From Calothrix membranacea FACHB-236 (GTDB taxonomy: Bacteria > Cyanobacteriota > Cyanobacteriia > Cyanobacteriales > Nostocaceae): 64,000 nucleotides of DNA. Below the pieces are notes generated by a model. The model saw only the letters and a list, made by a program, of their open reading frames with translations, was not told where the DNA came from and did not search any database. The stretch lies in the NCBI RefSeq assembly GCF_014696315.1, contig NZ_JACJPX010000002.1, forward strand, positions 62,001 to 126,000. The letters are read 5' to 3'. Shown here piece after piece: positions 1-64,000 of the stretch. The position numbers were made by a program, and so were the translations under genes. Position 1 is the stretch's first letter, and each line of letters begins with the position of its first letter.

Positions 1-1
1 A

Positions 2-750
2 GCACAGCCGGAAAATAATCTAGATTTATTAGCGAATGTTGAATCTGTAGAAGCAAAGAATGATGAGGTTTCAGGATTAGATTTAGGTACTGATTTACTG
101 TCAACATCAGATGATTTAGAACTGAATGCCAACGAAGTAACATTAGTACAATCAGACAATAATCTAGATTTATTAGCGAATGTTGAAACCGTAGAAATAG
201 CTAATAACGAGGTTTCAACATTAGATTTAGGTCATGATTTACTGTCAACATCAGATGCTCTAGAACTGAATTCCAACGAAGCAAAATTAGCACATCTGGA
301 AAATAATCTAGACTTATTTGCAAATGTTGAAACCGTAGAAACAAAGAATGATGAGGTGTCAGGATTAGATCTAGGCACTGATTTACTGACAACATCAGAT
401 GATTTAGAACTAAATTTTGATGAGGGAACAGAATTAGCACAGCCGGAAAATAATCTAGATTTATTAGCAAATTTTGAAACGGCAGAAAAAGCTAATGATG
501 AGGTTTCAGAATTAGATTTAGGCACTGATTTACTGGGAACAGTAGATAATTTAGAACTAAATTTTGATGAGGGAACAGAATTAGCACAGTCGGAAAATAA
601 TCTAGATTTATCAGCAAATATTGAACCTGTAGAAACAAAGAATGATGAGGTTTCACAATTAGATTTAGGTGATGATTTACTGGCAATAGCAGATGATTTG
701 GATCTGAATTTTAATGAAGTAACAGAATTAGCACAGCCGGAAATAAATTC
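2..750 (+). repeat. In-frame tandem repeat of 144-147 bp in the CheA linker
   Basis: The segment beginning AATGATGAGG recurs at 59, 203, 347, 494 and 641, so the spacing is 144, 144, 147 and 147 bp (48-49 residues). Each unit encodes an acidic peptide with the cores LDLGTDLL, DLELN and ENNLDL. The array runs out of the window at its 5' end, so the copy number is unknown. Confidence 0.9.
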
Positions 751-3301
751 AGAGATTTTAGAGACTGCAGAAACGACTCTTGCTGATAGCGCAGAATTAA
801 ACTTACTAGATGATTTATTAGCAACAGAAACTATACTGCAAGCCGAAACAAAGCTGGAAGACGCAGCAAATACCCAAGATACTGATGCTGCGATGTCTAC
901 GACGGGCTACGCCTACGCAAACAATGTAGTTGAATTAGATGCAGCTAATGATTTTTCTGCATCCCTAGAGAATATAACCCAGACCGATGAAGTGGCAATA
1001 ATTACCGAAGCAGAATTGGATGTGCCACCATCAACTCCAGAAGATGAATTTGCTGAATTAGAAACATTACTAGAAGAGGAATTAGCTTCCCCCTTACAAG
1101 AAGAAGATTTTGCGGCTCTGGAAGCATTGTTGGATGCAGATCTCAATGAGGAGCCATCAGCAGCACCTTTACCTGTTTACCCACAACAATCGCAACCACC
1201 TACCGCTTACAATAATGCCAACACTGCTACTACATCATCAGAATTAGAAGATGAATTTGGTGACTTAGAAAAATTGTTGGCGGAAGCAGATCAAACCATA
1301 TCTCATTCACCATCTATCAAATCAACCCCAGGCAAAGCCGCACGTCCTGCAACGCGTCGGGGTGCAAGATTTGAAGAAACGATGAAAGTTCCAGTGAAGC
1401 AACTAGATGATATGAGCAATCTAGTTGGGGAACTGGTAGTAAATCGCAATACCTTGGAGCAGGATCACGAGCGTCTGCGACAGTCATTAGATAACTTGCT
1501 GATTCAAGTACAACAGCTATCTGATGTTGGGGCGCGGATGCAAGAATTATATGAGCGATCGCTATTGGAAGCTTCTTTGTTAGCTACCCGCAAACATAGA
1601 GAATCTGGTGGCTCATCAAGTGATTCCAATTCTGACAGGGGTTTCAGTGAATTGGAAATGGATCGGTTTACGCCTTTCCATACACTGTCCCAAGAAATGA
1701 TTGAAATGATCGTCAGGGTACGTGAGTCTGCGAGTGATATTGACTTTGTGACTGAAGAAACTGAGAGAGTAGCGCGACAGTTTCGGCAAGCCACAACTCA
1801 ACTCCAAGAGGGATTAACACGGGCCCGAATGGTGCCTTTCTCTCAAGCTATTGATCGCTTGCGACGAGGAGTGCGGGATAATGCCATTAAATATGGTAAG
1901 CAAGTGGAGTTAATGATTGAGGGTGGAGATACCTTAATTGACAAAATGATTTTGGATCACTTGACCGATCCACTAACTCATATGCTCAATAATGCGATCG
2001 CTCACGGTATTGAAACCCCAGAGGTGCGACAAGCCGCGGGTAAAAATCCTGTGGGAGAAATCAAGATTCGCGCTTTCCACCAAGGTAACCAAACTGTAAT
2101 CTCTGTGGGTGATGATGGAGCAGGTATCGATACCGAAAAAATCAAAGCCAAGGCGTTGAAGTTGGGAATGCTGACAGGAGAGGAAGCAAAAACCATCACG
2201 CGCATCGAAATCTACAACTTGCTGTTCCACTCTGGCTTTAGTATTAAAGACGAGGCGGATGAGATTTCTGGCCGTGGTGTGGGTATGGACATCGTGCGCT
2301 CGGAAATTAGCGAAGTGCGGGGGACAGTGAACACTGATTCTGCGATCGGTAAGGGAACTACCTTTACAATTCGTCTGCCACTTACCTTGAGTATTTGTAA
2401 AGCCCTGTGCTGCGTTTCCGATAAAGCCAGAATTGCCTTCCCAATGGACGGGGTAGAAGATACATTAGATATCCCTGTCAAGAGTATTCAGCAAAATGCC
2501 GATGGGCAAACATTTATTGCTTGGCGTGATACAGTATTGCCATTCCGTCCACTCAAAGATCTGTTAGCCTTCAATCGCCAAATCAGTCGCGGTAGTGTTT
2601 ACGGTGGAACTCGCGATGATGATATGGTTTCTGTGGTCGTGGTGCGATCGGCAAATAACCTCCTTGCTTTACAAATTGACTTAGTACTGAGTGAGCAAGA
2701 AATTGTAATTAAGCAATTTGAGGGGCCAGCACCTAAACCCTTGGGTGTAGCAGGTGCTACAGTCTTAGGGGATGGTCGAATTATGCCGATTGCTGACGTG
2801 CTAGAAATTATGGACATCTTCCAAGGACGGATGTCTAAACAAAATGGTGGCATTTGGCAGCAAAAACCCGCTCAGACTCTGCCGGAAGTCCCAGTTGAGA
2901 AAATTGATCCAACAGTGTTGATTGTTGATGACTCAATTACAGTACGGGAATTACTCTCACTCACCTTTAATAAGGCAGGTTACCGCGTAGAACAAGCACG
3001 GGATGGTCAAGAAGCTTGGGATAAACTCCGCTCTGGTTTGCCTTGTGATATCGTATTTTGCGATATTGAAATGCCTCGCTGTGACGGGCTGGAGTTGCTC
3101 TCTCGAATCCAGAAAGATCACAACCTCAACCACCTCCCCATCGCTATGCTCACCTCGCGCGGTGCAGATAAGCACAGACAAATGGCTATCCAACTAGGGG
3201 CTAGCGGTTACTTTACCAAGCCTTACCTGGAAGAAGCTTTACTAGAAGCAGCAGTGCGGATGCTCAAAGGAGAAAAACTGATTCTGAATACTACTGCTTA
3301 A
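2..3301 (+). CDS. CheA-type hybrid histidine kinase/response regulator (5' end outside window)
   Basis: Cytoplasmic chemotaxis-type kinase fused to a receiver, the type used in cyanobacterial phototaxis and hormogonium (Pix/Hmp-like) motility pathways. The frame is open to the window edge, so the start and any N-terminal Hpt domain are not visible. From the first visible residue: acidic tandem repeats (about 1-250), a long Asp/Glu-rich linker, a dimerisation segment (about 460-600), an ATPase domain with N-box NNAIAHGIE and G-boxes DDGAGID and GRGVGMDIV (about 650-800), a CheW-like domain (about 800-945), and a C-terminal receiver with VDDS, acceptor Asp in FCDIEMP and Lys in TKPY (about 970-1090). 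The kinase and receiver key residues are present, so both modules look active. The pathway assignment is inferred, because no che or pil neighbours are visible. Confidence 0.93.
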   Translation, partial: AQPENNLDLLANVESVEAKNDEVSGLDLGTDLLSTSDDLELNANEVTLVQSDNNLDLLANVETVEIANNEVSTLDLGHDLLSTSDALELNSNEAKLAHLENNLDLFANVETVETKNDEVSGLDLGTDLLTTSDDLELNFDEGTELAQPENNLDLLANFETAEKANDEVSELDLGTDLLGTVDNLELNFDEGTELAQSENNLDLSANIEPVETKNDEVSQLDLGDDLLAIADDLDLNFNEVTELAQPEINSEILETAETTLADSAELNLLDDLLATETILQAETKLEDAANTQDTDAAMSTTGYAYANNVVELDAANDFSASLENITQTDEVAIITEAELDVPPSTPEDEFAELETLLEEELASPLQEEDFAALEALLDADLNEEPSAAPLPVYPQQSQPPTAYNNANTATTSSELEDEFGDLEKLLAEADQTISHSPSIKSTPGKAARPATRRGARFEETMKVPVKQLDDMSNLVGELVVNRNTLEQDHERLRQSLDNLLIQVQQLSDVGARMQELYERSLLEASLLATRKHRESGGSSSDSNSDRGFSELEMDRFTPFHTLSQEMIEMIVRVRESASDIDFVTEETERVARQFRQATTQLQEGLTRARMVPFSQAIDRLRRGVRDNAIKYGKQVELMIEGGDTLIDKMILDHLTDPLTHMLNNAIAHGIETPEVRQAAGKNPVGEIKIRAFHQGNQTVISVGDDGAGIDTEKIKAKALKLGMLTGEEAKTITRIEIYNLLFHSGFSIKDEADEISGRGVGMDIVRSEISEVRGTVNTDSAIGKGTTFTIRLPLTLSICKALCCVSDKARIAFPMDGVEDTLDIPVKSIQQNADGQTFIAWRDTVLPFRPLKDLLAFNRQISRGSVYGGTRDDDMVSVVVVRSANNLLALQIDLVLSEQEIVIKQFEGPAPKPLGVAGATVLGDGRIMPIADVLEIMDIFQGRMSKQNGGIWQQKPAQTLPEVPVEKIDPTVLIVDDSITVRELLSLTFNKAGYRVEQARDGQEAWDKLRSGLPCDIVFCDIEMPRCDGLELLSRIQKDHNLNHLPIAMLTSRGADKHRQMAIQLGASGYFTKPYLEEALLEAAVRMLKGEKLILNTTA

Positions 3302-3372
3302 GCGATTCCAGTATTTCTGCAAAGGACACACAAATATTCTGTTACGGAGGTCAAAATTCGACAGTCAAGAAG

Positions 3373-3418
3373 AGCCAGTCACTTGCAGAGGTTACCTTTG
3401 TTGAGTGAACTGGCTTTT
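3373..3418 (+). terminator. Probable rho-independent terminator after the CheA kinase
   Basis: AGCCAGTCACT pairs with AGTGAACTGGCT, with one bulged base and a loop of about 23 nt, followed by TTTTAA. It lies 72 bp after the kinase stop codon. The loop is long, so the call is moderate. Confidence 0.5.
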
Positions 3419-3501
3419 AAGAACCAAGGAGAACCCGCATTGTTGGCAAGTTTGCTCTTAGATTAATAATTTTAAATTTTATTCATCATTCATCATTCAC
3501 A

Positions 3502-5799
3502 ATGCTAAAAGCCAAATGGACTCGGCTTTTAGCAACCTTTTTGGCAACAGTGATAATTTGCCAATGGTTGCTACCTGCTGCTGTCGCTAATGCTAAAATT
3601 TCCAGCAAGTTCTCTCCACAAGTAGTAGTTGAGAAATTCACAGATGGGGAAAATTTGCAGAGGAGTCACTTCCTCAAACAATATGCACAGCAACGAGTTC
3701 CATCAAAAAAAATGCTGACTTACCCACCTAGCCGCAAAAGCAATCAAGTTGATAACTATCACGGTACTGTAGTAGCAGATCCTTACCGTTGGTTAGAAAA
3801 TCCCGACTCGGCAGAAACTAGAAGTTGGATTGAGGCACAAAATCAAGTTACTTCTGCCTACCTTGATCAAGTTCCTGTTAAAGAAAAAATTAGACAACGC
3901 CTCACTAAATTATGGAATTACGAAAGATATAGTATTCCATTTAAAGAAGGTGAATCTCTGGGAGATAATTCCACCGAACGCTATTTCTATTACAAAAACG
4001 ATGGGCTGCAAAACCAAAGCGTTCTCTACACCCTGAAAACTCTTGAGTCTGAGCCAAAAGTTTTACTTGACCCCAACAAACTTTCGGAAGATGGCACAGT
4101 TGCTCTCTCAGGATTATCTATTAGCAATAATGGTCAATTATTAGCTTACAGTTTATCTACCTCTGGTTCTGACTGGCAAGAGTGGAAAGTTCGTGATATT
4201 GAAACAGGTAAAGATTTAGCAGACCATCTGAAATGGGTTAAATTCTCTGATGTTTCCTGGACAAATGATAACCAAGGATTCTTTTATAGTCGCTACGACG
4301 AACCAAATAATAAAACTAAATTAGAAGATACTAATTATTATCAAAAGCTTTATTATCATCGTTTAGGTACTCCACAATCAGAGGATTTATTAATTTATCA
4401 ACGTCTTGACCAGAAAGAATGGGGTTTTAATGGTGGAGTTACAGAAGACGGTAAGTATTTAATCATATCAGTTTGGCTAGGAACTGATTCTAAAAATTTA
4501 GTTTTTTATAAAGATTTAACTAATCCAAAATCGGCGGTTATAGAACTGATTAATCAATTTGAGGCAGATTACAGTTTTATTGAGCGTGATGATAGTGTTT
4601 TCTATTTTCGGACAAATTTAAATGCTCCACGGGGCAGAGTAATTGCGATTGATATTGAAAAGCCAGCAAAGGAAAACTGGCAAGAAATCATTTCCCAGTC
4701 AGCAGAAACTTTAGAAGGTGTGAGTATTCTGAATAATCAGTTCGTTGCTGATTATCTCAAAGATGCTCGTAGCCAAATTAAAATTTTTGACTTGAAAGGT
4801 GCATTTGTTCGGGAAGTGAAATTGCCCGGAATTGGCTCAGTTGATGGCTTTTATGGCAAGCGCTATGATACCGAGACTTTTTATAGTTTCACTAGTTTTA
4901 CTACACCAGGTACTATCTATCGCTATGATATGGTGACGGGAAAGAGTGAAGTTTTTCGGGAACCAAAGGTAGATTTTAATCCCGACAATTACGAAACTAA
5001 ACAAGTATTTTATCAAAGCAAAGATGGCACCAAAGTGCCAATGTTTATTACCTATAAAAAGGGCATTAAGTTAGACGGGAATAATCCCACATATCTTTAT
5101 GGTTATGGTGGTTTTAATGCCTCAATGACACCCAGTTTTTCTGTAAGTCTTTTGGTTTGGATGGAAATGGGCGGTATCCATGCAATGCCTAATATCCGCG
5201 GTGGTGGGGAGTATGGTGAAGAATGGCACGAAGCAGGAATGAAGTTCAAAAAGCAAAATGTCTTTGATGACTTTATTGCTGCGGCTGAGTGGTTAATCGC
5301 TAATGGTTATACCAAATCTGCAAAACTAGCGATCGCAGGTGGTAGTAATGGCGGTTTATTGGTGGGTGCTTGCATGACTCAGCGTCCCGATTTGTTTGGT
5401 GCGGCTTTAGCAGCAGTTGGGGTCATGGATATGTTGCGGTTCCACAAATTTACCATCGGTTGGGCTTGGACTTCGGAATATGGTTCGCCAGATAACCCAG
5501 AAGAATTTAAAGCGCTGTATGCCTATTCACCATTGCATAACATTAAACCAGGAACAGCTTACCCAGCAACATTGATTACTACAGCAGATCATGACGATCG
5601 CGTGGTTCCTGCTCATAGTTTCAAATTTGCGGCGGCTTTGCAAGCTGCTCAAGCGCGTAATGCGCCAGTACTGATTAGAATTGAGACGAAAGCCGGACAT
5701 GGTGCAGGTAAGCCCACAACTAAAACGATTGACGAACTCACAGATAAGTGGGCGTTTTTGGTACGGACTTTGGATATTAAAGTTGCTGTTACACAATAG
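3502..5799 (+). CDS. Prolyl oligopeptidase family serine peptidase (S9A), exported
   Basis: Serine peptidase that in this family cleaves short peptides after proline. At 765 residues it is longer than the usual cytosolic form (about 690). The extra N-terminal part starts with a hydrophobic signal-like segment ending in AVANA, which suggests export. A beta-propeller domain begins near HGTVVADPYRWLENPDS (about residue 87) and runs to about residue 480. The hydrolase domain carries the nucleophile Ser in GGSNGG, the acid in TADHDDRVVP and the His in AGHGAGK, so it looks active. No clear Shine-Dalgarno precedes the ATG, but the signal peptide supports this start. It stands alone between a terminator and an alpha/beta hydrolase gene. 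Confidence 0.93.
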   Translation: MLKAKWTRLLATFLATVIICQWLLPAAVANAKISSKFSPQVVVEKFTDGENLQRSHFLKQYAQQRVPSKKMLTYPPSRKSNQVDNYHGTVVADPYRWLENPDSAETRSWIEAQNQVTSAYLDQVPVKEKIRQRLTKLWNYERYSIPFKEGESLGDNSTERYFYYKNDGLQNQSVLYTLKTLESEPKVLLDPNKLSEDGTVALSGLSISNNGQLLAYSLSTSGSDWQEWKVRDIETGKDLADHLKWVKFSDVSWTNDNQGFFYSRYDEPNNKTKLEDTNYYQKLYYHRLGTPQSEDLLIYQRLDQKEWGFNGGVTEDGKYLIISVWLGTDSKNLVFYKDLTNPKSAVIELINQFEADYSFIERDDSVFYFRTNLNAPRGRVIAIDIEKPAKENWQEIISQSAETLEGVSILNNQFVADYLKDARSQIKIFDLKGAFVREVKLPGIGSVDGFYGKRYDTETFYSFTSFTTPGTIYRYDMVTGKSEVFREPKVDFNPDNYETKQVFYQSKDGTKVPMFITYKKGIKLDGNNPTYLYGYGGFNASMTPSFSVSLLVWMEMGGIHAMPNIRGGGEYGEEWHEAGMKFKKQNVFDDFIAAAEWLIANGYTKSAKLAIAGGSNGGLLVGACMTQRPDLFGAALAAVGVMDMLRFHKFTIGWAWTSEYGSPDNPEEFKALYAYSPLHNIKPGTAYPATLITTADHDDRVVPAHSFKFAAALQAAQARNAPVLIRIETKAGHGAGKPTTKTIDELTDKWAFLVRTLDIKVAVTQ

Positions 5800-5875
5800 C
5801 GATCGCTGTATTTGTCAGCATCGAGCCAGTTTTCATTAAAATTGCTTTTGTGCCTGATTTTTCTGGAGGTTAACT

Positions 5876-6760
5876 ATGAATGATATTGTGACACCACCTG
5901 AAAGACAGGCAACAATGCAATTGCTTGATGGTCGTGTACTAGCTTGGTCGGAATGGGGGCCGATTGATGGTCTCCCGGTTTTGTTTTGCACAGGTGCAGG
6001 AATGAGTGGATGGCTGGGTTTTGGACAGAAAGACTTGCCAGAATTGGGTTTGAAACTCATTGCCATTGACCGTCCTGGTTTAGGTTTATCTGATGCTCAT
6101 CCTGAAAAAACTTTGTCATCTTGGGTAGAGGATACGCGGGAATTTATTCAGGCTCAGAATCTTGATCATGTTCTCGCTGTTGGTTTTTCTCAAGGCGCAC
6201 CGTTCGCTTTTGCGCTTGCAGCACGAGAACTGGTGAAAGCTATAGCAATTGTTTCAGGACAGGATGAACTGACCCATCCGCTTGTACAACCACTGTTACA
6301 TCCAGATGTACAAGGAATGATTACAGCTGTTCAAAAAGATGCGGTGGGGTTTGAGCAGCGCTTTTCGCAAATGGCTACTGCAGAGGGGCTGTGGCAGTTA
6401 ATTATGGGTATGAGTGGGGAATGCGATCGCTTATTGTATGAGAGTGAGACATTCAGCAAGGCATATCAACGCGCCTTGCAAGAAGGTTTCTCCCAAGGCG
6501 CGCAGGGATACGCACGAGACTTAGTAAATACATTCAGTTCATGGCCTTTCGTGCTGGAGAACATCACCGTTCCTGTGGATCTCTGGTATGGTGGTGCAGA
6601 CACTAGCACTGTTCACTCCCCAGATTTTGGTGTAACTCTGGCTTCACGCTTGCCAAACGCTTCACACATCATTGATCCAGAAGCAGGAGGCTCGATTCTT
6701 TGGACGAAATCTAGAGATATTTTGGCAAAATTGAAATCTCATCTCTCCATGCTGAAATAA
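5876..6760 (+). CDS. Alpha/beta hydrolase
   Basis: Cytoplasmic alpha/beta-hydrolase of 294 residues with no signal peptide. The lid-and-core layout is typical: FCTGAGMSG near residue 45 for the oxyanion region, DRPGLGLSD, the nucleophile elbow GFSQGA near residue 103, an acid in YGGADTS near residue 242 and a His in NASHII near residue 262. The substrate cannot be read from the sequence. The start is fixed by GGAGG at 5865-5869, six bases before the ATG. It lies 76 bp after the peptidase gene on the same strand and could be co-transcribed with it. Confidence 0.9.
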   Translation: MNDIVTPPERQATMQLLDGRVLAWSEWGPIDGLPVLFCTGAGMSGWLGFGQKDLPELGLKLIAIDRPGLGLSDAHPEKTLSSWVEDTREFIQAQNLDHVLAVGFSQGAPFAFALAARELVKAIAIVSGQDELTHPLVQPLLHPDVQGMITAVQKDAVGFEQRFSQMATAEGLWQLIMGMSGECDRLLYESETFSKAYQRALQEGFSQGAQGYARDLVNTFSSWPFVLENITVPVDLWYGGADTSTVHSPDFGVTLASRLPNASHIIDPEAGGSILWTKSRDILAKLKSHLSMLK

Positions 6761-6834
6761 TACGGAGTGATATTATTTTTTGATTTCTAATCTCCTGAAA
6801 TGAGAAAGCAGTATGCTTGTTTGTTTGCTTGCTT

Positions 6835-7115
6835 GCGGAATATACCAAAATGAGTGCGTGAAATACCCAAATGAGAACTCATTTAAGCTTTTTGAGTAGG
6901 CAATATGCCTTTTTGCCTGCGGAATATACCAAAATGAGTGCGTGAAATACTCTAATGAGAACTCATTGAAGCTTTTTGAGTAGGCAATATGCCTTTTCGC
7001 TTGCGGAATATACCAAAATGAGAAAGCAATATGCCATTTTAAGAACTCATTTAAGCCTTTTAAGTAAGCAATATGTCATTTTGGGTAAGCAATAAGGCAT
7101 TTTGAGAACTTAATT
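6835..7115. repeat. 84-bp tandem repeat (4 x 21 bp), degenerating at the right end
   Basis: GCGGAATATACCAAAATGAG recurs at 6835, 6919 and 7003, an exact 84-bp period. Within a unit, 21-bp blocks resemble each other (GCGGAATATACCAAAATGAG and GCGTGAAATACCCAAATGAG). The third copy decays into shorter blocks of the type AGCAATATGCCATTTT. No open frame of gene size crosses it. It fills most of the spacer between the hydrolase and the Shedu gene. Confidence 0.85.
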
Positions 7116-7274
7116 AAAGAAAATGATCAAGAAATATGCTGTTTTTGGTGATTTAAATAAAGTTTCTGTATTTTTCGATGTAGTGGGTAGTGATTGCGAT
7201 CACCAAAATCTAAAATTCAAACTGAGTGCGATCGCTGTTTAGTTAGGATATAACGTTTGCTCAATATTTTCATT

Positions 7275-7347
7275 GCCGTGTTTTGCTCAAACTATACTGT
7301 TATCTTAAGGATTTAAGCTGTATCCGAAGATGTTTGAGCAAGGCAGT
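7275..7347. other. Long inverted repeat upstream of the Shedu gene
   Basis: TTGCTCAAAC (7283-7292) is exactly complementary to GTTTGAGCAA (7332-7341). Outside these arms ATTGCC and GGCAGT extend the pairing with one mismatch after a bulge. Inside the loop GGAT and ATCC can pair again. It ends about 80 bp before the Shedu start codon and may be a transcript structure or a regulatory site. Confidence 0.55.
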
Positions 7348-7381
7348 AAGGATAATGCTTAAATCCAGATTTGTATAAATT

Positions 7382-7423
7382 ATAATTAAAGCTGTTAATT
7401 TTATAATTAAAACTGTTAATTTT
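7382..7423 (+). repeat. Duplicated 21-bp segment directly upstream of the Shedu start
   Basis: Two adjacent 21-bp copies, 7382-7402 and 7403-7423, differ at one base. Each has the form ATAATTAAA, then G or A, then CTGTTAATTTT. The copy boundary lies 27 bp before the ATG, so the pair covers the likely promoter and leader. Confidence 0.8.
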
Positions 7424-7429
7424 GTTTAA

Positions 7430-8596
7430 ATGACAAAGCAAAATAATTTTTTAGAAATTGGAACCAGATTGATGGTAAGCGTTAACTCGACTACCAAAGA
7501 CGAAAAATTATGTTCTTATCTCTACACAGACTTGGAAATACTAAAAGCAAACGGTAAGCCATTTGTGGAGTTAGTTCTGACAGAAAATTTATACCTGAAT
7601 CTTAATACAGACCATTTACATGATTGTACTTGCTTTATTCCTGCCTTGCAAAAATTTGCGAAAAGTGTTAATCATGCGGCAACTCAAATTTCAGAAGCCT
7701 TTGAGTTAAGTCGTAAAAGTCATACTAAAGATGTATTTAGAGAAGCTTACTTTCAAGACACAGATCAAGCTTGGAAATGTTTAGATAATTGGAGGAAAAA
7801 AGTAAGAGTTTCTTCTTATGAAACTAAAAATATTAGTAAATTAATAACTAAGTTGAAGCAGAATGTAAATAATCCTCATGATTTTAATATAATTTTAGAA
7901 CTCATCAATCTTTCAAAGGAGATGGCAAAAGCAATTGTCAATTTGCAAGAAGAAAGTCACAGTGATAAAGATATCAAAGTTCAAAAAATATTGAATACTC
8001 TAGTTGCAGTAGGTAAGCTCAAAGAAATTCTCAAGATTTGGAAAAATAATCAAAGTAACTCCAATGAACTATTTTGGCATAAGTTGCTAGAAGAGAACTC
8101 GTTTGTGCTTGCACAAATTTTCTCTACTCCAGTAACTATACTACATTCAGAAGCATATGTTGGGGGAAAAGGAATAGAAAATACTGGTGGTAGCATTATA
8201 GACTTTCTTTTTGTCAACAAACTTACCAGGAATATTTCCTTAATTGAAATTAAGACTCCAACTTGTCATCTTCTTGGAAAAGAATACAGAGATGGAATCT
8301 ATAATCCTTCTCCAGAACTATCAGGTGCCGTAATGCAAGTATCTACAAGTAGAGATTCTTTAATCAAAGAATATGACCGATTGGTGAACCAATCGAATAG
8401 CTATTTCGATATTTTCAATCCTCTCTCTATTGTTATTGCAGGTCATGCAGAAAACGAACTATCAGATAGTGAGAAAAAGCGTTCTTTTGAAATTTTTAGA
8501 CATAACCATATAAATGTGCAAATTGTTACATATGATGAAGTGTTTGAAAAGATAAAAAATTTAGTTGAAATATTAGAAGGTTCAGCGAGAAATTAA
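7430..8596 (+). CDS. Shedu-type anti-phage defence nuclease (SduA, DUF4263)
   Basis: Single-protein phage-defence nuclease candidate, 388 residues, cytoplasmic. The last 180 residues match the DUF4263/SduA pattern of the PD-(D/E)XK superfamily: ELFWHKLLEENSFVLAQIF (213-231) with an early acidic pair, GGSIIDFLF with Asp258, LIEIK with Glu273 and Lys275, SPELSGAVMQV with Gln303, and a closing block with SFEIF and VQIVTYDEV. All expected catalytic residues are present. The N-terminal 200 residues are not a domain I recognise and are likely the sensor or assembly part that varies in Shedu proteins. It stands alone behind repeats and overlaps the 3' end of a convergent acetyltransferase gene by 15 bp. 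AT-rich codon use fits acquisition by transfer. Activity against phage is inferred. Confidence 0.85.
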   Translation: MTKQNNFLEIGTRLMVSVNSTTKDEKLCSYLYTDLEILKANGKPFVELVLTENLYLNLNTDHLHDCTCFIPALQKFAKSVNHAATQISEAFELSRKSHTKDVFREAYFQDTDQAWKCLDNWRKKVRVSSYETKNISKLITKLKQNVNNPHDFNIILELINLSKEMAKAIVNLQEESHSDKDIKVQKILNTLVAVGKLKEILKIWKNNQSNSNELFWHKLLEENSFVLAQIFSTPVTILHSEAYVGGKGIENTGGSIIDFLFVNKLTRNISLIEIKTPTCHLLGKEYRDGIYNPSPELSGAVMQVSTSRDSLIKEYDRLVNQSNSYFDIFNPLSIVIAGHAENELSDSEKKRSFEIFRHNHINVQIVTYDEVFEKIKNLVEILEGSARN

Positions 8597-9052
8597 AAAC
8601 TTATCCATTGCATAATTTACAAACATTTCCCCCCTACGTTCTACCTGTTGTTCAGTGATGATGGAAAACCCCATACGCAGGAAAAAAGGTTTGGCGGTAA
8701 TACTAGCTTCAACGTATAAACGATTAATTCCTAATTCATAGGCTTTGGCTTCAATTGCCGTATAAATTTTACTACCAACACCCATCCGCTGATAATTTTT
8801 ATGGCAGTAAAAGCAATCTATATGTCCGTTGGTTTCTAACTCGCCAAAACCTGCAATCACACCTTGGTCATCAGCAACGTAGGTGAATCTTTCTGCACAG
8901 ATTTTTGCCCAGTTTCTAAAATTAATATTATCTGGTGCCCAAGCTTTAACTTGGTTTTCTGAGTAGTCACCAATATTAACTTCACGTACTGTTTCGTGAA
9001 ATAATTGTGCTATTTGTTCGGCATCTTGCTGTTGAAATAATCGTATTTTCAT
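8582..9052 (-). CDS. GNAT family N-acetyltransferase
   Basis: 156-residue cytoplasmic acetyltransferase of the GNAT fold, predicted to move an acetyl group from acetyl-CoA to an amine. It opens with MKIRLFQQQDAEQIAQLF, typical of the beta1-alpha1 region, and carries the acetyl-CoA-binding motif A as YQRMGVGSKIYTAIE near residue 90. A following VEASITAKPFFLRMGF block is the usual motif B. The substrate is unknown. It is convergent with the Shedu gene and overlaps its last 15 bases, so the two may share a termination zone. Nothing indicates that it is an antitoxin or partner of the nuclease. Confidence 0.9.
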   Translation of the reverse strand: MKIRLFQQQDAEQIAQLFHETVREVNIGDYSENQVKAWAPDNINFRNWAKICAERFTYVADDQGVIAGFGELETNGHIDCFYCHKNYQRMGVGSKIYTAIEAKAYELGINRLYVEASITAKPFFLRMGFSIITEQQVERRGEMFVNYAMDKFLISR

Positions 9053-9119
9053 AAAACGATAATTGAGAGCTTACCACTTTCTAAATTAGAAGCGATCGCC
9101 TTTTTCTACCAATCCTATT

Positions 9120-9689
9120 TTACTGAAACACAACACCCCGATAAATTTCTGCCATTGGTAACTCAATACCAACTGAATCAAGAGAAATTGATACTTCTAA
9201 ACCTTTAAATTCACTGAGCAACCAACCTTGAGTTTGCTTACTATAGCGTTCTACAAATGGTTCATCTTGCTCGACTAATAAATATTCGCTAAAACTCACA
9301 ATTGAGCGATATAAACGGAATTTGTTTTGGCGGTCGTAATCTGCGGTGGAAGGAGATAATACTTCAACAATTACCAAAGGATTCAAGACTTCATCTAAAC
9401 GACCATTATTTAATTGCAGTTCACCATCAAAAACCATTACGTCTGGATATACCCCACGTCTATATTCTGGAATCCACAGCCGCAAATCGCTGTTTATTGG
9501 CTCTAATTGAGTATCACGCAATAGGAACTTGAGAAAAGCAAAAATGTTTCCGCTGATGCGGCTGTGTTTGAGCGTTCGTCTGGGAATGTCTACAATTTCT
9601 CCATCTCGATATTCGCTGCGTCCTTCTGCTTTTTCTTCGATGGCGCGATATTCATCCAAAGTGTAGCGGCGCTCGATGGTAGAAATCAT
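9120..9689 (-). CDS. Uma2 family protein (DUF820, PD-(D/E)XK fold)
   Basis: Member of the large cyanobacterial DUF820/Uma2 family of restriction-endonuclease-like proteins, 189 residues. The sequence shows the family layout: YTLDEYRAIE at the N terminus, GEIVDIP, YPDVMVF with the first acidic residue, and LVIVEVLSPSTADYDRQNKFRLY with Glu and Lys of the nuclease-like core. A second Uma2 gene lies at 27.7 kb and is only distantly similar. These genes occur in many copies in Nostoc genomes and their role is not established. It is read in the same direction as the neighbouring acetyltransferase, 67 bp away. Confidence 0.9.
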   Translation of the reverse strand: MISTIERRYTLDEYRAIEEKAEGRSEYRDGEIVDIPRRTLKHSRISGNIFAFLKFLLRDTQLEPINSDLRLWIPEYRRGVYPDVMVFDGELQLNNGRLDEVLNPLVIVEVLSPSTADYDRQNKFRLYRSIVSFSEYLLVEQDEPFVERYSKQTQGWLLSEFKGLEVSISLDSVGIELPMAEIYRGVVFQ

Positions 9690-9923
9690 AAGTCGTAGGC
9701 GATCGCATTACTTGTAGGACAACAAGATTATTTTGTCATAGATTTAGTAGTGAGGTGATGTGAGCGATTACCCCTCGCAAAAAGCGATCGCTCATTACAC
9801 TGGGAATAAGAGTCATTATTCTCGCGATCGCCTTTTTTTCCCAATCCCCAAACCCCTATCTCAAGATTGCTACCATTTATTTTTACTCTCAGTTAAATTG
9901 AGAATTTCCATTTTGAACTGTTT

Positions 9924-12704
9924 ATGAAGTTACGCTCATACATGCTTATAGGTTTATTACTGAGTTTGCTGCTTAGTACTGCGCCAATTTCTGGAAATCT
10001 GACTAACGCAGCAACACCCGCAACTGTCACACCTGTATCTGGTCTTGCACTTTCTCAGGGTGTGCAAAAAACTGTATTGGACAATGGTTTAACAGTACTT
10101 ACTAAAGAAGTGCATACTGCACCTGTGGTCAGCGTGCAAGTATGGTATAAAGTCGGCTCTCGCAATGAAGGTAAAGGCGAAAGTGGTATCTCCCACCAAT
10201 TAGAGCATTTGATGTTTAAAGGTACTAAAGAACGCCCTGTGCAGTTTGGGCGGTTATTTAGTGCTTTAGGTAGTCAGTTCAATGCTTTTACTAGTTACGA
10301 CGAAACAGTATACTTTGGCACAGTGCAGCGAGACAAGCTGGAAGCACTGCTGACTTTAGAAGCCGATCGCATGGAAAATTCCTTAATTGGGACTGAGCAA
10401 CTAACGAGTGAAAAACGGGTGGTAATATCCGAGTTACAAGGATATGAAAATTCACCTGGCTATCGTTTGAGTAAAGCAGTGATGCAAGCTGCATTTCCCA
10501 ATCGTGCTTATGGTTTACCTGTGGGAGGAACAAAAGCCGATGTGGAGCAATTTAGTGTAGAGCAGGTACGTAATTATTACCAAAGATATTACAGCCCAGA
10601 AAATGCCACTTTGGTAATTACAGGCGATTTTGCTACAGAACCGACGCTCAAGGCTGTAAAAGAGACTTTTGGCAAGGTTACACCACGACCAAAACAAGCT
10701 ACAAGTTTACAAAAACCAAAGCTGGTAGCGAATCCTGCTAATACTCCAGTGGCAAAAAAAGCACCGATTGTTTTAAAGCAACCTGGAAGTGCTGCATTAC
10801 TACAAGCTGTGTATCCTCTACCAGATATCAAACATCCTGATGTGCCAGCAATTGATGTAATGGATATGATCCTCACAGGTGGACGTAATTCTCGGCTGTA
10901 TCAGGCTTTAGTAGAATCTGGACTTGCTAGTTCAGTTAGTGGTAGCGCCGCCGAACTGATCGAGCCGGGATGGTATGAAATTAATGCTACAGCGGCTCCT
11001 GGTAAAGAGTTAACGAAAATTTCCCAAGTACTGCAACAATCTTTGGCAAAACTGCAACAGCAGCCAGTTACTACGGAAGAGTTGAACCGCGCTAAAACTC
11101 AACTACAAGCTTCATTTATTCTGAGTAACCAAGACATCACCAGCCAAGCCAACCAACTGGGATATAACCAAACTATTGCCGGAGATTACCATTTTGTTGA
11201 AAAGTATTTAGCTGCGATCGCAAAAGTTACGCCACAAGATGTGCAACGGGTGGCGAAAACTTACCTCAATCTGGATAAACAAACCATTGGTTTCTTTGAA
11301 CCAACTCAAGCTGATGGTCAACAAGCCTCTGCTGGTGGTTCAGGTCGCACCGTGGAAAACTTTAGCCCTGGAAAACCTGTAGATCCAGCAGAACTGGCGA
11401 AATACTTACCTCCTGCTACCTCAGCTACCAGTTCTAGCAAACAAGCTTTACCAGAACAGTTTACCTTGGCAAATGGCTTGCGGGTTCTGCTGTTACCCGA
11501 CCACAGTGTTCCAACAATTAATCTCAACGGACAAATTGATGCTGGTACGGAATTTGATGGTAATCAAAAAGCTGGACTAGCAAATTTAACTGCTAGAAAC
11601 TTAATGAATGGCACAAAAACTCAAAATGCTCTGGGTTTGGCGAAAACCTTAGAAGATAGAGGAGCTGATCTAGATTTTAGTGCCAGTCGTGAAGGAGTCA
11701 GTATTAACGGTCAAGGGTTGTCAGCCAATCTGCCCATATTAATTAAAACTTTGGGCGATGTAGTACAAAATGCTACCTTCCCCGCCGACCAGTTAGAACT
11801 GACACGACAACGGGCGCTAACGGGTTTGAAAGTGCAACTTGATGACCCTCAAACTCTAGCTAGAAGAGTATTCCAGCAAGCAATTTACCCAGAAAATCAT
11901 CCCTTCCACAGCTTCCCTACAGCTGATACTTTAAAGAGTATTACTCGTGATGATTTGGTTAGCTTTTACCAAGAACATTACCGACCAGATACCACAACGA
12001 TTGCACTCGTAGGTGATTTTAACCCAACTCAAGTAAAAGCTTTACTCAATAAGACTTTTGGCAAATGGCAAGTCAAGGGTAAGCCGCCAACTCTTAACCT
12101 ACCTAAAGTAGATTTACCTACGACTTTGACACGTTTAAACAAGGTAATTCCTGGCAAAGCCGAAGCCATTACTTATATCGGTTACAGCAGTATCTCGCGC
12201 AAAGACCCGCGTTTCTACGCAGCAATGGTGCTGAATCAAATTTTAGGTGGCGATACCTTATCTAGCCGCTTGGGTACAGAAGTGCGCGATCGCCAAGGTT
12301 TAACCTACGGGATTTATAGCTACTTTACTGCGGGAATTAATCCTGGCCCCTTCTTTATCCAGATGCAGACAGATCCCCAAGATGCCGAGAAAGCGATCGC
12401 CAGTACCTTGGCGTTACTCAAACAAGTACGCGAACAAGGCGTGACGGAAGCAGAATTTAACACCGCCAAACGTTCTCTTGCCAACAGCTACCCTGTAGAG
12501 TTAGCTAATCCCAGCGATTTAGCATCTACAATTTTGAGCAATTCCGTCTCTGGACTTTCAGCGAAAGAAATTCGTGAGTATCCTCAGCACATTGAGTCAG
12601 TAAAAATGTCAGATGTGCAGGAGGTAATTCAGGAACTAATTAAACCAGAGAATGTAGTCATTGTTACAGCAGGTTCACCTCCCACTGTATCCAAAGGCAA
12701 CTAA
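9924..12704 (+). CDS. M16 family zinc peptidase, two-domain, exported
   Basis: Insulinase/processing-peptidase type metallopeptidase of 926 residues with an N-terminal signal segment (MKLRSYMLIGLLLSLLLST), so probably periplasmic or membrane-facing. The N-terminal half has the inverted zinc motif HQLEH (near residue 90) and the downstream glutamate in the ISELQGYENSP region. The C-terminal half repeats the fold, with LTARNLMNGT in the equivalent position, but lacks HxxEH. It therefore has one catalytic and one non-catalytic half in a single chain. The second half contains the usual Arg/Tyr region (DRQGLTYGIYSYF). Substrate unknown. It is a single gene with no obvious operon partner. Confidence 0.93.
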   Translation: MKLRSYMLIGLLLSLLLSTAPISGNLTNAATPATVTPVSGLALSQGVQKTVLDNGLTVLTKEVHTAPVVSVQVWYKVGSRNEGKGESGISHQLEHLMFKGTKERPVQFGRLFSALGSQFNAFTSYDETVYFGTVQRDKLEALLTLEADRMENSLIGTEQLTSEKRVVISELQGYENSPGYRLSKAVMQAAFPNRAYGLPVGGTKADVEQFSVEQVRNYYQRYYSPENATLVITGDFATEPTLKAVKETFGKVTPRPKQATSLQKPKLVANPANTPVAKKAPIVLKQPGSAALLQAVYPLPDIKHPDVPAIDVMDMILTGGRNSRLYQALVESGLASSVSGSAAELIEPGWYEINATAAPGKELTKISQVLQQSLAKLQQQPVTTEELNRAKTQLQASFILSNQDITSQANQLGYNQTIAGDYHFVEKYLAAIAKVTPQDVQRVAKTYLNLDKQTIGFFEPTQADGQQASAGGSGRTVENFSPGKPVDPAELAKYLPPATSATSSSKQALPEQFTLANGLRVLLLPDHSVPTINLNGQIDAGTEFDGNQKAGLANLTARNLMNGTKTQNALGLAKTLEDRGADLDFSASREGVSINGQGLSANLPILIKTLGDVVQNATFPADQLELTRQRALTGLKVQLDDPQTLARRVFQQAIYPENHPFHSFPTADTLKSITRDDLVSFYQEHYRPDTTTIALVGDFNPTQVKALLNKTFGKWQVKGKPPTLNLPKVDLPTTLTRLNKVIPGKAEAITYIGYSSISRKDPRFYAAMVLNQILGGDTLSSRLGTEVRDRQGLTYGIYSYFTAGINPGPFFIQMQTDPQDAEKAIASTLALLKQVREQGVTEAEFNTAKRSLANSYPVELANPSDLASTILSNSVSGLSAKEIREYPQHIESVKMSDVQEVIQELIKPENVVIVTAGSPPTVSKGN

Positions 12705-13010
12705 TTGTTTGATATGTAGCGTGTGTTGTCGCGCCGCAACGCACCGACTCACTAGTCAGGGCTGTCATTTGTTCCAATACTACTCGGTTAAGGATTTTCA
12801 ACTCGGAATTTAGTTTGGGGAAAAGGTGAAAGGGTAAGGGTTCAAGGTTTTTTCTTGCCCTTTCCCCTTTTGCCCTTAAGCGACAAAATATTCACTTGCT
12901 TTTTGTGACAAATTGCCCTGAAAATAAGAAATAAGCTCTAAAAGCTAGAGAATAGAAGAAAACAAGTAATAACAATTAAAAATAGTAAATCTATCTTCGA
13001 TCAAACATAA
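12705..13010. other. Spacer with a short inverted repeat of the GTGTGTT/AACGCACC family
   Basis: No gene is visible. At 12719-12750 there is a copy of a short palindromic repeat (GTGTGTTGTCGCG then CGCAACGCACC) that recurs in many spacers of this window. The rest is AT-rich and probably holds the promoter of the following small secreted protein. Confidence 0.6.
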
Positions 13011-13439
13011 GTGAGACAAGTAGTTAATCAGGGTTTGCTGGGAGTAGTGATTGCGATTATTACTGTGACAGCAATCAACATACCAGGTGTATCTGCCCAA
13101 AATAAGCCCAAATGCATCAGCCAAATTACCGGGAAAGCAGGTAATCTCTTCTCTGGTGAATGCATACCTAATCGGCTTTGGATCAACCCCAGCTATGGTA
13201 CAGAATATGCACGGTTAATGCGTATTGCTATCAAAGCTGCTGCTAATAAGGATGATTACGATACAGCATTTATTAATTTTTCTAGGGCACAAGGAATCTC
13301 AGGCGTAACAGATTCAGAAGTACGCCGGGGGCTGTTGGGTGCAATTTTGGCGAAATCACTCCAAAAAAATCCTGTGCAGGGCTATTTTCCGTCAAGAATT
13401 TGGCTATTAGTTACTGGTGAATTTAGCGAGGGAGGCTAA
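13011..13439 (+). CDS. Small secreted hypothetical protein
   Basis: 142-residue protein that I do not recognise as a named family. It begins with GTG and an N-terminal signal peptide (GLLGVVIAIITVTAI) with a likely cleavage site after VSAQ. The mature part is about 110 residues with two cysteines (KCISQ and GECIP) that could form a disulfide, and a helical C-terminal half (ARLMRIAIKAAANKDDYDTA) that resembles a short TPR-like helix pair. No strong Shine-Dalgarno was found, so the exact start is uncertain, but the signal peptide supports it. It sits alone between the M16 peptidase and the MarR/ABC operon. Confidence 0.7.
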   Translation: MRQVVNQGLLGVVIAIITVTAINIPGVSAQNKPKCISQITGKAGNLFSGECIPNRLWINPSYGTEYARLMRIAIKAAANKDDYDTAFINFSRAQGISGVTDSEVRRGLLGAILAKSLQKNPVQGYFPSRIWLLVTGEFSEGG

Positions 13440-13545
13440 AAATCAATTTAAAATTCCAATAAACAGCAGTAAAAGCCCAAGGGTAAATAGCCGAGAATCG
13501 CAAAACCTTAAAGCTGCAAAGAAGCCGTGTTGTTTTCCCTCTAAA

Positions 13546-14010
13546 TTAAGGAGCTTTTTTAACTTCTGTTTGCTCAAAGACATTTTTTAGTAGAGTTAAA
13601 CCTTCTTCAATGTGCGATACTTCTTCTGGTGTTAGACTCTCGAGAATATCAGCAATATGAGCGCGAGTAGTTGCTTGGGATTGCTGTAACAAAAGTTTTC
13701 CCGTTTCGGTTAAATTCAGAACTATTCGCCGCCGTTCTTGAGGATGATCTGTACGTTGCACTAAATCGCGTTGTACTAAGCGTTCAATTGTTGTTGATGC
13801 TGTAGCGCAGGTAACTCCTAAATGCTCTGCTACCTCAGATAATGATGCACCAGGATTGCGGTTGAGAAAAGCTAGCGATCGCAACTGAGGTATCGATAGA
13901 GATTCAGCATTGTGACTACGCATATCTGCTCGAATAAACCGCATCAGCAAGGGAACTGTTTCCATTACTCTCGCAGCACATTCTTCTGTGGGTTTTCCGA
14001 GCTTGGGCAT
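13546..14010 (-). CDS. MarR family transcriptional regulator
   Basis: 154-residue winged-helix repressor of the MarR type. The wHTH is seen as LSIPQLRSLAFLNRNPGASLSEVAEHLGV, with the recognition helix in TCATASTTIERLVQRDLV and the wing in RTDHPQERRRIVLNL. The start is supported by AGGAG shortly before the ATG. It is the last gene of an operon with an ABC exporter (permease stop 13 bp upstream), the classic arrangement for a ligand-responsive repressor that controls its own drug or metabolite exporter. The ligand is unknown. Confidence 0.92.
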   Translation of the reverse strand: MPKLGKPTEECAARVMETVPLLMRFIRADMRSHNAESLSIPQLRSLAFLNRNPGASLSEVAEHLGVTCATASTTIERLVQRDLVQRTDHPQERRRIVLNLTETGKLLLQQSQATTRAHIADILESLTPEEVSHIEEGLTLLKNVFEQTEVKKAP

Positions 14011-14023
14011 CTTTTTCTCCTAA

Positions 14024-14878
14024 TTACATAGCCACCCGTGGGTACAGTCTTCCACAGATGATAGTCAAGCCTATTAATGTTAGCAAGAGAATTGTACAGT
14101 CCAGACTAAACCCATAGATACTGGAACCGTTGGCAATCATTGTACCGCGTAAGGCATCAACTTCATAAGTTAAGGGATTGATACTAGAAATCAGATGCAA
14201 CCAACTTGGCATAAGTGATAAAGGATAGATGGCATTACTCGCAAAAAACAAGGGCATGGTAATTAGTTGCCCTATACCTGTAAACCTTTCTCTACTTCTT
14301 ACCAGACAGCCAATAATTAATGAAAAAACACAAAAACAGGCTGCACCTAACAGCACAATTATCACTACTTTGAGAATAGCCCAAGGATGTAGGTTGAGCT
14401 TGACACCTAATAGCAACGCTAATCCATAGATAATTACTATTTGTGATAAGCTCCTAACTCCACAGGCTACAGCTTTACCCAGCACCATTGCAGCGCGGGG
14501 TATGGGACTGGCGAGGAATTTATGCACAATTCCTAAATCTCGCTCCCAAATCAGTGTCATCCCACCAGTGAAAATGGCTACAAAAAGTACGCTTTGAGCC
14601 AGAATCCCCGGAGCCATAAATTCTAAATAAGATAAGTCTCCCGTGGGGATAGCGCGAGTGCGGGTAAAAACTTGCCCAAATACCAATAGCCACAATGCAG
14701 GTTGTACGCCCCGAATTAATAAATCATAGGGATCGTGGCGCAGTTTACGTATTTCTAGTTCAGCGATCACAAGAGTTTTGCTAAATAATTCTGCGATCGC
14801 AGAAATAAAATTACCTCTATTTCTAGGCTGAGGATCAACCCAACCGCTGAGCATTACGTCTGGTTCTTGCTGTGTCAC
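14024..14878 (-). CDS. ABC-2 type transporter permease
   Basis: Inner-membrane permease of 284 residues, partner of the upstream ATPase in an exporter of the DrrAB (daunorubicin-resistance) type. Six hydrophobic segments are visible, with the family signature around LEFMAPGILAQSVLFVAIFTGGMTLIWERDLG and the conserved end NPLTYEVDALR. The GTG start overlaps the ATPase gene by 44 bp; an ATG at 14854 would still overlap by 20 bp and is an alternative. The overlap suggests translational coupling. The substrate is unknown; the MarR neighbour points to a toxic small molecule. Confidence 0.92.
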   Translation of the reverse strand: MTQQEPDVMLSGWVDPQPRNRGNFISAIAELFSKTLVIAELEIRKLRHDPYDLLIRGVQPALWLLVFGQVFTRTRAIPTGDLSYLEFMAPGILAQSVLFVAIFTGGMTLIWERDLGIVHKFLASPIPRAAMVLGKAVACGVRSLSQIVIIYGLALLLGVKLNLHPWAILKVVIIVLLGAACFCVFSLIIGCLVRSRERFTGIGQLITMPLFFASNAIYPLSLMPSWLHLISSINPLTYEVDALRGTMIANGSSIYGFSLDCTILLLTLIGLTIICGRLYPRVAM

Positions 14879-15689
14879 GATAACTAACTCCTGATGCTAA
14901 TTCGGCCCCTGTATAGTGAATAAACACATCGTCCAAAGTGGCGTTTGGTGTATCTAAAGCAGCTTTTAAATCTGTGGGTGAGCCAGTTGTAATCACCTTA
15001 CCCTGATTCATAATCGCTACGCGATCGCACAAACTGTCTGCTTCTTCTAAAAAGTGAGTAGTTAAAAATATAGTTGTACCGTAATCTATACGGAGTTCCT
15101 GTACTAAATTCCAGACTTGGTTGCGCGCCACCGGGTCGAGTCCCACTGTTGGCTCATCGAGGAACATAATTTGAGGACGATGCAAGATGGATTGGGCAAT
15201 TTCTAGTTTACGAATCATCCCCCCAGAATAATTTCTCACCAAACGATGAGCTGCTTCCGCTAAACCCATAAATTCCAACACATCACGGATACGCTGTTGG
15301 CGACGCTGAGACGGAATGTCATACAGCTTGGCAAAGATTAAGAGATTTTCATAGCCTGTGAGACTCCCATCTGCAGAGAGTGCTTGTGGTACATAACCAA
15401 TGGCTCTTCTTACAGCCTGAGGTTGATGAGTTACATCATAACCAGCTATGGTTGCTCTACCAGCACTGGGCGGTAGTAGCGTTGTCAACATCTTAATTAC
15501 TGTGCTTTTCCCTGCTCCATTGGGGCCAAGCAAGCCGAACACTTCACCTGCTGCTACAGATAAATTCAAGCCATCGACAGCGGTGAAGTTGTCGAAACGA
15601 CGTGTGAGTTCATGAGTGTCCAATATAAGCGATTCCGGAAAGTTAGTAGGACTTTCCAATCGGTCTGCTCTTCCTGTCAATTTTGTCAC
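14835..15689 (-). CDS. ABC transporter ATP-binding protein (DrrA-like)
   Basis: Cytoplasmic ATPase of 284 residues that drives the adjacent ABC-2 permease. All nucleotide-binding motifs are present: Walker A GPNGAGKST (near residue 55), Q-loop region GYVPQALS, signature NYSGGM (near 155), Walker B IMFLDEPTVGLDP, and the H-loop TTHF. The C-terminal tail LDDVFIHYTGAEL is typical of DrrA/ABC-2 ATPases. It is the first gene of the three-gene exporter-MarR operon and starts with GTG. The first 25 residues before the ABC domain are not conserved. Confidence 0.93.
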   Translation of the reverse strand: MTKLTGRADRLESPTNFPESLILDTHELTRRFDNFTAVDGLNLSVAAGEVFGLLGPNGAGKSTVIKMLTTLLPPSAGRATIAGYDVTHQPQAVRRAIGYVPQALSADGSLTGYENLLIFAKLYDIPSQRRQQRIRDVLEFMGLAEAAHRLVRNYSGGMIRKLEIAQSILHRPQIMFLDEPTVGLDPVARNQVWNLVQELRIDYGTTIFLTTHFLEEADSLCDRVAIMNQGKVITTGSPTDLKAALDTPNATLDDVFIHYTGAELASGVSYRDTARTRRNAQRLG

Positions 15690-15809
15690 AAGTCAGATGC
15701 ACTTCCTTGAGAATTAATTTAGGTTATCTAATTATTAGCTTCTCATATATTTACTGTAAGTCAATAGTCTGGTTGTAGAAAAATAGACTTCTTGCACGAA
15801 TACAAAACT

Positions 15810-15907
15810 TACCCTCATCCCCCAGCCCCTTCTCCCAAAATTAGGAGAAGGGGAGCCAATATCAAACTCCCTCTCCCATGCATGGGAGAGGGATTTAGGG
15901 TGAGGGC
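15810..15907. repeat. Double-hairpin dispersed repeat in spacer
   Basis: Two hairpins lie side by side. CCTTCTCC pairs with GGAGAAGG around AAAATTA, and CCCTCTCCCATG pairs with CATGGGAGAGGG at 15871-15892. Outer flanks ACCCTCA and TTAGGGTGAGGG pair with one another. Elements with the CCTCATCCCCCAGCCCC start are very common in Nostoc-type genomes. A small minus-strand frame across it is a by-product of the repeat. The rest of the 15690-16129 spacer is AT-rich without visible genes. Confidence 0.75.
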
Positions 15908-16129
15908 AAAGATTCATGCAAGAGGTCTAATTTATCAACTGTTGAATAAGTAAGTTTCGCAAGTTCTGATAATCTACGAGTTGGGGTTGATATGGGAGTT
16001 GTATATACATAACAGGTATAAAAAATTCGCTGATGTGGTGTAATAAGTAAAAGAGGTGTTAAACGCAAAGTATTGCAAAAGTGGAGCAAAGGGGTTTTAA
16101 AGTTAATTTAGTTGTCAGTAATATTAGCT

Positions 16130-16861
16130 ATGGAAGAGTATTACAAAGAAGACCTCGCATTTATTCATGATGTCGGTTTTAATGATTATGCTCTCAAGTC
16201 TGCTCCTGGGATATTGGAAATTCTGGCGCAACACAATATCCGAGAAGGGCTGGTAGTAGACTTAGGTTGTGGTAGCGGTTTATCAGCACAGGAGTTTACC
16301 AAAGCTGGGTATGATGTTTTGGGAATTGATATCTCTGAGTCGATGATTGCGATCGCACGCGCCAGAGTCCCAAATGCTGAGTTTAGGATTGGTTCACTGT
16401 TTGAGGCTGAGATTCCGCCTTGTAATGCTGTGACATCAATAGGTGAATGCCTTAACTACCAGTTTGATGCAAAAAGCGATCGCCAAACCCTAATTAATCT
16501 CTTCCATCGCATATATCACACCTTAAATCCTGGGGGTGTCTTCATTTTCGACATTGCAGAACCAGGACAGGTTACCAAAGGAATCACTAAGGGATTTACT
16601 GAAGGTGAAGACTGGATAGTACTGGTTGAGAAGCAAGAAAATCAAGAGCAAAGCATTTTAACCCGCCGAATTATCAGCTTTCGCAAGGTGGGAAAACACT
16701 ACAGACGGGATGACGAAATCCACTACCAGCAGTTATATACAGTAGAAGATATCGCCAGTGACCTGAGTCGAGTTGGTTTTCAGGTGCAGATGATGCGTAA
16801 TTATGGAGAATATGCTCTACCAAAAGCCCATGTAGCTTTCGTTGCTCATAAGTTCAGTTAG
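16130..16861 (+). CDS. Class I SAM-dependent methyltransferase
   Basis: Soluble methyltransferase of about 243 residues with the Rossmann-type SAM fold. Motif I is LVVDLGCGSGLSAQEF (near residue 40), the acidic residue of motif II is in LGIDIS, and the later NPGGVFIFDIAEPG is motif III. A downstream TRRIISFRKVG segment and a Tyr-rich C terminus fit small-molecule methyltransferases of the Methyltransf_25/11 type. The substrate cannot be told. I chose the ATG at 16130; a TTG six codons earlier is in frame but adds nothing conserved. No operon partners. Confidence 0.88.
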   Translation: MEEYYKEDLAFIHDVGFNDYALKSAPGILEILAQHNIREGLVVDLGCGSGLSAQEFTKAGYDVLGIDISESMIAIARARVPNAEFRIGSLFEAEIPPCNAVTSIGECLNYQFDAKSDRQTLINLFHRIYHTLNPGGVFIFDIAEPGQVTKGITKGFTEGEDWIVLVEKQENQEQSILTRRIISFRKVGKHYRRDDEIHYQQLYTVEDIASDLSRVGFQVQMMRNYGEYALPKAHVAFVAHKFS

Positions 16862-17419
16862 GTTGGAATTAATGAACTCTGGCTATTTAAAATAGCATTC
16901 TATTTATCTTATAATTGACAATTTTTTTATTTAGATATCTTAGATTTTGCTGTGGCAATAATTAAGGTAAGTTAAAGAATCAATAAAAAAGCTTCTTCTT
17001 AAAAAGAATGAAATATAACTGAGAAGCTAGCGGTATTTATTTGAATTATTCCTTGTTGTGTGTTATTTAGAATTTCTTTAATCGGGTTTCAGTTCATTAT
17101 TTCCATTGAATGAATATTGTTATACATCCCTGAGATTCTAATTTGAACTGTTAATTAAACTTTTAATAATCTTTTCTTAACTATCGCAACATAGTTTTAA
17201 AAGTAGCAAAAATATCATGATTTTTCTACTATGAGAGACATAAAAAAGTCTCAAGCCAATTCTTATATATTCGTAATTACTCATGTTAGACACAAGAAAT
17301 AAATAAGTAATTTCGTAGTTTTCGCAAATAGTTAATACTTACAACTTATTCAATTTATTGTGTGATTTAAAAATGAATTGAATAGGAAATTTGTCATCTT
17401 TACATGGAGAATTTAAAGA
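16862..17419. other. AT-rich spacer upstream of the PhoX-type gene
   Basis: 558 bp without a supported gene. It is rich in TTAA tracts (17151, 17163 and 17177) that loosely resemble a Pho box, but the spacing (12 and 14 bp) does not fit the 11-bp period of known boxes. It probably holds the phosphatase promoter. AGGAG-like purines are not seen; ATGGAGAAT lies 16 bp before the start codon. Confidence 0.5.
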
Positions 17420-19582
17420 ATGAAAGGTTCATTGCATCCCAAAAATAATATTACTCTCAACCCATCTGGTAACGAGTCAATTTATGACGTGATCAATCGC
17501 GTCAGTATGAAGCGTAGGCGCTTTATTATGACGGCTGTGGGTGCGTCAGCGCTAACTGTTCTAGGCGATGTTGCTATCGGTGGTTTGCTCCAAACGGTTG
17601 AAGCCACACCAGCGCCCAAAGGGAAAGGGTTTGGTGGTATTGGCTTCAAGAGCGTACCGCCAAATCTACTCAATAAAGCTACAGGACTTCTAGAAAAGGA
17701 TCTTGTGAGTGTCCCTGAAGGTTATACAGCCAAAGTACTGGTTGCTTGGGGAGATCCAGTTGTCTCCGGTGGCCCTACTTGGCTAGTGGATGCTTCCCAA
17801 GATGCAGCCGCACAGGAAAAGCAGTTTGGGATGCACGCAGATGGTATGCACTACTTCCCTTTATCACCAGGAAATTATTTTAGTAGAACAGTAAGTTCAC
17901 AAATTGACTTTTTAAAGGGCTTTTTCAACAGGTCAAGAAATCATGGTCTACTGTGCGTTAACCATGAATATACCCAAGAATCTATTTTGCACTCCGATGG
18001 TCTAGATCAAGTGACAATTGCGAAAGTGCGGAAGTCCCAGGCTGCTCATGGTGTGTCTGTTGTAGAAATTTTCAACAAGGGCAATAACTGGAAATATAAT
18101 CCCAATTCTCGCTATGGTCGTCGCATCACTGCTAACACCGAGATGCAAATTTCTGGGCCTGCTGCAGGTGATGCACTGTTGAAGTCTAAGAAGTTTGATA
18201 TTACACCTACTGGCTCTGTTGATACAGGTAGGCTAAACGACGGCTACACTGCATACGGTACAATCAACAACTGTGCTAACGGCTATACACCTTGGGGTAC
18301 TTACTTAACTTGTGAAGAGAACTGGAATGGCTACTTTGGAAACCTTGGTGAGCCTCTAGTTCCAACTGCAGGAATACCAGACTCCGAGATTCTCTCAGGT
18401 CAGAATCGCTACGGACTTTCACGTACAGGAGCTAACTATCGTTGGCACGAGGTTGATCCACGCTTCAACAATCGCACAAACCCCCTTGAACCCCATTTAT
18501 TCGGTTGGGTCGTGGAGATTGACCCCTACGATCCTTACAGCAAACCAGTGAAGCGTACAGCTCTTGGCAGATTCAAGCACGAGAGCGCTCAGGTCGTTGT
18601 CGATGACAATAATCGTGTTGCCTTCTATATGGGTGATGATGAGCGCAATGAGTACATCTATAAGTTCGTTTGCTCCCGGCGCTTGAATCCTAGACATCGT
18701 GATGCTAACCGTAATTTACTTGATGATGGTGTTTTATACGTTGCTAAATTGAATGATAACGGTACTGGTGAGTGGATTCCTTTGGTTTATGGTCAACGTG
18801 GTCTAACACCTGAAAATGGTTTCAGAAGCCAAGCTGAAGTACTCATCAAGACACGTCAAGCGGCGGATCGAGTCGGTGCAACTATGATGGATAGACCAGA
18901 GTGGACAGCAGTACGCCCTCAGATTCGTGGCTATAAAGAGATTGAAGTCTACTGCACATTAACCAACAATACTCGTCGTGGTACAACTCCAGCCTCCATC
19001 AATAATTCAGATGGCTCAACAGCAGCAGGTAATGCACGTCCCCCTATAGATGCTGCTAACCCCCGTCCTGACAACCGTTACGGTCACATCATTCGTTGGC
19101 GTGAAGATGGTCGCACTGTGACAACAACAACCTTCCAATGGGATATTTTTGTTCTGGCTGGTGACAAAACTAGGACAGAATCAAACCTTCAGGGTAATAC
19201 TAACGGTGATGACTTCAGTTCACCAGATGGTCTCTGGTTTGATGAATTTGGTCGCCTCTGGATTCAGACCGATCATGCAGGCGATGGTAACGGTGACTTG
19301 GCAAATATTGGTAGCAATACCATGTTGTGTGCTGACCCCAACACGAAACAAGTTAAACGCTTCTTAACTAGCCCTACAGATTGTGAGGTAACAGGCGTGA
19401 CAACTACCCCTGATGGTAAAACGATTTTTATTAATATTCAGCATCCAGGTGATAGTGGGACTACCTTGGAACCGACTAAATCGAGCAACTGGCCTCACAC
19501 TCAAGGTTATGGCCCATCCGGTCGCCCACGTTCATCAACTGTAGTGATTACCCGTAATAATGGCGGTATTATTGGTGAATAA
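17420..19582 (+). CDS. PhoX family (DUF839) phosphatase, Tat-exported
   Basis: Calcium/iron-dependent alkaline phosphatase family of 720 residues that releases phosphate from organic esters outside the inner membrane. A twin-arginine type signal (MKRRRFIMTAVGASALTVLG, residues 30-49) follows a 29-residue lead, in line with export of a folded, metal-loaded enzyme. Family landmarks are CVNHEYT (near residue 175), TCEENWNGYFG (near 295), LGRFKHESAQV (near 385), MGDDERNEYIYKF and DGLWFDEFGRLWIQTD near the C terminus. Phosphate-starvation control would be expected but no convincing Pho box was found. Single gene with a good terminator behind it. Confidence 0.9.
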   Translation: MKGSLHPKNNITLNPSGNESIYDVINRVSMKRRRFIMTAVGASALTVLGDVAIGGLLQTVEATPAPKGKGFGGIGFKSVPPNLLNKATGLLEKDLVSVPEGYTAKVLVAWGDPVVSGGPTWLVDASQDAAAQEKQFGMHADGMHYFPLSPGNYFSRTVSSQIDFLKGFFNRSRNHGLLCVNHEYTQESILHSDGLDQVTIAKVRKSQAAHGVSVVEIFNKGNNWKYNPNSRYGRRITANTEMQISGPAAGDALLKSKKFDITPTGSVDTGRLNDGYTAYGTINNCANGYTPWGTYLTCEENWNGYFGNLGEPLVPTAGIPDSEILSGQNRYGLSRTGANYRWHEVDPRFNNRTNPLEPHLFGWVVEIDPYDPYSKPVKRTALGRFKHESAQVVVDDNNRVAFYMGDDERNEYIYKFVCSRRLNPRHRDANRNLLDDGVLYVAKLNDNGTGEWIPLVYGQRGLTPENGFRSQAEVLIKTRQAADRVGATMMDRPEWTAVRPQIRGYKEIEVYCTLTNNTRRGTTPASINNSDGSTAAGNARPPIDAANPRPDNRYGHIIRWREDGRTVTTTTFQWDIFVLAGDKTRTESNLQGNTNGDDFSSPDGLWFDEFGRLWIQTDHAGDGNGDLANIGSNTMLCADPNTKQVKRFLTSPTDCEVTGVTTTPDGKTIFINIQHPGDSGTTLEPTKSSNWPHTQGYGPSGRPRSSTVVITRNNGGIIGE

Positions 19583-19663
19583 CAAAAATCACCCAAATTG
19601 CTCATCTTATGGGTAAAAAGGAATAGTGTTTCAGGTTAAGAACTGAATTGTATGTATACTATT

Positions 19664-19685
19664 AAGCTACAAATTTTGTAGCTTT
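19664..19685 (+). terminator. Rho-independent terminator of the PhoX-type gene
   Basis: AAGCTACAAA pairs perfectly with TTTGTAGCTT around a one- to three-base loop and is followed by a further run of T. It lies about 80 bp after the phosphatase stop codon. Confidence 0.85.
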
Positions 19686-19751
19686 TTTTGCGTTTTGTAG
19701 ATTAGTGTTTATATTCCAGCAGTTATATACTGGCACTGGAGAGCCGCCAAG

Positions 19752-19773
19752 CCATGATGCGATCGCATCATGG
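19752..19773. repeat. Perfect 22-bp palindrome centred on a HIP1 octamer
   Basis: The sequence CCATGAT-GCGATCGC-ATCATGG reads the same on both strands; its centre is the cyanobacterial HIP1 octamer. It lies between the terminator of the phosphatase gene and the P450 gene. No function is known. Confidence 0.8.
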
Positions 19774-19976
19774 GACTAATCAATCGCTTTGGCAAGCAGA
19801 GGAGACATCCCTATGACCAATTATGCCCGCGAAATCCCACTCCCCTTGAAGGTGGAATGAGCTTCACTATTATTTATTACCTATTACTCAATATAAATCT
19901 CTCTTTTTGAGGATGAATTAAATAATCTGAAAAAATAAGCTTTCTTAAGCACAAATAAGCGCTGAGAATTTTGACT

Positions 19977-21320
19977 ATGTCAAAAGATATATTTGATCTA
20001 CCCGCACCACCAATTAACTCTATAGTGGGGCATTTAGTCGAATTGGGACAAGATCCATTAGATTTTTTAACTCGTTGTCGTGATTATGGTGACATTGTTC
20101 CTTTACGCTTAGGATTAACACCAACTTGTTTATTAACTAATCCTGAATATATTGAAGAAGTTCTCAAAAATCGCGAGAGTTTTATTAAAAGTCCGGGATT
20201 TCGGGTCTTAAAAACCCTCTTAGGTGAAGGTTTATTAACGGCAGAAGGAGAATCTTGGTTATGGCAACGTCGCCTAGCGCAACCTGTATTTCACCAAAGG
20301 CGAATTAATGACTACGGCGACATCATGGTGAAGTACACTGACCGGATGTTGCAAAACTGGCAAGATGGCGAAAGTCATGACATCCATGCAGATATGATGC
20401 GCCTCACCCTAGCAATTGTGATGAAATGTATTTTTAATACTGATGTTGATGCTGGGGAAGCCAAAGTAGTTGCCAATGCTTTAGATGTAACCATGCACTG
20501 GTTTGAAAGCAAGCGACGACAGAATTTTTTGGCGTGGGAATGGTTTCCCCGACCGGAAAATATTCGCTATCGTCAAGCTGTAGCAGCAATGGATGAGGCT
20601 ATCTATCAACTAATTCGCGATCGCCGTAATAGTAGCGAGAAAAGTAACGATTTACTTTCGATGCTGATGGAAGCACGGGACGAGGAAACTCAGCAGCAAA
20701 TGGATGATAAGCTTCTGCGAGACGAAGTAGCCACTTTGATGCTGGCAGGTCATGAAACCACTGCCAACGCTTTATCGTGGACATGGATGCTGATCGCCCA
20801 AAATCCGGAAGTACAAGAGAAACTCTCTGCCGAATTAAAAGAAGTACTGCAAGGGAAATTAGCCACAATCGCAGATCTACCGCGCTTAACTTACACCCAA
20901 CAAGTAATTAAAGAATCAATGCGGTTGTATCCTCCAGTAGCGTTATTAGGCAGAGAAGCAGGAGAAGATACGACAATTGGTGACTACGAAATCCCCAAAG
21001 GCACAGTAGTCATGATTAGTCAGTGGGTAATGCATCGCCATCCCAAATATTTTGATCGTGCTGAGGAGTTTCTACCAGAACGCTGGACAGAAGAATTTGA
21101 AAAGCAACTACCTAAAGGCGTATATATTCCCTTTGGTGATGGGCCGCGGATTTGTATTGGTAAAGGCTTTGCAATGATGGAAGCTGCTTTATTATTGGCT
21201 ACTATTGCCCAACGTTTCCAAATAGAAATAGAGCCTGGGTTCCCGATTGTACCCCAGCCTTCAATTACCCTCCGCCCTGAATATGGGATTAAAGTACAGG
21301 TGAAGGGGATTGGGGACTAG
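19977..21320 (+). CDS. Cytochrome P450
   Basis: Haem-thiolate monooxygenase of about 447 residues without an N-terminal membrane anchor. The I-helix oxygen motif AGHETTANAL (near 258), the K-helix ExxR in KESMRLYPP (near 318), the PERW meander and the haem-ligand loop PFGDGPRICIGKGFA with its cysteine (near 395) are all present. The WQRRLAQPVFH stretch in the C-helix is typical of the eukaryote-like bacterial P450 group that includes fatty-acid hydroxylases. Substrate unknown. I prefer the ATG at 19977 over the TTG two codons before. The stop codon lies inside a GGGGATT/GGGGACT heptamer repeat, so the last residues GIGD are repeat-encoded. Confidence 0.93.
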   Translation: MSKDIFDLPAPPINSIVGHLVELGQDPLDFLTRCRDYGDIVPLRLGLTPTCLLTNPEYIEEVLKNRESFIKSPGFRVLKTLLGEGLLTAEGESWLWQRRLAQPVFHQRRINDYGDIMVKYTDRMLQNWQDGESHDIHADMMRLTLAIVMKCIFNTDVDAGEAKVVANALDVTMHWFESKRRQNFLAWEWFPRPENIRYRQAVAAMDEAIYQLIRDRRNSSEKSNDLLSMLMEARDEETQQQMDDKLLRDEVATLMLAGHETTANALSWTWMLIAQNPEVQEKLSAELKEVLQGKLATIADLPRLTYTQQVIKESMRLYPPVALLGREAGEDTTIGDYEIPKGTVVMISQWVMHRHPKYFDRAEEFLPERWTEEFEKQLPKGVYIPFGDGPRICIGKGFAMMEAALLLATIAQRFQIEIEPGFPIVPQPSITLRPEYGIKVQVKGIGD

Positions 21321-21350
21321 GGATTGGGGACTGGGAGATGAGGGAGATGA
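21304..21350. repeat. Heptanucleotide short tandem repeat overlapping the P450 stop
   Basis: Tandem variants of GGGGATT, GGGGACT and GGGAGATGA follow one another. Arrays of this type also lie after ndhF (47918) and after the carbonic anhydrase gene (48755), and a related array occurs inside the dihydroorotase-like gene near 30370. Confidence 0.75.
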
Positions 21351-21495
21351 GAGAGATAATAAGCTGTTAAGCATTTAATATGCACATTGAGGCCGCAGGA
21401 GGGGCAGGGGGCCCCTTTGGGGATTGGGGGGAAAGGAGCAGGAGGTAGGGAAATGAAAGCGTTATCGGAAACAAATTGATAGAAGACCTTTGTGG

Positions 21496-22191
21496 CTATT
21501 GTTGTCGTTTGGTGCGATATGGCCTGATGAGGAGACTGACTCCAGTTGCCCAGGCGATTGAAGCTGTCCAGCCTGCTAAAATATCGCTGGGATAGTGGAC
21601 TCCCAAATATAGGCGTGTCCAGCCAATTGCTAACACAAATATACCTCCAGCAATTAGAACTAGCAGACTCCAGCGAGTACCCCAAGTGAGAATCACTAAG
21701 ACTACCACCAGAGTCATGCTAGACATGGCATGACCGCTAGGAAATCCGTAGTCAAACTCTGGGGCTGGTGATTCCCACAGGTGGGGGCGTACTCGATGTA
21801 ACAGTACTTTCGCTGTGCGATTAATGATGATGCTTCCCAGCAGGGTAGTCAGGAGGTAAGTAAGCTTACGCCATTGTCTGCGGATAAACAAAGCCAATGC
21901 GATCGCACTAGCAACCGGAAACACACCCCAGAATACTCCTAATTTGGTCAGTGTGGTAGCAAAAATATCTAGTTGTGGTTGGGCTGTTGAGCGAATTGCT
22001 AACAGAATCGGTACATCCCAAGCAAAGCCGCCTTCTTTCTCCCAAACTTCCTCTGCTAATTCCCCAAAAATTTGTAGAGGTAGAAATATTCCAATTAACA
22101 AGATTAAGAGTGCTGCACGCTGCTTAACAATCAGATGCCACAAAAAAGCCAGAAAAGACTTTAAATATCTCCAAAAACCAGATTTAGACAT
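21496..22191 (-). CDS. PAP2 superfamily phosphatase
   Basis: Membrane phosphatase of 231 residues, probably acting on a lipid phosphate or pyrophosphate on the outer face of the cytoplasmic membrane. Five or six hydrophobic segments are visible. The three catalytic motifs are complete: KVLLHRVRPHL (motif 1), PSGHAMSSM (motif 2, catalytic His) and RLYLGVHYPSDILAGW (motif 3, nucleophile His). Which lipid it uses cannot be told; undecaprenyl diphosphate or phosphatidate are options known for the family. It is convergent with the P450 gene. Confidence 0.92.
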   Translation of the reverse strand: MSKSGFWRYLKSFLAFLWHLIVKQRAALLILLIGIFLPLQIFGELAEEVWEKEGGFAWDVPILLAIRSTAQPQLDIFATTLTKLGVFWGVFPVASAIALALFIRRQWRKLTYLLTTLLGSIIINRTAKVLLHRVRPHLWESPAPEFDYGFPSGHAMSSMTLVVVLVILTWGTRWSLLVLIAGGIFVLAIGWTRLYLGVHYPSDILAGWTASIAWATGVSLLIRPYRTKRQQ

Positions 22192-22436
22192 TTATTTTGC
22201 AAGATTAACTATAAAATTGGGTAGTACTCTGGAGGGTACGACCAATTGAAAACTTAGCTGTAACTCTGATAATATAGGCTTTCTAAACTCTCACCTGGGT
22301 TAAAGTAGCGATCGCTGCTACTGTATTCATTGCCATAGCCTGAATAAATCAGTCAACTAAATGTCATATTCGTGAAAAAACACAGATAACATAGACTTCC
22401 GTATAATTGCTAGTTAGTTTAAATAATAAGTTCCTC

Positions 22437-22961
22437 ATGAAAGTAGAAGTGGTACCGCATGATCCAACATGGAGTGTCAAATTTGAGGAGGAAGCCAAGC
22501 TAGTAGCGCTAGCACTTGGTGAAAATGTAGTAGCAATTCACCATATTGGTAGCACCTCAATTCCTAATATCTATGCCAAACCAATTATTGACCTGTTGGT
22601 TCAGGTTAAAGACCTTACTAAGTTAGATCAGCAATGTTCAGCGATGATTGCATTAGGTTATCAAGCTATGGGTGAATTTGGCTTACCTGGTCGTCGCTTC
22701 TTTCGCAAGGATAATGAAGCTGGTACAAGGACACATCACGTTCATATTTTTGAGTTTGACGTTTGCGAAGTCCAAAGACATTTGGCATTTCGCGATTATA
22801 TGATTGCACATCCTGATGATGCGCTCAAATACAGTGACTTGAAACGTCAATTAGCCAAGCAATTCCCACAAGATATTCAAGGATATGTCGATGGGAAAGA
22901 TGGATTCGTGAAGGAGATGGAAAGAAAAGCCCTAGAATGGAAGCGATCGCAACAAATTTAG
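22437..22961 (+). CDS. GrpB family protein
   Basis: 174-residue GrpB/DUF2157-type nucleotidyltransferase-fold protein. The family hallmarks are clear: VEVVPHDPTWSVKFEEEA at the start, IHHIGSTSIPNIYAKPIIDLLVQV with the GS and acidic D-x-L motif, and HHVHIFEF and HLAFRDYMIAHPD in the second half. The family is related to polymerase-beta type nucleotidyltransferases, but its biochemical role is not established for this branch. The start is the ATG giving MKVEVVP; an upstream TTG in frame adds ten unconserved residues. No operon partners. Confidence 0.93.
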   Translation: MKVEVVPHDPTWSVKFEEEAKLVALALGENVVAIHHIGSTSIPNIYAKPIIDLLVQVKDLTKLDQQCSAMIALGYQAMGEFGLPGRRFFRKDNEAGTRTHHVHIFEFDVCEVQRHLAFRDYMIAHPDDALKYSDLKRQLAKQFPQDIQGYVDGKDGFVKEMERKALEWKRSQQI

Positions 22962-23048
22962 TTCACTATTGGCAACAATATAGGGTGAAGAGGTTTTTTT
23001 ATTTGCTGCTTGCGCCTAAAAGCGCTAGTGAGGCTGTTATATTTGGTG

Positions 23049-24041
23049 CTACTTTGAAGCTTTTGGTTCAAATATTAAGTATGTGCCTCCTAACCCTTCT
23101 ACCAGTGTACGGGTATTAGCAACCATCATACTTTGATAGGTTTCTCCCTCAGTTCCCGGGCTTCCCAACCCATCAGCGTAAAGTGGTCTTTCGGAAAGTT
23201 TGACTGTAGCTGCTTTAGATACAGACTCAATCACATTAGAATTAATATCTGCCTCTGCAAAAATTGTTGGCACTTTAGCTCGTTCAATATTTTTAGCCAA
23301 ATTTTTCACTTGTGTGTTTGTTGGCCTGTCATTGGTACTCATACCTTCTAAAGTGCCTATTAATGAAAGACCGTAAGCTTGGGTGTAATAACCAAGTGCA
23401 TTATGGCTGGTAACTACTGTGCGTTTATTATTAGGAATACTGGCAATTCTCGCTTTAATCCAGCGGTCTAATTGAGAGAGTTCTCTAGTAATTTTTCTTT
23501 GATTACTATTATAGGTTTTAGCATTGCTCGGTTCTAATTTGCCTAAGTTACTGCTAATTACCTCAACCATTCTGATGGCATACTTAGCATTGTGCCAAAC
23601 ATGAGGGTCGGTAACTATATTGCCATTTTTCCTAAATTTTTGTGGCTTGGGAACAGCTAGTGGGGCAACAGCAATTTTAGGCGCGGCACTCTTAATTGTT
23701 TTAAGTTGTCTGATCAGCCTTGGTTCCAAATTATAGCCGTTATAGAGAATTAAATTAGCTTGTTGTAAAGCTTCTCGGTCTTCTGGTTTGGGCTGGTAAA
23801 CATGCGGGTCTGTACCTGGGGGAATTAAGCAGGTCAGGTTAATTGTAGTTTTGGCAATTTGCCTAGCAAAATCACATATGATACTTGTGGTGGCAACTAC
23901 TCGTGGCAGATTAGTATTTACTCGTGTGGTGGTTTGAGTCAAGGAAGTACTTGTGGCTTGGTTGCCACAGCCAACAAATCCTATTGTCAAAGCGATGAGT
24001 GCGGCACGGATATAATTATCTTTTAGTACTAATTTTGACAT
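23049..24041 (-). CDS. Zinc-type ABC transporter substrate-binding lipoprotein (ZnuA-like)
   Basis: Metal-binding protein of the cluster-9 (TroA/ZnuA/PsaA) family, 330 residues. It begins with a lipoprotein signal (IALTIGFVGCGNQ, Cys as lipid anchor). Metal ligands expected for the fold are visible: His in DPHVYQPKP, His in DPHVWHN, His in TSHNALGYYTQAYGL and Asp in FAEADINS. The third ligand being His, not Glu, fits zinc better than manganese. The His-rich loop of classical ZnuA is missing. No permease or ATPase gene lies next to it, so it is an orphan binding protein. A Fur/Zur-like operator lies 24 bp upstream. Confidence 0.88.
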   Translation of the reverse strand: MSKLVLKDNYIRAALIALTIGFVGCGNQATSTSLTQTTTRVNTNLPRVVATTSIICDFARQIAKTTINLTCLIPPGTDPHVYQPKPEDREALQQANLILYNGYNLEPRLIRQLKTIKSAAPKIAVAPLAVPKPQKFRKNGNIVTDPHVWHNAKYAIRMVEVISSNLGKLEPSNAKTYNSNQRKITRELSQLDRWIKARIASIPNNKRTVVTSHNALGYYTQAYGLSLIGTLEGMSTNDRPTNTQVKNLAKNIERAKVPTIFAEADINSNVIESVSKAATVKLSERPLYADGLGSPGTEGETYQSMMVANTRTLVEGLGGTYLIFEPKASK

Positions 24042-24064
24042 ATTATTAAGGTTAGATATTTAAA

Positions 24065-24083
24065 GATAATTATGAGAATTATT
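24065..24083 (-). promoter_or_regulatory. Candidate Fur-family (Zur) operator
   Basis: ATAATT-ATGAG-AATTAT (24066-24082) is a perfect inverted repeat with a 5-base spacer. The 19-bp window GATAATTATGAGAATTATT agrees with the classical Fur consensus at 14 of 19 positions. It is centred about 33 bp before the start codon of the zinc-type binding protein, where a repressor would block transcription. Confidence 0.5.
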
Positions 24084-24427
24084 CCATTAAAAAGATGTTT
24101 GAAAAAGTCTCATAAGTATCGGAAGGGATGTTAAATATAAAATTTATCGATGTGGCATCAATTGGCATGATTTAGAACATGCAGAGGCGCAAAGGCGCAG
24201 AGAGAAAAGAGTTTGTATGTTCAACGAATGAAGTTTTATTCCATAATTCAGCAACACCAATTTATCTTTTGCGGACATAACATAACATATTTGTTTGCTA
24301 TTTTGCAGCATTCTACCAACTGTCTGAAGTTGTAAATTCTCTAGTTTCCATAAGAGATTGCGGCAGTAAACGCAATGCTAACTCTCAAGCTATTAACCCC
24401 GATAGTGCTTCAGCAAAGTATTGAGCT
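24084..24427. other. Spacer between the metal-binding protein and DeoR genes
   Basis: No gene is visible. Near 24180-24207 there is a GCAGAGGCGCAAAGGCGCAGAGAG repeat of a kind also present near 50400. The remaining sequence is AT-rich and should hold the promoter of the binding-protein gene. Confidence 0.5.
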
Positions 24428-25186
24428 TTACTCATCACGAATAATTGTCAAACCTAAAGATTTGTAAGCAGCTAGCATTTGATTAGATACTGTCGGTGCA
24501 GTTACAAGGTAAGTCAGTGCATGAATCGACTCCACAACATAAGGGGCGGCTGTGTCTAATTTTTCTGCGGTGACTAATCCCACTACTTCAGCCGAACCAG
24601 CGATCATGGCTCGTTTAACATGGGCTTCATCTAAATTCGTTACACTGATCCCCACTTCCGGATGCAAACTGCACACTCCCAACATGCACAAATCTGCACG
24701 AATCATCCTTAATGACTCAATGGTGACAGTACCGACGTTCACTAAGGCTTTTTTGTAGAGCTTACCACCCAACATTACAACTTCTATGTGGGGATGTTCT
24801 GCTAAGGCGATCGCAATTGGTGGGCTATTAGTCACGACTGTGGCTTGTAAATCTTTTGGTAAATGGCTGGTTACCTGCAGCGTTGTTGTCCCCCCATCTA
24901 AAATTACCACCTGTCCTGGACAAACTAATTTAGCCGCAGCACGGGCGATCGCTTCTTTTTCTTTGGGCGCTTGTTTTTGGCGATCGGCGTAACTGGCGGT
25001 GGCTGGGGAAGTCAGCAATGCGCCGCCATGTACACGCTGTAATAGTCCAGCTTCGGCTAATTCCCGCAAGTCCCGCCGAATCGTATCTTCCGAAACCTTG
25101 AGAACTGCACTCAGTTCCGTTGACAGCACCTTTTTATCACGGCGCAGAATTTCAAGGATGAATTGTCGGCGTTCAGCAGTAAGCAT
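24428..25186 (-). CDS. DeoR family transcriptional regulator
   Basis: DeoR/GlpR-type sugar-phosphate-responsive repressor of 252 residues. The N-terminal helix-turn-helix is LTAERRQFILEILRRD ... LSAVLKVSEDTIRRDLRELAEAGLLQRVHGGAL. The C-terminal DeoRC effector domain shows the phosphosugar-binding GGTTTLQ loop (near residue 105) and MLGGKLYKKALV. I start it at the ATG giving MLTAERRQF, because the upstream in-frame extension of 31 residues is not conserved in the family. It is divergent from an atypical transketolase, its likely target; the shared spacer carries matching operator-like sites. Confidence 0.92.
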   Translation of the reverse strand: MLTAERRQFILEILRRDKKVLSTELSAVLKVSEDTIRRDLRELAEAGLLQRVHGGALLTSPATASYADRQKQAPKEKEAIARAAAKLVCPGQVVILDGGTTTLQVTSHLPKDLQATVVTNSPPIAIALAEHPHIEVVMLGGKLYKKALVNVGTVTIESLRMIRADLCMLGVCSLHPEVGISVTNLDEAHVKRAMIAGSAEVVGLVTAEKLDTAAPYVVESIHALTYLVTAPTVSNQMLAAYKSLGLTIIRDE

Positions 25187-25219
25187 AATTATTTTTCCGG
25201 AAGTTGCGTTTTTAATCTT

Positions 25220-25233
25220 GAAACTGCACGTTT
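25220..25233. promoter_or_regulatory. Operator-like site 1 in the DeoR/transketolase spacer
   Basis: GAAACTGCACGTTT is nearly identical (13 of 14 bases) to GAAACTGCACATTT at 25378-25391, 158 bp away. This copy sits 34 bp before the deoR-type start codon and also has AAAC/GTTT symmetry. Confidence 0.5.
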
Positions 25234-25368
25234 GTGAGTTTATACTTATTACATCCAGTTGCATTTCAACAGACAACAAAAACTAGATTGTGCTTCCAAG
25301 CTCATTCCTTATGAGGTAAGGGTTTGGATAAATCTAGCTATGTAGCCTATTCAATTAACAATAGCCAT

Positions 25369-25391
25369 AATGTGCGGGAAACTGCACATTT
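25369..25391. promoter_or_regulatory. Operator-like site 2 in the DeoR/transketolase spacer
   Basis: AATGTGC and GCACATT form a perfect 7-bp inverted repeat with an 8-base spacer, and the right arm lies in the second copy of GAAACTGCACATTT. It lies about 200 bp before the transketolase start. The two sites could allow looping by one repressor. Confidence 0.55.
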
Positions 25392-25593
25392 AACCTTATC
25401 TTCACTTGCATTCAAGCATATTCATGCATAGTTGAATGTATTGATTTTGTCAATTGAGCATCTGCCAACTCCCGCCCCAAGGTTCAATAATGGTTCTTAG
25501 TGGGCTACTTTTGCTTGGGAAACAGTTGGATATCTTTTGTTATTTGCTCATCAGTAGGTCTGTTCAAATTAGTCCTTACTCTGGAAAATAGCC

Positions 25594-27504
25594 ATGACTA
25601 TTGCTAAGACCAAATTTCCCATCGATCTCGGTGCTTACAAATATTTATCACTTAATCCTGCGAATCCTACCCTGACGGCGGAACAAAGAGGCGCACTCAA
25701 AGCCAACATTCAACTTTGTCGAGATGCGATCGTGTTTTTTACCGCTACAGGTGCAGCTAGAGGCGTGGGTGGTCACACTGGCGGGCCATACGATACAGTT
25801 CCAGAAGTGATGATTCTCGATGCTTTCTTTCGGGGAGTATCTGAGCAATTTGTGCCGATTTTCTTTGATGAAGCTGGACATCGTGTCGCTACTCAGTATC
25901 TGATGTCAACACTGCACGGGGATTTACCCGCAGAGCACCTGCTACAATATCGCACAGCCCATTCCCATTTACCCGGACACCCGGAATTAGGGTTTACTCC
26001 TGGGGTAAAATTTAGCTCTGGAAGACTGGGGCACGTCTGGCCTTACGTCAACGGTGTCGCAATGGCGAATCCTGGCAAAGTAGTTTTCTGTCTTGGTTCC
26101 GATGGTTCCCAGCAGGAAGGTAACGACGCAGAAGCCGCGCGGTTGGCTGTTGCTCAACATCTCAATGTCAAGCTGATTATTGACGATAATGATGTCACCA
26201 TCGCCGGACATCCTTCTAAATATTTACCTGGGTTTACCGTCGCCAAAACCTTAGAAGGGCATGGATTAAAGGTACTTCAAGGAGATGGGGAAGATTTAGA
26301 CGATTTGTACAGCCGCCTTTGCGAAGCCGTAAATACACCCGGTGCGATCGCAGTCATCAACAAACGTCCCATGTGTCCCGGTATTGAAGGCTTAGAAGGC
26401 TCAACCCACGGTCATGATGTGATTTCCGTCGATTTGGCGATTAAATATCTCGAATCTCGCGGACATACAGCGGCTGTAGACTACCTCAAGAATATTGAGA
26501 AACCCAAGCAAACCTATACATTTATTGGTTCTAGCGATAAATGGGGTGCAAATCGCAACGTCTTTGGGGAAGCTGTCGTTAGTGTTCTCAGTCGCATGAG
26601 TGAAACCGAACGCAAAGAAAAAGTCTTAGTCATTGATAGCGACTTAGAAGGCTCCTGTGGATTGAAGAAAATCCATGATACCTATCCCGAAGTATTTATC
26701 CCCTCTGGCATCATGGAACGGGGTAATTTCTCCGCTGCGTCAGGGTTTGGGATGGTAAAAGGCAAACAAGGCATTTTCGCCACCTTCAGCGCCTTTTTAG
26801 AAATGTGCATTTCTGAAATCACAATGGCGCGGTTGAACCAATCTAACGTTCTCTGTCATTTTTCCCATGCAGGTATCGATGACATGGCGGATAATACCTG
26901 TCACTTCGGCTTAAATAATATGTTTGCCGATAATGGCTTAGATGACCGCCATGACACAAGACTCTACTTCCCCGCCGATGTGAATCAAATGACAGCTTGT
27001 GTAGAAGCTGTATTTTCTGACCCCGGACTGCGGTTTATCTTCTCCACCCGTTCCAAAGTACCTGCTATTTTGGATACTAACGGCAATGAATTCTTTGGCA
27101 GTGGTTACAAATTCGTCCCTGATAAAGATGAAGTCATCCGCGAAGGCACACAAGGCTACATTGTCAGCTACGGTGATGCTTTATACCGTTCACTGGATGC
27201 TGTAGAACGGCTGAAGCAAGAAGGCTTAGACGTAGGTTTAATTAACAAGCCGACTTTAAACGTAGTTGATGAAGAAGCGATCGCTAAAATTGGCAAAGCC
27301 CCCTTTGTCTTAGTAGTGGAAGCTTTCAACCGTCGCACTGGCTTAGGTAGCCGTTTCGGTTCCTGGCTATTAGAACGGGGCTTGACTCCTAAATATGCTC
27401 ACTTGGGGACTTATAGAGAAGGTTCCGGTGGCTTGTGGGAACAGTACCCCCATCAAGGTATCGATCCAGTGGGCATTATCAAGAAGGTGAAAGAATTGTC
27501 CTAA
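25594..27504 (+). CDS. Transketolase-like enzyme (atypical)
   Basis: Thiamine-diphosphate enzyme of 636 residues with the full transketolase layout in one chain. The N-terminal TPP domain has GSDGSQQEGND ... IIDDNDVTIAG (near residues 168-205), the variant of the GDG-NN cofactor motif. The pyrimidine domain starts near residue 320 and contains DSDLEGSCGL and GIMERGNFSAASGFGM, and a C-terminal domain follows. It differs strongly from the Calvin-cycle enzyme at the substrate loops, so a different ketose or aldehyde substrate is likely. The divergent DeoR regulator suggests induction by a sugar phosphate. Confident for family, not for substrate. Confidence 0.85.
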   Translation: MTIAKTKFPIDLGAYKYLSLNPANPTLTAEQRGALKANIQLCRDAIVFFTATGAARGVGGHTGGPYDTVPEVMILDAFFRGVSEQFVPIFFDEAGHRVATQYLMSTLHGDLPAEHLLQYRTAHSHLPGHPELGFTPGVKFSSGRLGHVWPYVNGVAMANPGKVVFCLGSDGSQQEGNDAEAARLAVAQHLNVKLIIDDNDVTIAGHPSKYLPGFTVAKTLEGHGLKVLQGDGEDLDDLYSRLCEAVNTPGAIAVINKRPMCPGIEGLEGSTHGHDVISVDLAIKYLESRGHTAAVDYLKNIEKPKQTYTFIGSSDKWGANRNVFGEAVVSVLSRMSETERKEKVLVIDSDLEGSCGLKKIHDTYPEVFIPSGIMERGNFSAASGFGMVKGKQGIFATFSAFLEMCISEITMARLNQSNVLCHFSHAGIDDMADNTCHFGLNNMFADNGLDDRHDTRLYFPADVNQMTACVEAVFSDPGLRFIFSTRSKVPAILDTNGNEFFGSGYKFVPDKDEVIREGTQGYIVSYGDALYRSLDAVERLKQEGLDVGLINKPTLNVVDEEAIAKIGKAPFVLVVEAFNRRTGLGSRFGSWLLERGLTPKYAHLGTYREGSGGLWEQYPHQGIDPVGIIKKVKELS

Positions 27505-27698
27505 TTCGTAATTGGTAATTGATACCAATTTGAAAAAAGAATGTGACAGTACACAGACTCAAAGTCTTGTCCTGTTTAGATTCTTAATTTTGAATTTTGA
27601 ATTTTGAATTGGTATGAGTAGGGTGTGTTGTCGCGTAGCGCAACGCACCAATTTTTTTAACAAAGATACAAAGTAATTAGGAATTAGTATGGTTATGG
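27505..27698. repeat. Spacer with TTTTGAA repeats and a GTAGGGTGTGTT palindrome
   Basis: TTTTGAA heptamer-type repeats near 27590-27610 are followed by GTAGGGTGTGTTG and CGCAACGCACC (27619-27652), a copy of the palindromic repeat family that recurs in this window. Confidence 0.6.
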
Positions 27699-28325
27699 TT
27701 AGCTTGGCGCACTTCCAGCTTGAAAAACCTGTTCGGCGGTTAAATTCAATTCAGGGAAAGTAGGCGAGATGATGCGACTACTGCTTTGGAACTGCCGGAT
27801 TTGGTATTCTCCATCAACTAACGAGTAAACTGAAATCGTGGGTTGTTTAGGATTGCCAATAAACCGCCTACCACCTAAAGCAGCATAATCGACAATCCAA
27901 TATTCGAGAATGCCTACTGTTTCGTAAGCAGCTACTTTTGTTAGATAATCATCACGCCAATTGCTGCTTACTACTTCAATCACCAAAGGTATAGATTCGG
28001 CTAAGCTGACAGTAGAGTCTTTTTTCCAGAGTGGTTCATTAACTAAATTGGGGCGATTTAATAACAGCACATCTGGCGAGTAAGCTGAATCACTATCTAA
28101 TGGTTTAACTAAAGCTGTTTTGGGAATGAAGTAAGGAAGCTTTAACCGCCCAATTTCCATAGATATATTGAGAGCCAAAAAACCTACAACTTCTTCGTGT
28201 TCACCTGTAGGCTGGGACATCTCTACAACTACTCCATCATGCAGTTCATAACGTTTTCCTGAGTTGTCTGGGTATTTGGCAACGAATTCATCGAATGTAA
28301 CTAGTTTACGTAAGGCTTTAGTCAT
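27699..28325 (-). CDS. Uma2 family protein (DUF820)
   Basis: Second Uma2/DUF820 protein of the window, about 208 residues. Family marks are LVTFDEFVAKYPDNSGKRYELHDGVVVEM at the start, YSPDVLLLNRP with the first acidic residue, and IPLVIEVVSSNWRDDYLTKVAAYETVGILEYWIVDY with Glu and Lys of the PD-(D/E)XK-like core. I start it at the ATG giving MTKALRKLV; an upstream frame extension of 18 residues is not like the family. Role unknown. Not in an operon. Confidence 0.9.
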   Translation of the reverse strand: MTKALRKLVTFDEFVAKYPDNSGKRYELHDGVVVEMSQPTGEHEEVVGFLALNISMEIGRLKLPYFIPKTALVKPLDSDSAYSPDVLLLNRPNLVNEPLWKKDSTVSLAESIPLVIEVVSSNWRDDYLTKVAAYETVGILEYWIVDYAALGGRRFIGNPKQPTISVYSLVDGEYQIRQFQSSSRIISPTFPELNLTAEQVFQAGSAPS

Positions 28326-28389
28326 AAATTTATTGTCTTTTATCTCATACCAATTCAAATAATGTTGGCGACACATCAATTCTAGAGGT

Positions 28390-28404
28390 CAAGGCAATGC
28401 CTTG
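28390..28404. repeat. GGCA-n-TGCC hairpin repeat, copy 1
   Basis: CAAGGCA-A-TGCCTTG followed by CCCCTACAA. It is one copy of a hairpin family also seen at 28481, 45429, 57720 and 61783. Confidence 0.7.
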
Positions 28405-28480
28405 CCCCTACAATTTGTTGTATTCTGTTTCCAAATTCCTATAAATACTAAATATGTATATAAAAACACGCCTATTGTAG

Positions 28481-28501
28481 GGGTTTAGCAGTGCTAAACC
28501 C
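28481..28501. repeat. GGCA-n-TGCC-type hairpin repeat, copy 2
   Basis: GGGTTTAGCA and TGCTAAACCC pair perfectly around one base, preceded by TTGTAG. Same architecture as the copy at 57720 but with a different stem sequence. Confidence 0.75.
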
Positions 28502-28551
28502 TTGAGGATATGTGGTTTAATTGCCTGGATGCTGCTGTTAACTCATTGGTG

Positions 28552-28770
28552 ACCAAGGGGTTAAGGTTGGTTACGAACCCTACCTCATCCATAGAGAACC
28601 TTAACTATTTGATGAGCAAAGGGTTAAGGTTGTTTATCAACGCTACCTCATCCATAGAGAACCTTAACTGTTTGATAACCAAGGGGTTAAGGTTGTTTAT
28701 CAACGCTACCTCATCCATAGATAACCTTAACTGTTTGCTAACCAAGGAGTTAAGGTTGTTTATGGGTGAT
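28552..28770. repeat. 63-bp tandem repeat with hairpin arms
   Basis: GTTAAGG recurs at 28560, 28623, 28686 and 28749, exactly 63 bp apart. In each complete unit GTTAAGGTT pairs with AACCTTAAC about 30 bp later, so the array can form a row of identical hairpins. An open frame of 105 codons (28510-28827) runs through it only because 63 is a multiple of three; I do not regard it as a gene. Confidence 0.88.
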
Positions 28771-28957
28771 GAAAAATTGCACATCGCTGGCTATCGGTTG
28801 AGGAACAGCGAGGGCAGATGGCGATAAGTTAAGGATAATTACAGACTTGTATCCCAACATTTGGTTAAAAAAAGCTCAATATTTGTGATATTCCCTGAAC
28901 CAAAATACAGCTTTTTTGAGACAAGATGACTGTACAACATTCATTCAGAGTACATCT

Positions 28958-29341
28958 ATGCCTCGCCCAAAACGTTTATCTCGTATTCTAGAAAAGGCTC
29001 AACAACGAGCTTCTGGACTGCAAGCTATTGATCCAAATCTGGATTTTGGCAATTCTAACAGCTTGCAAAATCTGCGGCAACAAATTGCGGAATTACGTAC
29101 TCAACTTAATACTTATCACACTGCTTTGGCTGTGGTTCAGGCTTCCAGAATTGATATTGAGCAGCTAGAAAAACGCTTAAATGTTGTGTGTGAAAATATG
29201 TTGTTGTCGGTTGCGGGTAGATACGGAAAAGAGAGTGCCGAATATGTCATGGCTGGTGGTGTGCTGAAGAGCGATCGCATTCACAAAAGCACTATCAACA
29301 GGTTAAAAAGTTTTGCAGAAAAGCTCAATGTTGACGGTTGA
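28958..29341 (+). CDS. Hypothetical coiled-coil protein
   Basis: 127-residue protein with no family that I recognise. A basic N terminus (MPRPKRLSRILEKAQQRASGL) is followed by a predicted coiled coil (SLQNLRQQIAELRTQLNTYHTAL, then IDIEQLEKRLNVV, about residues 37-85). A C-terminal segment with GRYGKESAEYVMAGG and VLKSDRIHKSTI resembles a pattern common in cyanobacterial hypotheticals of phage or plasmid surroundings. I prefer the ATG at 28958 to the TTG at 28916. The stop codon falls inside a TTGACTG tandem repeat. Confidence 0.7.
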   Translation: MPRPKRLSRILEKAQQRASGLQAIDPNLDFGNSNSLQNLRQQIAELRTQLNTYHTALAVVQASRIDIEQLEKRLNVVCENMLLSVAGRYGKESAEYVMAGGVLKSDRIHKSTINRLKSFAEKLNVDG

Positions 29342-29362
29342 CTGTTGACTGTTGACTGTTGA
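29335..29362. repeat. TTGACTG heptamer repeat at a stop codon
   Basis: GTTGACGGTTGACTG continues as tandem TTGACTG copies. The TGA stop of the preceding hypothetical gene is part of the array. Confidence 0.7.
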
Positions 29363-29469
29363 ATTGTTGCTATCCAAGGCTTTGGACAAATTCATCTAAG
29401 GAATTAGCAGCGATCGCGATCGCACTGCTGGTAAACTTGTTTGGTAAAGAGCAGCTTTTCCCGCTGCTA

Positions 29470-30771
29470 TTAACACCAAATCTGCACAACACGGCCTTGC
29501 AATTGTTGCCCTAACCAAGGTGTGTTACTAGAAAGTGTGTGTAGATTTTTACTCTCAACTTTCCAGTTTTGCTGAGGGTCAAATAAGGTTAATTCGGCTT
29601 TTTGATGAGGTGCGATCGCAGTCAGTTTGTCTCGCAAGCATTCAGCTGACCTGGTACTCAAAGCACGCCATAATTCTAAGGCGGTAAATTCGCCAGTGTC
29701 TACGAGATGTTGCCATAACAAAGGTAACGCTAACTCGTAACCAATTGCCCCTGGAGGTGCTTCGGCAAAGGCTTGGACTTTTTCTTCGTAGGTAAAGGGT
29801 GCGTGTTCAATGGCGATCGCATCGATGATTCCAGTGCGTACTCCTTCCCTTAACGCCTTGACATCGCTGGGATTTCCCAAGGGTGGGTCTAAATGCAAGC
29901 TGGTGTGATAGCTTTTGACTGACTTGGTATCTAGTAACAAATGCATCCAAGTAGTGCTGGCGGTGATGGGTAAACCAGATGCCTTGGCTGATGCAATTAA
30001 ATCTACACTACGTGCCGTAGAAACACGCATAATATGCACGTGGGAATTGCCTGTGGCGGCGACTAATTCTAATAAAGCTGCGATCGCACTTGTTTCTGCA
30101 CTGGCGGGTATGGGTGGTAAACCCAGACGAATTGCGTCTGGCCCTTCTCGCATCACGCCATTGGCTGTTAATTGTTGGTCACAAGGCCAAAAAGCTATCG
30201 GTTTACCTATAGGCAGCAGATATTCTAACACCCGCCGCACTAGTCCTAAATTTTCCCTGGGGACAGCATCGGTAAAGCCAACAACCCCCGCCGCAGCTAA
30301 ATCTGCTAATTCTGTTAATTGCTTCCCTGCTAAGTCTAAAGTAATTGCACCCCATACTTGCAGCTGGGGGAAAGGGGGGGATGAGGGAGATGAGGGGGAT
30401 GAGGGAGAGGAAATTTCTCTTTGTTGGCTCATCTTTTGCAACTGTGCCACAACAGCCGGGTTATCAATCACAGGGGAGGTGTTGGGTAAGATGCTGACTC
30501 TGGTAAAACCACCAGATGCAGCTGCTTGCAGCACGGATGAGATGGTTTCCCTTTCTTCAAATCCCGGTTCTCCAGAGTGGCTGTACAAATCCACTAACCC
30601 CGGCCCTAGAACTAATCCCCGACAATCTTTGATTTGAGTATCGGAACTGACATCGGTAATGTGTGCGGCAATGGCTTGAATGTCACCATCAGCAATTAGC
30701 ACATCAGCTAGTTGATCTGTTCCAGAAACCGGGTCAATTACCCGTACTTGTTGTAGCAATTCAGTTGTCAT
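29470..30771 (-). CDS. Dihydroorotase-like protein lacking metal ligands
   Basis: Amidohydrolase-fold homologue of dihydroorotase (pyrimidine synthesis), 433 residues. Overall similarity is plain (GPGLVDL, EPGFEERET, GGFTRVSILPNTSPVID, DAIAIEHAPF). The metal and substrate residues are changed, however. The DxHxHLR motif reads DLYSHSG, the HCED position reads WPCDQQ, HVST-His is Arg in HIMRVST, the TPHHL position reads TWMHL, and the TDHAPH position reads IEHAPF. It is therefore unlikely to be a normal zinc dihydroorotase. It may be a structural partner of aspartate carbamoyltransferase, as known for PyrC-like proteins of Pseudomonas. A Ser-Pro insertion near residue 124 comes from an embedded repeat. 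Confidence 0.85.
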   Translation of the reverse strand: MTTELLQQVRVIDPVSGTDQLADVLIADGDIQAIAAHITDVSSDTQIKDCRGLVLGPGLVDLYSHSGEPGFEERETISSVLQAAASGGFTRVSILPNTSPVIDNPAVVAQLQKMSQQREISSPSSPSSPSSPPFPQLQVWGAITLDLAGKQLTELADLAAAGVVGFTDAVPRENLGLVRRVLEYLLPIGKPIAFWPCDQQLTANGVMREGPDAIRLGLPPIPASAETSAIAALLELVAATGNSHVHIMRVSTARSVDLIASAKASGLPITASTTWMHLLLDTKSVKSYHTSLHLDPPLGNPSDVKALREGVRTGIIDAIAIEHAPFTYEEKVQAFAEAPPGAIGYELALPLLWQHLVDTGEFTALELWRALSTRSAECLRDKLTAIAPHQKAELTLFDPQQNWKVESKNLHTLSSNTPWLGQQLQGRVVQIWC

Positions 30772-31153
30772 GTGTGCTTTTAGCGATTACTTATCAGTGT
30801 TTTAACTGTGTGTCTATTGTGATCTATCTGTTGACCGAACAAAGGATGAAGGATAAAGATAAGTCGAATGAGAATGGAGATCAGTTCAAACTCCATCCCT
30901 CGATAAGTTGGATAATTTCATACTTCATACTTCATACTTTATACTTCAGCCTTCAGTTGACCGAAAGAGGCAGGGGGAAAAGGAGCTTTTAGCAGGGAGC
31001 AAGCCGTTTCCCCTAACGCGAGTGCGGAGCGGAACATGGGTAGCCCCGTCCTTCCAGGACGCTTGGTTGGGGCGGAGTATAAGCTCTGTCTCAATTTCTC
31101 CCCCTTGCTCCCTGCTCCCTTGCCTCTTGTGACCGACAGCTTAACACTGACCT
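30772..31153. other. Spacer with repeats only
   Basis: No gene is supported. It contains TACTTCATACTTCATACTT repeats (30920-30945), GGGGGAAAAGGAGC/GCTCCCTGCTCCC tracts, and the hairpin GTCCTTCCAGGAC near 31050. Confidence 0.5.
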
Positions 31154-32506
31154 CTACAATGCTCCAGCTGCTGTTTTATCAAATACACCGCCACCTAAGT
31201 GAGTGGTGATATTCATGGCTTGCAGCACTGGTAAACCATCTGGCCCAGCTGGGTAATCGATGACGCTAACTGCGCCGTTACCCTGGCGGAAATTCCAGAA
31301 GTTATCTGATGGTAAACCCAGAATATGACATAGTAAAGTTTTATTAGTAGCATCGTGAGCCACGACGATGCCAGTTTTCAGATCACTTTGTGATGCTGCT
31401 TGCACAATTAAGCGCCAAGCTGCAACACTACGTTCCCAAACCTGCTGTAAATTTTCTCCTTCTGGCATTTGTACTTGTGCTGGTTCTGTGCGCCAGCGTT
31501 CTAACTCTCCGGGAAACTCTTTGTCTATTTCTACTTCTAATTTACCTTCCCAGAGTCCGTGGCTGATTTCCCTTAAACCATCTTGGAATTCCAACTTCAC
31601 ACTAGGATGGTGCTGCAATATCAGTTCTGCTGTTTCTTTGGGACGCGCCATTGGACTGCTGACAGCAAAATCTAGTTCCACATCTTTGAGAAATTCACCG
31701 GCTTTCTGCGCCTGGCTTCTACCGTTGTCGTTGAGGGGAACGTCTATTTGTCCTTGGAATCTAGTTTGACGATTCCACTCAGTTTCTCCATGACGTATTA
31801 GTAGTAATCTGACACCTTGATGTCCGGGACGCAATGAAGGCAGAGTTTCGCCTGTATGTTGTGTCTGATTTAAAGATTCTAACTGTACGGAGTCGCCCAA
31901 ACCGCCAGCAAAATTTAATACTGTAATGCCACAGTTAGATTGCTGTATGGAATGGTAGCGTCTAGCGGGAATCCCTAGGGCAGTGCTAATTAAAGCGCGA
32001 TTAATGCCGTTATGTCCCACAATCAAGATAGTTTCACCTTGATGATGGGGTAAAGTTTCTTGCCAAAACTGCCGTGCTTGTTCGTATAAAGACAGAACCG
32101 GAAAATGCTCTTTAGTTCCTTCTGGGCTTTCCACTAACATCCGCAATTCATCGGGACGTTCGTGCCAAGTTTGGTAGTCTTCAGCAAACTGTTGCTTCAC
32201 CTCAGATGTGAGCATTCTCTCCCATAAAGGCAGGTCAATTTCCAGCAGTTTATCAGAAGTTTGGCAGACAGCAGACTTGCCAGTCTGCTCTGTCAACTCA
32301 CGTTGAATAATCTCTGCTGTTTGCTTTGCTCTCTGTAACGGGCTGCTATAAATTGCGTTGAATAAAATATTACTGAGGGCCTTGCCTAATTTGCCGGCAT
32401 CGGTTTGACCTTTTTCTGTCAATTGGGACGCATCAGTGCGCCCTTGGATACGCCGCTCAGTGTTATACATACTTTGGCCGTGGCGTACAATGATGACACG
32501 GGTCAC
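31154..32506 (-). CDS. Double histidine-phosphatase (phosphoglycerate mutase-like) protein
   Basis: 450-residue cytoplasmic protein with two tandem histidine-phosphatase domains. Domain 1 starts MTRVIIVRHGQSMYN with the catalytic His in RHGQS and the second His in IVGHNGINRA (near 170). Domain 2 starts LLLIRHGETEWNRQTRFQG (near 232) with the second His in VVAHDATNKTLL (near 395). Both domains keep RHG and the later His, so both may be active. In cyanobacteria related enzymes include metal-independent phosphoserine phosphatase, which is one possibility; the substrate is not certain. Start is ATG, with a Shine-Dalgarno-like AGGAGGG on the minus strand upstream. Confidence 0.88.
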   Translation of the reverse strand: MTRVIIVRHGQSMYNTERRIQGRTDASQLTEKGQTDAGKLGKALSNILFNAIYSSPLQRAKQTAEIIQRELTEQTGKSAVCQTSDKLLEIDLPLWERMLTSEVKQQFAEDYQTWHERPDELRMLVESPEGTKEHFPVLSLYEQARQFWQETLPHHQGETILIVGHNGINRALISTALGIPARRYHSIQQSNCGITVLNFAGGLGDSVQLESLNQTQHTGETLPSLRPGHQGVRLLLIRHGETEWNRQTRFQGQIDVPLNDNGRSQAQKAGEFLKDVELDFAVSSPMARPKETAELILQHHPSVKLEFQDGLREISHGLWEGKLEVEIDKEFPGELERWRTEPAQVQMPEGENLQQVWERSVAAWRLIVQAASQSDLKTGIVVAHDATNKTLLCHILGLPSDNFWNFRQGNGAVSVIDYPAGPDGLPVLQAMNITTHLGGGVFDKTAAGAL

Positions 32507-32700
32507 TATCTTGCCCTCCTCTCTCTAAAGGAACAATTTTACTGCAAACTGGGTTAATCACTGTAACTTAATTTTTACCAAGAAAGATAGGGGGATGAGG
32601 CAAGGGGGCAGGGAGCAGGGGGTAGGGGAGAAAAACTTCTTCAATGCCCAATACCCTATGCCCCATGCCCCACGCCCATTTTCCAGTCAGTTAAGGCACT

Positions 32701-33246
32701 ATGTTCAAAGCTATTTCGTTAGCGATCGCTCTTTCTTTTATATCTTTAATTAACTACAACCATAGTCAAGTAATTGCTACCACCACTACTGAGTATCAAA
32801 TTGCTCAAAATAGTAATCAATCAACTGGATTAACTGAGGAACGGTTGGGAATCGGTGGTATTAAACTTTCTATGCGTGAAATACAAGTTAGGAAGATATT
32901 AGGTAAACCTGTAAAAGTAGAAAATAGTGATAGTCCTGCGATCGGCAGAATTCGCACTCTCAAATACCCTGGTATTACAGTTGATTTAGATGAGGGTTCT
33001 ACGCCAGGTAAATTTAGCGTTTATCAAATTAAAGTTACCAGTAATAAATATGCCACTATTGATGGCGTAAAAGTTGGCGATAGGCAATCAAAAGTTACGA
33101 GAACCTACGGTAAAGCTGAGATTTATCAAGAAGATAATCTTTCTAGAGTAAATTACGGCATCGAAAACCCTAGCCCTGCTGGTTTAAATTTTACTTTTAA
33201 GAATGGCAAAGTTGTCGAAATTCTCTGCTTTTACGTAATGAATTAA
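32701..33246 (+). CDS. Secreted hypothetical protein with two SmpA/BamE-like repeats
   Basis: 181-residue exported protein with a signal peptide (MFKAISLAIALSFISLI). The mature part is made of two similar halves: GIGGIKLSMREIQVRKILGKPVKVE ... IKLP-type strand (residues 50-110), and IDGVKVGDRQSKVTRTYGKAEIY ... YGIE (residues 120-175). The pattern of a helix with G-x-S/D-xx-Q/E-V followed by LGKP or YGKA resembles the SmpA/OmlA (BamE) fold. I do not recognise a named family. A GGGG/CCCC repeat-rich stretch precedes it. No operon partner. Confidence 0.75.
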   Translation: MFKAISLAIALSFISLINYNHSQVIATTTTEYQIAQNSNQSTGLTEERLGIGGIKLSMREIQVRKILGKPVKVENSDSPAIGRIRTLKYPGITVDLDEGSTPGKFSVYQIKVTSNKYATIDGVKVGDRQSKVTRTYGKAEIYQEDNLSRVNYGIENPSPAGLNFTFKNGKVVEILCFYVMN

Positions 33247-33637
33247 CTTGAATTTTTTTACTGCAATTGCATCGCGCTTAGAGATTATTCATAAAGTAGG
33301 GTGTGTTAGGCGCTAGCTTCCAATATGATTTGTCACGAAAGAACTTTCCTAGCGCCTAACGCACCATCAATGCGGCGGTGCGTTACGGCTAATTTTAATT
33401 GTCGCTAAGTCTCAAATCCTTTCATAGCCGTAACACACCCTACTTTATCTGCATTTTTCTTTCCCATTACCCATTACCGACCTTCACAGATATGATAAGT
33501 CCTGAAACGGACATCATATAACATCTGTTGTGAAAGCCATACAAAGATGCAATAGTATAAAAGCGTATAGGTGAGTAAGCATCTTTTACCAATTTACTTG
33601 CCTAAAGCGCTTAAATTTACTTAATATTTTAGATTGT
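33247..33637. other. Spacer with a MITE-like palindromic element
   Basis: No gene is visible. The stretch 33297-33446 starts GTAGGGTGTGTTAGGCGCTAG and ends with AGCCGTAACACACCCTAC, so the ends are inverted repeats. About 90 bp of its right half (GCGGCGGTGCGTTACGGCTAA onward) is repeated at 37989-38062. Confidence 0.65.
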
Positions 33638-34282
33638 ATGGTGGCTATTGTTACTCAAACACAATTGCATAACTTGCGCCCAGGCGATCGCGTTAAATAT
33701 CATGGTGTCGATTGGAAGGTAGAAGACTACAGCGTATATCAAGATCCCCAGGGGTATTTAACGGATGAGTGGTTGCTAACTTCTAATAAGGGTTCAGAAT
33801 ATTACTTATTAAGAGAATTCGATCCAGCCAATAAGTCACATTCTATAACTTGGTATCTGGCTAACCCATTACAAAATCCGCGCCTGTTACTACCAGATTC
33901 CGAAGAAAATATTGTACCCAGGTTGTGGGAGGATATGCAATCTCAAGCGGAACCATATCCAGAATTGCAACTCTTTTATAAGCGCTATTATTTTGAGTCA
34001 CGCACAGAGGGAGACTATCAGACAGACGGGGAGATAAAATCTCGCATTACCTGGGATTATTGGGACGAAGAACATCAAATGAATTTGGCTATTGAAGCTT
34101 TTCCCTATCATCAATTAGATATTTATTCAACTAAAGTAGTCCGTCCTGAGGAATTTTCTTCAATCCAAAAATTAGCAGATGCAAATCAGATTGATGTGGG
34201 AGAGATGATTATCAAAGGTGTGCAAGTTTTATTTGCTTCTGTGCTATTGCTAATAGGAATTTGTATGATGATATTTGGATAA
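33638..34282 (+). CDS. DUF4178 domain protein with C-terminal membrane anchor
   Basis: 214-residue protein, first gene of the polyamine/membrane cluster. The DUF4178-type beta-rich domain is seen in LRPGDRVKYHGVDWKVEDYSVYQD ... TDEWLLTSNKGSEYYLLREFD ... SITWYLANPL (residues 11-90). A second stretch (about 115-170) continues the fold, and the chain ends in one strong transmembrane segment (VLFASVLLLIGICMMIFG). The domain would face the cytoplasm if the tail is inserted in the usual tail-anchor way. The function of DUF4178 is unknown. The next gene follows within 8 bp, so co-translation is likely. Confidence 0.82.
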   Translation: MVAIVTQTQLHNLRPGDRVKYHGVDWKVEDYSVYQDPQGYLTDEWLLTSNKGSEYYLLREFDPANKSHSITWYLANPLQNPRLLLPDSEENIVPRLWEDMQSQAEPYPELQLFYKRYYFESRTEGDYQTDGEIKSRITWDYWDEEHQMNLAIEAFPYHQLDIYSTKVVRPEEFSSIQKLADANQIDVGEMIIKGVQVLFASVLLLIGICMMIFG

Positions 34283-34289
34283 GAGGGAA

Positions 34290-35759
34290 ATGCCTAATTC
34301 TTTATTTATTGAACAGCATGATGATGGTATTGCCTTTTATATCAATGGAGATTTGCAGTTTGATACTGCTGATGAGGCAATATATCATGAGTATTTAGTA
34401 ATTCCTGCAATCGCTTTAGCCATTAAAAGATTTCCGCAAACACACTTGCGTGTATTGGTTTGTGGTGGTGGCGATGGTTTAGCGGTGAGAGATATCTTAC
34501 GCTTTCCCCAAGTTAGCGAGATTGATTTAGTTGATTACAATCCAGAAGTTTTAGAACTAGCACGCACTGTCTTTAAACCTTATAACTTGGGAAGCTTAGA
34601 CTCAGAAAAAGTCACCGTTTATACCCAAGATGCATTTGCATTTGTTTCAGAAATGCCAAATGATTATTATCATGTCATCATTTGTGACTTTACCTATCCG
34701 CATTCTTCAGACGACACAAATATATATAGTCGGGAATGGTTCCAAAAGCTGAATCGCGTACTCATTCCCAATGGCGTAATTTGCACCAACGGGGTTTCTC
34801 CCCACAACAGAACCACAGGTTTTTGGTGTTTATATCAAACGTTGTTAGCCGCAGATTTCACAGTCAAACCTTTACAGATAGCTATTCCTTCATTTTCTCA
34901 TCATGGTTACGGTAATTGGGGCTTCTTTTTAGCATCACCGCAGGTAATTACGCGCTATGAAATTGAAGTCCTCAATTTTCCCGAACAGTTACATTCCTTA
35001 ACTCATAGTCAGCTACTCCAAGCCTTTATTTTTGAGAGTGCGATCGCAGAGTCTCGGCATGGAGTTATGATTCATACTTTAGAGAGTCCGCAACTGTTTT
35101 ATTATCTGCTGAATGCTCCAACGCAGCTAGACAATTTAAACTTAGAATCTAACGCTACTATTGATTTTTTAGATATTGAAGAGATAGGAAATGCTCAAAT
35201 TGGCGAAGGTGATTTACTAGATTTAGAATCAGTAGCTAAATTTTGGATAGAAAATATCTATGCTTTGCCAGAAACACAGGATAAGTTAGCAGATATGAAT
35301 CGGTATTTACCTGTGCGTCATCGCTACCATAGCCAAAATATGACATCAGCATGGCTAGCACATCTCAAAGAATTACTCGCAGAAATCGATATTAAGCAAT
35401 TATTGCAGAGTTTGTTAGCCAGAGCGCAAGATTTACCACCACAAATTGCCCAGGATTTGAAAAAATTAGCTGACAAAGTTAGTAATAATCAAGCATTAGC
35501 AAATCTACATCCGCAAACTGTGGAGTTAATCGCCATGCTATCGGTAACATTATTAATGGCAAATTTAGTCGCACCCGATTCAGTATTTGCTAAAGGTTTC
35601 TCTTCTAGTAGTGGTAGTAGAAGTAGCAGTAGTAGCAGTAGTACTAGCTATGGTGGTGATGGTGATACATTTATGAATAAATTTATAGGTATGTGCCTCA
35701 CTGGAGTAGGTGGAGTTTGGCTATATAACATCTTCTTCCCGCAACAAAGGGATGAATGA
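34290..35759 (+). CDS. Aminopropyltransferase (spermidine synthase)-like protein with membrane tail
   Basis: 489-residue protein whose N-terminal 270 residues have the polyamine-synthase/SAM fold: YHEYLVIPAIAL, VLVCGGGDGLAVRDILR (decarboxylated-SAM site), LVDYNPEVLELA, and IICDFTYPHSSDD. In spermidine synthases the last motif is D-S/T-S/T-D-P with a catalytic Asp; here the second Asp is Tyr (DFTYP), so the amine substrate may differ. A helical region of about 150 residues follows. The chain then has a hydrophobic stretch (TVELIAMLSVTLLMANLVAPDSVFA), a Ser-rich linker and a last hydrophobic segment (FIGMCLTGVGGVWLYNIFF). The ATG at 34290 was preferred to a TTG at 34275. Decarboxylated SAM would come from the SpeD gene nearby. 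Confidence 0.85.
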   Translation: MPNSLFIEQHDDGIAFYINGDLQFDTADEAIYHEYLVIPAIALAIKRFPQTHLRVLVCGGGDGLAVRDILRFPQVSEIDLVDYNPEVLELARTVFKPYNLGSLDSEKVTVYTQDAFAFVSEMPNDYYHVIICDFTYPHSSDDTNIYSREWFQKLNRVLIPNGVICTNGVSPHNRTTGFWCLYQTLLAADFTVKPLQIAIPSFSHHGYGNWGFFLASPQVITRYEIEVLNFPEQLHSLTHSQLLQAFIFESAIAESRHGVMIHTLESPQLFYYLLNAPTQLDNLNLESNATIDFLDIEEIGNAQIGEGDLLDLESVAKFWIENIYALPETQDKLADMNRYLPVRHRYHSQNMTSAWLAHLKELLAEIDIKQLLQSLLARAQDLPPQIAQDLKKLADKVSNNQALANLHPQTVELIAMLSVTLLMANLVAPDSVFAKGFSSSSGSRSSSSSSSTSYGGDGDTFMNKFIGMCLTGVGGVWLYNIFFPQQRDE

Positions 35760-35801
35760 AGATAATTTGCGTAATTCGTAATTACATCATAGGCAAATAA
35801 T

Positions 35802-36845
35802 ATGATTTATGCAGATAAATCGGTGCAGCAAGATTTAGCTTTAAATATTAGAGAATTAAATACAGCCGAACAACAGGATTGGGATGCACTCATCAAAAAT
35901 CATCCCAATGGTTCCTTTATGCAAACTTCCAGTTGGGCAGATTTTAAAGAAATCGAAGGATATAAAAGCTTTCGCTACGGTTTATTTTTAAATAATCAAT
36001 TAATCGGAGGATGTATTTATTATTTATATCCTCAAAGCAATAAAGCTAATTTATTGATTGCGCCTGGCGGGCCAATATTACCAACAGAATATGCAGAAGA
36101 AGCGCTACAGCTATTGTTGCATCAAGCCGAGAAATTAGCGCAAGAATTAGGAGCGATCGCACTGCGGATTGAACCATTATGGACAGAGAAACCAGCGTAC
36201 CTGAAAAAATTTGTGCGCGCACCTGCGGATTTACTAGCATCAGAAACTTTACTTATAGATTTAACTCCAGAACCTAGCGAAATTTTAGCAGCGATGAAGC
36301 CGAAAGGACGCTACAATATCCGCCTCAGTCAACGCTATGGTGTGACAACAGAATTTAGTAGTGATTCGCAAAAAATCCCTGTATTGTATGAATTATTTTG
36401 GGAAACAGTACAGCGTCAAAAGTTCTTTGGTGAACCCTACGGCTTTTTTATCAATCTTTGCCAAATGTTATTTAAATCAAACATGGCAGAAATTGGTTTA
36501 GCCTATTGGCAAGGTGAGATATTAGCAGCAATTTTAGTAGTATATTGCGGTAAAGTTGCTACTTATTTATATGGCGGACGAAGTTTAGCACATCCACAAG
36601 TCATGGCTAATTACAGCTTACATTGGGAAGCTATGCAAAGAGCTAAATTGCGGGGTTGCCAATTTTATGATTTTTATGGATTTACCCAAGATGTAAATCA
36701 TAGCTATGCAAAGTTTTCGCAATTTAAAAGTCAGTTTGGTGGACAGTCTATTAAAACTATAGGCGCACAGGATTACTTTTTTTATGACCAATTAGCTGAT
36801 ACCCTCATTAGCTTATTTCAAAACCTGGCAGGTGGTAGCAGATGA
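35802..36845 (+). CDS. FemAB-like (lipid II:glycine glycyltransferase family) aminoacyltransferase
   Basis: 347-residue protein of the FemX/FemAB family, two GNAT-like domains in tandem. Family marks are SFMQTSSWADFK (near residue 40), GGPIL, the MKPKGRYNIRLSQRYGV block (near 165) and the C-terminal YLYGGRSLAHPQVMANYSLHWEAMQRAKLRGCQFYDFYGF (near 260). Relatives transfer amino acids from tRNA to peptidoglycan precursors or lipids at the cytoplasmic membrane face. The gene overlaps the DUF350 gene by 4 bp (ATGA), implying coupled translation, and sits between polyamine-type genes. Adding an amino acid or amine to a membrane precursor is an inference. Cyanobacteria lack the typical Gram-positive interpeptide bridge, so its target is open. 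Confidence 0.85.
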   Translation: MIYADKSVQQDLALNIRELNTAEQQDWDALIKNHPNGSFMQTSSWADFKEIEGYKSFRYGLFLNNQLIGGCIYYLYPQSNKANLLIAPGGPILPTEYAEEALQLLLHQAEKLAQELGAIALRIEPLWTEKPAYLKKFVRAPADLLASETLLIDLTPEPSEILAAMKPKGRYNIRLSQRYGVTTEFSSDSQKIPVLYELFWETVQRQKFFGEPYGFFINLCQMLFKSNMAEIGLAYWQGEILAAILVVYCGKVATYLYGGRSLAHPQVMANYSLHWEAMQRAKLRGCQFYDFYGFTQDVNHSYAKFSQFKSQFGGQSIKTIGAQDYFFYDQLADTLISLFQNLAGGSR

Positions 36846-37711
36846 ACGAAAGATTGATGGCGATAGTTACGCAATTTGGCGTGATTTTACTAGAATTATT
36901 TGTAGGGTTTGGTTTATTTTGGCTAGGACAGTTGGCTTATCAAAAGCTGTTTCGCCGCCGCATGGAATTAAATTTAGAATTATTTGTTAATGATAACCCT
37001 GCGGTTGCTGTGGCATTAGTAGGTTACTATTTTGGTATAGTTATTGCTTTAGGCGGCGTTCTTGGTCAAAGTGTCGATAATTGGCAAGATAAAGCGCTGA
37101 ATCTAATTAGTTATGGTGCCACAGTAATTTTATTAATGTTAGCTGGTGCATGGGTAGGGGATAAATTAATTCTGCGTCATTTTAATTGTGAACGCGAAAT
37201 TATCCAAGACCGTAACATGGGTGCGGCGAATGTAGAAGCTGCAATCCACATCGCCAACGGTTTAATTTTAAATGCAGCTTTAGCAGGAGAAAGCGGTGGT
37301 TGGTTAGTAGGAATAGTTTGTTGGTTAATTGGCTTAGGATTACTCGTTTTCGTAAGTTTAGTTTATCCCAAAGTTACTAAATATAATGTGTTTGCAGAAA
37401 TTGAAAAGCGCAATAACCCGGCGGCTGGTGTAGCTTTGGCTGGTTTATTGATTGCTACAGGTAACATTGTAAGAGTCGCCTTTGCAGCCGAATTTGAAAA
37501 CTGGATTGTGAGTTTTACTCAGTATGGATTACTACTAATATTTTGCTTAGTTTCATTGGTAGTGATTCGCTGGTTAGCCGATTTAATTTTAGTCCCTGGC
37601 GTAAAAATTTCTGATGAAATAGTCAATCAAGAAGTTCCCAATATTGGCGCAGGTTTAATAGAAGCATTTGCTTATATTGCAGCTTCATTTTTAATTGCTT
37701 GGTGTCTTTAA
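36842..37711 (+). CDS. DUF350 (YjfL-type) membrane protein
   Basis: 289-residue integral membrane protein with about eight hydrophobic segments arranged as two related halves. The DUF350 marks appear twice: NDNPAVAVALVGYYFGIVIALGG (near residue 50) and KRNNPAAGVALAGLLIATGNIV (near 190), each followed by further helices. The start overlaps the FemAB-like gene by 4 bp. DUF350 genes are often next to SpeD, aminopropyltransferase and DUF4178 genes in other bacteria. The role is unknown; transport or sensing of an amine or lipid is a guess. Confidence 0.9.
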   Translation: MNERLMAIVTQFGVILLELFVGFGLFWLGQLAYQKLFRRRMELNLELFVNDNPAVAVALVGYYFGIVIALGGVLGQSVDNWQDKALNLISYGATVILLMLAGAWVGDKLILRHFNCEREIIQDRNMGAANVEAAIHIANGLILNAALAGESGGWLVGIVCWLIGLGLLVFVSLVYPKVTKYNVFAEIEKRNNPAAGVALAGLLIATGNIVRVAFAAEFENWIVSFTQYGLLLIFCLVSLVVIRWLADLILVPGVKISDEIVNQEVPNIGAGLIEAFAYIAASFLIAWCL

Positions 37712-37721
37712 GAATTTGAAT

Positions 37722-38062
37722 TGTAGGGTGCGTTAGCGTCAGCGTAACGCACCGCCGCATACATAAGCTGTTACGCATTTAAATTGTATATTTCGCACTT
37801 AGGTTGTCAAAAGTCAAGAGTCCAAAGTCCAAGCTAGCCTTTGACTCTGGACTCTTGACCCTTGACAGTCCTAACGCCAGAATATTTGATTTAGGTGCGT
37901 ATCAGCTTAGTATGTTATTAATATTTAAATAATTCCTTTAATATGATTGCTTACGAAATAATTATCTTCACACTAACGCACTATATACGCGGCGGTGCGT
38001 TACGGCTAAATTGAATTGTCTCTAATTATCAAATGCTCTCACAGCCGTAACACACCCTACAT
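37722..38062. repeat. MITE-like palindromic elements between DUF350 and speD
   Basis: A short GTAGGGTGCGTTAGCG/CGTAACGCACC hairpin (37722-37753) is followed by a 17-bp hairpin and then by a larger element ending AGCCGTAACACACCCTAC (38044-38061). About 90 bp of the right half is shared with the element at 33297-33446. Similar short palindromes also occur at 12719, 27619, 41787, 52643 and 54262. Confidence 0.65.
37813..37859. terminator. Strong hairpin between the convergent DUF350 and speD genes
   Basis: The 17-base arms 37813-37829 and 37843-37859 pair at 16 of 17 positions around a 13-base loop. Its place between convergent genes suits a two-way terminator, although the arms also resemble TTGACTC-type repeats elsewhere and there is no T run. 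Confidence 0.45.
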
Positions 38063-38085
38063 GAATTGCTATATGAGAAAGTTTA

Positions 38086-38445
38086 TTAACCAGTGATATA
38101 TACATAATTCCAGTTAGTCATACTCTCACACTCAGTAATTTGCTTGGTGAGAATCTGCGCTAATAGCTTAGCCTTTTGCTGATTATCTTTTTGGTAGTCA
38201 CATATATGAATATCTATGGTAACTTTTGCCTCTTCTGGCCAAAAGTGCAATGCTACATGAGATTCTGCTAGTAAAATAACTGCGGAAACTCCCTGGGGTT
38301 GGAATGCATAAGCCAGTTCACCAACAATAGTTAGTTGAGCGATATGGGCCGCATTTTTCATAACTTTGATAAAATCTACCGTTTCCCAACTGAAAACAGT
38401 CTGTGAAGCTGGCAAAATTGCGTAAAAATGATGGGACTGAATCAC
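38086..38445 (-). CDS. speD: S-adenosylmethionine decarboxylase proenzyme (SpeD)
   Basis: 119-residue pyruvoyl-type AdoMet decarboxylase, the usual size for the bacterial class (about 115-130). It supplies decarboxylated SAM, the aminopropyl donor for polyamine synthesis. The self-cleavage serine lies in LLAESHVALHFWPE (Ser near residue 62), with His in LHFWPE and Cys in IHICD at the places used in processing and catalysis. Cleavage at Glu-Ser would yield the beta and alpha chains. It is convergent with the DUF4178-aminopropyltransferase-FemAB-DUF350 cluster, 374 bp away, so it is probably functionally linked though separately transcribed. Confidence 0.92.
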   Translation of the reverse strand: MIQSHHFYAILPASQTVFSWETVDFIKVMKNAAHIAQLTIVGELAYAFQPQGVSAVILLAESHVALHFWPEEAKVTIDIHICDYQKDNQQKAKLLAQILTKQITECESMTNWNYVYITG

Positions 38446-39098
38446 CTATGCAAGTCTTGGGTTTTAATCATCAAAGGGAATTGTATGCTCAAGCGTAACA
38501 GTAGCATGATGCTTGTGTATGATACAGAAGTATAGTATGATTACCCAAAACAATATACGCTTAACTATATTGCTGCAAACATAGCACCAGCTAGGGCAGT
38601 ATGTAGTTTAGTGGATGCTCCTTTAGGTGCATCAACCCCGAACCACAAGAATTAAAATTAAACATTTTTTACACTTTAATCTTACCAAGCTGACTTAGAA
38701 AAGTAGCGCGGTAGGCAGCAGGGAGCAGGAGATAGCAGGGACGGGGAAAAGCAGAAATAACGAATGAAAAATTACAAATTACAAACTAAAAACAATTAAA
38801 AATCTTTATTCGTTATTCTAAATATGCAGTACATGAGGACTAACTAGAGAAACTCATTGATATGTCCTCGATGGCAAATAGAAACCTCGCCATCGTTGAT
38901 TACAGATATCTTAATTTCAAGAATGCGGTCAAGGATCTATTCATAGAGAAATTTCTTTCTCTAGAAGATGCGATCGCCTACGCTCTGTGTTGTATTTTTT
39001 TGAATACAAGGACAAATCAAACAGCCACAGGAGCATCTATAGATTGCTTAGTTAAATCCAACACCTGATAACTATTGCCTAGGCTAATTGGACTCATA
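38446..39098. other. Spacer with structured stretch upstream of an IscB remnant
   Basis: No supported gene. GAGGAC (38835-38840) pairs with GTCCTC (38864-38869), and directly after it CGATGGC (38869-38875) pairs with GCCATCG (38889-38895), giving two neighbouring hairpins. At 38621-38640 GATGC pairs with GCATC. A 68-codon frame (38862-39068) is unlike any known protein and starts within this structure. Upstream of intact IscB genes a guide (omega) RNA is encoded, so this stretch may be its decayed relic. Confidence 0.45.
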
Positions 39099-39293
39099 AT
39101 GACTAAAGTTTATATTCTGGATGCCAACAAACAACCCTTGTATCCCATACACATCAGCCACGCCAGAAAGCTATTGTCTCAAGGAGATGCAAAAGTATTC
39201 CGGCGATATCCATTTACTATTATTTTAAAGGAGGTTCTGACACAGTCTAGGTTAGAGCAACTTGGTTTTAAGATTGACCCTGATGTAAATTAA
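39099..39293 (+). pseudogene. Truncated IscB (RRXRR/PLMP domain) remnant
   Basis: 64-residue frame that matches the N-terminal PLMP (RRXRR) domain of IscB, the transposon-encoded RNA-guided nuclease family ancestral to Cas9. Recognisable parts are KVYILDANKQPLYPIHISHARKLL, the QGDAKVFRRYPFTIIL core and LGFKIDP. In full proteins KIDP is followed by GSKTTG, the first RuvC motif; here it reads DVN and stops. No HNH or RuvC remainder could be found in the next 700 bp. The element is therefore a decayed remnant or a free-standing PLMP domain. The ATG at 39099 gives the family start. Confidence 0.78.
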
Positions 39294-40001
39294 ATTAGTA
39301 CATGACAACGTACATTAATCACCGTACTTAGACAAGCTCAAAGCTTTACAAAATAAGCATTTTTCCTCTTAAATTTGACTTTTAACCTTTTGCCTTTTTG
39401 TACTAGTAACGCTGTGCGAAGTTTAGATGTTTCAAATTAAAAAATTTTGTTAACTAGGCTTGTAGCTATCTTGTCACTATGTAGTAGTGAGCAGTAGCTC
39501 TAATACTTAGCAAAACTTTTAATCCCTAGGTGAATCCAAAGGATAGAGTAAGGCTAAAGGCAGGTTATGGTAAGCTAAAGCAACTCTAATTTGTATATGT
39601 GATATCAATTTATATTTTGAATTGAGAATCGCCTTGTGGATCTTAGGTTCTATTAGGGCCTACCTACCAATCATTGGTCAAATTAGTATGAATTTGATCA
39701 ATTGCTTGTGCAACTTTGTCCTATTGCGGCGAAGCGGCCTTTAGCTAGTTGCTTTGGCAATTTATATCCGTTAAATTATGCAAATTTAATTATGTGATAG
39801 CTGAGTTTGATTTTTGTTTACTGTATTAAAATCAACATTTTTGCGGATTTAGAGCCTAACTAAGGCTATCCTCACCCAAGGCAAGAGTATATGTTATTCA
39901 TGCCGATTGCTTGGTGAACCAAAGAATATATATGTCAAAGTACAACAAATTTAAACCATTGCCAAAAAACCAATGGTTAATTAATAGTCAGGAAAAAGAA
40001 A
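39294..40001. other. Long spacer without gene
   Basis: 708 bp, AT-rich. I find no continuation of the IscB frame and no other protein. Weak GTACATGACAACGTAC inverted pairing is seen at 39299-39314. The end should hold the class II aldolase promoter; AGGAAAAAG lies just before that start codon. Confidence 0.5.
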
Positions 40002-40763
40002 ATGCCTAAATTAGAAAGACCCAACCCCCCCGTATTTGAGCGCGTAGAAGATGAACGTTTACACCGCAAACAACGCCTAGCAGCAGCCTTTCGTTTATTT
40101 GCGCGGTTAGGATTTAATGAAGGTTCAGATGGTCATATTACAGCTCGCGATCCAGAGTTTACCGATCATTTTTGGGTAAATCCCTTGGGAGTAGAGTTTC
40201 GTGATATTCGAGTTTCTAATTTAATATTAGTTAACCAAAATGGGGATGTTGTCAAAGGTGATCAGCCTGTCAATTGTGAAGCTGTCGCCATCCATTCTCA
40301 TATTCATAGTGCTAGACCTGATGCGATCGCAACTGTATATGCTCATTCAATTTATGGTAAAGCTTGGTCTAGCCTGGGTCGTCTGCTTGACCCCCTGAAT
40401 GAAAATGCTTGTGCTTTCTACGAAGACCACAGTGTATTTCATGACTGCACAGAAGTCTTATTTAATGCTTCCGAATATCAACGCATTGTGGAAACTTTGG
40501 GAACTAATAAAGCGATAATTTTACGCAACCACGGTATGTTAACTGTAGGTCACTCAGTAGATGAAGCTGCTTGGTGGTTCATTAATCTCGAAAATTCCAG
40601 TCAAGCGCAACTTTTAGCTGAGGCTGCGGGAAGACCCCATATTATTGAACATGATACGGCGCGGTTAACCAAAACCCACGTTGGCACACACTTAAATGGC
40701 TGGTTCAGTTTTCAAGCACTTTATAAAAGAATTGTGCGTGAACAACCAGATTTGCTGGATTAA
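40002..40763 (+). CDS. Class II aldolase/adducin family protein
   Basis: 253-residue cytosolic protein of the aldolase-II fold (fuculose-phosphate aldolase, ribulose-phosphate epimerase AraD, adducin head). Zinc-site residues are present as HSHIHSARPD (near residue 95), VYAHSIYGK (near 114) and RNHGMLTVGH (near 178). The N-terminal DEERLHRKQRLAAAFRLFARLGFNEGSDGHIT is typical of the branch found next to decarboxylases or SDR enzymes. The start is supported by AGGAAAAAG. An SDR gene follows 204 bp downstream on the same strand, so a joint role on a hydroxy-acid or sugar is possible. Confidence 0.9.
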   Translation: MPKLERPNPPVFERVEDERLHRKQRLAAAFRLFARLGFNEGSDGHITARDPEFTDHFWVNPLGVEFRDIRVSNLILVNQNGDVVKGDQPVNCEAVAIHSHIHSARPDAIATVYAHSIYGKAWSSLGRLLDPLNENACAFYEDHSVFHDCTEVLFNASEYQRIVETLGTNKAIILRNHGMLTVGHSVDEAAWWFINLENSSQAQLLAEAAGRPHIIEHDTARLTKTHVGTHLNGWFSFQALYKRIVREQPDLLD

Positions 40764-40866
40764 CCTCTTATGCCAAGAGTGATATTAAATTAAGATAAAA
40801 TTACCTATTTAAATTGTTTGTCAGGATTCAGTTTGTCAATAGTTGGAAAGACGCGAAAGACGCGAA

Positions 40867-40886
40867 AGACGCGATTAATCGCGTCT
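40867..40886. repeat. 20-bp palindrome AGACGCGATTAATCGCGTCT, copy 1
   Basis: Perfect palindrome preceded by three GACGCGAAA copies. The same palindrome recurs at 54305 and 55214, with variants at 51153 and 51192. Confidence 0.8.
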
Positions 40887-40967
40887 GTACAAGAGTAAAA
40901 GGTCAAAGAATAGCTTCTTTTTTCTATTGATTTAGTTTGGTATTAATCAACTTAAAAACTGTAGATT

Positions 40968-41756
40968 ATGGATTTACAACTAAATGGCAAAGTAGCTTTA
41001 GTGACGGCTGCTAGCAAAGGTTTAGGTAAAGCCACAGCTAGACAATTTGCCCGCGAAGGTGCAAAAGTTGTGATTTGTTCCCGTAGTGAATTAGTTGAGA
41101 AAACTGCTGCAAACATAGAAAGCGAAACCGGAAAAGAAGTATTAGCTATCCGTGCAGATGTTAGCCAACAAGCAGATATTGAACGGGTAATTAATGCGAC
41201 TGTAGAGAAATTTGGCGGCTTAGATATTCTAGTTACCAATGCTGGAGGGCCACCTGCGGGTACATTTGATGATATTGATATCCCCAAATGGGAAGCTGCA
41301 ATTAATTTGAATTTGCTAAGTGCAGTTCATTTAGTAAAATACGCCTTACCTTACCTCCGCCAATCTAGCGCTGCGGCGATTCTCACCATTACTTCCACTT
41401 CCACAAAACATCCAGTGCAAAATCTGGTTTTGTCTAATTCCATTCGCCTAGGGGTAATTGGCTTAACCAAAACACTCAGCCAAGAATTAGGAAGCGATCG
41501 CATTCGGGTTAACAGTATTTTACCAGGCTGGACATATACAGAACGGGTAGAAGAACTAGTCAACGCCCGCATTGCCAAAAGTGGTAATACCAAAGAAGCA
41601 GAAATTACCGCTATCACCAACAATATCCCCTTAGGTCGCCTGGGCACACCAGAAGAATTTGCCAATGTCGCCGTATTTCTCTGTTCACCAGCCGCTTCAT
41701 TTGTCAATGGTGTGATGCTGCAAGTTGATGGTGGAAGCAACCCAGGAACATTTTAA
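40968..41756 (+). CDS. SDR family oxidoreductase with altered active site
   Basis: 262-residue short-chain dehydrogenase/reductase. The cofactor motif TAASKGLGKA (near residue 15), NAGGPP (near 88) and TSTSTKHPV with the catalytic-type Ser (near 140) are present. The usual YxxxK motif is replaced: the site reads LSNSIRLGV, so both Tyr and Lys are missing. This deviation is known in an SDR branch with the KHPVxNLxLSN sequence, whose chemistry is unclear. PGG-type end VDGGSNPG is normal. It lies downstream of the class II aldolase gene. Substrate unknown. Confidence 0.88.
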   Translation: MDLQLNGKVALVTAASKGLGKATARQFAREGAKVVICSRSELVEKTAANIESETGKEVLAIRADVSQQADIERVINATVEKFGGLDILVTNAGGPPAGTFDDIDIPKWEAAINLNLLSAVHLVKYALPYLRQSSAAAILTITSTSTKHPVQNLVLSNSIRLGVIGLTKTLSQELGSDRIRVNSILPGWTYTERVEELVNARIAKSGNTKEAEITAITNNIPLGRLGTPEEFANVAVFLCSPAASFVNGVMLQVDGGSNPGTF

Positions 41757-41786
41757 AAGAAGTCAAAAGTCAAATAAAAATGCTGT

Positions 41787-41816
41787 AGGATGCGTTAGCG
41801 TTAGCGTAACGCATCG
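41787..41816. repeat. Short GTAGGATGCGTTAGCG palindrome
   Basis: GATGCGTTAGCG and CGTAACGCATC pair with one another around a short loop. It sits between two convergent genes and may also aid termination. Confidence 0.6.
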
Positions 41817-41822
41817 TATTTT

Positions 41823-42635
41823 CTATTCTTCTGCCACATACTTAGGAAAGACTTCTCCCGCTAAGTAAGCATCAAAATGTTCTTGAAAGTAAAGCCAAGA
41901 AGTCATATCTTCCACATCCAGCGCTGATTGTGGTGCTTCCTTATATAAAGGAACGCGATTGTTAATTTCATCTTGAAATAACTGCGGTAACTCAGAGAAA
42001 CCGTTGACTTTACCACCAATAGCACTATATATCAGCTGACCGGGGCGATCGCTCATTTTCATCCAAGGTAGCCATTGACCAATCCTATCCCAACTGAGTT
42101 TCACTTCCGAAACTGAATTCAATTCTGAGTTGGATAAATCTTGAGTAGGTACAGTGAGTTTAAATAATTCCGCCGCTTGATAAATTTCTTGGGGACTGTA
42201 CTCTGCAAATTTTGAGTCACCCGCTAAAGGGTTGGGGTAAGTTGGAAAAATATCAAACACAAAACTTGTGCTGTCACCTTCCACTTGCGCGGGAAATTTG
42301 CCCTTAAATGTACCTTGTACAGGATTATTCGCCACGTGCATCACCGGCACAGTTTCCCCCGTCCAAGGATTTTCCCATTTATTTAATTTTTCTTCCGTCT
42401 CTGGGTCAAGGTAGTAATTCAGTTCCCGAGAAGTAAAATCCCAAACTCCTGGTTCTAGGGCAATACATCTACTAACACTCATCCCTAATATTTTAAATAA
42501 GAGTTTCCGCTTCTCACCGGGGATAAAGGCGTAAATTTTACCTTTCCATACTAAGAAAGTAGATTCGCTAGCATCGAGGGAAGAACGTGTTTTTACCCAG
42601 TCTTGGGCATCTAATTCTCTAGTTTGAGCAAGCAT
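41823..42635 (-). CDS. DUF1838 family protein
   Basis: 270-residue protein of the DUF1838 family. The pattern TRSSLDASESTFLVWKGKIYAFIPGEKRKLLFKILGMSVSRCI at the N terminus, and DRPGQLIYSAIGGKVNGFSELPQLFQDEI with W-rich ends, are what I rely on. No signal peptide or membrane segment is visible, so it is probably cytoplasmic. The function of the family is not known. It is convergent with the SDR gene and separated by a short palindrome; upstream lies a repeat-rich spacer. Confidence 0.82.
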   Translation of the reverse strand: MLAQTRELDAQDWVKTRSSLDASESTFLVWKGKIYAFIPGEKRKLLFKILGMSVSRCIALEPGVWDFTSRELNYYLDPETEEKLNKWENPWTGETVPVMHVANNPVQGTFKGKFPAQVEGDSTSFVFDIFPTYPNPLAGDSKFAEYSPQEIYQAAELFKLTVPTQDLSNSELNSVSEVKLSWDRIGQWLPWMKMSDRPGQLIYSAIGGKVNGFSELPQLFQDEINNRVPLYKEAPQSALDVEDMTSWLYFQEHFDAYLAGEVFPKYVAEE

Positions 42636-42972
42636 TTACAATATCCTATGGGGCATGGGGCATTGGGCATTGGGTGAAAGCACCAGTCCTTACCCAGAAT
42701 TTTGGGGTTGGCAGATTAGTGGTTAAAACAGCGATAAATTAATCTAACATAAACAATTTTTCTAGGTGTCCCCCCTCTGGTTTACTCAGAGGATGTTTTA
42801 AAAGTCTTCTGGTTGCTAGCAAAGCGTTTTAGATCCCCCTAAATCCCCCTTAAAAAGGGGGACTTTGATTCTTTTCCCCCCTTTTTTAAGGGGAGTTAGG
42901 GGGGATCAGTAAGTTATTAAAATCGCAGCCTATCACTTTTCAAACACCCAACACCCAACACCAAACCCCAAA
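42636..42972. repeat. Spacer with GATCCCCC inverted-repeat element and GGGGCAT heptamers
   Basis: GGGGCAT/GGGCATT heptamers lie at 42651-42675. At 42831-42907 an element begins with GATCCCCCTAAATCCCCC and ends with its complement TTAGGGGGGATC, with CCCCCTTAAAAAGGGGG and CCCCCCTTTTTTAAGGGG hairpins inside. Elements like this are common in Nostoc-type genomes. No gene is seen. Confidence 0.75.
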
Positions 42973-44907
42973 TCATCCCACACCAAATAACTTAGCAATT
43001 AGTGGCAATAATTGATTCCCCGCTTCCACCAGCGAAGCGACAGCAGGTAAACCTGTAAATATTCCCTTCAACATGGTGATTGCAGTCTTTGCAGTCTTTT
43101 TGCTGGTATTCTCTTGGGGAGTTTTCGCGGCTTCTGCTAAAGTTTGCACCTGTTCTAACGCCTCAGCTTTATCGTCATCTGATAACTCTGTTGACTGGGA
43201 AATTGATTCTTGTAATTGCGTCAACAATTCTTTGATTCCAGGTTTATCTGCTTCCGGGGAATCGGGTAACTGATTGAGGGCAATATTCACATTACCGCTA
43301 ATGGTTCCCAGGTTGGCGACGGAACCACCGCCAGCAATACCGCTAACATTTGTACTATTTTGAATATTGATGCCGCTAATATCAGACACTTTGTTATCTC
43401 CTTGTATATAGTATTTAGACTGCTGAAGTGCAGTTGTGAGCATATTTTCTAAGCTCAGAATGCGACTATCTTTTTCTATAAGTAATAATTGCTGACTTTG
43501 GGATAAAGCCTTGAGTTGATTATAGTCATCAAAATATTCCGCACTCAGTTGGGATTTATCACTCCCTGGTGCGGTTTTAGCTCTGAGTAAGAATTTATCA
43601 TCGCCGCGTTTCTCCATTGCGACGATTTCTAACTGAGCTTCTGGGTGATTTTCTGCCAGGTTTTTGAATGCAATTGCAATGGCGCGGGGGTCAACATTTT
43701 GATTGTGGTAAAGGTCGAGGGTGTCAAAAATTGGCTTGATAAAGTCGCCAAAGTCGCCGTCTTGGAATACTTCTTGGTGATTATCTGGTTTGCGGAGGGG
43801 GTCGGGGTTTTCTTTGGTGGGTAAGCGCATGAAGATATACTCACACCTCACCCCATGCAACTTAGTTGTATTTGTAATGCCCCAATCTTCAATGAATGCA
43901 CCTGTGAGAGTTGCACCTGTGAAATCGGTTGCGTCTAGTTGGGTTTGCTTGAGTTTTGCTCTGGATAAATCCGCATCTTGCAAATTAGCTTCACTGAGGT
44001 CAGCACTGATGAAGCTAGCATCTGCTAGGTTTGCTGATTGTAAGTTGATACCTCGCAGGATTTGGCGGTCAAAGTTTTTGTCTTGTCCCTGTCCTGTAAT
44101 TAGTAATTCGCGGATTTGTGGGTTTTGCAGGTAAGTTGAGCCTGGGCAAACGCGGTCAAGCATTTTGGCTTGATGCCAACGGGTATTATTCAGGATAGTA
44201 TTGCGGAAATCTGTACTTTTGAGTGTGGCTTTGGTGAAATTAGCCTCAGTTAAATTAGCGCCACGAAAACTTGTCCCGCCTGTCGCTGCAAAGGCTATAG
44301 CAATATTACGAATCAAGGAATATTTTTCGTCTCCTTTCATTGCTCGCAAAGCGATGTAGACACTAAGTACAGATCCGGCGAAGGCGACGGCGACGGCGAC
44401 GGCTCCGGTGAAGGCGAAGGCTCCGCCGACGGCGAAGGCTCCGGCGAAGGCGTCGGCGAAGGCTAAGGCTTCGCCGACGGCTCTGCCGAAGGCTCCGGCG
44501 AAGGCTCCGACGACGACGACGGCGAAGGCTCCGGCGAAGGCGACGGCTCCTAAAGCAGCTGATATTCCTTGGCGAATTATGATAAAGAAAAAGACAATCA
44601 ATACAATTAAAGCAACCCAGCCCGCTATCTGGTTGTCTGTAGAGTCGCTAAATATCGATGACACTAAGTAACCGTCAACAGCCCAGAAAAATCCTGACAC
44701 TCCTGACAATAACCAGGAAATCAGAACTAGAAAAATTGCCCAACGGCGTTGCAGTCCCGCTTTGGCATGGCTGAAGTTTGCACCTGTTAAATTAGCATTG
44801 GTGAAATTTGCCCCTCGGATGTCGGCATAGCTAAAGTCTGCACCCGTAAGGTCTTGTCCTTTGAAGTTGCGTCCTCGGAGATTTTGCCCGGAAAAATCTA
44901 ACCCCAT
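42973..44907 (-). CDS. Pentapeptide-repeat membrane protein with effector-like C terminus
   Basis: About 644 residues. The N terminus has pentapeptide repeats (LDFSGQNLRGRNFKGQDLTGADFSY). Hydrophobic segments follow, then a low-complexity membrane stretch of Gly, Ala, Phe and Val (about residues 115-185), then more pentapeptide repeats (NLTEANFTKATL and NLADASFISADLSEANL). A central region with a coiled-coil stretch comes next. The C-terminal part contains NIQNSTNVSGIAGGGSVANLG and a helical LLTQLQESISQ ... LAEAAKT ... GLPAVASLVEAGNQLLPLIAKLFG, like modules at the ends of cyanobacterial STAND and effector-associated proteins. I chose the ATG at 44907, giving MGLDFSG, over an upstream TTG. Function unknown; a defence or signalling role is a guess. 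Confidence 0.82.
   Translation of the reverse strand: MGLDFSGQNLRGRNFKGQDLTGADFSYADIRGANFTNANLTGANFSHAKAGLQRRWAIFLVLISWLLSGVSGFFWAVDGYLVSSIFSDSTDNQIAGWVALIVLIVFFFIIIRQGISAALGAVAFAGAFAVVVVGAFAGAFGRAVGEALAFADAFAGAFAVGGAFAFTGAVAVAVAFAGSVLSVYIALRAMKGDEKYSLIRNIAIAFAATGGTSFRGANLTEANFTKATLKSTDFRNTILNNTRWHQAKMLDRVCPGSTYLQNPQIRELLITGQGQDKNFDRQILRGINLQSANLADASFISADLSEANLQDADLSRAKLKQTQLDATDFTGATLTGAFIEDWGITNTTKLHGVRCEYIFMRLPTKENPDPLRKPDNHQEVFQDGDFGDFIKPIFDTLDLYHNQNVDPRAIAIAFKNLAENHPEAQLEIVAMEKRGDDKFLLRAKTAPGSDKSQLSAEYFDDYNQLKALSQSQQLLLIEKDSRILSLENMLTTALQQSKYYIQGDNKVSDISGINIQNSTNVSGIAGGGSVANLGTISGNVNIALNQLPDSPEADKPGIKELLTQLQESISQSTELSDDDKAEALEQVQTLAEAAKTPQENTSKKTAKTAITMLKGIFTGLPAVASLVEAGNQLLPLIAKLFGVG
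44375..44550. repeat. GC-rich (CGAAGGCTCCGG-type) minisatellite within the pentapeptide gene
   Basis: Tandem 6- to 18-bp variants of GGCGAAGGCTCC and GGCGACGGC. It is far more GC-rich than the surroundings. On the coding (minus) strand it gives Gly-Ala-Phe-Ala-Val repeats of the membrane stretch. On the plus strand it is also open (Lys-Ala-Pro repeats), but I treat that frame as a shadow. Confidence 0.8.
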
Positions 44908-44988
44908 GTTCCACTGTATACAGGTGAGCAAATTTTACTACAAGCTTCAGCCTGTATATTCAGCAATGGTGAAATCTTCTTCATGATT

Positions 44989-45139
44989 CAGGCTCAAAGG
45001 CTCATCGTTGAGGATAAAAGGCTCATCGTTGAGGGTAAAAGGTGCAATGTTGAGGGTAAAAGGCTCATCGTTGAGGATAAAAGGTGCAATGTTGAGGGTA
45101 AAAGGCTCATCGTTGAGGGTAAAAGGTGCAACATTGCGA
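44989..45139. repeat. 21-bp tandem repeat downstream of the pentapeptide gene start
   Basis: AGGCTCATCGTTGAGGATAAA and its variant AGGTGCAATGTTGAGGGTAAA alternate in about seven copies of 21 bp. In frame this gives a 7-residue repeat RLIVEGK, but no coding signal supports a gene. Confidence 0.85.
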
Positions 45140-45174
45140 TTCTAAGGACTGCCAATCTCAAAAATACCCCATGA

Positions 45175-45524
45175 CAAGCGAAAATGAAGTACGTAGGTAG
45201 GGGCATCGGCAATGCCGTGCCCTGACGCTCATCGGGTACGCCAAAATATTTGTATACAGCATATTTCAGGTAAATGAGGTACGCGCTTCGGGGCATGGCA
45301 GTGCCAGTACCCCTACCATCTATGCCATTCTTTTCTCAAATCGCTCATCGCAGTGATATATATCAGTAAGTGAGCGACTGTGGCAATGTGGATATATAGC
45401 GGTTCTCGTTTCGATGCAAGACATAATCGGGCATGGCAGTGCCATGCCCCTACGAATGGTTTGTATTTTATGCAATAGAGAACCCTATCGGCACAGCATC
45501 AACATTCGCTTACAGGAAAGATTA
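45175..45524. other. Spacer rich in GGCAnTGCC palindromes
   Basis: No gene is visible before 45525. It contains GGGGCATCGGCAATGCCGTGCCC (about 45199-45222), GGGGCATGGCAGTGCC (45291-45306) and the perfect 21-bp copy at 45429-45449 of the hairpin family. The AGGAA at 45514-45518 serves the next small gene. Confidence 0.6.
45429..45449. repeat. GGCA-n-TGCC hairpin repeat, copy 3
   Basis: GGGCATGGCA and TGCCATGCCC pair perfectly around one G and are followed by CCTACGAA. Stem bases differ from copies 2, 4 and 5 but stay complementary. Confidence 0.8.
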
Positions 45525-45689
45525 ATGGAACGCTCGAAAATCATTGCCATTATTACAGGTGCGATATCGATTATTTTAGCGATCGCTTACCTGATTATTG
45601 TCCAAATCCTCGACTACCGCGATATGAAACCCGCCCCCATCAGCCAAATCAACCAACCACCAGCAATTGTGGCTACTAGTTGGCACTAA
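45525..45689 (+). CDS. Small single-span membrane protein
   Basis: 54-residue protein too short for most gene finders. An ATG is preceded by AGGAA at a good distance (6 bases). The chain is MERSKIIAIITGAISIILAIAYLIIVQILDYR followed by a short Pro-rich tail (MKPAPISQINQPPAIV), i.e. one transmembrane helix with a basic N-terminal end. I recall similar small proteins in other filamentous cyanobacteria but cannot name one. It is followed by a terminator-like hairpin and precedes the ndhF gene, from which it is probably separate. Confidence 0.65.
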   Translation: MERSKIIAIITGAISIILAIAYLIIVQILDYRDMKPAPISQINQPPAIVATSWH

Positions 45690-45731
45690 AAATTTACTTA
45701 TTTCATCTTTCTAAAGATATAAACATCGATC

Positions 45732-45755
45732 AAGACGCAATCAAATGCGTCTTTT
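45732..45755 (+). terminator. Terminator-like hairpin after the small membrane protein gene
   Basis: AAGACGCA pairs with TGCGTCTT around the 6-base loop ATCAAA and is followed by TTG. It lies 42 bp after the stop codon. Confidence 0.7.
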
Positions 45756-45777
45756 GTCATTTATGTCAATTGAAATT

Positions 45778-45796
45778 ATTAATGATAACTATTGAT
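45778..45796 (+). promoter_or_regulatory. LysR-type operator-like site 1 upstream of ndhF
   Basis: ATTAATG-ATAAC-TATTGAT has the same arm length and spacer as site 2 at 45825 and matches its inverted repeat at 5 of 7 bases in the left arm and 7 of 7 in the right arm. Confidence 0.5.
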
Positions 45797-45824
45797 TTGT
45801 TTCCTAAATTATCCATAGATAAAA

Positions 45825-45843
45825 ATCAATAGCTGTTATTGAT
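45825..45843 (+). promoter_or_regulatory. LysR-type operator-like site 2 upstream of ndhF
   Basis: ATCAATA-GCTGT-TATTGAT is a perfect 7-bp inverted repeat with a 5-base spacer and contains the T-N11-A pattern of LysR-type sites. CcmR/NdhR, the CO2-responsive LysR repressor of cyanobacteria, uses ATCAAT half-sites. It lies 217 bp before the ndhF start codon. Confidence 0.6.
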
Positions 45844-46059
45844 TAATTAAATAAAGTCCATCTATAAGAATTAGTTAGAGGACGTATCGATCATTTATTT
45901 ATTTGAACTATTTCCTTTTTGCCATAGATAAAGGTAAGCTATTTCTAACAAAATTAAGTAAACATAAAATTGAAGTATTGGTGGTAGTTGGGTTGGCAGG
46001 GATCAAAGCTATTTGATTCGTAACCCTAGAGTTGTGCTGCAAGTTATAGAGGTAAGTTC

Positions 46060-47919
46060 ATGGCTCAGTTTCTCTTAGAGACTGTGTGGTTAGTTCCGTG
46101 CTATGCGTTAATAGGTGGGCTTTTAGCCGTTCCTTGGTCACCGGGGATCATTCGCCGTACTGGCCCAAGACCGGCGGGTTATGTCAATTTGGTAATGACA
46201 TCTCTGGCGTTTTTGCATAGTGCGATCGCATTTATTGCTACTTGGAATCAACCACCTGTAGAGGTATTTATTCCTTGGCTGTCTACAGCTGGTTTAAATC
46301 TTACCATCGCTTTAGAAATTTCTTCAATTAGCGTGGGAGCATTGGTTGTCATCAGCGGCTTAAATTTCTTAGCGCAAATTTTCGCCATTGGTTACATGGA
46401 AATGGATTGGGGTTGGGGACGCTTCTATTCTTTATTAGGATTGTTTGAAGCGGGATTATGTGCCCTGGCTTTGTGTAATAACCTGTTCTTTAGTTATGTA
46501 ATTCTGGAAGTTCTAACTTTAGGAACTTACTTGCTAGTTGGGTTGTGGTTTAGTCAGCCGTTGGTAGTTAGTGGTGCAAGAGATGCTTTCCTAACAAAAC
46601 GGGTGGGTGACTTGTTCCTGCTAATAGGTGTACTGGGGTTATGGCCTTTAGCTGGAACTTGGAATTATACAGAATTAGCTGAATGGGCAACAACTGCAAA
46701 TGTTGACCCCAATGTCATTGCCTTGGTAGGTTTAGCCTTAATTGCGGGGCCAATGGGTAAATGTGCCCAATTCCCGCTGCATTTGTGGTTGGATGAGGCG
46801 ATGGAAGGCCCTGTTCCCAGTACAATTTTGCGGAACTCGGTGGTAGTAGCCAGTGGTGCGTGGGTATTAATTAAACTGCAACCTGTGTTAACTTTATCAC
46901 CGCTAGTTTCCTCCGCCCTGGTAGCAATTGGTGCAGTTACAGCCGTTGGTGCTTCCTTAATTGCGATCGCCCAAATTGATATTAAACGCTGTCAATCCTA
47001 TTCTGTCAGCGCTTACATGGGCTTGGTGTTTATTGCGGTGGGTACCAAGCAAGATGAAGCAGCATTGTTGTTAGTACTGGCTAATGCTGTATCAGCCGCA
47101 CTTTTGGTCATGAGTACTGGCGGAATCATCTGGAACAGCATTACCCAAAATGTTACCCAATTGGGTGGATTATGGTCACGCCGTCCAATATCTGCGATCG
47201 CTTTTATTGTGGGAACATTGGGATTAATTGGCTTTCCACCCCTAGGCGGCTTTTGGGCGTTGATGGAATTAACAGATGGACTGTGGGGAACTCAACCTTG
47301 GTTGGTTGGGGTGGTGATAACTGTGAACGCTTTAACTGCTGTCAGTTTAACCAGAGAATTCGGTTTGATTTTTGCTGGTAAACCTCAACAGATGAGTGAG
47401 CGATCGCCTGAAGTACACTGGCCAATGGTATTGCCAATGGTGATTTTACTAGGCTTCGTCTTACACCTGCCATTAGTGTTGCAAAGCTTATCATTACTAC
47501 CAAGTTGGGTAATTCTGAATAAGGATGTTGCACTGTTATTAATTTGGTCAAGTATTTTTGGTTGTGGTGTAACGGGCGTAATTTATTTTGGAAATATTCC
47601 TAAACCAATTCGTCTACCTTGGAAACCTTTACAAGACTTGCTGGCTTACGATTTTTACACACCAAAAATCTATCGGATGACGATTATTTTCAGCGTCGCC
47701 CAACTTTCTAAATTTGCCGATATGCTCGACCGTTTTGTAGTTGATGGTATCGTCAATTTGGTTGGTTTGTTCTCTTTATTAACTGGCGAAGGTTTGAAAT
47801 ATAGTACATCTGGTCAAACCCAATTTTATGCCTTCACTGTACTTTTAGGCGTTGGCGTATTTGGGATGTGGGTAACTTGGCCATTCTGGGGAATTCAGTT
47901 TTTGGATTTGATGTTTTAG
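46060..47919 (+). CDS. ndhF: NAD(P)H-quinone oxidoreductase subunit F (NDH-1 CO2-uptake type)
   Basis: 619-residue antiporter-like membrane subunit of NDH-1, of the F3/F4 class found in CO2-uptake complexes. Sequence features are the GPRPAGYVN loop, the core YVILEVLTLGTYLLVGLW ... ARDAFLTKRVGD (near residue 170), GPMGKCAQFPLHLWLDEAMEGPVP (near 230) and DIKRCQSYSVSAYMG, all typical of NdhF-type subunits. About 14-16 hydrophobic segments are seen. It is the first gene of an operon with a Tat-exported carbonic anhydrase, ndhD, a CDP-alcohol transferase and CO2 hydration protein genes. I lean to the inducible NdhF3 type from the CupA-length partner and the LysR-like sites, without proof. GAGGTAAGTTC precedes the ATG. 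Confidence 0.9.
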   Translation: MAQFLLETVWLVPCYALIGGLLAVPWSPGIIRRTGPRPAGYVNLVMTSLAFLHSAIAFIATWNQPPVEVFIPWLSTAGLNLTIALEISSISVGALVVISGLNFLAQIFAIGYMEMDWGWGRFYSLLGLFEAGLCALALCNNLFFSYVILEVLTLGTYLLVGLWFSQPLVVSGARDAFLTKRVGDLFLLIGVLGLWPLAGTWNYTELAEWATTANVDPNVIALVGLALIAGPMGKCAQFPLHLWLDEAMEGPVPSTILRNSVVVASGAWVLIKLQPVLTLSPLVSSALVAIGAVTAVGASLIAIAQIDIKRCQSYSVSAYMGLVFIAVGTKQDEAALLLVLANAVSAALLVMSTGGIIWNSITQNVTQLGGLWSRRPISAIAFIVGTLGLIGFPPLGGFWALMELTDGLWGTQPWLVGVVITVNALTAVSLTREFGLIFAGKPQQMSERSPEVHWPMVLPMVILLGFVLHLPLVLQSLSLLPSWVILNKDVALLLIWSSIFGCGVTGVIYFGNIPKPIRLPWKPLQDLLAYDFYTPKIYRMTIIFSVAQLSKFADMLDRFVVDGIVNLVGLFSLLTGEGLKYSTSGQTQFYAFTVLLGVGVFGMWVTWPFWGIQFLDLMF

Positions 47920-47966
47920 GGATTGGGGACTGGGGACTGGGGATTGGGGACTGGGAAGGGAGATTT
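47918..47966. repeat. GGGGACT heptamer array after ndhF
   Basis: GGGATTGGGGACTGGGGACTGG and further copies begin at the ndhF stop codon. The array lies within the operon between ndhF and the carbonic anhydrase gene. Confidence 0.75.
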
Positions 47967-48032
47967 GATACTAATCAATTTTTGAAGACCGTTTAATTTT
48001 TGAAACCTTGTGTTGTGTTGGGAGAAGGGACA

Positions 48033-48752
48033 ATGAAAAAACAATATAGCCAAACTAATTTTTCTCGGAGAAATTTACTGAAACTAGGTGCAGGTGCAGT
48101 TGGTGCAGGAGTATTAACTGCTGGATTGGGTTCTAATTTAGTTACACCTGAAAAAGCCACGGCGCAAGACAAAAAAGATATTACTCCTGATGCAGCACTC
48201 AAAGAATTACTAGATGGTAATGATAGATTTGTCAAAGCTAAAAAACGCTATCCCAATCAATCATTAAAACGCTTGCAGGAAGTTGCTAAAGGTCAAAAAC
48301 CTTTTGCCTCAATTCTCGGTTGTGCAGATTCCCGAGTACCTTCAGAAATAGTTTTTGACCAGGGATTAGGCGATTTATTTGTCTGCCGTGTAGCTGGTAA
48401 TATTGCACCTCCAGAAGAAATTGGTAGCCTAGAATTTGGCAGCTTAGTTTTAGGTGCTAAGGTGATTATGGTACTAGGCCATGAAAGATGTGGGGCTGTA
48501 GATGCAACTATTAAAGGTGCGTCAGTACCAGGGCAAATTGGTAGTTTATTAGAAGCAATTAAACCTGGTGTAGAAAAAGCCAAAGGTCAACCAGGTGATC
48601 CATTAGAAAACGCTTGTAAAGCTAACATTTTAGTGCAAGTTGAGAAGTTGAAAGCATCGCCCGTTCTGGCTGGGTTAATCAAAGAAGAAAAACTGAAAAT
48701 AGTCGGTGGTTATTACGATTTAGACACTGGGAAAGTCAGTTTAGTTAGTTAG
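48033..48752 (+). CDS. Beta-carbonic anhydrase with Tat signal
   Basis: 239-residue beta-class carbonic anhydrase (CO2/bicarbonate interconversion). Zinc ligands are Cys in GCADSRVPSE (near residue 90), and His and Cys in LGHERCGAV (near 148-151), with the Asp-Arg pair in ADSR. An N-terminal twin-arginine-like signal (FSRRNLLKLGAGAVGAGVLTAGLG) predicts export to the thylakoid lumen or periplasm. The start is the ATG at 48033 with GGAGAAGGGA before it. It is placed inside the ndhF-ndhD pair, unlike the standard operon. Such a location suits a role in CO2 uptake by NDH-1, like EcaB of Synechocystis, a thylakoid carbonic anhydrase linked to CO2 uptake. Confidence 0.9.
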   Translation: MKKQYSQTNFSRRNLLKLGAGAVGAGVLTAGLGSNLVTPEKATAQDKKDITPDAALKELLDGNDRFVKAKKRYPNQSLKRLQEVAKGQKPFASILGCADSRVPSEIVFDQGLGDLFVCRVAGNIAPPEEIGSLEFGSLVLGAKVIMVLGHERCGAVDATIKGASVPGQIGSLLEAIKPGVEKAKGQPGDPLENACKANILVQVEKLKASPVLAGLIKEEKLKIVGGYYDLDTGKVSLVS

Positions 48753-48754
48753 GT

Positions 48755-48792
48755 TTTGGGCATGGGGCATTGGGCATGGGGCATTGGGCAAT
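48755..48792. repeat. GGGCATGGGGCATT heptamer array
   Basis: Alternating GGGCATG and GGGCATT units lie between the carbonic anhydrase stop codon and ndhD, like the array at 42651. Confidence 0.7.
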
Positions 48793-48893
48793 AGTTATTT
48801 CCTCTGTGCTTTATTGTCTCTCCTATGCTCCCATTCCCCTAATATCTTTTGAATATTGAAATTTCTCCTTTTTACTCAATTACCCAAATTGCC

Positions 48894-50393
48894 ATGTTAA
48901 GTGTTTTGATTTGGCTCCCGATTTTGGCAGCGGCTATCATAGCAGTCATACCTAAAAATCTACCTAGCAATACTGTGCGGTTAAGCGCATTATACTTTTC
49001 TGCCATAGTTTTGCTTTGGAATATTTTTATTCTGTTCAAATTTGATATCAGCAACCCAGGGATGCAATTTCAAGAGTATCTACCTTGGAATGAAACTCTC
49101 GGTTTAAGCTATCAATTGGGTGTTGATGGGCTTTCGATATTGATGCTGGTTTTAAATAGCCTTCTTACCTGGATTGCTATTTACAGCAGCAGTAAAGATA
49201 CTCAAAGACCTCGGCTTTTCTACTCGATGATTTTATTAGTGAGTGGTGGGGTAGCAGGTGCATTTTTAGCAGAGAATTTACTGCTATTCTTCTTGTTCTA
49301 TGAACTAGAATTAATTCCCTTCTATTTACTAATTTCTATTTGGGGTGGGGAAAAACGCGGTTATGCGGGGATTAAATTCCTGATTTACACTGCTGTTTCT
49401 GGAGCATTAATCTTAGCAACTTTCTTGGGTATGGTGTGGCTAACTGGTTCTACCAGCTTTGCCTTTGATGCAGTTTCTACACACACTCTATCCCCTGTAT
49501 TACAATTCGTTTTGTTAGCAGGAATTGTCTTAGGTTTTGGCATCAAAATTCCCTTGGTTCCTTTCCACACATGGTTACCTGATGCTTACGTGGAAGCTTC
49601 TGCACCCATTGCGATTCTTTTAGGTGGTGTGTTAGCGAAGCTAGGAACCTACGGATTGTTAAGGTTTGGTATGGGAATGTTTCCCGAAGCTTGGAGTACC
49701 TTTGCACCAACATTGGCAATTTGGGGTGCAGTGAGTGCAATTTATGGGGCTGTAGTAGCGATCGCGCAAAAAGATATCAAGCGCATGGTAGCATACAGTT
49801 CCATCGGTCACATGGGTTATATTCTGCTAGCTGGTGCTGCTAGTACTTCCTTGGCGTTGGTTGGTGCTGTTGCTCAAATGTTTAGCCACGGTTTAATTCT
49901 CGCTATTTTGTTCCATTTGGTAGGCGTTGTAGAAACCAAAGTCGGAACTCGGGAGTTAGATAAACTCAATGGTTTAATGAGTCCGATTCGGGGTTTACCT
50001 TTAATTAGCGCTTTGCTTGTATTAAGTGGAATGGCGAGTGCTGGTATTCCCGGTTTAACAGGTTTCGTGGCAGAATTTATCGTATTCCAAGGTAGTTTCT
50101 CGGCGTTTCCTCTCTCCACAATCTTGTGTGTAGTTGCTAGTGGTTTAACTGCGGTTTATTTTGTGATCCTGCTTAACCGCACCTGTTTTGGTAAACTCGA
50201 CAATTTAGCTTACTATCCCAAAGTGCAATGGTTTGAGAAAACTCCTGCGTTAATTTTGGCAGCTTTAATTATCTTTTTGGGAGTGCAACCAACTTGGTTA
50301 GTGCGTTGGAGTGAACCAACAACTACTGCAATGGTGGCTGCTATTCCTGCAATTGAAAAAACCGTTAACTCTGAGATTGCTTTAAAACAATAA
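48894..50393 (+). CDS. ndhD: NAD(P)H-quinone oxidoreductase subunit D (NDH-1 CO2-uptake type)
   Basis: 499-residue antiporter-like membrane subunit of NDH-1. Typical parts are LSYQLGVDGLSILMLVLNSLLT (near residue 68), FLFYELELIPFYLLISIWGGEKR (near 127), PLVPFHTWLPDAYVEASAPIAILLGGVLAKLGTYGLLR (near 220, with the proton-path Lys) and AQKDIKRMVAYSSIGHMGY. About 14 hydrophobic segments are seen. I start it at the ATG 48894; a TTG 45 bases upstream would add 15 residues. It is the third gene of the CO2-uptake operon, with a small GGGCATGGGGCATT repeat just upstream. Confidence 0.9.
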   Translation: MLSVLIWLPILAAAIIAVIPKNLPSNTVRLSALYFSAIVLLWNIFILFKFDISNPGMQFQEYLPWNETLGLSYQLGVDGLSILMLVLNSLLTWIAIYSSSKDTQRPRLFYSMILLVSGGVAGAFLAENLLLFFLFYELELIPFYLLISIWGGEKRGYAGIKFLIYTAVSGALILATFLGMVWLTGSTSFAFDAVSTHTLSPVLQFVLLAGIVLGFGIKIPLVPFHTWLPDAYVEASAPIAILLGGVLAKLGTYGLLRFGMGMFPEAWSTFAPTLAIWGAVSAIYGAVVAIAQKDIKRMVAYSSIGHMGYILLAGAASTSLALVGAVAQMFSHGLILAILFHLVGVVETKVGTRELDKLNGLMSPIRGLPLISALLVLSGMASAGIPGLTGFVAEFIVFQGSFSAFPLSTILCVVASGLTAVYFVILLNRTCFGKLDNLAYYPKVQWFEKTPALILAALIIFLGVQPTWLVRWSEPTTTAMVAAIPAIEKTVNSEIALKQ

Positions 50394-50537
50394 TGAATCT
50401 TCCTTTGCGCCTCTGCGTGAGATTTAATTATTCAAAAATAACCACAGAGACACAGAGGACACAGAGAAATAAAGAGAGATTTTTCGTAATGATTTAGGAT
50501 TGCTATAAGGAGTTATGCACCAAGATTAGGAGGAAGG

Positions 50538-51143
50538 ATGAACCTGAAATTAATTCCCAGTGGACTGATACTATTTCGCTTTTTAATTGCGCCTTTTCTT
50601 CTCTGGGATGCCCTTGATGGTAAAACTAGTATTTGGTTCATCGTTGGCTTTGTCGCCGCCTTCCTCTCAGATATTTTTGATGGCATTATTGCCCGTAGAC
50701 TTGGTGTTAGTACTGCTGAATTAAGACAAGCTGATAGCTGGGCTGATGTTTGCCTTTTTAGTTGCATATTTGTGAGTGCTTGGCTAGTACATAAAGATGT
50801 TTTAATTGCTTATCAACTGCCTTTACTCACAGTGATTTTTGCTCAGTTGGTATGGTGGATAGTGAATTTAGTGAAATATGGTAAACCTGCTAGCTATCAC
50901 ACCTACTCAGCTAAGTTTTGGGGCATCACTCTTGCCATTGCAATTATTTCTTTATTTGGCTTTAACTATGCAGGAATTTCCTTATGGCTAACTTGTATTG
51001 CTGGCTTAGTCTACAGTATCGAAGAAATAGCCATGACAATGATTCTGCCAGTATGGACGCATGATGTATTAAGCATTTTCCACGCCCTAAAGTTACGCGA
51101 ACAATTATTAATCCAAGATAACCTGATTGATTCACAACAATAA
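50538..51143 (+). CDS. CDP-alcohol phosphatidyltransferase family membrane protein
   Basis: 201-residue integral membrane enzyme of the CDP-alcohol phosphatidyltransferase family, which forms phospholipids or phosphatidyl-inositol-type headgroups from CDP-diacylglycerol. The signature D-x2-DG-x2-AR ... D-x3-D is visible as DIFDGIIARRLGVSTAELRQADSWAD, near residues 45-70. The Gly before the second Asp pair is Leu here. About six hydrophobic segments are present. AGGAGGAAGG before the ATG is a strong Shine-Dalgarno. It lies between ndhD and the CO2 hydration gene, an unusual companion. The lipid product cannot be told. Confidence 0.85.
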   Translation: MNLKLIPSGLILFRFLIAPFLLWDALDGKTSIWFIVGFVAAFLSDIFDGIIARRLGVSTAELRQADSWADVCLFSCIFVSAWLVHKDVLIAYQLPLLTVIFAQLVWWIVNLVKYGKPASYHTYSAKFWGITLAIAIISLFGFNYAGISLWLTCIAGLVYSIEEIAMTMILPVWTHDVLSIFHALKLREQLLIQDNLIDSQQ

Positions 51144-51152
51144 CAATTGTAC

Positions 51153-51211
51153 AGACGTGATTCATCGCGTCTCTAACAAATGACATTCTAAAGACGCGAT
51201 TCATCGCGTCT
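51153..51211. repeat. Two AGACGCGATTCATCGCGTCT palindrome variants
   Basis: 51153-51172 has an imperfect copy with AGACGTG; 51192-51211 has a variant with TTCA at the centre. They lie between the CDP-alcohol transferase and CO2 hydration genes. Confidence 0.75.
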
Positions 51212-51253
51212 CTACAAGATAAAAAAATATTGCAACCCTCACGAGATTTATAT

Positions 51254-52573
51254 ATGACAGCAACTGTTGATAAAACCACTAAATTACCTCCTTCTAGGCA
51301 TGAATTTGCTGAAGTAATTCATCGCTTAGAAGCTGGCGGTTCTATGCTGCCGGACACCCCAGAAAACTTAATGCAAATTATCGGCTTGTATAAGGCTTAT
51401 GCTGTGCCGATGGATTTCTACTGGCGGGATTTACTTTATATTGCAGAACAAGAATTTTTAAATCCTTTTCCCTTCTTTAAATACTTCTTACCTAAAGAGT
51501 ATTTAGACCGTCATAATCATTATGCTGGTGATGATGCCGATTTAAGAATTTGGCGGGGACAAGCTACAGCCCATCCCGAATTATTGGCATTTATCGAAAA
51601 AGGTGAAACTGGCAAAATGCCAAAATTATTTCACCATTTATTCCACGATCGCATTAACATGGAGTTTGCTGAAGCTTGTATGCGGGCTATGCTTTGGCAT
51701 CGTCAAATGTATGCGCCAGTCAACCAGTTTGATGCTTACCTAGACTCAGAAGAATATAGAGCTAACGCTGATAGGGCAATTAAAGCTTACTTTAAAGGCA
51801 ACCCGGTAATGTTGGCACTGCACAAGATGTTCCCTGATATGTTCATCGAACAGTGTCGCCAAATGTCATATTACTCTAACCTGGGCTTATTCTGGGAAGT
51901 AATGGCACCTGTGTTCTTTGAAATGTCGGATATTTACGACGAAGGTGGGTTTAAAGGTGTCCCCGACGCAATGAACTTTTTGGTGAATGGCATTTTTGCG
52001 ATCGCAGGTCGTCCGATTTACCATCATGTATATATAGATGGCGAATGCTATGAAATCATTCCCAAATCTAAGGGTTTCACCTGGCTATACGAAGCAGCAT
52101 TACCCTATGTAGAAGCAGTTTTCTACCGTACCGCACCTTTTAGAGGCACAAAATCTTATAATGCTCAAGCAGGGCAAGTACCTGATGACCAAAAAGATTT
52201 TCACTATGGCATTCTCTACGCTGATGTCTTCCCTGTAGGTACAGCCGGTATTCCACCCACATTGTTGATGCAAGATATGTTACACTTCTTGCCTCAATAT
52301 CTGCTTGATTACTACAAACAATATTGCCGTGGCGAAGAAGATATGTTGATTCAGTTAGGAGTTAGTTTCCAACGGTCAATGTACAATGTAACTTCTGCGG
52401 TAATTCAAGCATTACGCACAGCATTGTTATATCCTTTAGATGACCCCAATCCTAAGCATTTACAAGCCAACCGGGAATTTTTTGAAGCCCAGTTAAGTCG
52501 CTTTACTCGTGCTGATTATAATATGCGAGATGCTGCACGTTTACGGGATATTCAACGCCAAGACTATAGGTAG
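51254..52573 (+). CDS. CO2 hydration protein (CupA/ChpY-like)
   Basis: 439-residue cytoplasmic-side subunit of NDH-1MS-type complexes that hydrates CO2 to bicarbonate with electron-transport energy. The family sequence is recognisable over its length: HEFAEVIHRLEAGGSMLPDTPENLMQIIG, YAVPMDFYWRDLLYIAEQEFLNPFPFFKYFLP, HHLFHDRINMEFAEACMRAMLWHRQMYAPV and YHHVYIDGECYEIIPKSKGFTWLYEAALPYVEAVFYRTAPFRGT. The length fits CupA (about 440) better than CupB (about 375). Together with ndhF and ndhD it forms a CO2-uptake module. The ATG at 51254 was taken over a TTG at 51230. It ends the operon. Confidence 0.9.
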   Translation: MTATVDKTTKLPPSRHEFAEVIHRLEAGGSMLPDTPENLMQIIGLYKAYAVPMDFYWRDLLYIAEQEFLNPFPFFKYFLPKEYLDRHNHYAGDDADLRIWRGQATAHPELLAFIEKGETGKMPKLFHHLFHDRINMEFAEACMRAMLWHRQMYAPVNQFDAYLDSEEYRANADRAIKAYFKGNPVMLALHKMFPDMFIEQCRQMSYYSNLGLFWEVMAPVFFEMSDIYDEGGFKGVPDAMNFLVNGIFAIAGRPIYHHVYIDGECYEIIPKSKGFTWLYEAALPYVEAVFYRTAPFRGTKSYNAQAGQVPDDQKDFHYGILYADVFPVGTAGIPPTLLMQDMLHFLPQYLLDYYKQYCRGEEDMLIQLGVSFQRSMYNVTSAVIQALRTALLYPLDDPNPKHLQANREFFEAQLSRFTRADYNMRDAARLRDIQRQDYR

Positions 52574-52679
52574 GTTGGCGAAATTAAAGATAGCTGGCTG
52601 AGGCTGTCATTGGTCATTTGTCATTGGTAAGTAATTATTTTGGTAGGGTGTGTTACGCCGCAGGCTAACGCACCTTATC
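52574..52679. repeat. Short spacer with GTAGGGTGTGTTACGCC palindrome
   Basis: A CATTGGTCATTTGTCATTGG stretch precedes GTAGGGTGTGTTACGCC/GGCTAACGCACC at 52644-52674, a copy of the dispersed palindrome family. Confidence 0.6.
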
Positions 52680-52995
52680 TTTTTGCTTTCTCAAAATTAA
52701 CTTCTGCTTTCTCAAAATTAACTTTTGCTTTCTCAAAATTAACTTCTGCTTTCTGGGAATCAACTTCCGCTTTAACGATTCGGTATTCCACGCAAGCTGT
52801 AGCAACTTTTGCTTTCTGGGAATCAACTTCTGCTTTAACGATTCGGTATTCCACGCAAGCTGTAGCAACTTTTGCTTTCTGGGAATCAACTTTTGCTTTA
52901 ACGATTCGGTATTCCGCGCAAGCTGTAGCAACTTTTGCTTTCTGGGAATCAACTTCTGCTTTAATGTTTCCGTATTCCGCGCAAGTTGTAGCAAC
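52680..52995. repeat. Compound minisatellite: 21-bp units then 63-bp units
   Basis: The left part repeats CTTCTGCTTTCTCAAAATTAA with variants (21 bp, about three copies). The right part repeats a 63-bp unit (TTTGCTTTCTGGGAATCAACT, then TTAACGATTCGGTATTCC and CAAGCTGTAGCAA) four times. The 63-bp unit contains two segments that resemble the 21-bp unit. Frames run through in several registers with heptad-like translations (minus strand: VDSQKAKVATA and NFEKAKV), but none has coding support. Confidence 0.85.
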
Positions 52996-53026
52996 TTCGA
53001 TGGGTTGCGCTGCGCGACAACCCATC

Positions 53027-54205
53027 CTACGATGATTGGCTATCAAGACGGCGAAACAGAAATATCCAAATGGGTAGGGAACTGTTAATTGCAATTAGCC
53101 TGACTAAATGACCTGTGGTGACCACTTCCACATTATGATTCAATACTAAAGCGACGAGAATCATTTCTGCTGAACCTCCTGGGGCGGTTACCAACAGGCA
53201 AGTTAACCAATCCCAAGCAGTTAATTGCATAGCTAGCATAGCAGCGATCGCACCAGCAATTAAAGTCATAGCCACAGACATGACTGCATAGCCGATAGTT
53301 TTGGCATTGAAGCTGGGTTTATCTCCCCAATACTCCCCAATGGTAATTCCTAACAGCATTTGACCAAGTAAATTAATTAGTGGTGGTGCAGTAAAATGAA
53401 GACCAGATGCGATAGGCAGTAAATTTAGCACTGGGTTAAAGGCTATCCCCATCAGCAAAGCACCAAAAAAATCGCCTGCGGGAATCTTTAAGAATATCGC
53501 CAAATAAACTATTAATGCAGTTACCCCTAGCGCTAATAAAAGTAATCCTAATTGCGATGGTTCAAAATTGAGTAAATTACTTTGCATGGGAATTGCTTGT
53601 TGATGCCAAGAACTACTAAATGTGGTTCTCGCAATCAAAGGAATCAGAAAAACTACACTTGTTACCCGCAAGGCTTGAACTAGCGCCACTAAGGTGACAT
53701 TTTTATCATAATCGGCTGCAATCGCTGCCATAATTCCCACCCCGCCGGGGACTGTCGCCAGCATGGCTGTTAACAAGTTAGTTTGGCTAAGACGGGAATA
53801 AATATAGCCAATACAGATTCCACAAAGTAACAGAAAAATTGTTAATAAAATAAATATCGGCATCCCAGACGCAACACTAGCCAAATCACTATGGCTACTA
53901 GAAGCACCTACTGTTAGCCCCACAAGTGCCATACCAGCTTTTCTCGCAGTCCGGTTTGGTTTGGGGTAATATTGGAAAAAAATTCGACAAACCTGCAAAA
54001 CTATAGCGCCAGCCGCAATACCCCCAAATATCCAAACTATTCCCCCAATATTAAACTTTGCGAGGCTGAAACCTAAAGGCAATGCCAGCAGCATTTCTAA
54101 AATCAAGACAGCTAACTGCTTGACAAATAAATGCTGTTGAGCATCAATAGGATTTGCAGCAGTTGATTCCTCAACAATAGGAGCAACACTAAAGCTATGA
54201 TTCAT
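53027..54205 (-). CDS. AbrB family membrane protein (PF05145)
   Basis: 392-residue integral membrane protein with about 10 hydrophobic segments, built as two repeats. The AbrB-type halves carry the matching sequences TVPGGVGIMAAIAADYDKNVTLVALVQALRV (near residue 165) and TAPGGSAEMILVALVLNHNVEVVTTGHLVRL (near 340). It is unrelated to the DNA-binding AbrB. In the family one member was linked to glyphosate or ammonia-type transport, but the substrate is not established. The ATG at 54205 is favoured over a GTG 12 codons upstream. The 3' end abuts a minisatellite. Confidence 0.87.
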   Translation of the reverse strand: MNHSFSVAPIVEESTAANPIDAQQHLFVKQLAVLILEMLLALPLGFSLAKFNIGGIVWIFGGIAAGAIVLQVCRIFFQYYPKPNRTARKAGMALVGLTVGASSSHSDLASVASGMPIFILLTIFLLLCGICIGYIYSRLSQTNLLTAMLATVPGGVGIMAAIAADYDKNVTLVALVQALRVTSVVFLIPLIARTTFSSSWHQQAIPMQSNLLNFEPSQLGLLLLALGVTALIVYLAIFLKIPAGDFFGALLMGIAFNPVLNLLPIASGLHFTAPPLINLLGQMLLGITIGEYWGDKPSFNAKTIGYAVMSVAMTLIAGAIAAMLAMQLTAWDWLTCLLVTAPGGSAEMILVALVLNHNVEVVTTGHLVRLIAINSSLPIWIFLFRRLDSQSS

Positions 54206-54261
54206 CGATGTGCGCTTTTTTCTTAGTTTAATACGCGCCACCGATGATGCGATCGCACTAT

Positions 54262-54324
54262 GTAGCGTGCGTTACGGCTTACACCTAACGCACGAGTCTT
54301 GTACAGACGCGATTAATCGCGTCT
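54262..54324. repeat. GTGCGTTACGGC palindrome and AGACGCGATTAATCGCGTCT palindrome
   Basis: 54262-54295 holds GTGCGTTACGGCTTACACCTAACGCAC; 54305-54324 is a perfect copy of the 20-bp palindrome also found at 40867 and 55214. They lie between two co-oriented minus-strand genes. Confidence 0.75.
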
Positions 54325-54326
54325 CT

Positions 54327-54665
54327 TTAATCTTCATCAAGCGCCGGGAAAGCTTCTTCTAACTGCCACAACTTATCTTTATGTTCCATGAACCAAATCC
54401 GAGTTTCTGGAGTTAGTTGACTCCAAATGATTTCAACAGGAATGTGGGGAGAAGCATATCGATACTGTTCACCGAGTAATTTGAGATTTTCCGCTACATC
54501 AAGAGGAATACCAAACTCTCGCCAGTCAACTTTCACATATCTTCCAGAAAGCCCTGCTGCGGGGTCAAAAATTAATTGTGCCGCCCTAACTAAATCAGCA
54601 AAATGATTTGCTTTGAGTCCGGTTATTTGCTGAATTGGCAGTGATTCATTATGTTCTTGAGACAT
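54327..54665 (-). CDS. Conserved hypothetical protein
   Basis: 112-residue soluble protein without a family name that I can give. It has a compact, acidic helical composition (LKANHFADLVRAAQLIFDPAAGLSGRYVKVDWREFGIPLDVAENLKLLGEQYRY). A Trp-rich C-terminal end (IIWSQLTPETRIWFMEHKDKLWQLEEAFPALDED) looks like a conserved cyanobacterial domain. No signal peptide, membrane segment or catalytic motif is visible. Start is ATG. It is read with the NTF2-like and DUF3598 genes in one direction, but the gaps (88 and 103 bp) argue against a tight operon. Confidence 0.8.
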   Translation of the reverse strand: MSQEHNESLPIQQITGLKANHFADLVRAAQLIFDPAAGLSGRYVKVDWREFGIPLDVAENLKLLGEQYRYASPHIPVEIIWSQLTPETRIWFMEHKDKLWQLEEAFPALDED

Positions 54666-54753
54666 TGTCGCTGGAGTGGTAAAGATGATTTGTTGATGGA
54701 ACTTACTGCCAGAGATTTTTATCCCAATACTCTATTTTAGCGTACAGTCTTTT

Positions 54754-55140
54754 TTAAGAACGCAGTTGCGCTATCATTGCTGCTGGATTCCAGTAAGCGC
54801 GAGTAGTTTGAATTTTACCTGCTGCATTAATCTCAAAAATAGTAATTCCTGCAAAAGTTACTGATTTACCACTTTTGCTAATTCCTTGCATTGTCCACTT
54901 CACTGCTGCTTCATTACCACCTGTGAAAATATGCTCGGTTGTGGCTTCTAGTTTGGTAAAAACTGCTTGCAATTGCCCAATAAACTGACGGAATCCCTCA
55001 TGTACTTTTGCCGGTGGTTCGCCTACTGGATCGTAGCTTAATGCGTCTTCAGCAAAGTTTTCTACCCAGCCTTCAGGGTTCATACTAGCCATATTAGCAA
55101 AGTAAGCAGCAACTAATTTTTCCATGCTTGTATTTGACAT
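54754..55140 (-). CDS. NTF2/SnoaL-like fold protein
   Basis: 128-residue protein with a cone-shaped NTF2-like (SnoaL) fold. Indications are VAAYFANMASMNPEGWVENFAEDALSYDPVGEPP at the N terminus and the strand pair FTGGNEAAVKWTMQG and VTFAGITIFEINAAGKIQTTRAYWNP. Members bind small ligands or act as isomerases and limonene-epoxide-type hydrolases; no catalytic set is evident here. Start is ATG. It lies between two small co-oriented genes of unknown function. Palindromes separate it from DUF3598. Confidence 0.88.
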   Translation of the reverse strand: MSNTSMEKLVAAYFANMASMNPEGWVENFAEDALSYDPVGEPPAKVHEGFRQFIGQLQAVFTKLEATTEHIFTGGNEAAVKWTMQGISKSGKSVTFAGITIFEINAAGKIQTTRAYWNPAAMIAQLRS

Positions 55141-55213
55141 ATTAAAATCCTATTTCAGTTGTGGTAAATATTAGTTTTGACTTTTGAATACAGACGCGAT
55201 TAATCGTAATTAC

Positions 55214-55233
55214 AGACGCGATTAATCGCGTCT
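55214..55233. repeat. 20-bp palindrome AGACGCGATTAATCGCGTCT, copy 3
   Basis: Perfect copy, with a partial copy directly to its left (ACAGACGCGATTAATCG at 55190-55206). Confidence 0.8.
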
Positions 55234-55243
55234 CTACAAGGAA

Positions 55244-56032
55244 TTATTGGCGATAAAATATTTCTGAAGTTAAACGCTGAAAATTACCTGCACTATCATA
55301 TTGTGCAGTTAGTCGCTTAAATTTATTTGCAGATACAAACTTACCAACTATAATGCTAAAATCTTGCCCAATTTGCAAAATTTTAGGCGTATTAATGACA
55401 ATACCATCAGGTAAAAATACAGCTTGATAACTATCTTCAAGAGAAACTAAATTCAGATTTTCAATAGATTCAACATTTGAAACACTTAAGTCAGCATTAA
55501 TATACTGTTTTTCTCCTATCCATTGACCATCAATATCTTTTACTACTGGATCAGGAGGTTTTACAGGAAAGCTACCTAAATATTCACGAATCTGAGTAAA
55601 TCTTTCTATATCGCTATTTTCTCCGCACATCACTACTACACTAGTTCGCCACTCTTCATTTCTGAAGAATAACTCCATGCCAAATCTTTTTCCTGGTTCA
55701 AAATTTCTGACTAAAACAGCATAAATTTCGGGAGTAATAGCTAGCGTCCTCATAGTAGGTAATCCAGGATGAAGGATGCCATCATCTTGATTACAAATTT
55801 GCTTATCTATTTGCCAAGTTTTTTCTTCTTTACTACCATCGGCATATTCGTAACTATTCGTGTGATAAATAATTGTTTGATCCGCGTTAGAACAAAAATT
55901 TCTCACGCATTTTAAAGAGTTAATAACTTCTTGATCGAGATCATAACTAGTCCATATTCCATACCAGCTAACACCTTCTGGAGTATGATCACCAAATAAA
56001 GTTGACCAGTTGCGTTCTGGTGCATTCATCAT
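55244..56032 (-). CDS. DUF3598 family protein
   Basis: 262-residue protein of the cyanobacterial DUF3598 family, with a lipocalin-like beta fold related to that of the bilin lyases CpeS/CpcS. Signs of the family are the N-terminal NWSTLFGDHTPEGVSWYGIWTSYD, a Tyr/Trp-rich strand pattern (YHTNSYEYADGSKEEKTWQID), and the closing strand AVFLPDGIVINTPKILQIG with LTAQYDSAGNFQRLTSEIFYRQ. It has no signal peptide. The role is unknown; a pigment or lipid ligand is a guess from the fold. Two Met codons start the frame; either may be used. Confidence 0.85.
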   Translation of the reverse strand: MMNAPERNWSTLFGDHTPEGVSWYGIWTSYDLDQEVINSLKCVRNFCSNADQTIIYHTNSYEYADGSKEEKTWQIDKQICNQDDGILHPGLPTMRTLAITPEIYAVLVRNFEPGKRFGMELFFRNEEWRTSVVVMCGENSDIERFTQIREYLGSFPVKPPDPVVKDIDGQWIGEKQYINADLSVSNVESIENLNLVSLEDSYQAVFLPDGIVINTPKILQIGQDFSIIVGKFVSANKFKRLTAQYDSAGNFQRLTSEIFYRQ

Positions 56033-56277
56033 CTTGAATCCTTAAATTAAGTATTATTCTGTAAATTCTTATAAGAATTTACATTATTTACGTGCCGAAT
56101 TCTGCAAATCAAATATTTAAGATATCAATCAGTTCTATAGTATTCCTATTGTATGCGTGAAAAAAAAGTACATTTCTATATCCTTCTTCGCTGTTCCCTT
56201 CCTTAAAATGACAAATGACTAATGACAAATGACAGCCTCAGCCAATTATCTTTAATTTTGCCAACCTACTTATATAG

Positions 56278-56643
56278 TTATTCACTATCAATAAACACAG
56301 TCACAGCAGCCACGGCTATTAACATCTCATCATTTTTATCGTTGAGAGAAGCAATTGCGCGCCCTTGAACTACCATCCCCCCAGATTCCACAGTGAGAGT
56401 TTTACGCCCAAATGGTAATACTGCTAATACTTCCTCTTGTCTTACCTGTTCTGGGTATGGTACTGCTACTTGAACTTCCACAATCATCTCATCGGGGTCA
56501 TTTAAACCAGCAACTTCCCAAACACCGGGTAAAGCATTATGTGCGATCGCATTTCTTACCGCCCTTGCTGCTGCTACTGTCGGTTCTTGTCCATGTTGGT
56601 CAACTCCCATGCCCATTTCGATAATAAAGCGTTTTCTAGCCAC
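56278..56643 (-). CDS. Lin0512 family protein
   Basis: 121-residue protein of the Lin0512 family. The start VARKRFIIEMGMGVDQHGQEPTVAAARAVRNAIAHNALPG and the glycine-rich PFGRKTLTVESGGMVVQGRAI are the recognisable core. The family has no known function; its fold may be enzyme-like. I choose the GTG at 56643 because CCTCC on the plus strand (GGAGG on the minus strand) lies five bases upstream of it, while the TTG four codons earlier overlaps that site. It is divergent from the LD-carboxypeptidase, 22 bp apart. Confidence 0.85.
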   Translation of the reverse strand: MARKRFIIEMGMGVDQHGQEPTVAAARAVRNAIAHNALPGVWEVAGLNDPDEMIVEVQVAVPYPEQVRQEEVLAVLPFGRKTLTVESGGMVVQGRAIASLNDKNDEMLIAVAAVTVFIDSE

Positions 56644-56653
56644 AACTGCCTCC
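56641..56653 (-). promoter_or_regulatory. Shine-Dalgarno deciding the GTG start of the Lin0512 gene
   Basis: GGAGG (minus strand, 56653-56649) precedes GTG by five bases. This excludes the TTG at 56655 as the main start. Confidence 0.75.
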
Positions 56654-56665
56654 AATCCCTAATTT

Positions 56666-57685
56666 ATGCACATCAACCGTCGGCAATTTCTTACCAGCGT
56701 TGGGTTAGCAACTTTAGCCACCCAGGTACAACCGTTTACAGCCCAAGGTCAATTATCTCGCAATACCACCCTGAAACCACCTCACCTGCAAATTGGCGAT
56801 ACTGTGGGGTTAATCGCCCCAGCCAGTACCGTTGACAGCCAACATATAGAAACTGCACAACGTAACATTGCAGATTTAGGCTTGAAAGTGAAGCTAGGAA
56901 AGCATATTTTGGATCGTTATGGTTACTTAGCCGGAAAGGATCGCGATCGCGCTTTTGATTTAAACTCTATGTTTGCCGATCCATCGGTAAAAGCTATTAT
57001 TGCTATGCGTGGCGGCTGGGGTTGCAATCGCATTTTACCCTGGCTTAATTACACTAATATTCGCAATCATCCTAAAATTTTGCTGGGATACAGCGATATC
57101 ACATCTTTATTATTAGCAATTAATGCCCGCAGTCGCTTAATTACTTTTCATGGCCCAGTTGCCACCTCTACCTGGAATCAGTTTACAGTAGATTACTTCC
57201 GGCGGATTTTATTTAATAAAGAAGCCGTAACTATGCAAAATCCCACACCTGGGGAAGTAAAAATAGAAATAATTACCCCAGGAAAAGCTAAAGGTAAACT
57301 TATCGGTGGCAACCTATCTGTACTATCAGCCATGATAGGTTCAATGTACCTTCCTGCTTGGCAAAACAGCATTTTATTTATTGAAGAAATCGATGAAGAT
57401 GTTTATCGTGTAGACCGAATGCTTACACAATTAAAAAATGCTGGCATACTTAATCAAATTGCTGGTTTTATTTTTGCCCAATGCACCGATTGCAGCCTCG
57501 GCGATGCACCAAATTTTACTTTAATGCAAGTATTACAAGACCACATCCGTCCGTTAAATATCCCCGCTTGGTACGGTTCAATGATTGGTCACATTAAAAA
57601 TAAATTTACCGTCCCAGTAGGTTTGCCAGTTGAAATTGATGCGAATTTAGGCACAATTCAAATGTTAGAATCAGCCGTAATTTAA
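56666..57685 (+). CDS. LD-carboxypeptidase (S66 family), exported
   Basis: 339-residue serine peptidase of family S66 that in relatives removes the terminal D-Ala from murein tetrapeptides. It begins with a twin-arginine-like signal (INRRQFLTSVGLATLATQV), so the enzyme would act in the periplasm. The nucleophile Ser sits in GYSDIT (near residue 143), the acid in IEEIDEDVYRVDRML (near 248) and the His in YGSMIGHIKNK (near 315). It is divergent from the Lin0512 gene, with only 22 bp between starts, so their promoters must overlap the coding or adjacent bases. Confidence 0.92.
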   Translation: MHINRRQFLTSVGLATLATQVQPFTAQGQLSRNTTLKPPHLQIGDTVGLIAPASTVDSQHIETAQRNIADLGLKVKLGKHILDRYGYLAGKDRDRAFDLNSMFADPSVKAIIAMRGGWGCNRILPWLNYTNIRNHPKILLGYSDITSLLLAINARSRLITFHGPVATSTWNQFTVDYFRRILFNKEAVTMQNPTPGEVKIEIITPGKAKGKLIGGNLSVLSAMIGSMYLPAWQNSILFIEEIDEDVYRVDRMLTQLKNAGILNQIAGFIFAQCTDCSLGDAPNFTLMQVLQDHIRPLNIPAWYGSMIGHIKNKFTVPVGLPVEIDANLGTIQMLESAVI

Positions 57686-57719
57686 TACTAATTTGAAAAA
57701 ATCATGCGACAAATTGTAG

Positions 57720-57740
57720 GGGCAAGGCACTGCCTTGCCC
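57720..57740. repeat. GGCA-n-TGCC hairpin repeat, copy 4
   Basis: GGGCAAGGCA and TGCCTTGCCC pair perfectly around one C, preceded by TTGTAG. Compare with 28481, 45429 and 61783. Confidence 0.8.
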
Positions 57741-57829
57741 TCTAATCGGTTGTATTAGAAATGAAAAATTAATTAGTCAAAATCCCATATGTTTGACTCT
57801 GGACTTTTGACCATTGACAACCTCTCCCA

Positions 57830-59167
57830 TCAATCACTAACTACGAGTTTTAACAAATCAGTTTGCGCTAATCTATCCGCCGCAGTTTTAATATCATCAA
57901 ACGGCATTCCCGACCTTTGAGCAATATCTAGCAGCGTATGATCGCCATCAGCTAAATTCAAAACCCACAAAATAGCCATCTCATTTAATCCGCTATCTTT
58001 TTGCCCACCAACAGACCGATATAAACCTCTTTTCCCTAACTGTGGCTCACATTTGGGTTTTTGATTAACGTAAACTTGATTACTATCAAGAATATGTAAT
58101 ATCGAAACACATTGAGCAAAAGAATCAGCCAGATATTGTGGTTTTACAAAGTCCAAATTATCTGCTGAGGTGTGATATTCCGGAAAGCTACCATGAGGCG
58201 ATCGCATAAAGCAGCCTACAGCTAAATTAAATCCTGGTGAGCAATATTGGCGCTCATCATAGCCATAGGGAAAGAAATCAATAATTTTATAATCGTGATC
58301 TGAGTTCTTCAGCACATAACTGACAATCTCATCAATTTCCGTATTACCTCTGCGACTTTTTTTGTAAGTAAAGTTACCTGCATCTCCCAAACAAGTTAAA
58401 ACTAAACCATGTTTGATGCGATGTACATTCGCTTCATTTATAGATAGCCAAGTAATTGAACCAATAGTTCCCGGTATAAAAACAAACCGATAAGAATAAT
58501 GATTTACAGTTTGGCTGAGTTGTTTAGCGAGAAAAACTGCGATCGCAATTCCCGAAAGATTATCATTGCACAGTGAAGGATGACAGGCGTGACAAGAAAT
58601 TAACACTTCCTCACTGCTTTCTCCAGGAATAAAATACTCCCCATAAGTCAGATGTCCCGCTTCTAAAGATGAATCAATACATACTTCATATTCTTCATCT
58701 TGCAGTTGCAAAAACTGATTGTGACTAAGACAAAAACCCCAACTTTCTTTGTAATAGGAAGTCCGATAAGGAACCCAATCAGGATAATCAGGCAGTGTAA
58801 ATAAATGTGATTTTAATTCGCTTAGTGATATCTTTTGATGTACCGGAATACTATAGTTAACAACGTGTAAATTAGAATTAGCAAAATCTACAATTTTTTC
58901 ACCTTGAGAGTTTTTAATATAAGCATCTTTAATATTCCATTCTTTAGGAACTTTCCAATCAAAAACCTCAGTTCCTGTTGGTACTTCATGCACTGACAAC
59001 GGAATATGCTGTTGCAGAATCTTGAGAGTTTTTCTAAACCCATCACCTGTAATACTGCGGCAGATAGGATAGAGTTCAGTAATTAATTGATATATTTCTT
59101 GAGCTATATCACTGCTTTTCGCAGCCGTTTCTAGCTTTGTCTCTACAGGTTCTTGAAGATTTACCAT
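57830..59167 (-). CDS. DUF4910 aminopeptidase-like protein with winged-helix C terminus
   Basis: 445-residue protein of the DUF4910 (aminopeptidase-like, zinc) type found in surface-sugar gene clusters. Candidate metal ligands are His and Asp in SCHACHPSLCNDNLSG (near residue 198), and His in PEYHTSADN (near 338). GKR-type YPICRSITGDGFRKTLKIL near the N terminus is another family mark. A winged-helix tail (LADGDHTLLDIAQRSGMPFDDIKTAADRLAQTDLL) closes the protein. The substrate is unknown; peptide-bond or amide hydrolysis is possible. It ends a minus-strand run of sugar-cluster genes and is 130 bp from the aminotransferase gene. Confidence 0.85.
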   Translation of the reverse strand: MVNLQEPVETKLETAAKSSDIAQEIYQLITELYPICRSITGDGFRKTLKILQQHIPLSVHEVPTGTEVFDWKVPKEWNIKDAYIKNSQGEKIVDFANSNLHVVNYSIPVHQKISLSELKSHLFTLPDYPDWVPYRTSYYKESWGFCLSHNQFLQLQDEEYEVCIDSSLEAGHLTYGEYFIPGESSEEVLISCHACHPSLCNDNLSGIAIAVFLAKQLSQTVNHYSYRFVFIPGTIGSITWLSINEANVHRIKHGLVLTCLGDAGNFTYKKSRRGNTEIDEIVSYVLKNSDHDYKIIDFFPYGYDERQYCSPGFNLAVGCFMRSPHGSFPEYHTSADNLDFVKPQYLADSFAQCVSILHILDSNQVYVNQKPKCEPQLGKRGLYRSVGGQKDSGLNEMAILWVLNLADGDHTLLDIAQRSGMPFDDIKTAADRLAQTDLLKLVVSD

Positions 59168-59297
59168 AATAATTTCCCTGGGATAATCTCATTGCAAAAG
59201 TCATTAATTTTCCTGGGCTGCAAGATCCCCGACTTCTTGAAGAAGTCGGGGATCTAACACCGTAGACTTGAGCTATCAGCCTGAGAATTAACTGAAG

Positions 59298-60638
59298 CTA
59301 ACAATACTTTCTAAATACAGGTTTGACTGGACGGCCAATCAAATACTCATCAATTCCATATTCTAGAGCTTTGCGGTAAACCTTTAAAGATTCGCCAATT
59401 GCATCAATTGTGAAATCAATATCTTGATTGCTATGGGAGAAGCTAACCACCAAAGAAGGCAGAATCAACCCGCGTTTAATAGTTTCTTGCATAAAGAGAG
59501 TTCTAAATGCCTGGGATGGTTGTTTGTTTTGGTCGCGGGTGCCATAAACTAAATTGCAAGGAAGTCCCACAACTTGGAAGTAATCTTCTAGTCCATGAGC
59601 TGCGATCGCCTGGTTAATCCCCGCAGATAATCTTTCTCCTTGTCGATACAGATGCTCTATTACACCTTCTGTACGGAAGATGTTCATAGTCGCGATCGCC
59701 GCAGCTAAGGCGTGGTTTTCGGCTCCGTGGGTAGTAGACAGCAGAAATACGCGTTCTTTATCGTGATAAATTCCGCCTAGTTCCATGAGTTCGCGTTTCC
59801 CTACCAGTGCGGAAATCGCGAAACCATTACCCATGCTTTTACCAAATGTAGATAAGTCGGGAACGATATTGTAGCAATTTTGGGCATTCCCACCAGCCCA
59901 ACGGAAGCCAGTAATCATCTCATCTAAGATGAAAATCGCGCCATTTTCCTGGCAGAGTTTTTGTAACTCATAAAGAAAACCGTTGGCTGGATGTTCATAT
60001 TTAGCGGGTTCTAAAATGACACAAGCAATCTTTCCGGGATGATTCGCAAACAGAGTTTTTACACTTTCAATATCATTAAAAGTGAATTTCACTGTCAAAT
60101 CTTGAATCACTTGGGGAATCCCCGCAGACATGGGAGTGCTACCAATAAACCAGTCATTATAGGAAAAGAAGGGATGATCGCCACAAATAGCCACCATATC
60201 CCTTCCTGTATATGCTCTAGCCAGAGTAATTGCAGCTGTAGTTGCCGTTGAGCCATCCTTGGCAAATTTCACCATTTCTGCGCCAGGAACCCAACTCAGA
60301 AGCTGTTCAGCACATTCTACTTCAATGGTTGCCGGACGGGTAAAGTTATTACCCAACAACATTTGCTGATACGCTGCTTCTACCACAGCCGGATAAGCGT
60401 GTCCTAAAGTAATGGCACGCAAACCCATACCATATTCAATAAATTCATTACCATCCACATCCCAGACATGACACCCTTGACCTCTGACAATAAAGCCTGG
60501 TGCATCTTCGGGAAATTGGTCATCACCTTTAGCGTAAGTATGAGAACCACCAGGAATTAACGCGTGGCTCTTTTGTTGTAAAACTTTGGACTGTGCAAAA
60601 GACTGAGTAGTTGAGGGTTTAAAATCAGCTAAGGTCAT
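59298..60638 (-). CDS. PLP-dependent class III aminotransferase (GSA-aminomutase-like)
   Basis: 446-residue fold-type I PLP enzyme like glutamate-1-semialdehyde 2,1-aminomutase. The lysine is in PDLSTFGKSMGNGF (near residue 263), the PLP Asp is in FILDEMITGFRW (near 234), and AKDGSTATTAAITLARAYTGRD holds the phosphate-binding part. GGSHTYAKGDDQFPEDAPG is typical of the sugar-cluster branch of this family. Tetrapyrrole synthesis is unlikely because of the neighbours (RfbC, PIG-L, DUF4910). A role in forming an aminated sugar or side chain is inferred. It shares the cluster's direction. Confidence 0.88.
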   Translation of the reverse strand: MTLADFKPSTTQSFAQSKVLQQKSHALIPGGSHTYAKGDDQFPEDAPGFIVRGQGCHVWDVDGNEFIEYGMGLRAITLGHAYPAVVEAAYQQMLLGNNFTRPATIEVECAEQLLSWVPGAEMVKFAKDGSTATTAAITLARAYTGRDMVAICGDHPFFSYNDWFIGSTPMSAGIPQVIQDLTVKFTFNDIESVKTLFANHPGKIACVILEPAKYEHPANGFLYELQKLCQENGAIFILDEMITGFRWAGGNAQNCYNIVPDLSTFGKSMGNGFAISALVGKRELMELGGIYHDKERVFLLSTTHGAENHALAAAIATMNIFRTEGVIEHLYRQGERLSAGINQAIAAHGLEDYFQVVGLPCNLVYGTRDQNKQPSQAFRTLFMQETIKRGLILPSLVVSFSHSNQDIDFTIDAIGESLKVYRKALEYGIDEYLIGRPVKPVFRKYC

Positions 60639-60691
60639 CGGGTTTTTTCCTTAATGAGGATTTAATTTGAATAGGCGATCGCACCACGAAA

Positions 60692-61594
60692 CTACGAAAC
60701 CAAGCACTCTTCTCTTGCTGGGGTATCATAGAGAGCCACTAAATCTTCAGAAATCCGCGAAAAGTCAGTACCTCTTAAAAAGTCGCCTAAAGAAGTACCT
60801 GTACAGTCAGAATCGATATTTGGCGCACCCCTTCTTGCGATCGCATCATCTAAATGCACAGTTCTAAAATCAATGCTAAAGCGGGTGTAGCCTGATGTAT
60901 TGGGTACAGTTGAGTGCATCTGCGCTCCAGAGAACAGAATCATACCGCCAACTTTCGGAATCAACCGCAATTGTGGTTCTATTTCCAAAAGTTCTTCAGC
61001 GTGGGGTTGCTTGCGTGTATCTTTTTTAATATGCTGGGCAGCAGTTTTGCGGCTCTCTTTATTCCACTGAGCATAGTTATAGTCTCTAGAACTATTTTTC
61101 ACTGGCTGACTCCAGTAACGAGGATGGAACGCCATCACATTCTCAGATGCCACATCATAAACAGGTAACCACCAGTTAATTTGGCATTGAGGTGCAGAAT
61201 ACCAAGTGTCACGGTGAGGATGGAAAGCGTAAGCAATCCCAGAAGTCAGATAGCCATCGCTAGTTGCTGTCCTTAAACGTGGTACGTCAAAGTAAGTTTT
61301 GCTCAAATCGCATCCGCTTTCCTCCAAAATCCCTTGGATGAGTTCTTTGCATTTTGGGTGATGGATAAAAGCAGGTTTGAGTTTTGCCAAAATCTCAACG
61401 TACTTCTCCACTGGTAGACTATGCTGTGCTGTGGTGGGATCTAAAGGTGCAAAAGCTGCTTCCGCCATTTCTCGCGCCAACTCACAAAGAGCGATCGCGC
61501 TTTTAGAAGGGGAATAGGAGAAGATTTGTCCGTTATAAAGATGTGCTCGTCTGATGTTGTCACTGATATGTGAATCGAAATAGATTGTGTTCAT
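60692..61594 (-). CDS. Fe(II)/2-oxoglutarate-type dioxygenase-like protein
   Basis: 300-residue protein with a phytanoyl-CoA-dioxygenase-like double-stranded beta-helix. The iron facial triad is visible as HxD in FHPHRDTWYS (near residue 125) and His in GAQMHSTVPN (near 227), followed by the 2-oxoglutarate Arg in YTRFSIDFRTV (near 239). It lies in a sugar cluster next to an aminotransferase, so hydroxylation or oxidation of a sugar side chain is possible but unproven. An upstream spacer of 470 bp separates it from rfbC, so it probably has its own promoter. Confidence 0.82.
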   Translation of the reverse strand: MNTIYFDSHISDNIRRAHLYNGQIFSYSPSKSAIALCELAREMAEAAFAPLDPTTAQHSLPVEKYVEILAKLKPAFIHHPKCKELIQGILEESGCDLSKTYFDVPRLRTATSDGYLTSGIAYAFHPHRDTWYSAPQCQINWWLPVYDVASENVMAFHPRYWSQPVKNSSRDYNYAQWNKESRKTAAQHIKKDTRKQPHAEELLEIEPQLRLIPKVGGMILFSGAQMHSTVPNTSGYTRFSIDFRTVHLDDAIARRGAPNIDSDCTGTSLGDFLRGTDFSRISEDLVALYDTPAREECLVS

Positions 61595-62064
61595 TTCCTG
61601 TTCCTTATGTTCACACCAAGTTCTATAGAAAATTACTTATCTATGAAAATTTCATATAAAGATGCAGCTAGCGACCCTCAGATAGGCAGGCTAAAATATG
61701 GACGCGTCATACATAGATAGCGTCAGTGCTTGCCAATCTGATACCAATTCACACAACTTCTCAGACCGATAGATTTTTGTAGGGGTTTAGCATGCTAAAC
61801 CCTCTACCCACCTACTTGTCTCATGATTAAAGTGAAACAGTATGAGGCCATAAATATGCAGCCCTACATAAAATTGCTATATAGATAAGTATTCAGCATC
61901 ACCAAGTATGCAACTAGTAAAAATGTCTGCATACTCCCAAGCTTGCACCCGTTAATTTATGAATTTTTGCAGGGTCAAGTATCCCTGCTTTTAAGTTGTA
62001 ACTATTAATACACCTAATATTAGTTGCCAATAGTCACACATTTCAGCATTGCATCTGAAAAGCT
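61595..62064. other. Spacer between rfbC and the oxygenase gene
   Basis: No gene is visible. A TATTAATACACC-type AT-rich stretch and the palindrome at 61783 are the only features. It should contain the promoter of the oxygenase-aminotransferase-DUF4910 genes. Confidence 0.5.
61783..61802. repeat. GGGTTTAGCA hairpin repeat, copy 5
   Basis: A 20-bp perfect palindrome (GGGTTTAGCA and its complement) without a central base, preceded by TTTGTAG. It has the same stem as the copy at 28481. Confidence 0.8.
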
Positions 62065-62622
62065 TTATCTTCCCGCTAGTGTCCCGATATTTTTCTGCTC
62101 AAATAAATTCCAAGCCAGATCCTTTTCGGAAATTTCACTTATCGGTAGAGGCCAGACAATTCCAAAAGCTGGGTCATCGTAGCGGTAGCCTGTGGAATAT
62201 TCTGGCGCATAGAAATCACCCATCTGATACATCACTTCAGTATCATCAGTTAAAGTTTGAAAACCGTGAGCAAATCTATCAGGTATATATAACCCACGGC
62301 GATTTTCCGCAGTTAACTCCACACCAATATGCGATAAATAAGTGGGAGATTCTGGACGTAAATCGATAATCACATCATAGATAGCGCCGTGGATACAACG
62401 GACTAATTTGGTTTCCTGCGAAGGAGGAGTTTGATAATGCATTCCTCGCAGTGTCCCTTGCTTATAGTTAAAAGATACATTGCATTGAGCAATTGTGGCT
62501 TTTAGACCATGAGCCTCAAATTCATTGGTGCAAAAAGTCCGAGCAAAAAAACCACGGCTATCCTGTCTTAACTCTAAGTCAATAATAAATGCCCCTTTGA
62601 GCTTTGTTTCTGTGAAAATCAT
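62065..62622 (-). CDS. rfbC: dTDP-4-dehydrorhamnose 3,5-epimerase
   Basis: 185-residue cupin-fold epimerase (RfbC/RmlC) that inverts C3 and C5 of dTDP-4-keto-6-deoxy-sugars in rhamnose or related sugar synthesis. The N-terminal GAFIIDLELRQDSRGFFARTFC, TLRGMHYQTPP with catalytic-type His (near residue 61), GLYIPDRFAHGFQTL and YQMGDFYAPEYSTGYRYDDPAFGI (near 130-155) are all as in the family. It is 35 bp downstream of the PIG-L gene on the minus strand, so co-transcribed. In this cluster the epimerase may serve a sugar other than rhamnose, since rfbA, rfbB and rfbD are not in view. Confidence 0.93.
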   Translation of the reverse strand: MIFTETKLKGAFIIDLELRQDSRGFFARTFCTNEFEAHGLKATIAQCNVSFNYKQGTLRGMHYQTPPSQETKLVRCIHGAIYDVIIDLRPESPTYLSHIGVELTAENRRGLYIPDRFAHGFQTLTDDTEVMYQMGDFYAPEYSTGYRYDDPAFGIVWPLPISEISEKDLAWNLFEQKNIGTLAGR

Positions 62623-62657
62623 GTATTTGGTTACAAAAGTAGTTATAAAAAGTGAGA

Positions 62658-63311
62658 TTAAAAAAAGATTTTACGGCAGTAAAATGCTTCAGCATAATTA
62701 CCCGGAGAATTAGATTCAATTCCTCGGATTCTTAAGATTGAACGGAAAGTTTCATCCGTAAACCATTGTTTATTATTCTGTGTAGCAAATGCATCCAGAA
62801 TGTACTGAATTTTGCGCCGACAGATACCTTCATCTAAATGCACAAAGAAATTGGGAATCCCCAAGTCGCCGTCATACTTGGGTATTTCATATTCCAAAAT
62901 CAAATGGTTTCTAAATGTATTCCAAGTTAAATCAGAGATTAAGCGATGATCTTGATGGCGATCGTCTCTATAATGAGTAAAAATTATATCTGGTGAAAAT
63001 TCTTGCTTTAACTGCTCAAAGCATTCTTTCACTTCTATTCCATGAAAGGGCAGAAAGCCATCGCGGAACTCTTTAATAATAACTTTCTTTGTCTGTACTT
63101 CTTTTAAAAATATATTAGCACTTGTATTTGCTTCAGTGGCTCGTTTTTCATTAGAGCTAAATACTACCCAATAGATAATCACTTTTTCGTAATTTTCTAT
63201 TAGCTTTAAAATTGTGCCGCCACAGCCAATCTCAATATCATCGCAATGAGCACCCAGACAGAGAATTCTATACTCAGATTCGGCTGTCTTATCAAAGCTA
63301 AGCTTGAGCAT
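62658..63311 (-). CDS. PIG-L family deacetylase
   Basis: 217-residue zinc deacetylase of the PIG-L/LmbE family, which removes acetyl groups from N-acetylglucosamine-type sugars. Metal ligands are in LGAHCDDIEIGCGGT (His-Asp-Asp, near residue 21) and HYRDDRHQDHRLI (near 112). No signal peptide. It lies between a sugar-1-phosphate nucleotidyltransferase and rfbC, in the same direction, and is probably a step in aminosugar formation. The ATG start is followed by LKLSFDKTA, which is a plausible N terminus. Confidence 0.9.
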   Translation of the reverse strand: MLKLSFDKTAESEYRILCLGAHCDDIEIGCGGTILKLIENYEKVIIYWVVFSSNEKRATEANTSANIFLKEVQTKKVIIKEFRDGFLPFHGIEVKECFEQLKQEFSPDIIFTHYRDDRHQDHRLISDLTWNTFRNHLILEYEIPKYDGDLGIPNFFVHLDEGICRRKIQYILDAFATQNNKQWFTDETFRSILRIRGIESNSPGNYAEAFYCRKIFF

Positions 63312-63472
63312 ATAGAAACCCTATTTAATTTGTGAAAACTTAGAAAATCGTTTTTGGGTAGTCATTGCCCACATATTGTTATTTTTAGATTTATTTTTGG
63401 ATATATTGGGTGAGTTATGCTCACCCAATATTACTACAGAAAAATTAACTGTTTACCAAGGATTTAGTAATG

Positions 63473-64000
63473 CTATGCATTGCTAACTTCCAATTTCTTA
63501 TCTCGCCAAACTTCCCAAGGACGATGGCCTTGAGTGTACATATCATCTAACACTTGCTTTTCTTTAAAGGTATCCATTACCCCAAAGAAGCCAGTATATT
63601 TGTAAGCAATTAGCTGTTCTTGAGCAATTAGGCGTTGGAAAGGCTCAAGTACCAGTTCTTCGCCGTAATTAATATATTTGAAGATATCTTTCTTAAAGAT
63701 AAAATATCCGCCATTAATCCAAATTTCCCGCTGTTTGACATCTTTGAGATCATGCACCAAATCGTTTTCACCAATGTCAACCAAATGGAAGCTTTGGCTA
63801 GGTCTGACACACAAAAAGCTGCCGATTTTATCACGGCGATAAAAATTCTCAATATATGTAGGAAGATGTAAATCTGTTAACCCATCACTGTAGTTAGCTA
63901 AAAAAACTTCTTCTCCCTCTAAATATTCTTCAACAGCCTTAAATCTTTGCCCAATATTCGCAGTTAAACCTGTATCTACAAATGTGATATTCCAATCTTG
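63473..64000 (-). CDS. Sugar-1-phosphate nucleotidyltransferase, C-terminal part (start beyond window)
   Basis: 176 codons of the C-terminal part are visible; the gene begins beyond the right edge. The sequence DTGLTANIGQRFKAVEEYLEGEEVFLANYSDGLTDLHLPTYI is like glucose-1-phosphate cytidylyltransferase (RfbF) and related sugar nucleotidyltransferases. The metal-binding YGDG motif reads YSDG. The later GGYFIFKKDIFKYI and EPFQRLIAQEQL, and the end GFFGVMDTFKEKQVLDDMY, are typical of RfbF. It would activate the hexose-1-phosphate for the neighbouring PIG-L and RfbC enzymes. Family certain, nucleotide specificity likely CDP. Confidence 0.87.
   Translation of the reverse strand, partial: QDWNITFVDTGLTANIGQRFKAVEEYLEGEEVFLANYSDGLTDLHLPTYIENFYRRDKIGSFLCVRPSQSFHLVDIGENDLVHDLKDVKQREIWINGGYFIFKKDIFKYINYGEELVLEPFQRLIAQEQLIAYKYTGFFGVMDTFKEKQVLDDMYTQGHRPWEVWRDKKLEVSNA

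Follow-up and report, generated by a model that had tools for sequence, protein, structure and literature searches.

Li et al. 2019 are said to have described membrane-fused proteins resembling spermidine synthase, with SpeD and DUF350 encoded nearby and an acceptor thought to be other than putrescine; the same study reportedly noted that many bacterial spermidine-synthase-like proteins make no spermidine. The acceptor of such proteins is the question on which the gene cluster analyzed here bears. The sections of Ravi et al. 2024 (PMC11237479) drawn on here report operons in which a 7TM-spermine synthase, DUF350, DUF4178, PspA, and CesT/Tir occur together, as well as related operons with a glutathionylspermidine-synthetase-like ligase or an AdoMet decarboxylase, and propose, citing Li et al. 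2019, the aminopropylation of other substrates. Measured against those sections, our cluster is a variant of the published spermine-synthase/DUF350/DUF4178 systems. The original prediction, which knew of no description of this exact set, thus has to be narrowed: the wider neighborhood is already in print, and the version with a FemAB-family transferase alone looks new. The main text of PMC11237479 makes no mention of FemAB by name. Among open-licence PMC papers, DUF4178 and DUF350 came up together in a single one, no pairing of FemAB with spermidine synthase was found, FemAB combined with cyanobacteria and aminoacyl-tRNA gave no match, and the four domain names together gave nothing further on point among the matches listed.

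The cluster lies in a window of 64,000 nucleotides from Calothrix membranacea FACHB-236, whose 8.8 Mb genome is near that of Nostoc linckia FACHB-104 (98% identity in the aminopropyltransferase-like protein, APT). The open reading frames, gaps, overlap, and convergent speD initially read from the letters proved exact to the base when compared with ORF coordinates and Pfam (Table 1), with 7 bp between DUF4178 and APT, 42 bp between APT and FemAB, and a 4 bp overlap of FemAB and DUF350. All five window proteins exceeded the Pfam cut-offs of their families. Hydropathy bore out the claimed membrane tails and all-membrane product, placing C-terminal segments in DUF4178 and APT and seven segments in DUF350, and the SpeD residues described as catalytically intact, S62, H67, and C82, align with those of solved AdoMetDCs.

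Table 1. Genes of the cluster, in window coordinates.
Product	Position	Strand	Domain evidence and features
DUF4178 protein, 214 aa	33638..34282	+	PF13785, 57.2 bits (Pfam); C-terminal membrane segment 195-213
APT (aminopropyltransferase-like), 489 aa	34290..35759	+	PF01564, 91 bits; DxxD replaced by DFTY
FemAB-family transferase, 347 aa	35802..36845	+	PF02388, 122.2 bits vs. cut-off 24
DUF350 membrane protein, 289 aa, two DUF350 copies	36842..37711	+	PF03994, 156 bits
Small divergent SpeD (AdoMet_dc), 119 aa	38086..38445	-, convergent	PF02675, 73.5 bits; GTG start

The repeat GCGGTGCGTTACGGC flanks the operon on both sides (window positions 33375, 37741, and 37992) and occurs also at 12733, which makes four matches at two or fewer mismatches versus 0.03 expected. 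A 64-aa RRXRR fragment on the plus strand at 39099-39293 (PF14239, E 5.8e-15, profile positions 1-58 of 174) presumably represents the beginning of a truncated protein of the IscB type.

We searched 192 Nostocaceae genomes with each cluster component and surveyed 386 genomes of the phylum, where only four or five first-look candidates per genome were scored, so that absences in the phylum survey are less certain than those in the family survey. Full-length APT (E 1e-132 or better; next best 4e-32), strong FemAB (E 1e-185 or better; next best 5e-7), and the divergent DUF4178 were each found in 19 of the 192 Nostocaceae genomes. These 19 are identical for the three proteins; each holds exactly one SpeD match, and all keep the gene order DUF4178-APT-FemAB. 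Eighteen of them carry DUF350, with an additional weak copy in G141; outside the 19, this family was limited to remnants in G014 and G063 and a single weak match in G029. The phylum survey yielded cluster-type APT in 11 of 386 genomes, nine of them with a full-length copy and two with a distant one; FemAB marked exactly these 11 as well. Five of these overlap with the 19, leaving 25 distinct genomes, and APT and FemAB are adjacent in every one; Nostoc linckia FACHB-104 and Nostoc carneum NIES-2107 are named carriers. The idea of a system had hinged on the genes being neighbors in related genomes and on DUF350 and FemAB not being co-expressed without APT or SpeD. The genes do adjoin and co-occur, and strong FemAB was present only in APT genomes (19/192; 11/386 at E 1e-15).

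The remaining members are less constant. DUF4178 lies directly upstream of APT in 23 of the 25 genomes and was not found beside APT in G237 and G230, distant members with a longer APT followed by FemAB, both of them drafts (contamination 9% and 7%). DUF350 is present in 21, counting shortened or broken copies in G170, G024, and G077, and was not found in G108, G499, G237, and G230; these counts rule it out as an essential part. Sixteen of the 19 Nostocaceae genomes have a convergent SpeD closing the cluster; in G108 it follows FemAB on the core strand, and in G141 and G056 it lies elsewhere. Of all 25 genomes, 19 have SpeD close to the core; it is located elsewhere or on a different contig in four (G141, G056, G237, and G230), and is undetected in G360 and G499 by Pfam and by an own-profile search run without a positive control; both genomes are 99% complete and carry APT and FemAB. 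The arrangement in G364 is that of the window, G244 has SpeD first with all five genes on one strand, G360 reads DUF4178-APT-FemAB-DUF350, and G499 reads DUF4178-APT-FemAB. Although away from the core, SpeD in G141 and G056 adjoins genes for an aldolase, a short-chain dehydrogenase, and a DUF1838 protein (L119, L120), the same genes as are found past SpeD in the window; therefore, core and SpeD became separated. Of the proposed five-gene set, the APT-FemAB pair is fixed, while DUF350 is dispensable and the linkage of SpeD varies. Joint occurrence and conserved gene order rule out a chance neighborhood; the joint-presence figures, 1/C(192,19) and 1/C(386,11), disregard shared ancestry and are not taken as probabilities.

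Our leading interpretation, held with moderate confidence, is that the cluster encodes a co-inherited, membrane-tethered transferase module for aminopropyl and aminoacyl transfer to a membrane-proximal acceptor. SpeD would decarboxylate SAM to dcSAM, the presumed donor from which APT, held at the membrane via its C-terminal segments, would pass an aminopropyl group to an acceptor unlike putrescine and related small diamines; this acceptor is probably bound to the membrane and could be a lipid, a cell-wall precursor, or a protein. FemAB would then add an amino acid, putatively from an aminoacyl-tRNA, to the same molecule, plausibly on the new amine. DUF4178 may act as a membrane-anchored partner and DUF350 as an accessory membrane protein moving or exposing the product. 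With FemAB as a fixed partner, the chemistry comes down to an amine or amide carried by a molecule that is probably close to the membrane, and the position of SpeD on the strand of the core in G244 and G108 supports the module. The main counter-result for dcSAM as the donor is the pair of near-complete genomes with APT and no detectable SpeD (G360 and G499), and the possibility, raised in passages of PMC10407285, that SpeD has another substrate also counts against the module. The original prediction is supported in part: the conserved linkage speaks for a system, and polyamine conjugation is at most a possibility, the loss of the second Asp described below speaking against an ordinary diamine acceptor.

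A more specific reading, which we offer tentatively, is a hitherto undescribed two-step membrane decoration in which an APT that has lost its diamine site attaches the aminopropyl group of dcSAM, FemAB caps it, and SpeD serves the cluster only. Just as tentatively, the acceptor could be a lipid, cell-wall precursor, or membrane protein and the cap a tRNA-borne amino acid. If true, this would link chemistry of the polyamine type with envelope modification that depends on tRNA. The gene set is small, and in each of the 19 Nostocaceae genomes no SpeD besides the one counted with the set was detected.

The APT scored 97.6 bits, below the NCBIfam speE cut-off of 249.55. We compared the motifs of 25 cluster-type APTs with those of 17 long-form and two ordinary ones, the comparison set coming from the loci fetched. 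GGGDG and the first Asp of DxxD are retained in 25/25 cluster-type proteins. The second Asp is replaced in 25/25 by Tyr, Cys, Ser, Leu, or Trp, versus its retention in 17/17 long-form and 2/2 ordinary APTs. Going by spermidine-synthase structures, we take this second Asp to contact the acceptor amine, so its loss disfavors an ordinary diamine acceptor. The protein begins directly with the synthase domain, and its membrane segments are C-terminal, two in the window APT around a Ser/Gly-rich stretch; in hydropathy plots of 19 APTs, 13 displayed two segments and six displayed one. Long-form APTs have about 240-280 extra N-terminal residues. The APT model (mean pLDDT 40, alignment of 7 sequences) was too poor for pocket inspection.

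In the distant APTs (L103 5592-8234, L104 7761-10883), the Ser-rich stretch and first C-terminal membrane segment are followed by several hundred further residues, in which Pfam found no family. Upstream of long-form APT genes is a conserved protein of ~330-360 aa, 41-60% identical to the L115 copy, which itself had no Pfam match (L115 11069-12073, L116 5223-6272, L109 7202-8287, L127 4288-5283, and also L117, L122, and L123). A defense system was considered and rejected: APT matches PADLOC mad2 (E 7.9e-18, residues 45-217) in its SAM-binding part only, and the other four cluster proteins had no PADLOC match.

The APT features bear on a first alternative, soluble polyamine conjugation, in which APT would aminopropylate homospermidine or another free polyamine, FemAB would aminoacylate it, and DUF350 would export the product. 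We consider this unlikely, as the second Asp is lost throughout, APT and DUF4178 appear membrane-anchored by hydropathy, and DUF350 is absent from four of the 25 genomes, even though the window genome contains a gene of the deoxyhypusine-synthase family, which according to passages of PMC10407285 makes homospermidine (SpeY), and other bacterial APTs can, as stated in part of PMC11107197, yield N1-aminopropylhomospermidine.

The profile matches of FemAB to solved structures were 6snr, 1lrz, FemX entries, and 9wqw; the closest relative is a lipid II:glycine glycyltransferase, and the others are FemA, FemX, and an aminoacyl-tRNA-dependent peptide synthase. One borderline internal hydrophobic segment (231-249) lies in the GNAT part. 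The closest relative would suit ordinary FemAB action on peptidoglycan precursors, with APT and SpeD forming a separate, co-regulated envelope step, and so would the LD-carboxypeptidase (Peptidase_S66) gene that follows FemAB in G499. We judge this distinctly improbable, since the sister genome G360 showed no such neighbor, FemAB fell below every NCBIfam equivalog cut-off it matched, and strong FemAB never occurred without APT in the 192 and 386 genomes searched.

Returning to the transferase module, its SpeD retains F48, E71, and W69, presumably nucleoside contacts, in the aligned cluster sequences, with the exception of W69 in G108. S62, H67, and C82 are invariant in 22 aligned sequences (20 cluster-genome SpeDs and two others); the roles of the catalytic Ser, His, and Cys are given in section 7 of PMC10407285. 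SpeD matches occurred in 72 of the 192 Nostocaceae genomes, comprising 46 strong canonical-type, 18 short divergent, that of G108, two remnants, and five weak ones. The SpeD of G108 is of a different type, 25% identical to that of the window, and the other 18 of the 19 cluster genomes have the short divergent form; in none of the 192 does the cluster coexist with a strong canonical-type SpeD. In the window genome, SpeD and Spermine_synth each gave a single match. The deoxyhypusine-synthase-family gene of this genome could supply homospermidine without SpeD, a route known from Anabaena. Given these sole matches and this possible SpeD-independent supply, SpeD is probably dedicated to the cluster.

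The least probable alternative is that this SpeD is a neofunctionalized arginine or ornithine decarboxylase and that APT uses SAM or another donor; such homologues are widespread according to passages of PMC10407285, the cluster SpeD scores 72 bits against the NCBIfam cut-off of 75.65, and it goes undetected in G360 and G499 beside a retained APT, but the hallmark in the same passages is no spermidine synthase alongside or two SpeDs, versus one SpeD beside APT here, and the presumed nucleoside contacts and the GGGDG of APT are kept. Outside the cluster, G038, G010, G156, G165, and G158 carry SpeD-like proteins of ~120-130 aa that form a very divergent family (E 1e-5 to 7e-4), which is also present as second copies in G066 and G244.

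The hydrophobic stretch of DUF4178 is N-terminal in nine aligned proteins of long-form loci, as opposed to the C-terminal segment of the cluster protein. For the DUF4178 model (mean pLDDT 61), Foldseek ranked EF-P and eIF5A first with E values of 0.12 and above, and no match reached 0.001; a profile of 26 DUF4178 proteins retrieved 31 solved sequences with E no higher than 10, and EF-P was not among them. The predicted EF-P/eIF5A likeness may serve as a weak lead.

Between APT, FemAB, and DUF4178, pairwise distances show correlations of 0.945 to 0.974, which shared ancestry could also produce. A 17-member Nostocaceae group was supported in all three trees, with G108 and G044 outside each time; the copy in G108, which belongs to the genus of the window, has a long branch and may reflect a transfer or an old divergence. 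The five genes are under purifying selection, with dN/dS of 0 to 0.29 against four relatives, except for SpeD vs. L032 (0.53 at dS 0.04). In G014 and G063, where DUF4178, APT, and FemAB were not found, DUF350 and SpeD persist only as frame-broken, still convergent pieces (L118 9168-9930, L134 1076-1814). These pieces are remnants of the cluster end, as would be expected if DUF350 and SpeD served the lost core. A 78-aa open frame with 45% identity to APT residues 199-259 (G067:C1:4413956-4414135) is perhaps another remnant.

Compared with known systems, the FemAB protein resembles FemAB/FemX transferases in exceeding the PF02388 cut-off by far and in its structural matches (6snr, 1lrz, and FemX entries), and differs from them in its sub-threshold equivalog scores and in having APT as its genetic partner. 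APT shares the Spermine_synth domain, GGGDG, and the first Asp of DxxD with SpeE; in contrast, it scores below the speE cut-off, lacks the second Asp, and has ~260 extra C-terminal residues with membrane segments. SpeD is like class 1b AdoMetDC in its AdoMet_dc domain and catalytic Ser, His, and Cys. Unlike the proteins of Li et al. 2019, the cluster APT has a different anchor, a lost Asp, and a FemAB partner. An operon of the PMC11237479 kind, with SpeD, is present at L105 in a related genome, and the CesT/Tir-PspA pair was absent among the four operon genes and two flanking genes scanned in our cluster. As far as the cited sections of PMC11237479 describe those operons, the cluster agrees with them in combining a spermine-synthase domain, DUF350, and DUF4178, with AdoMet decarboxylase in some variants, and departs from them in that FemAB is fixed next to APT, the second Asp of DxxD is lost, and the N-terminal 7TM region of the 7TM-spermine synthase is replaced by C-terminal anchors.
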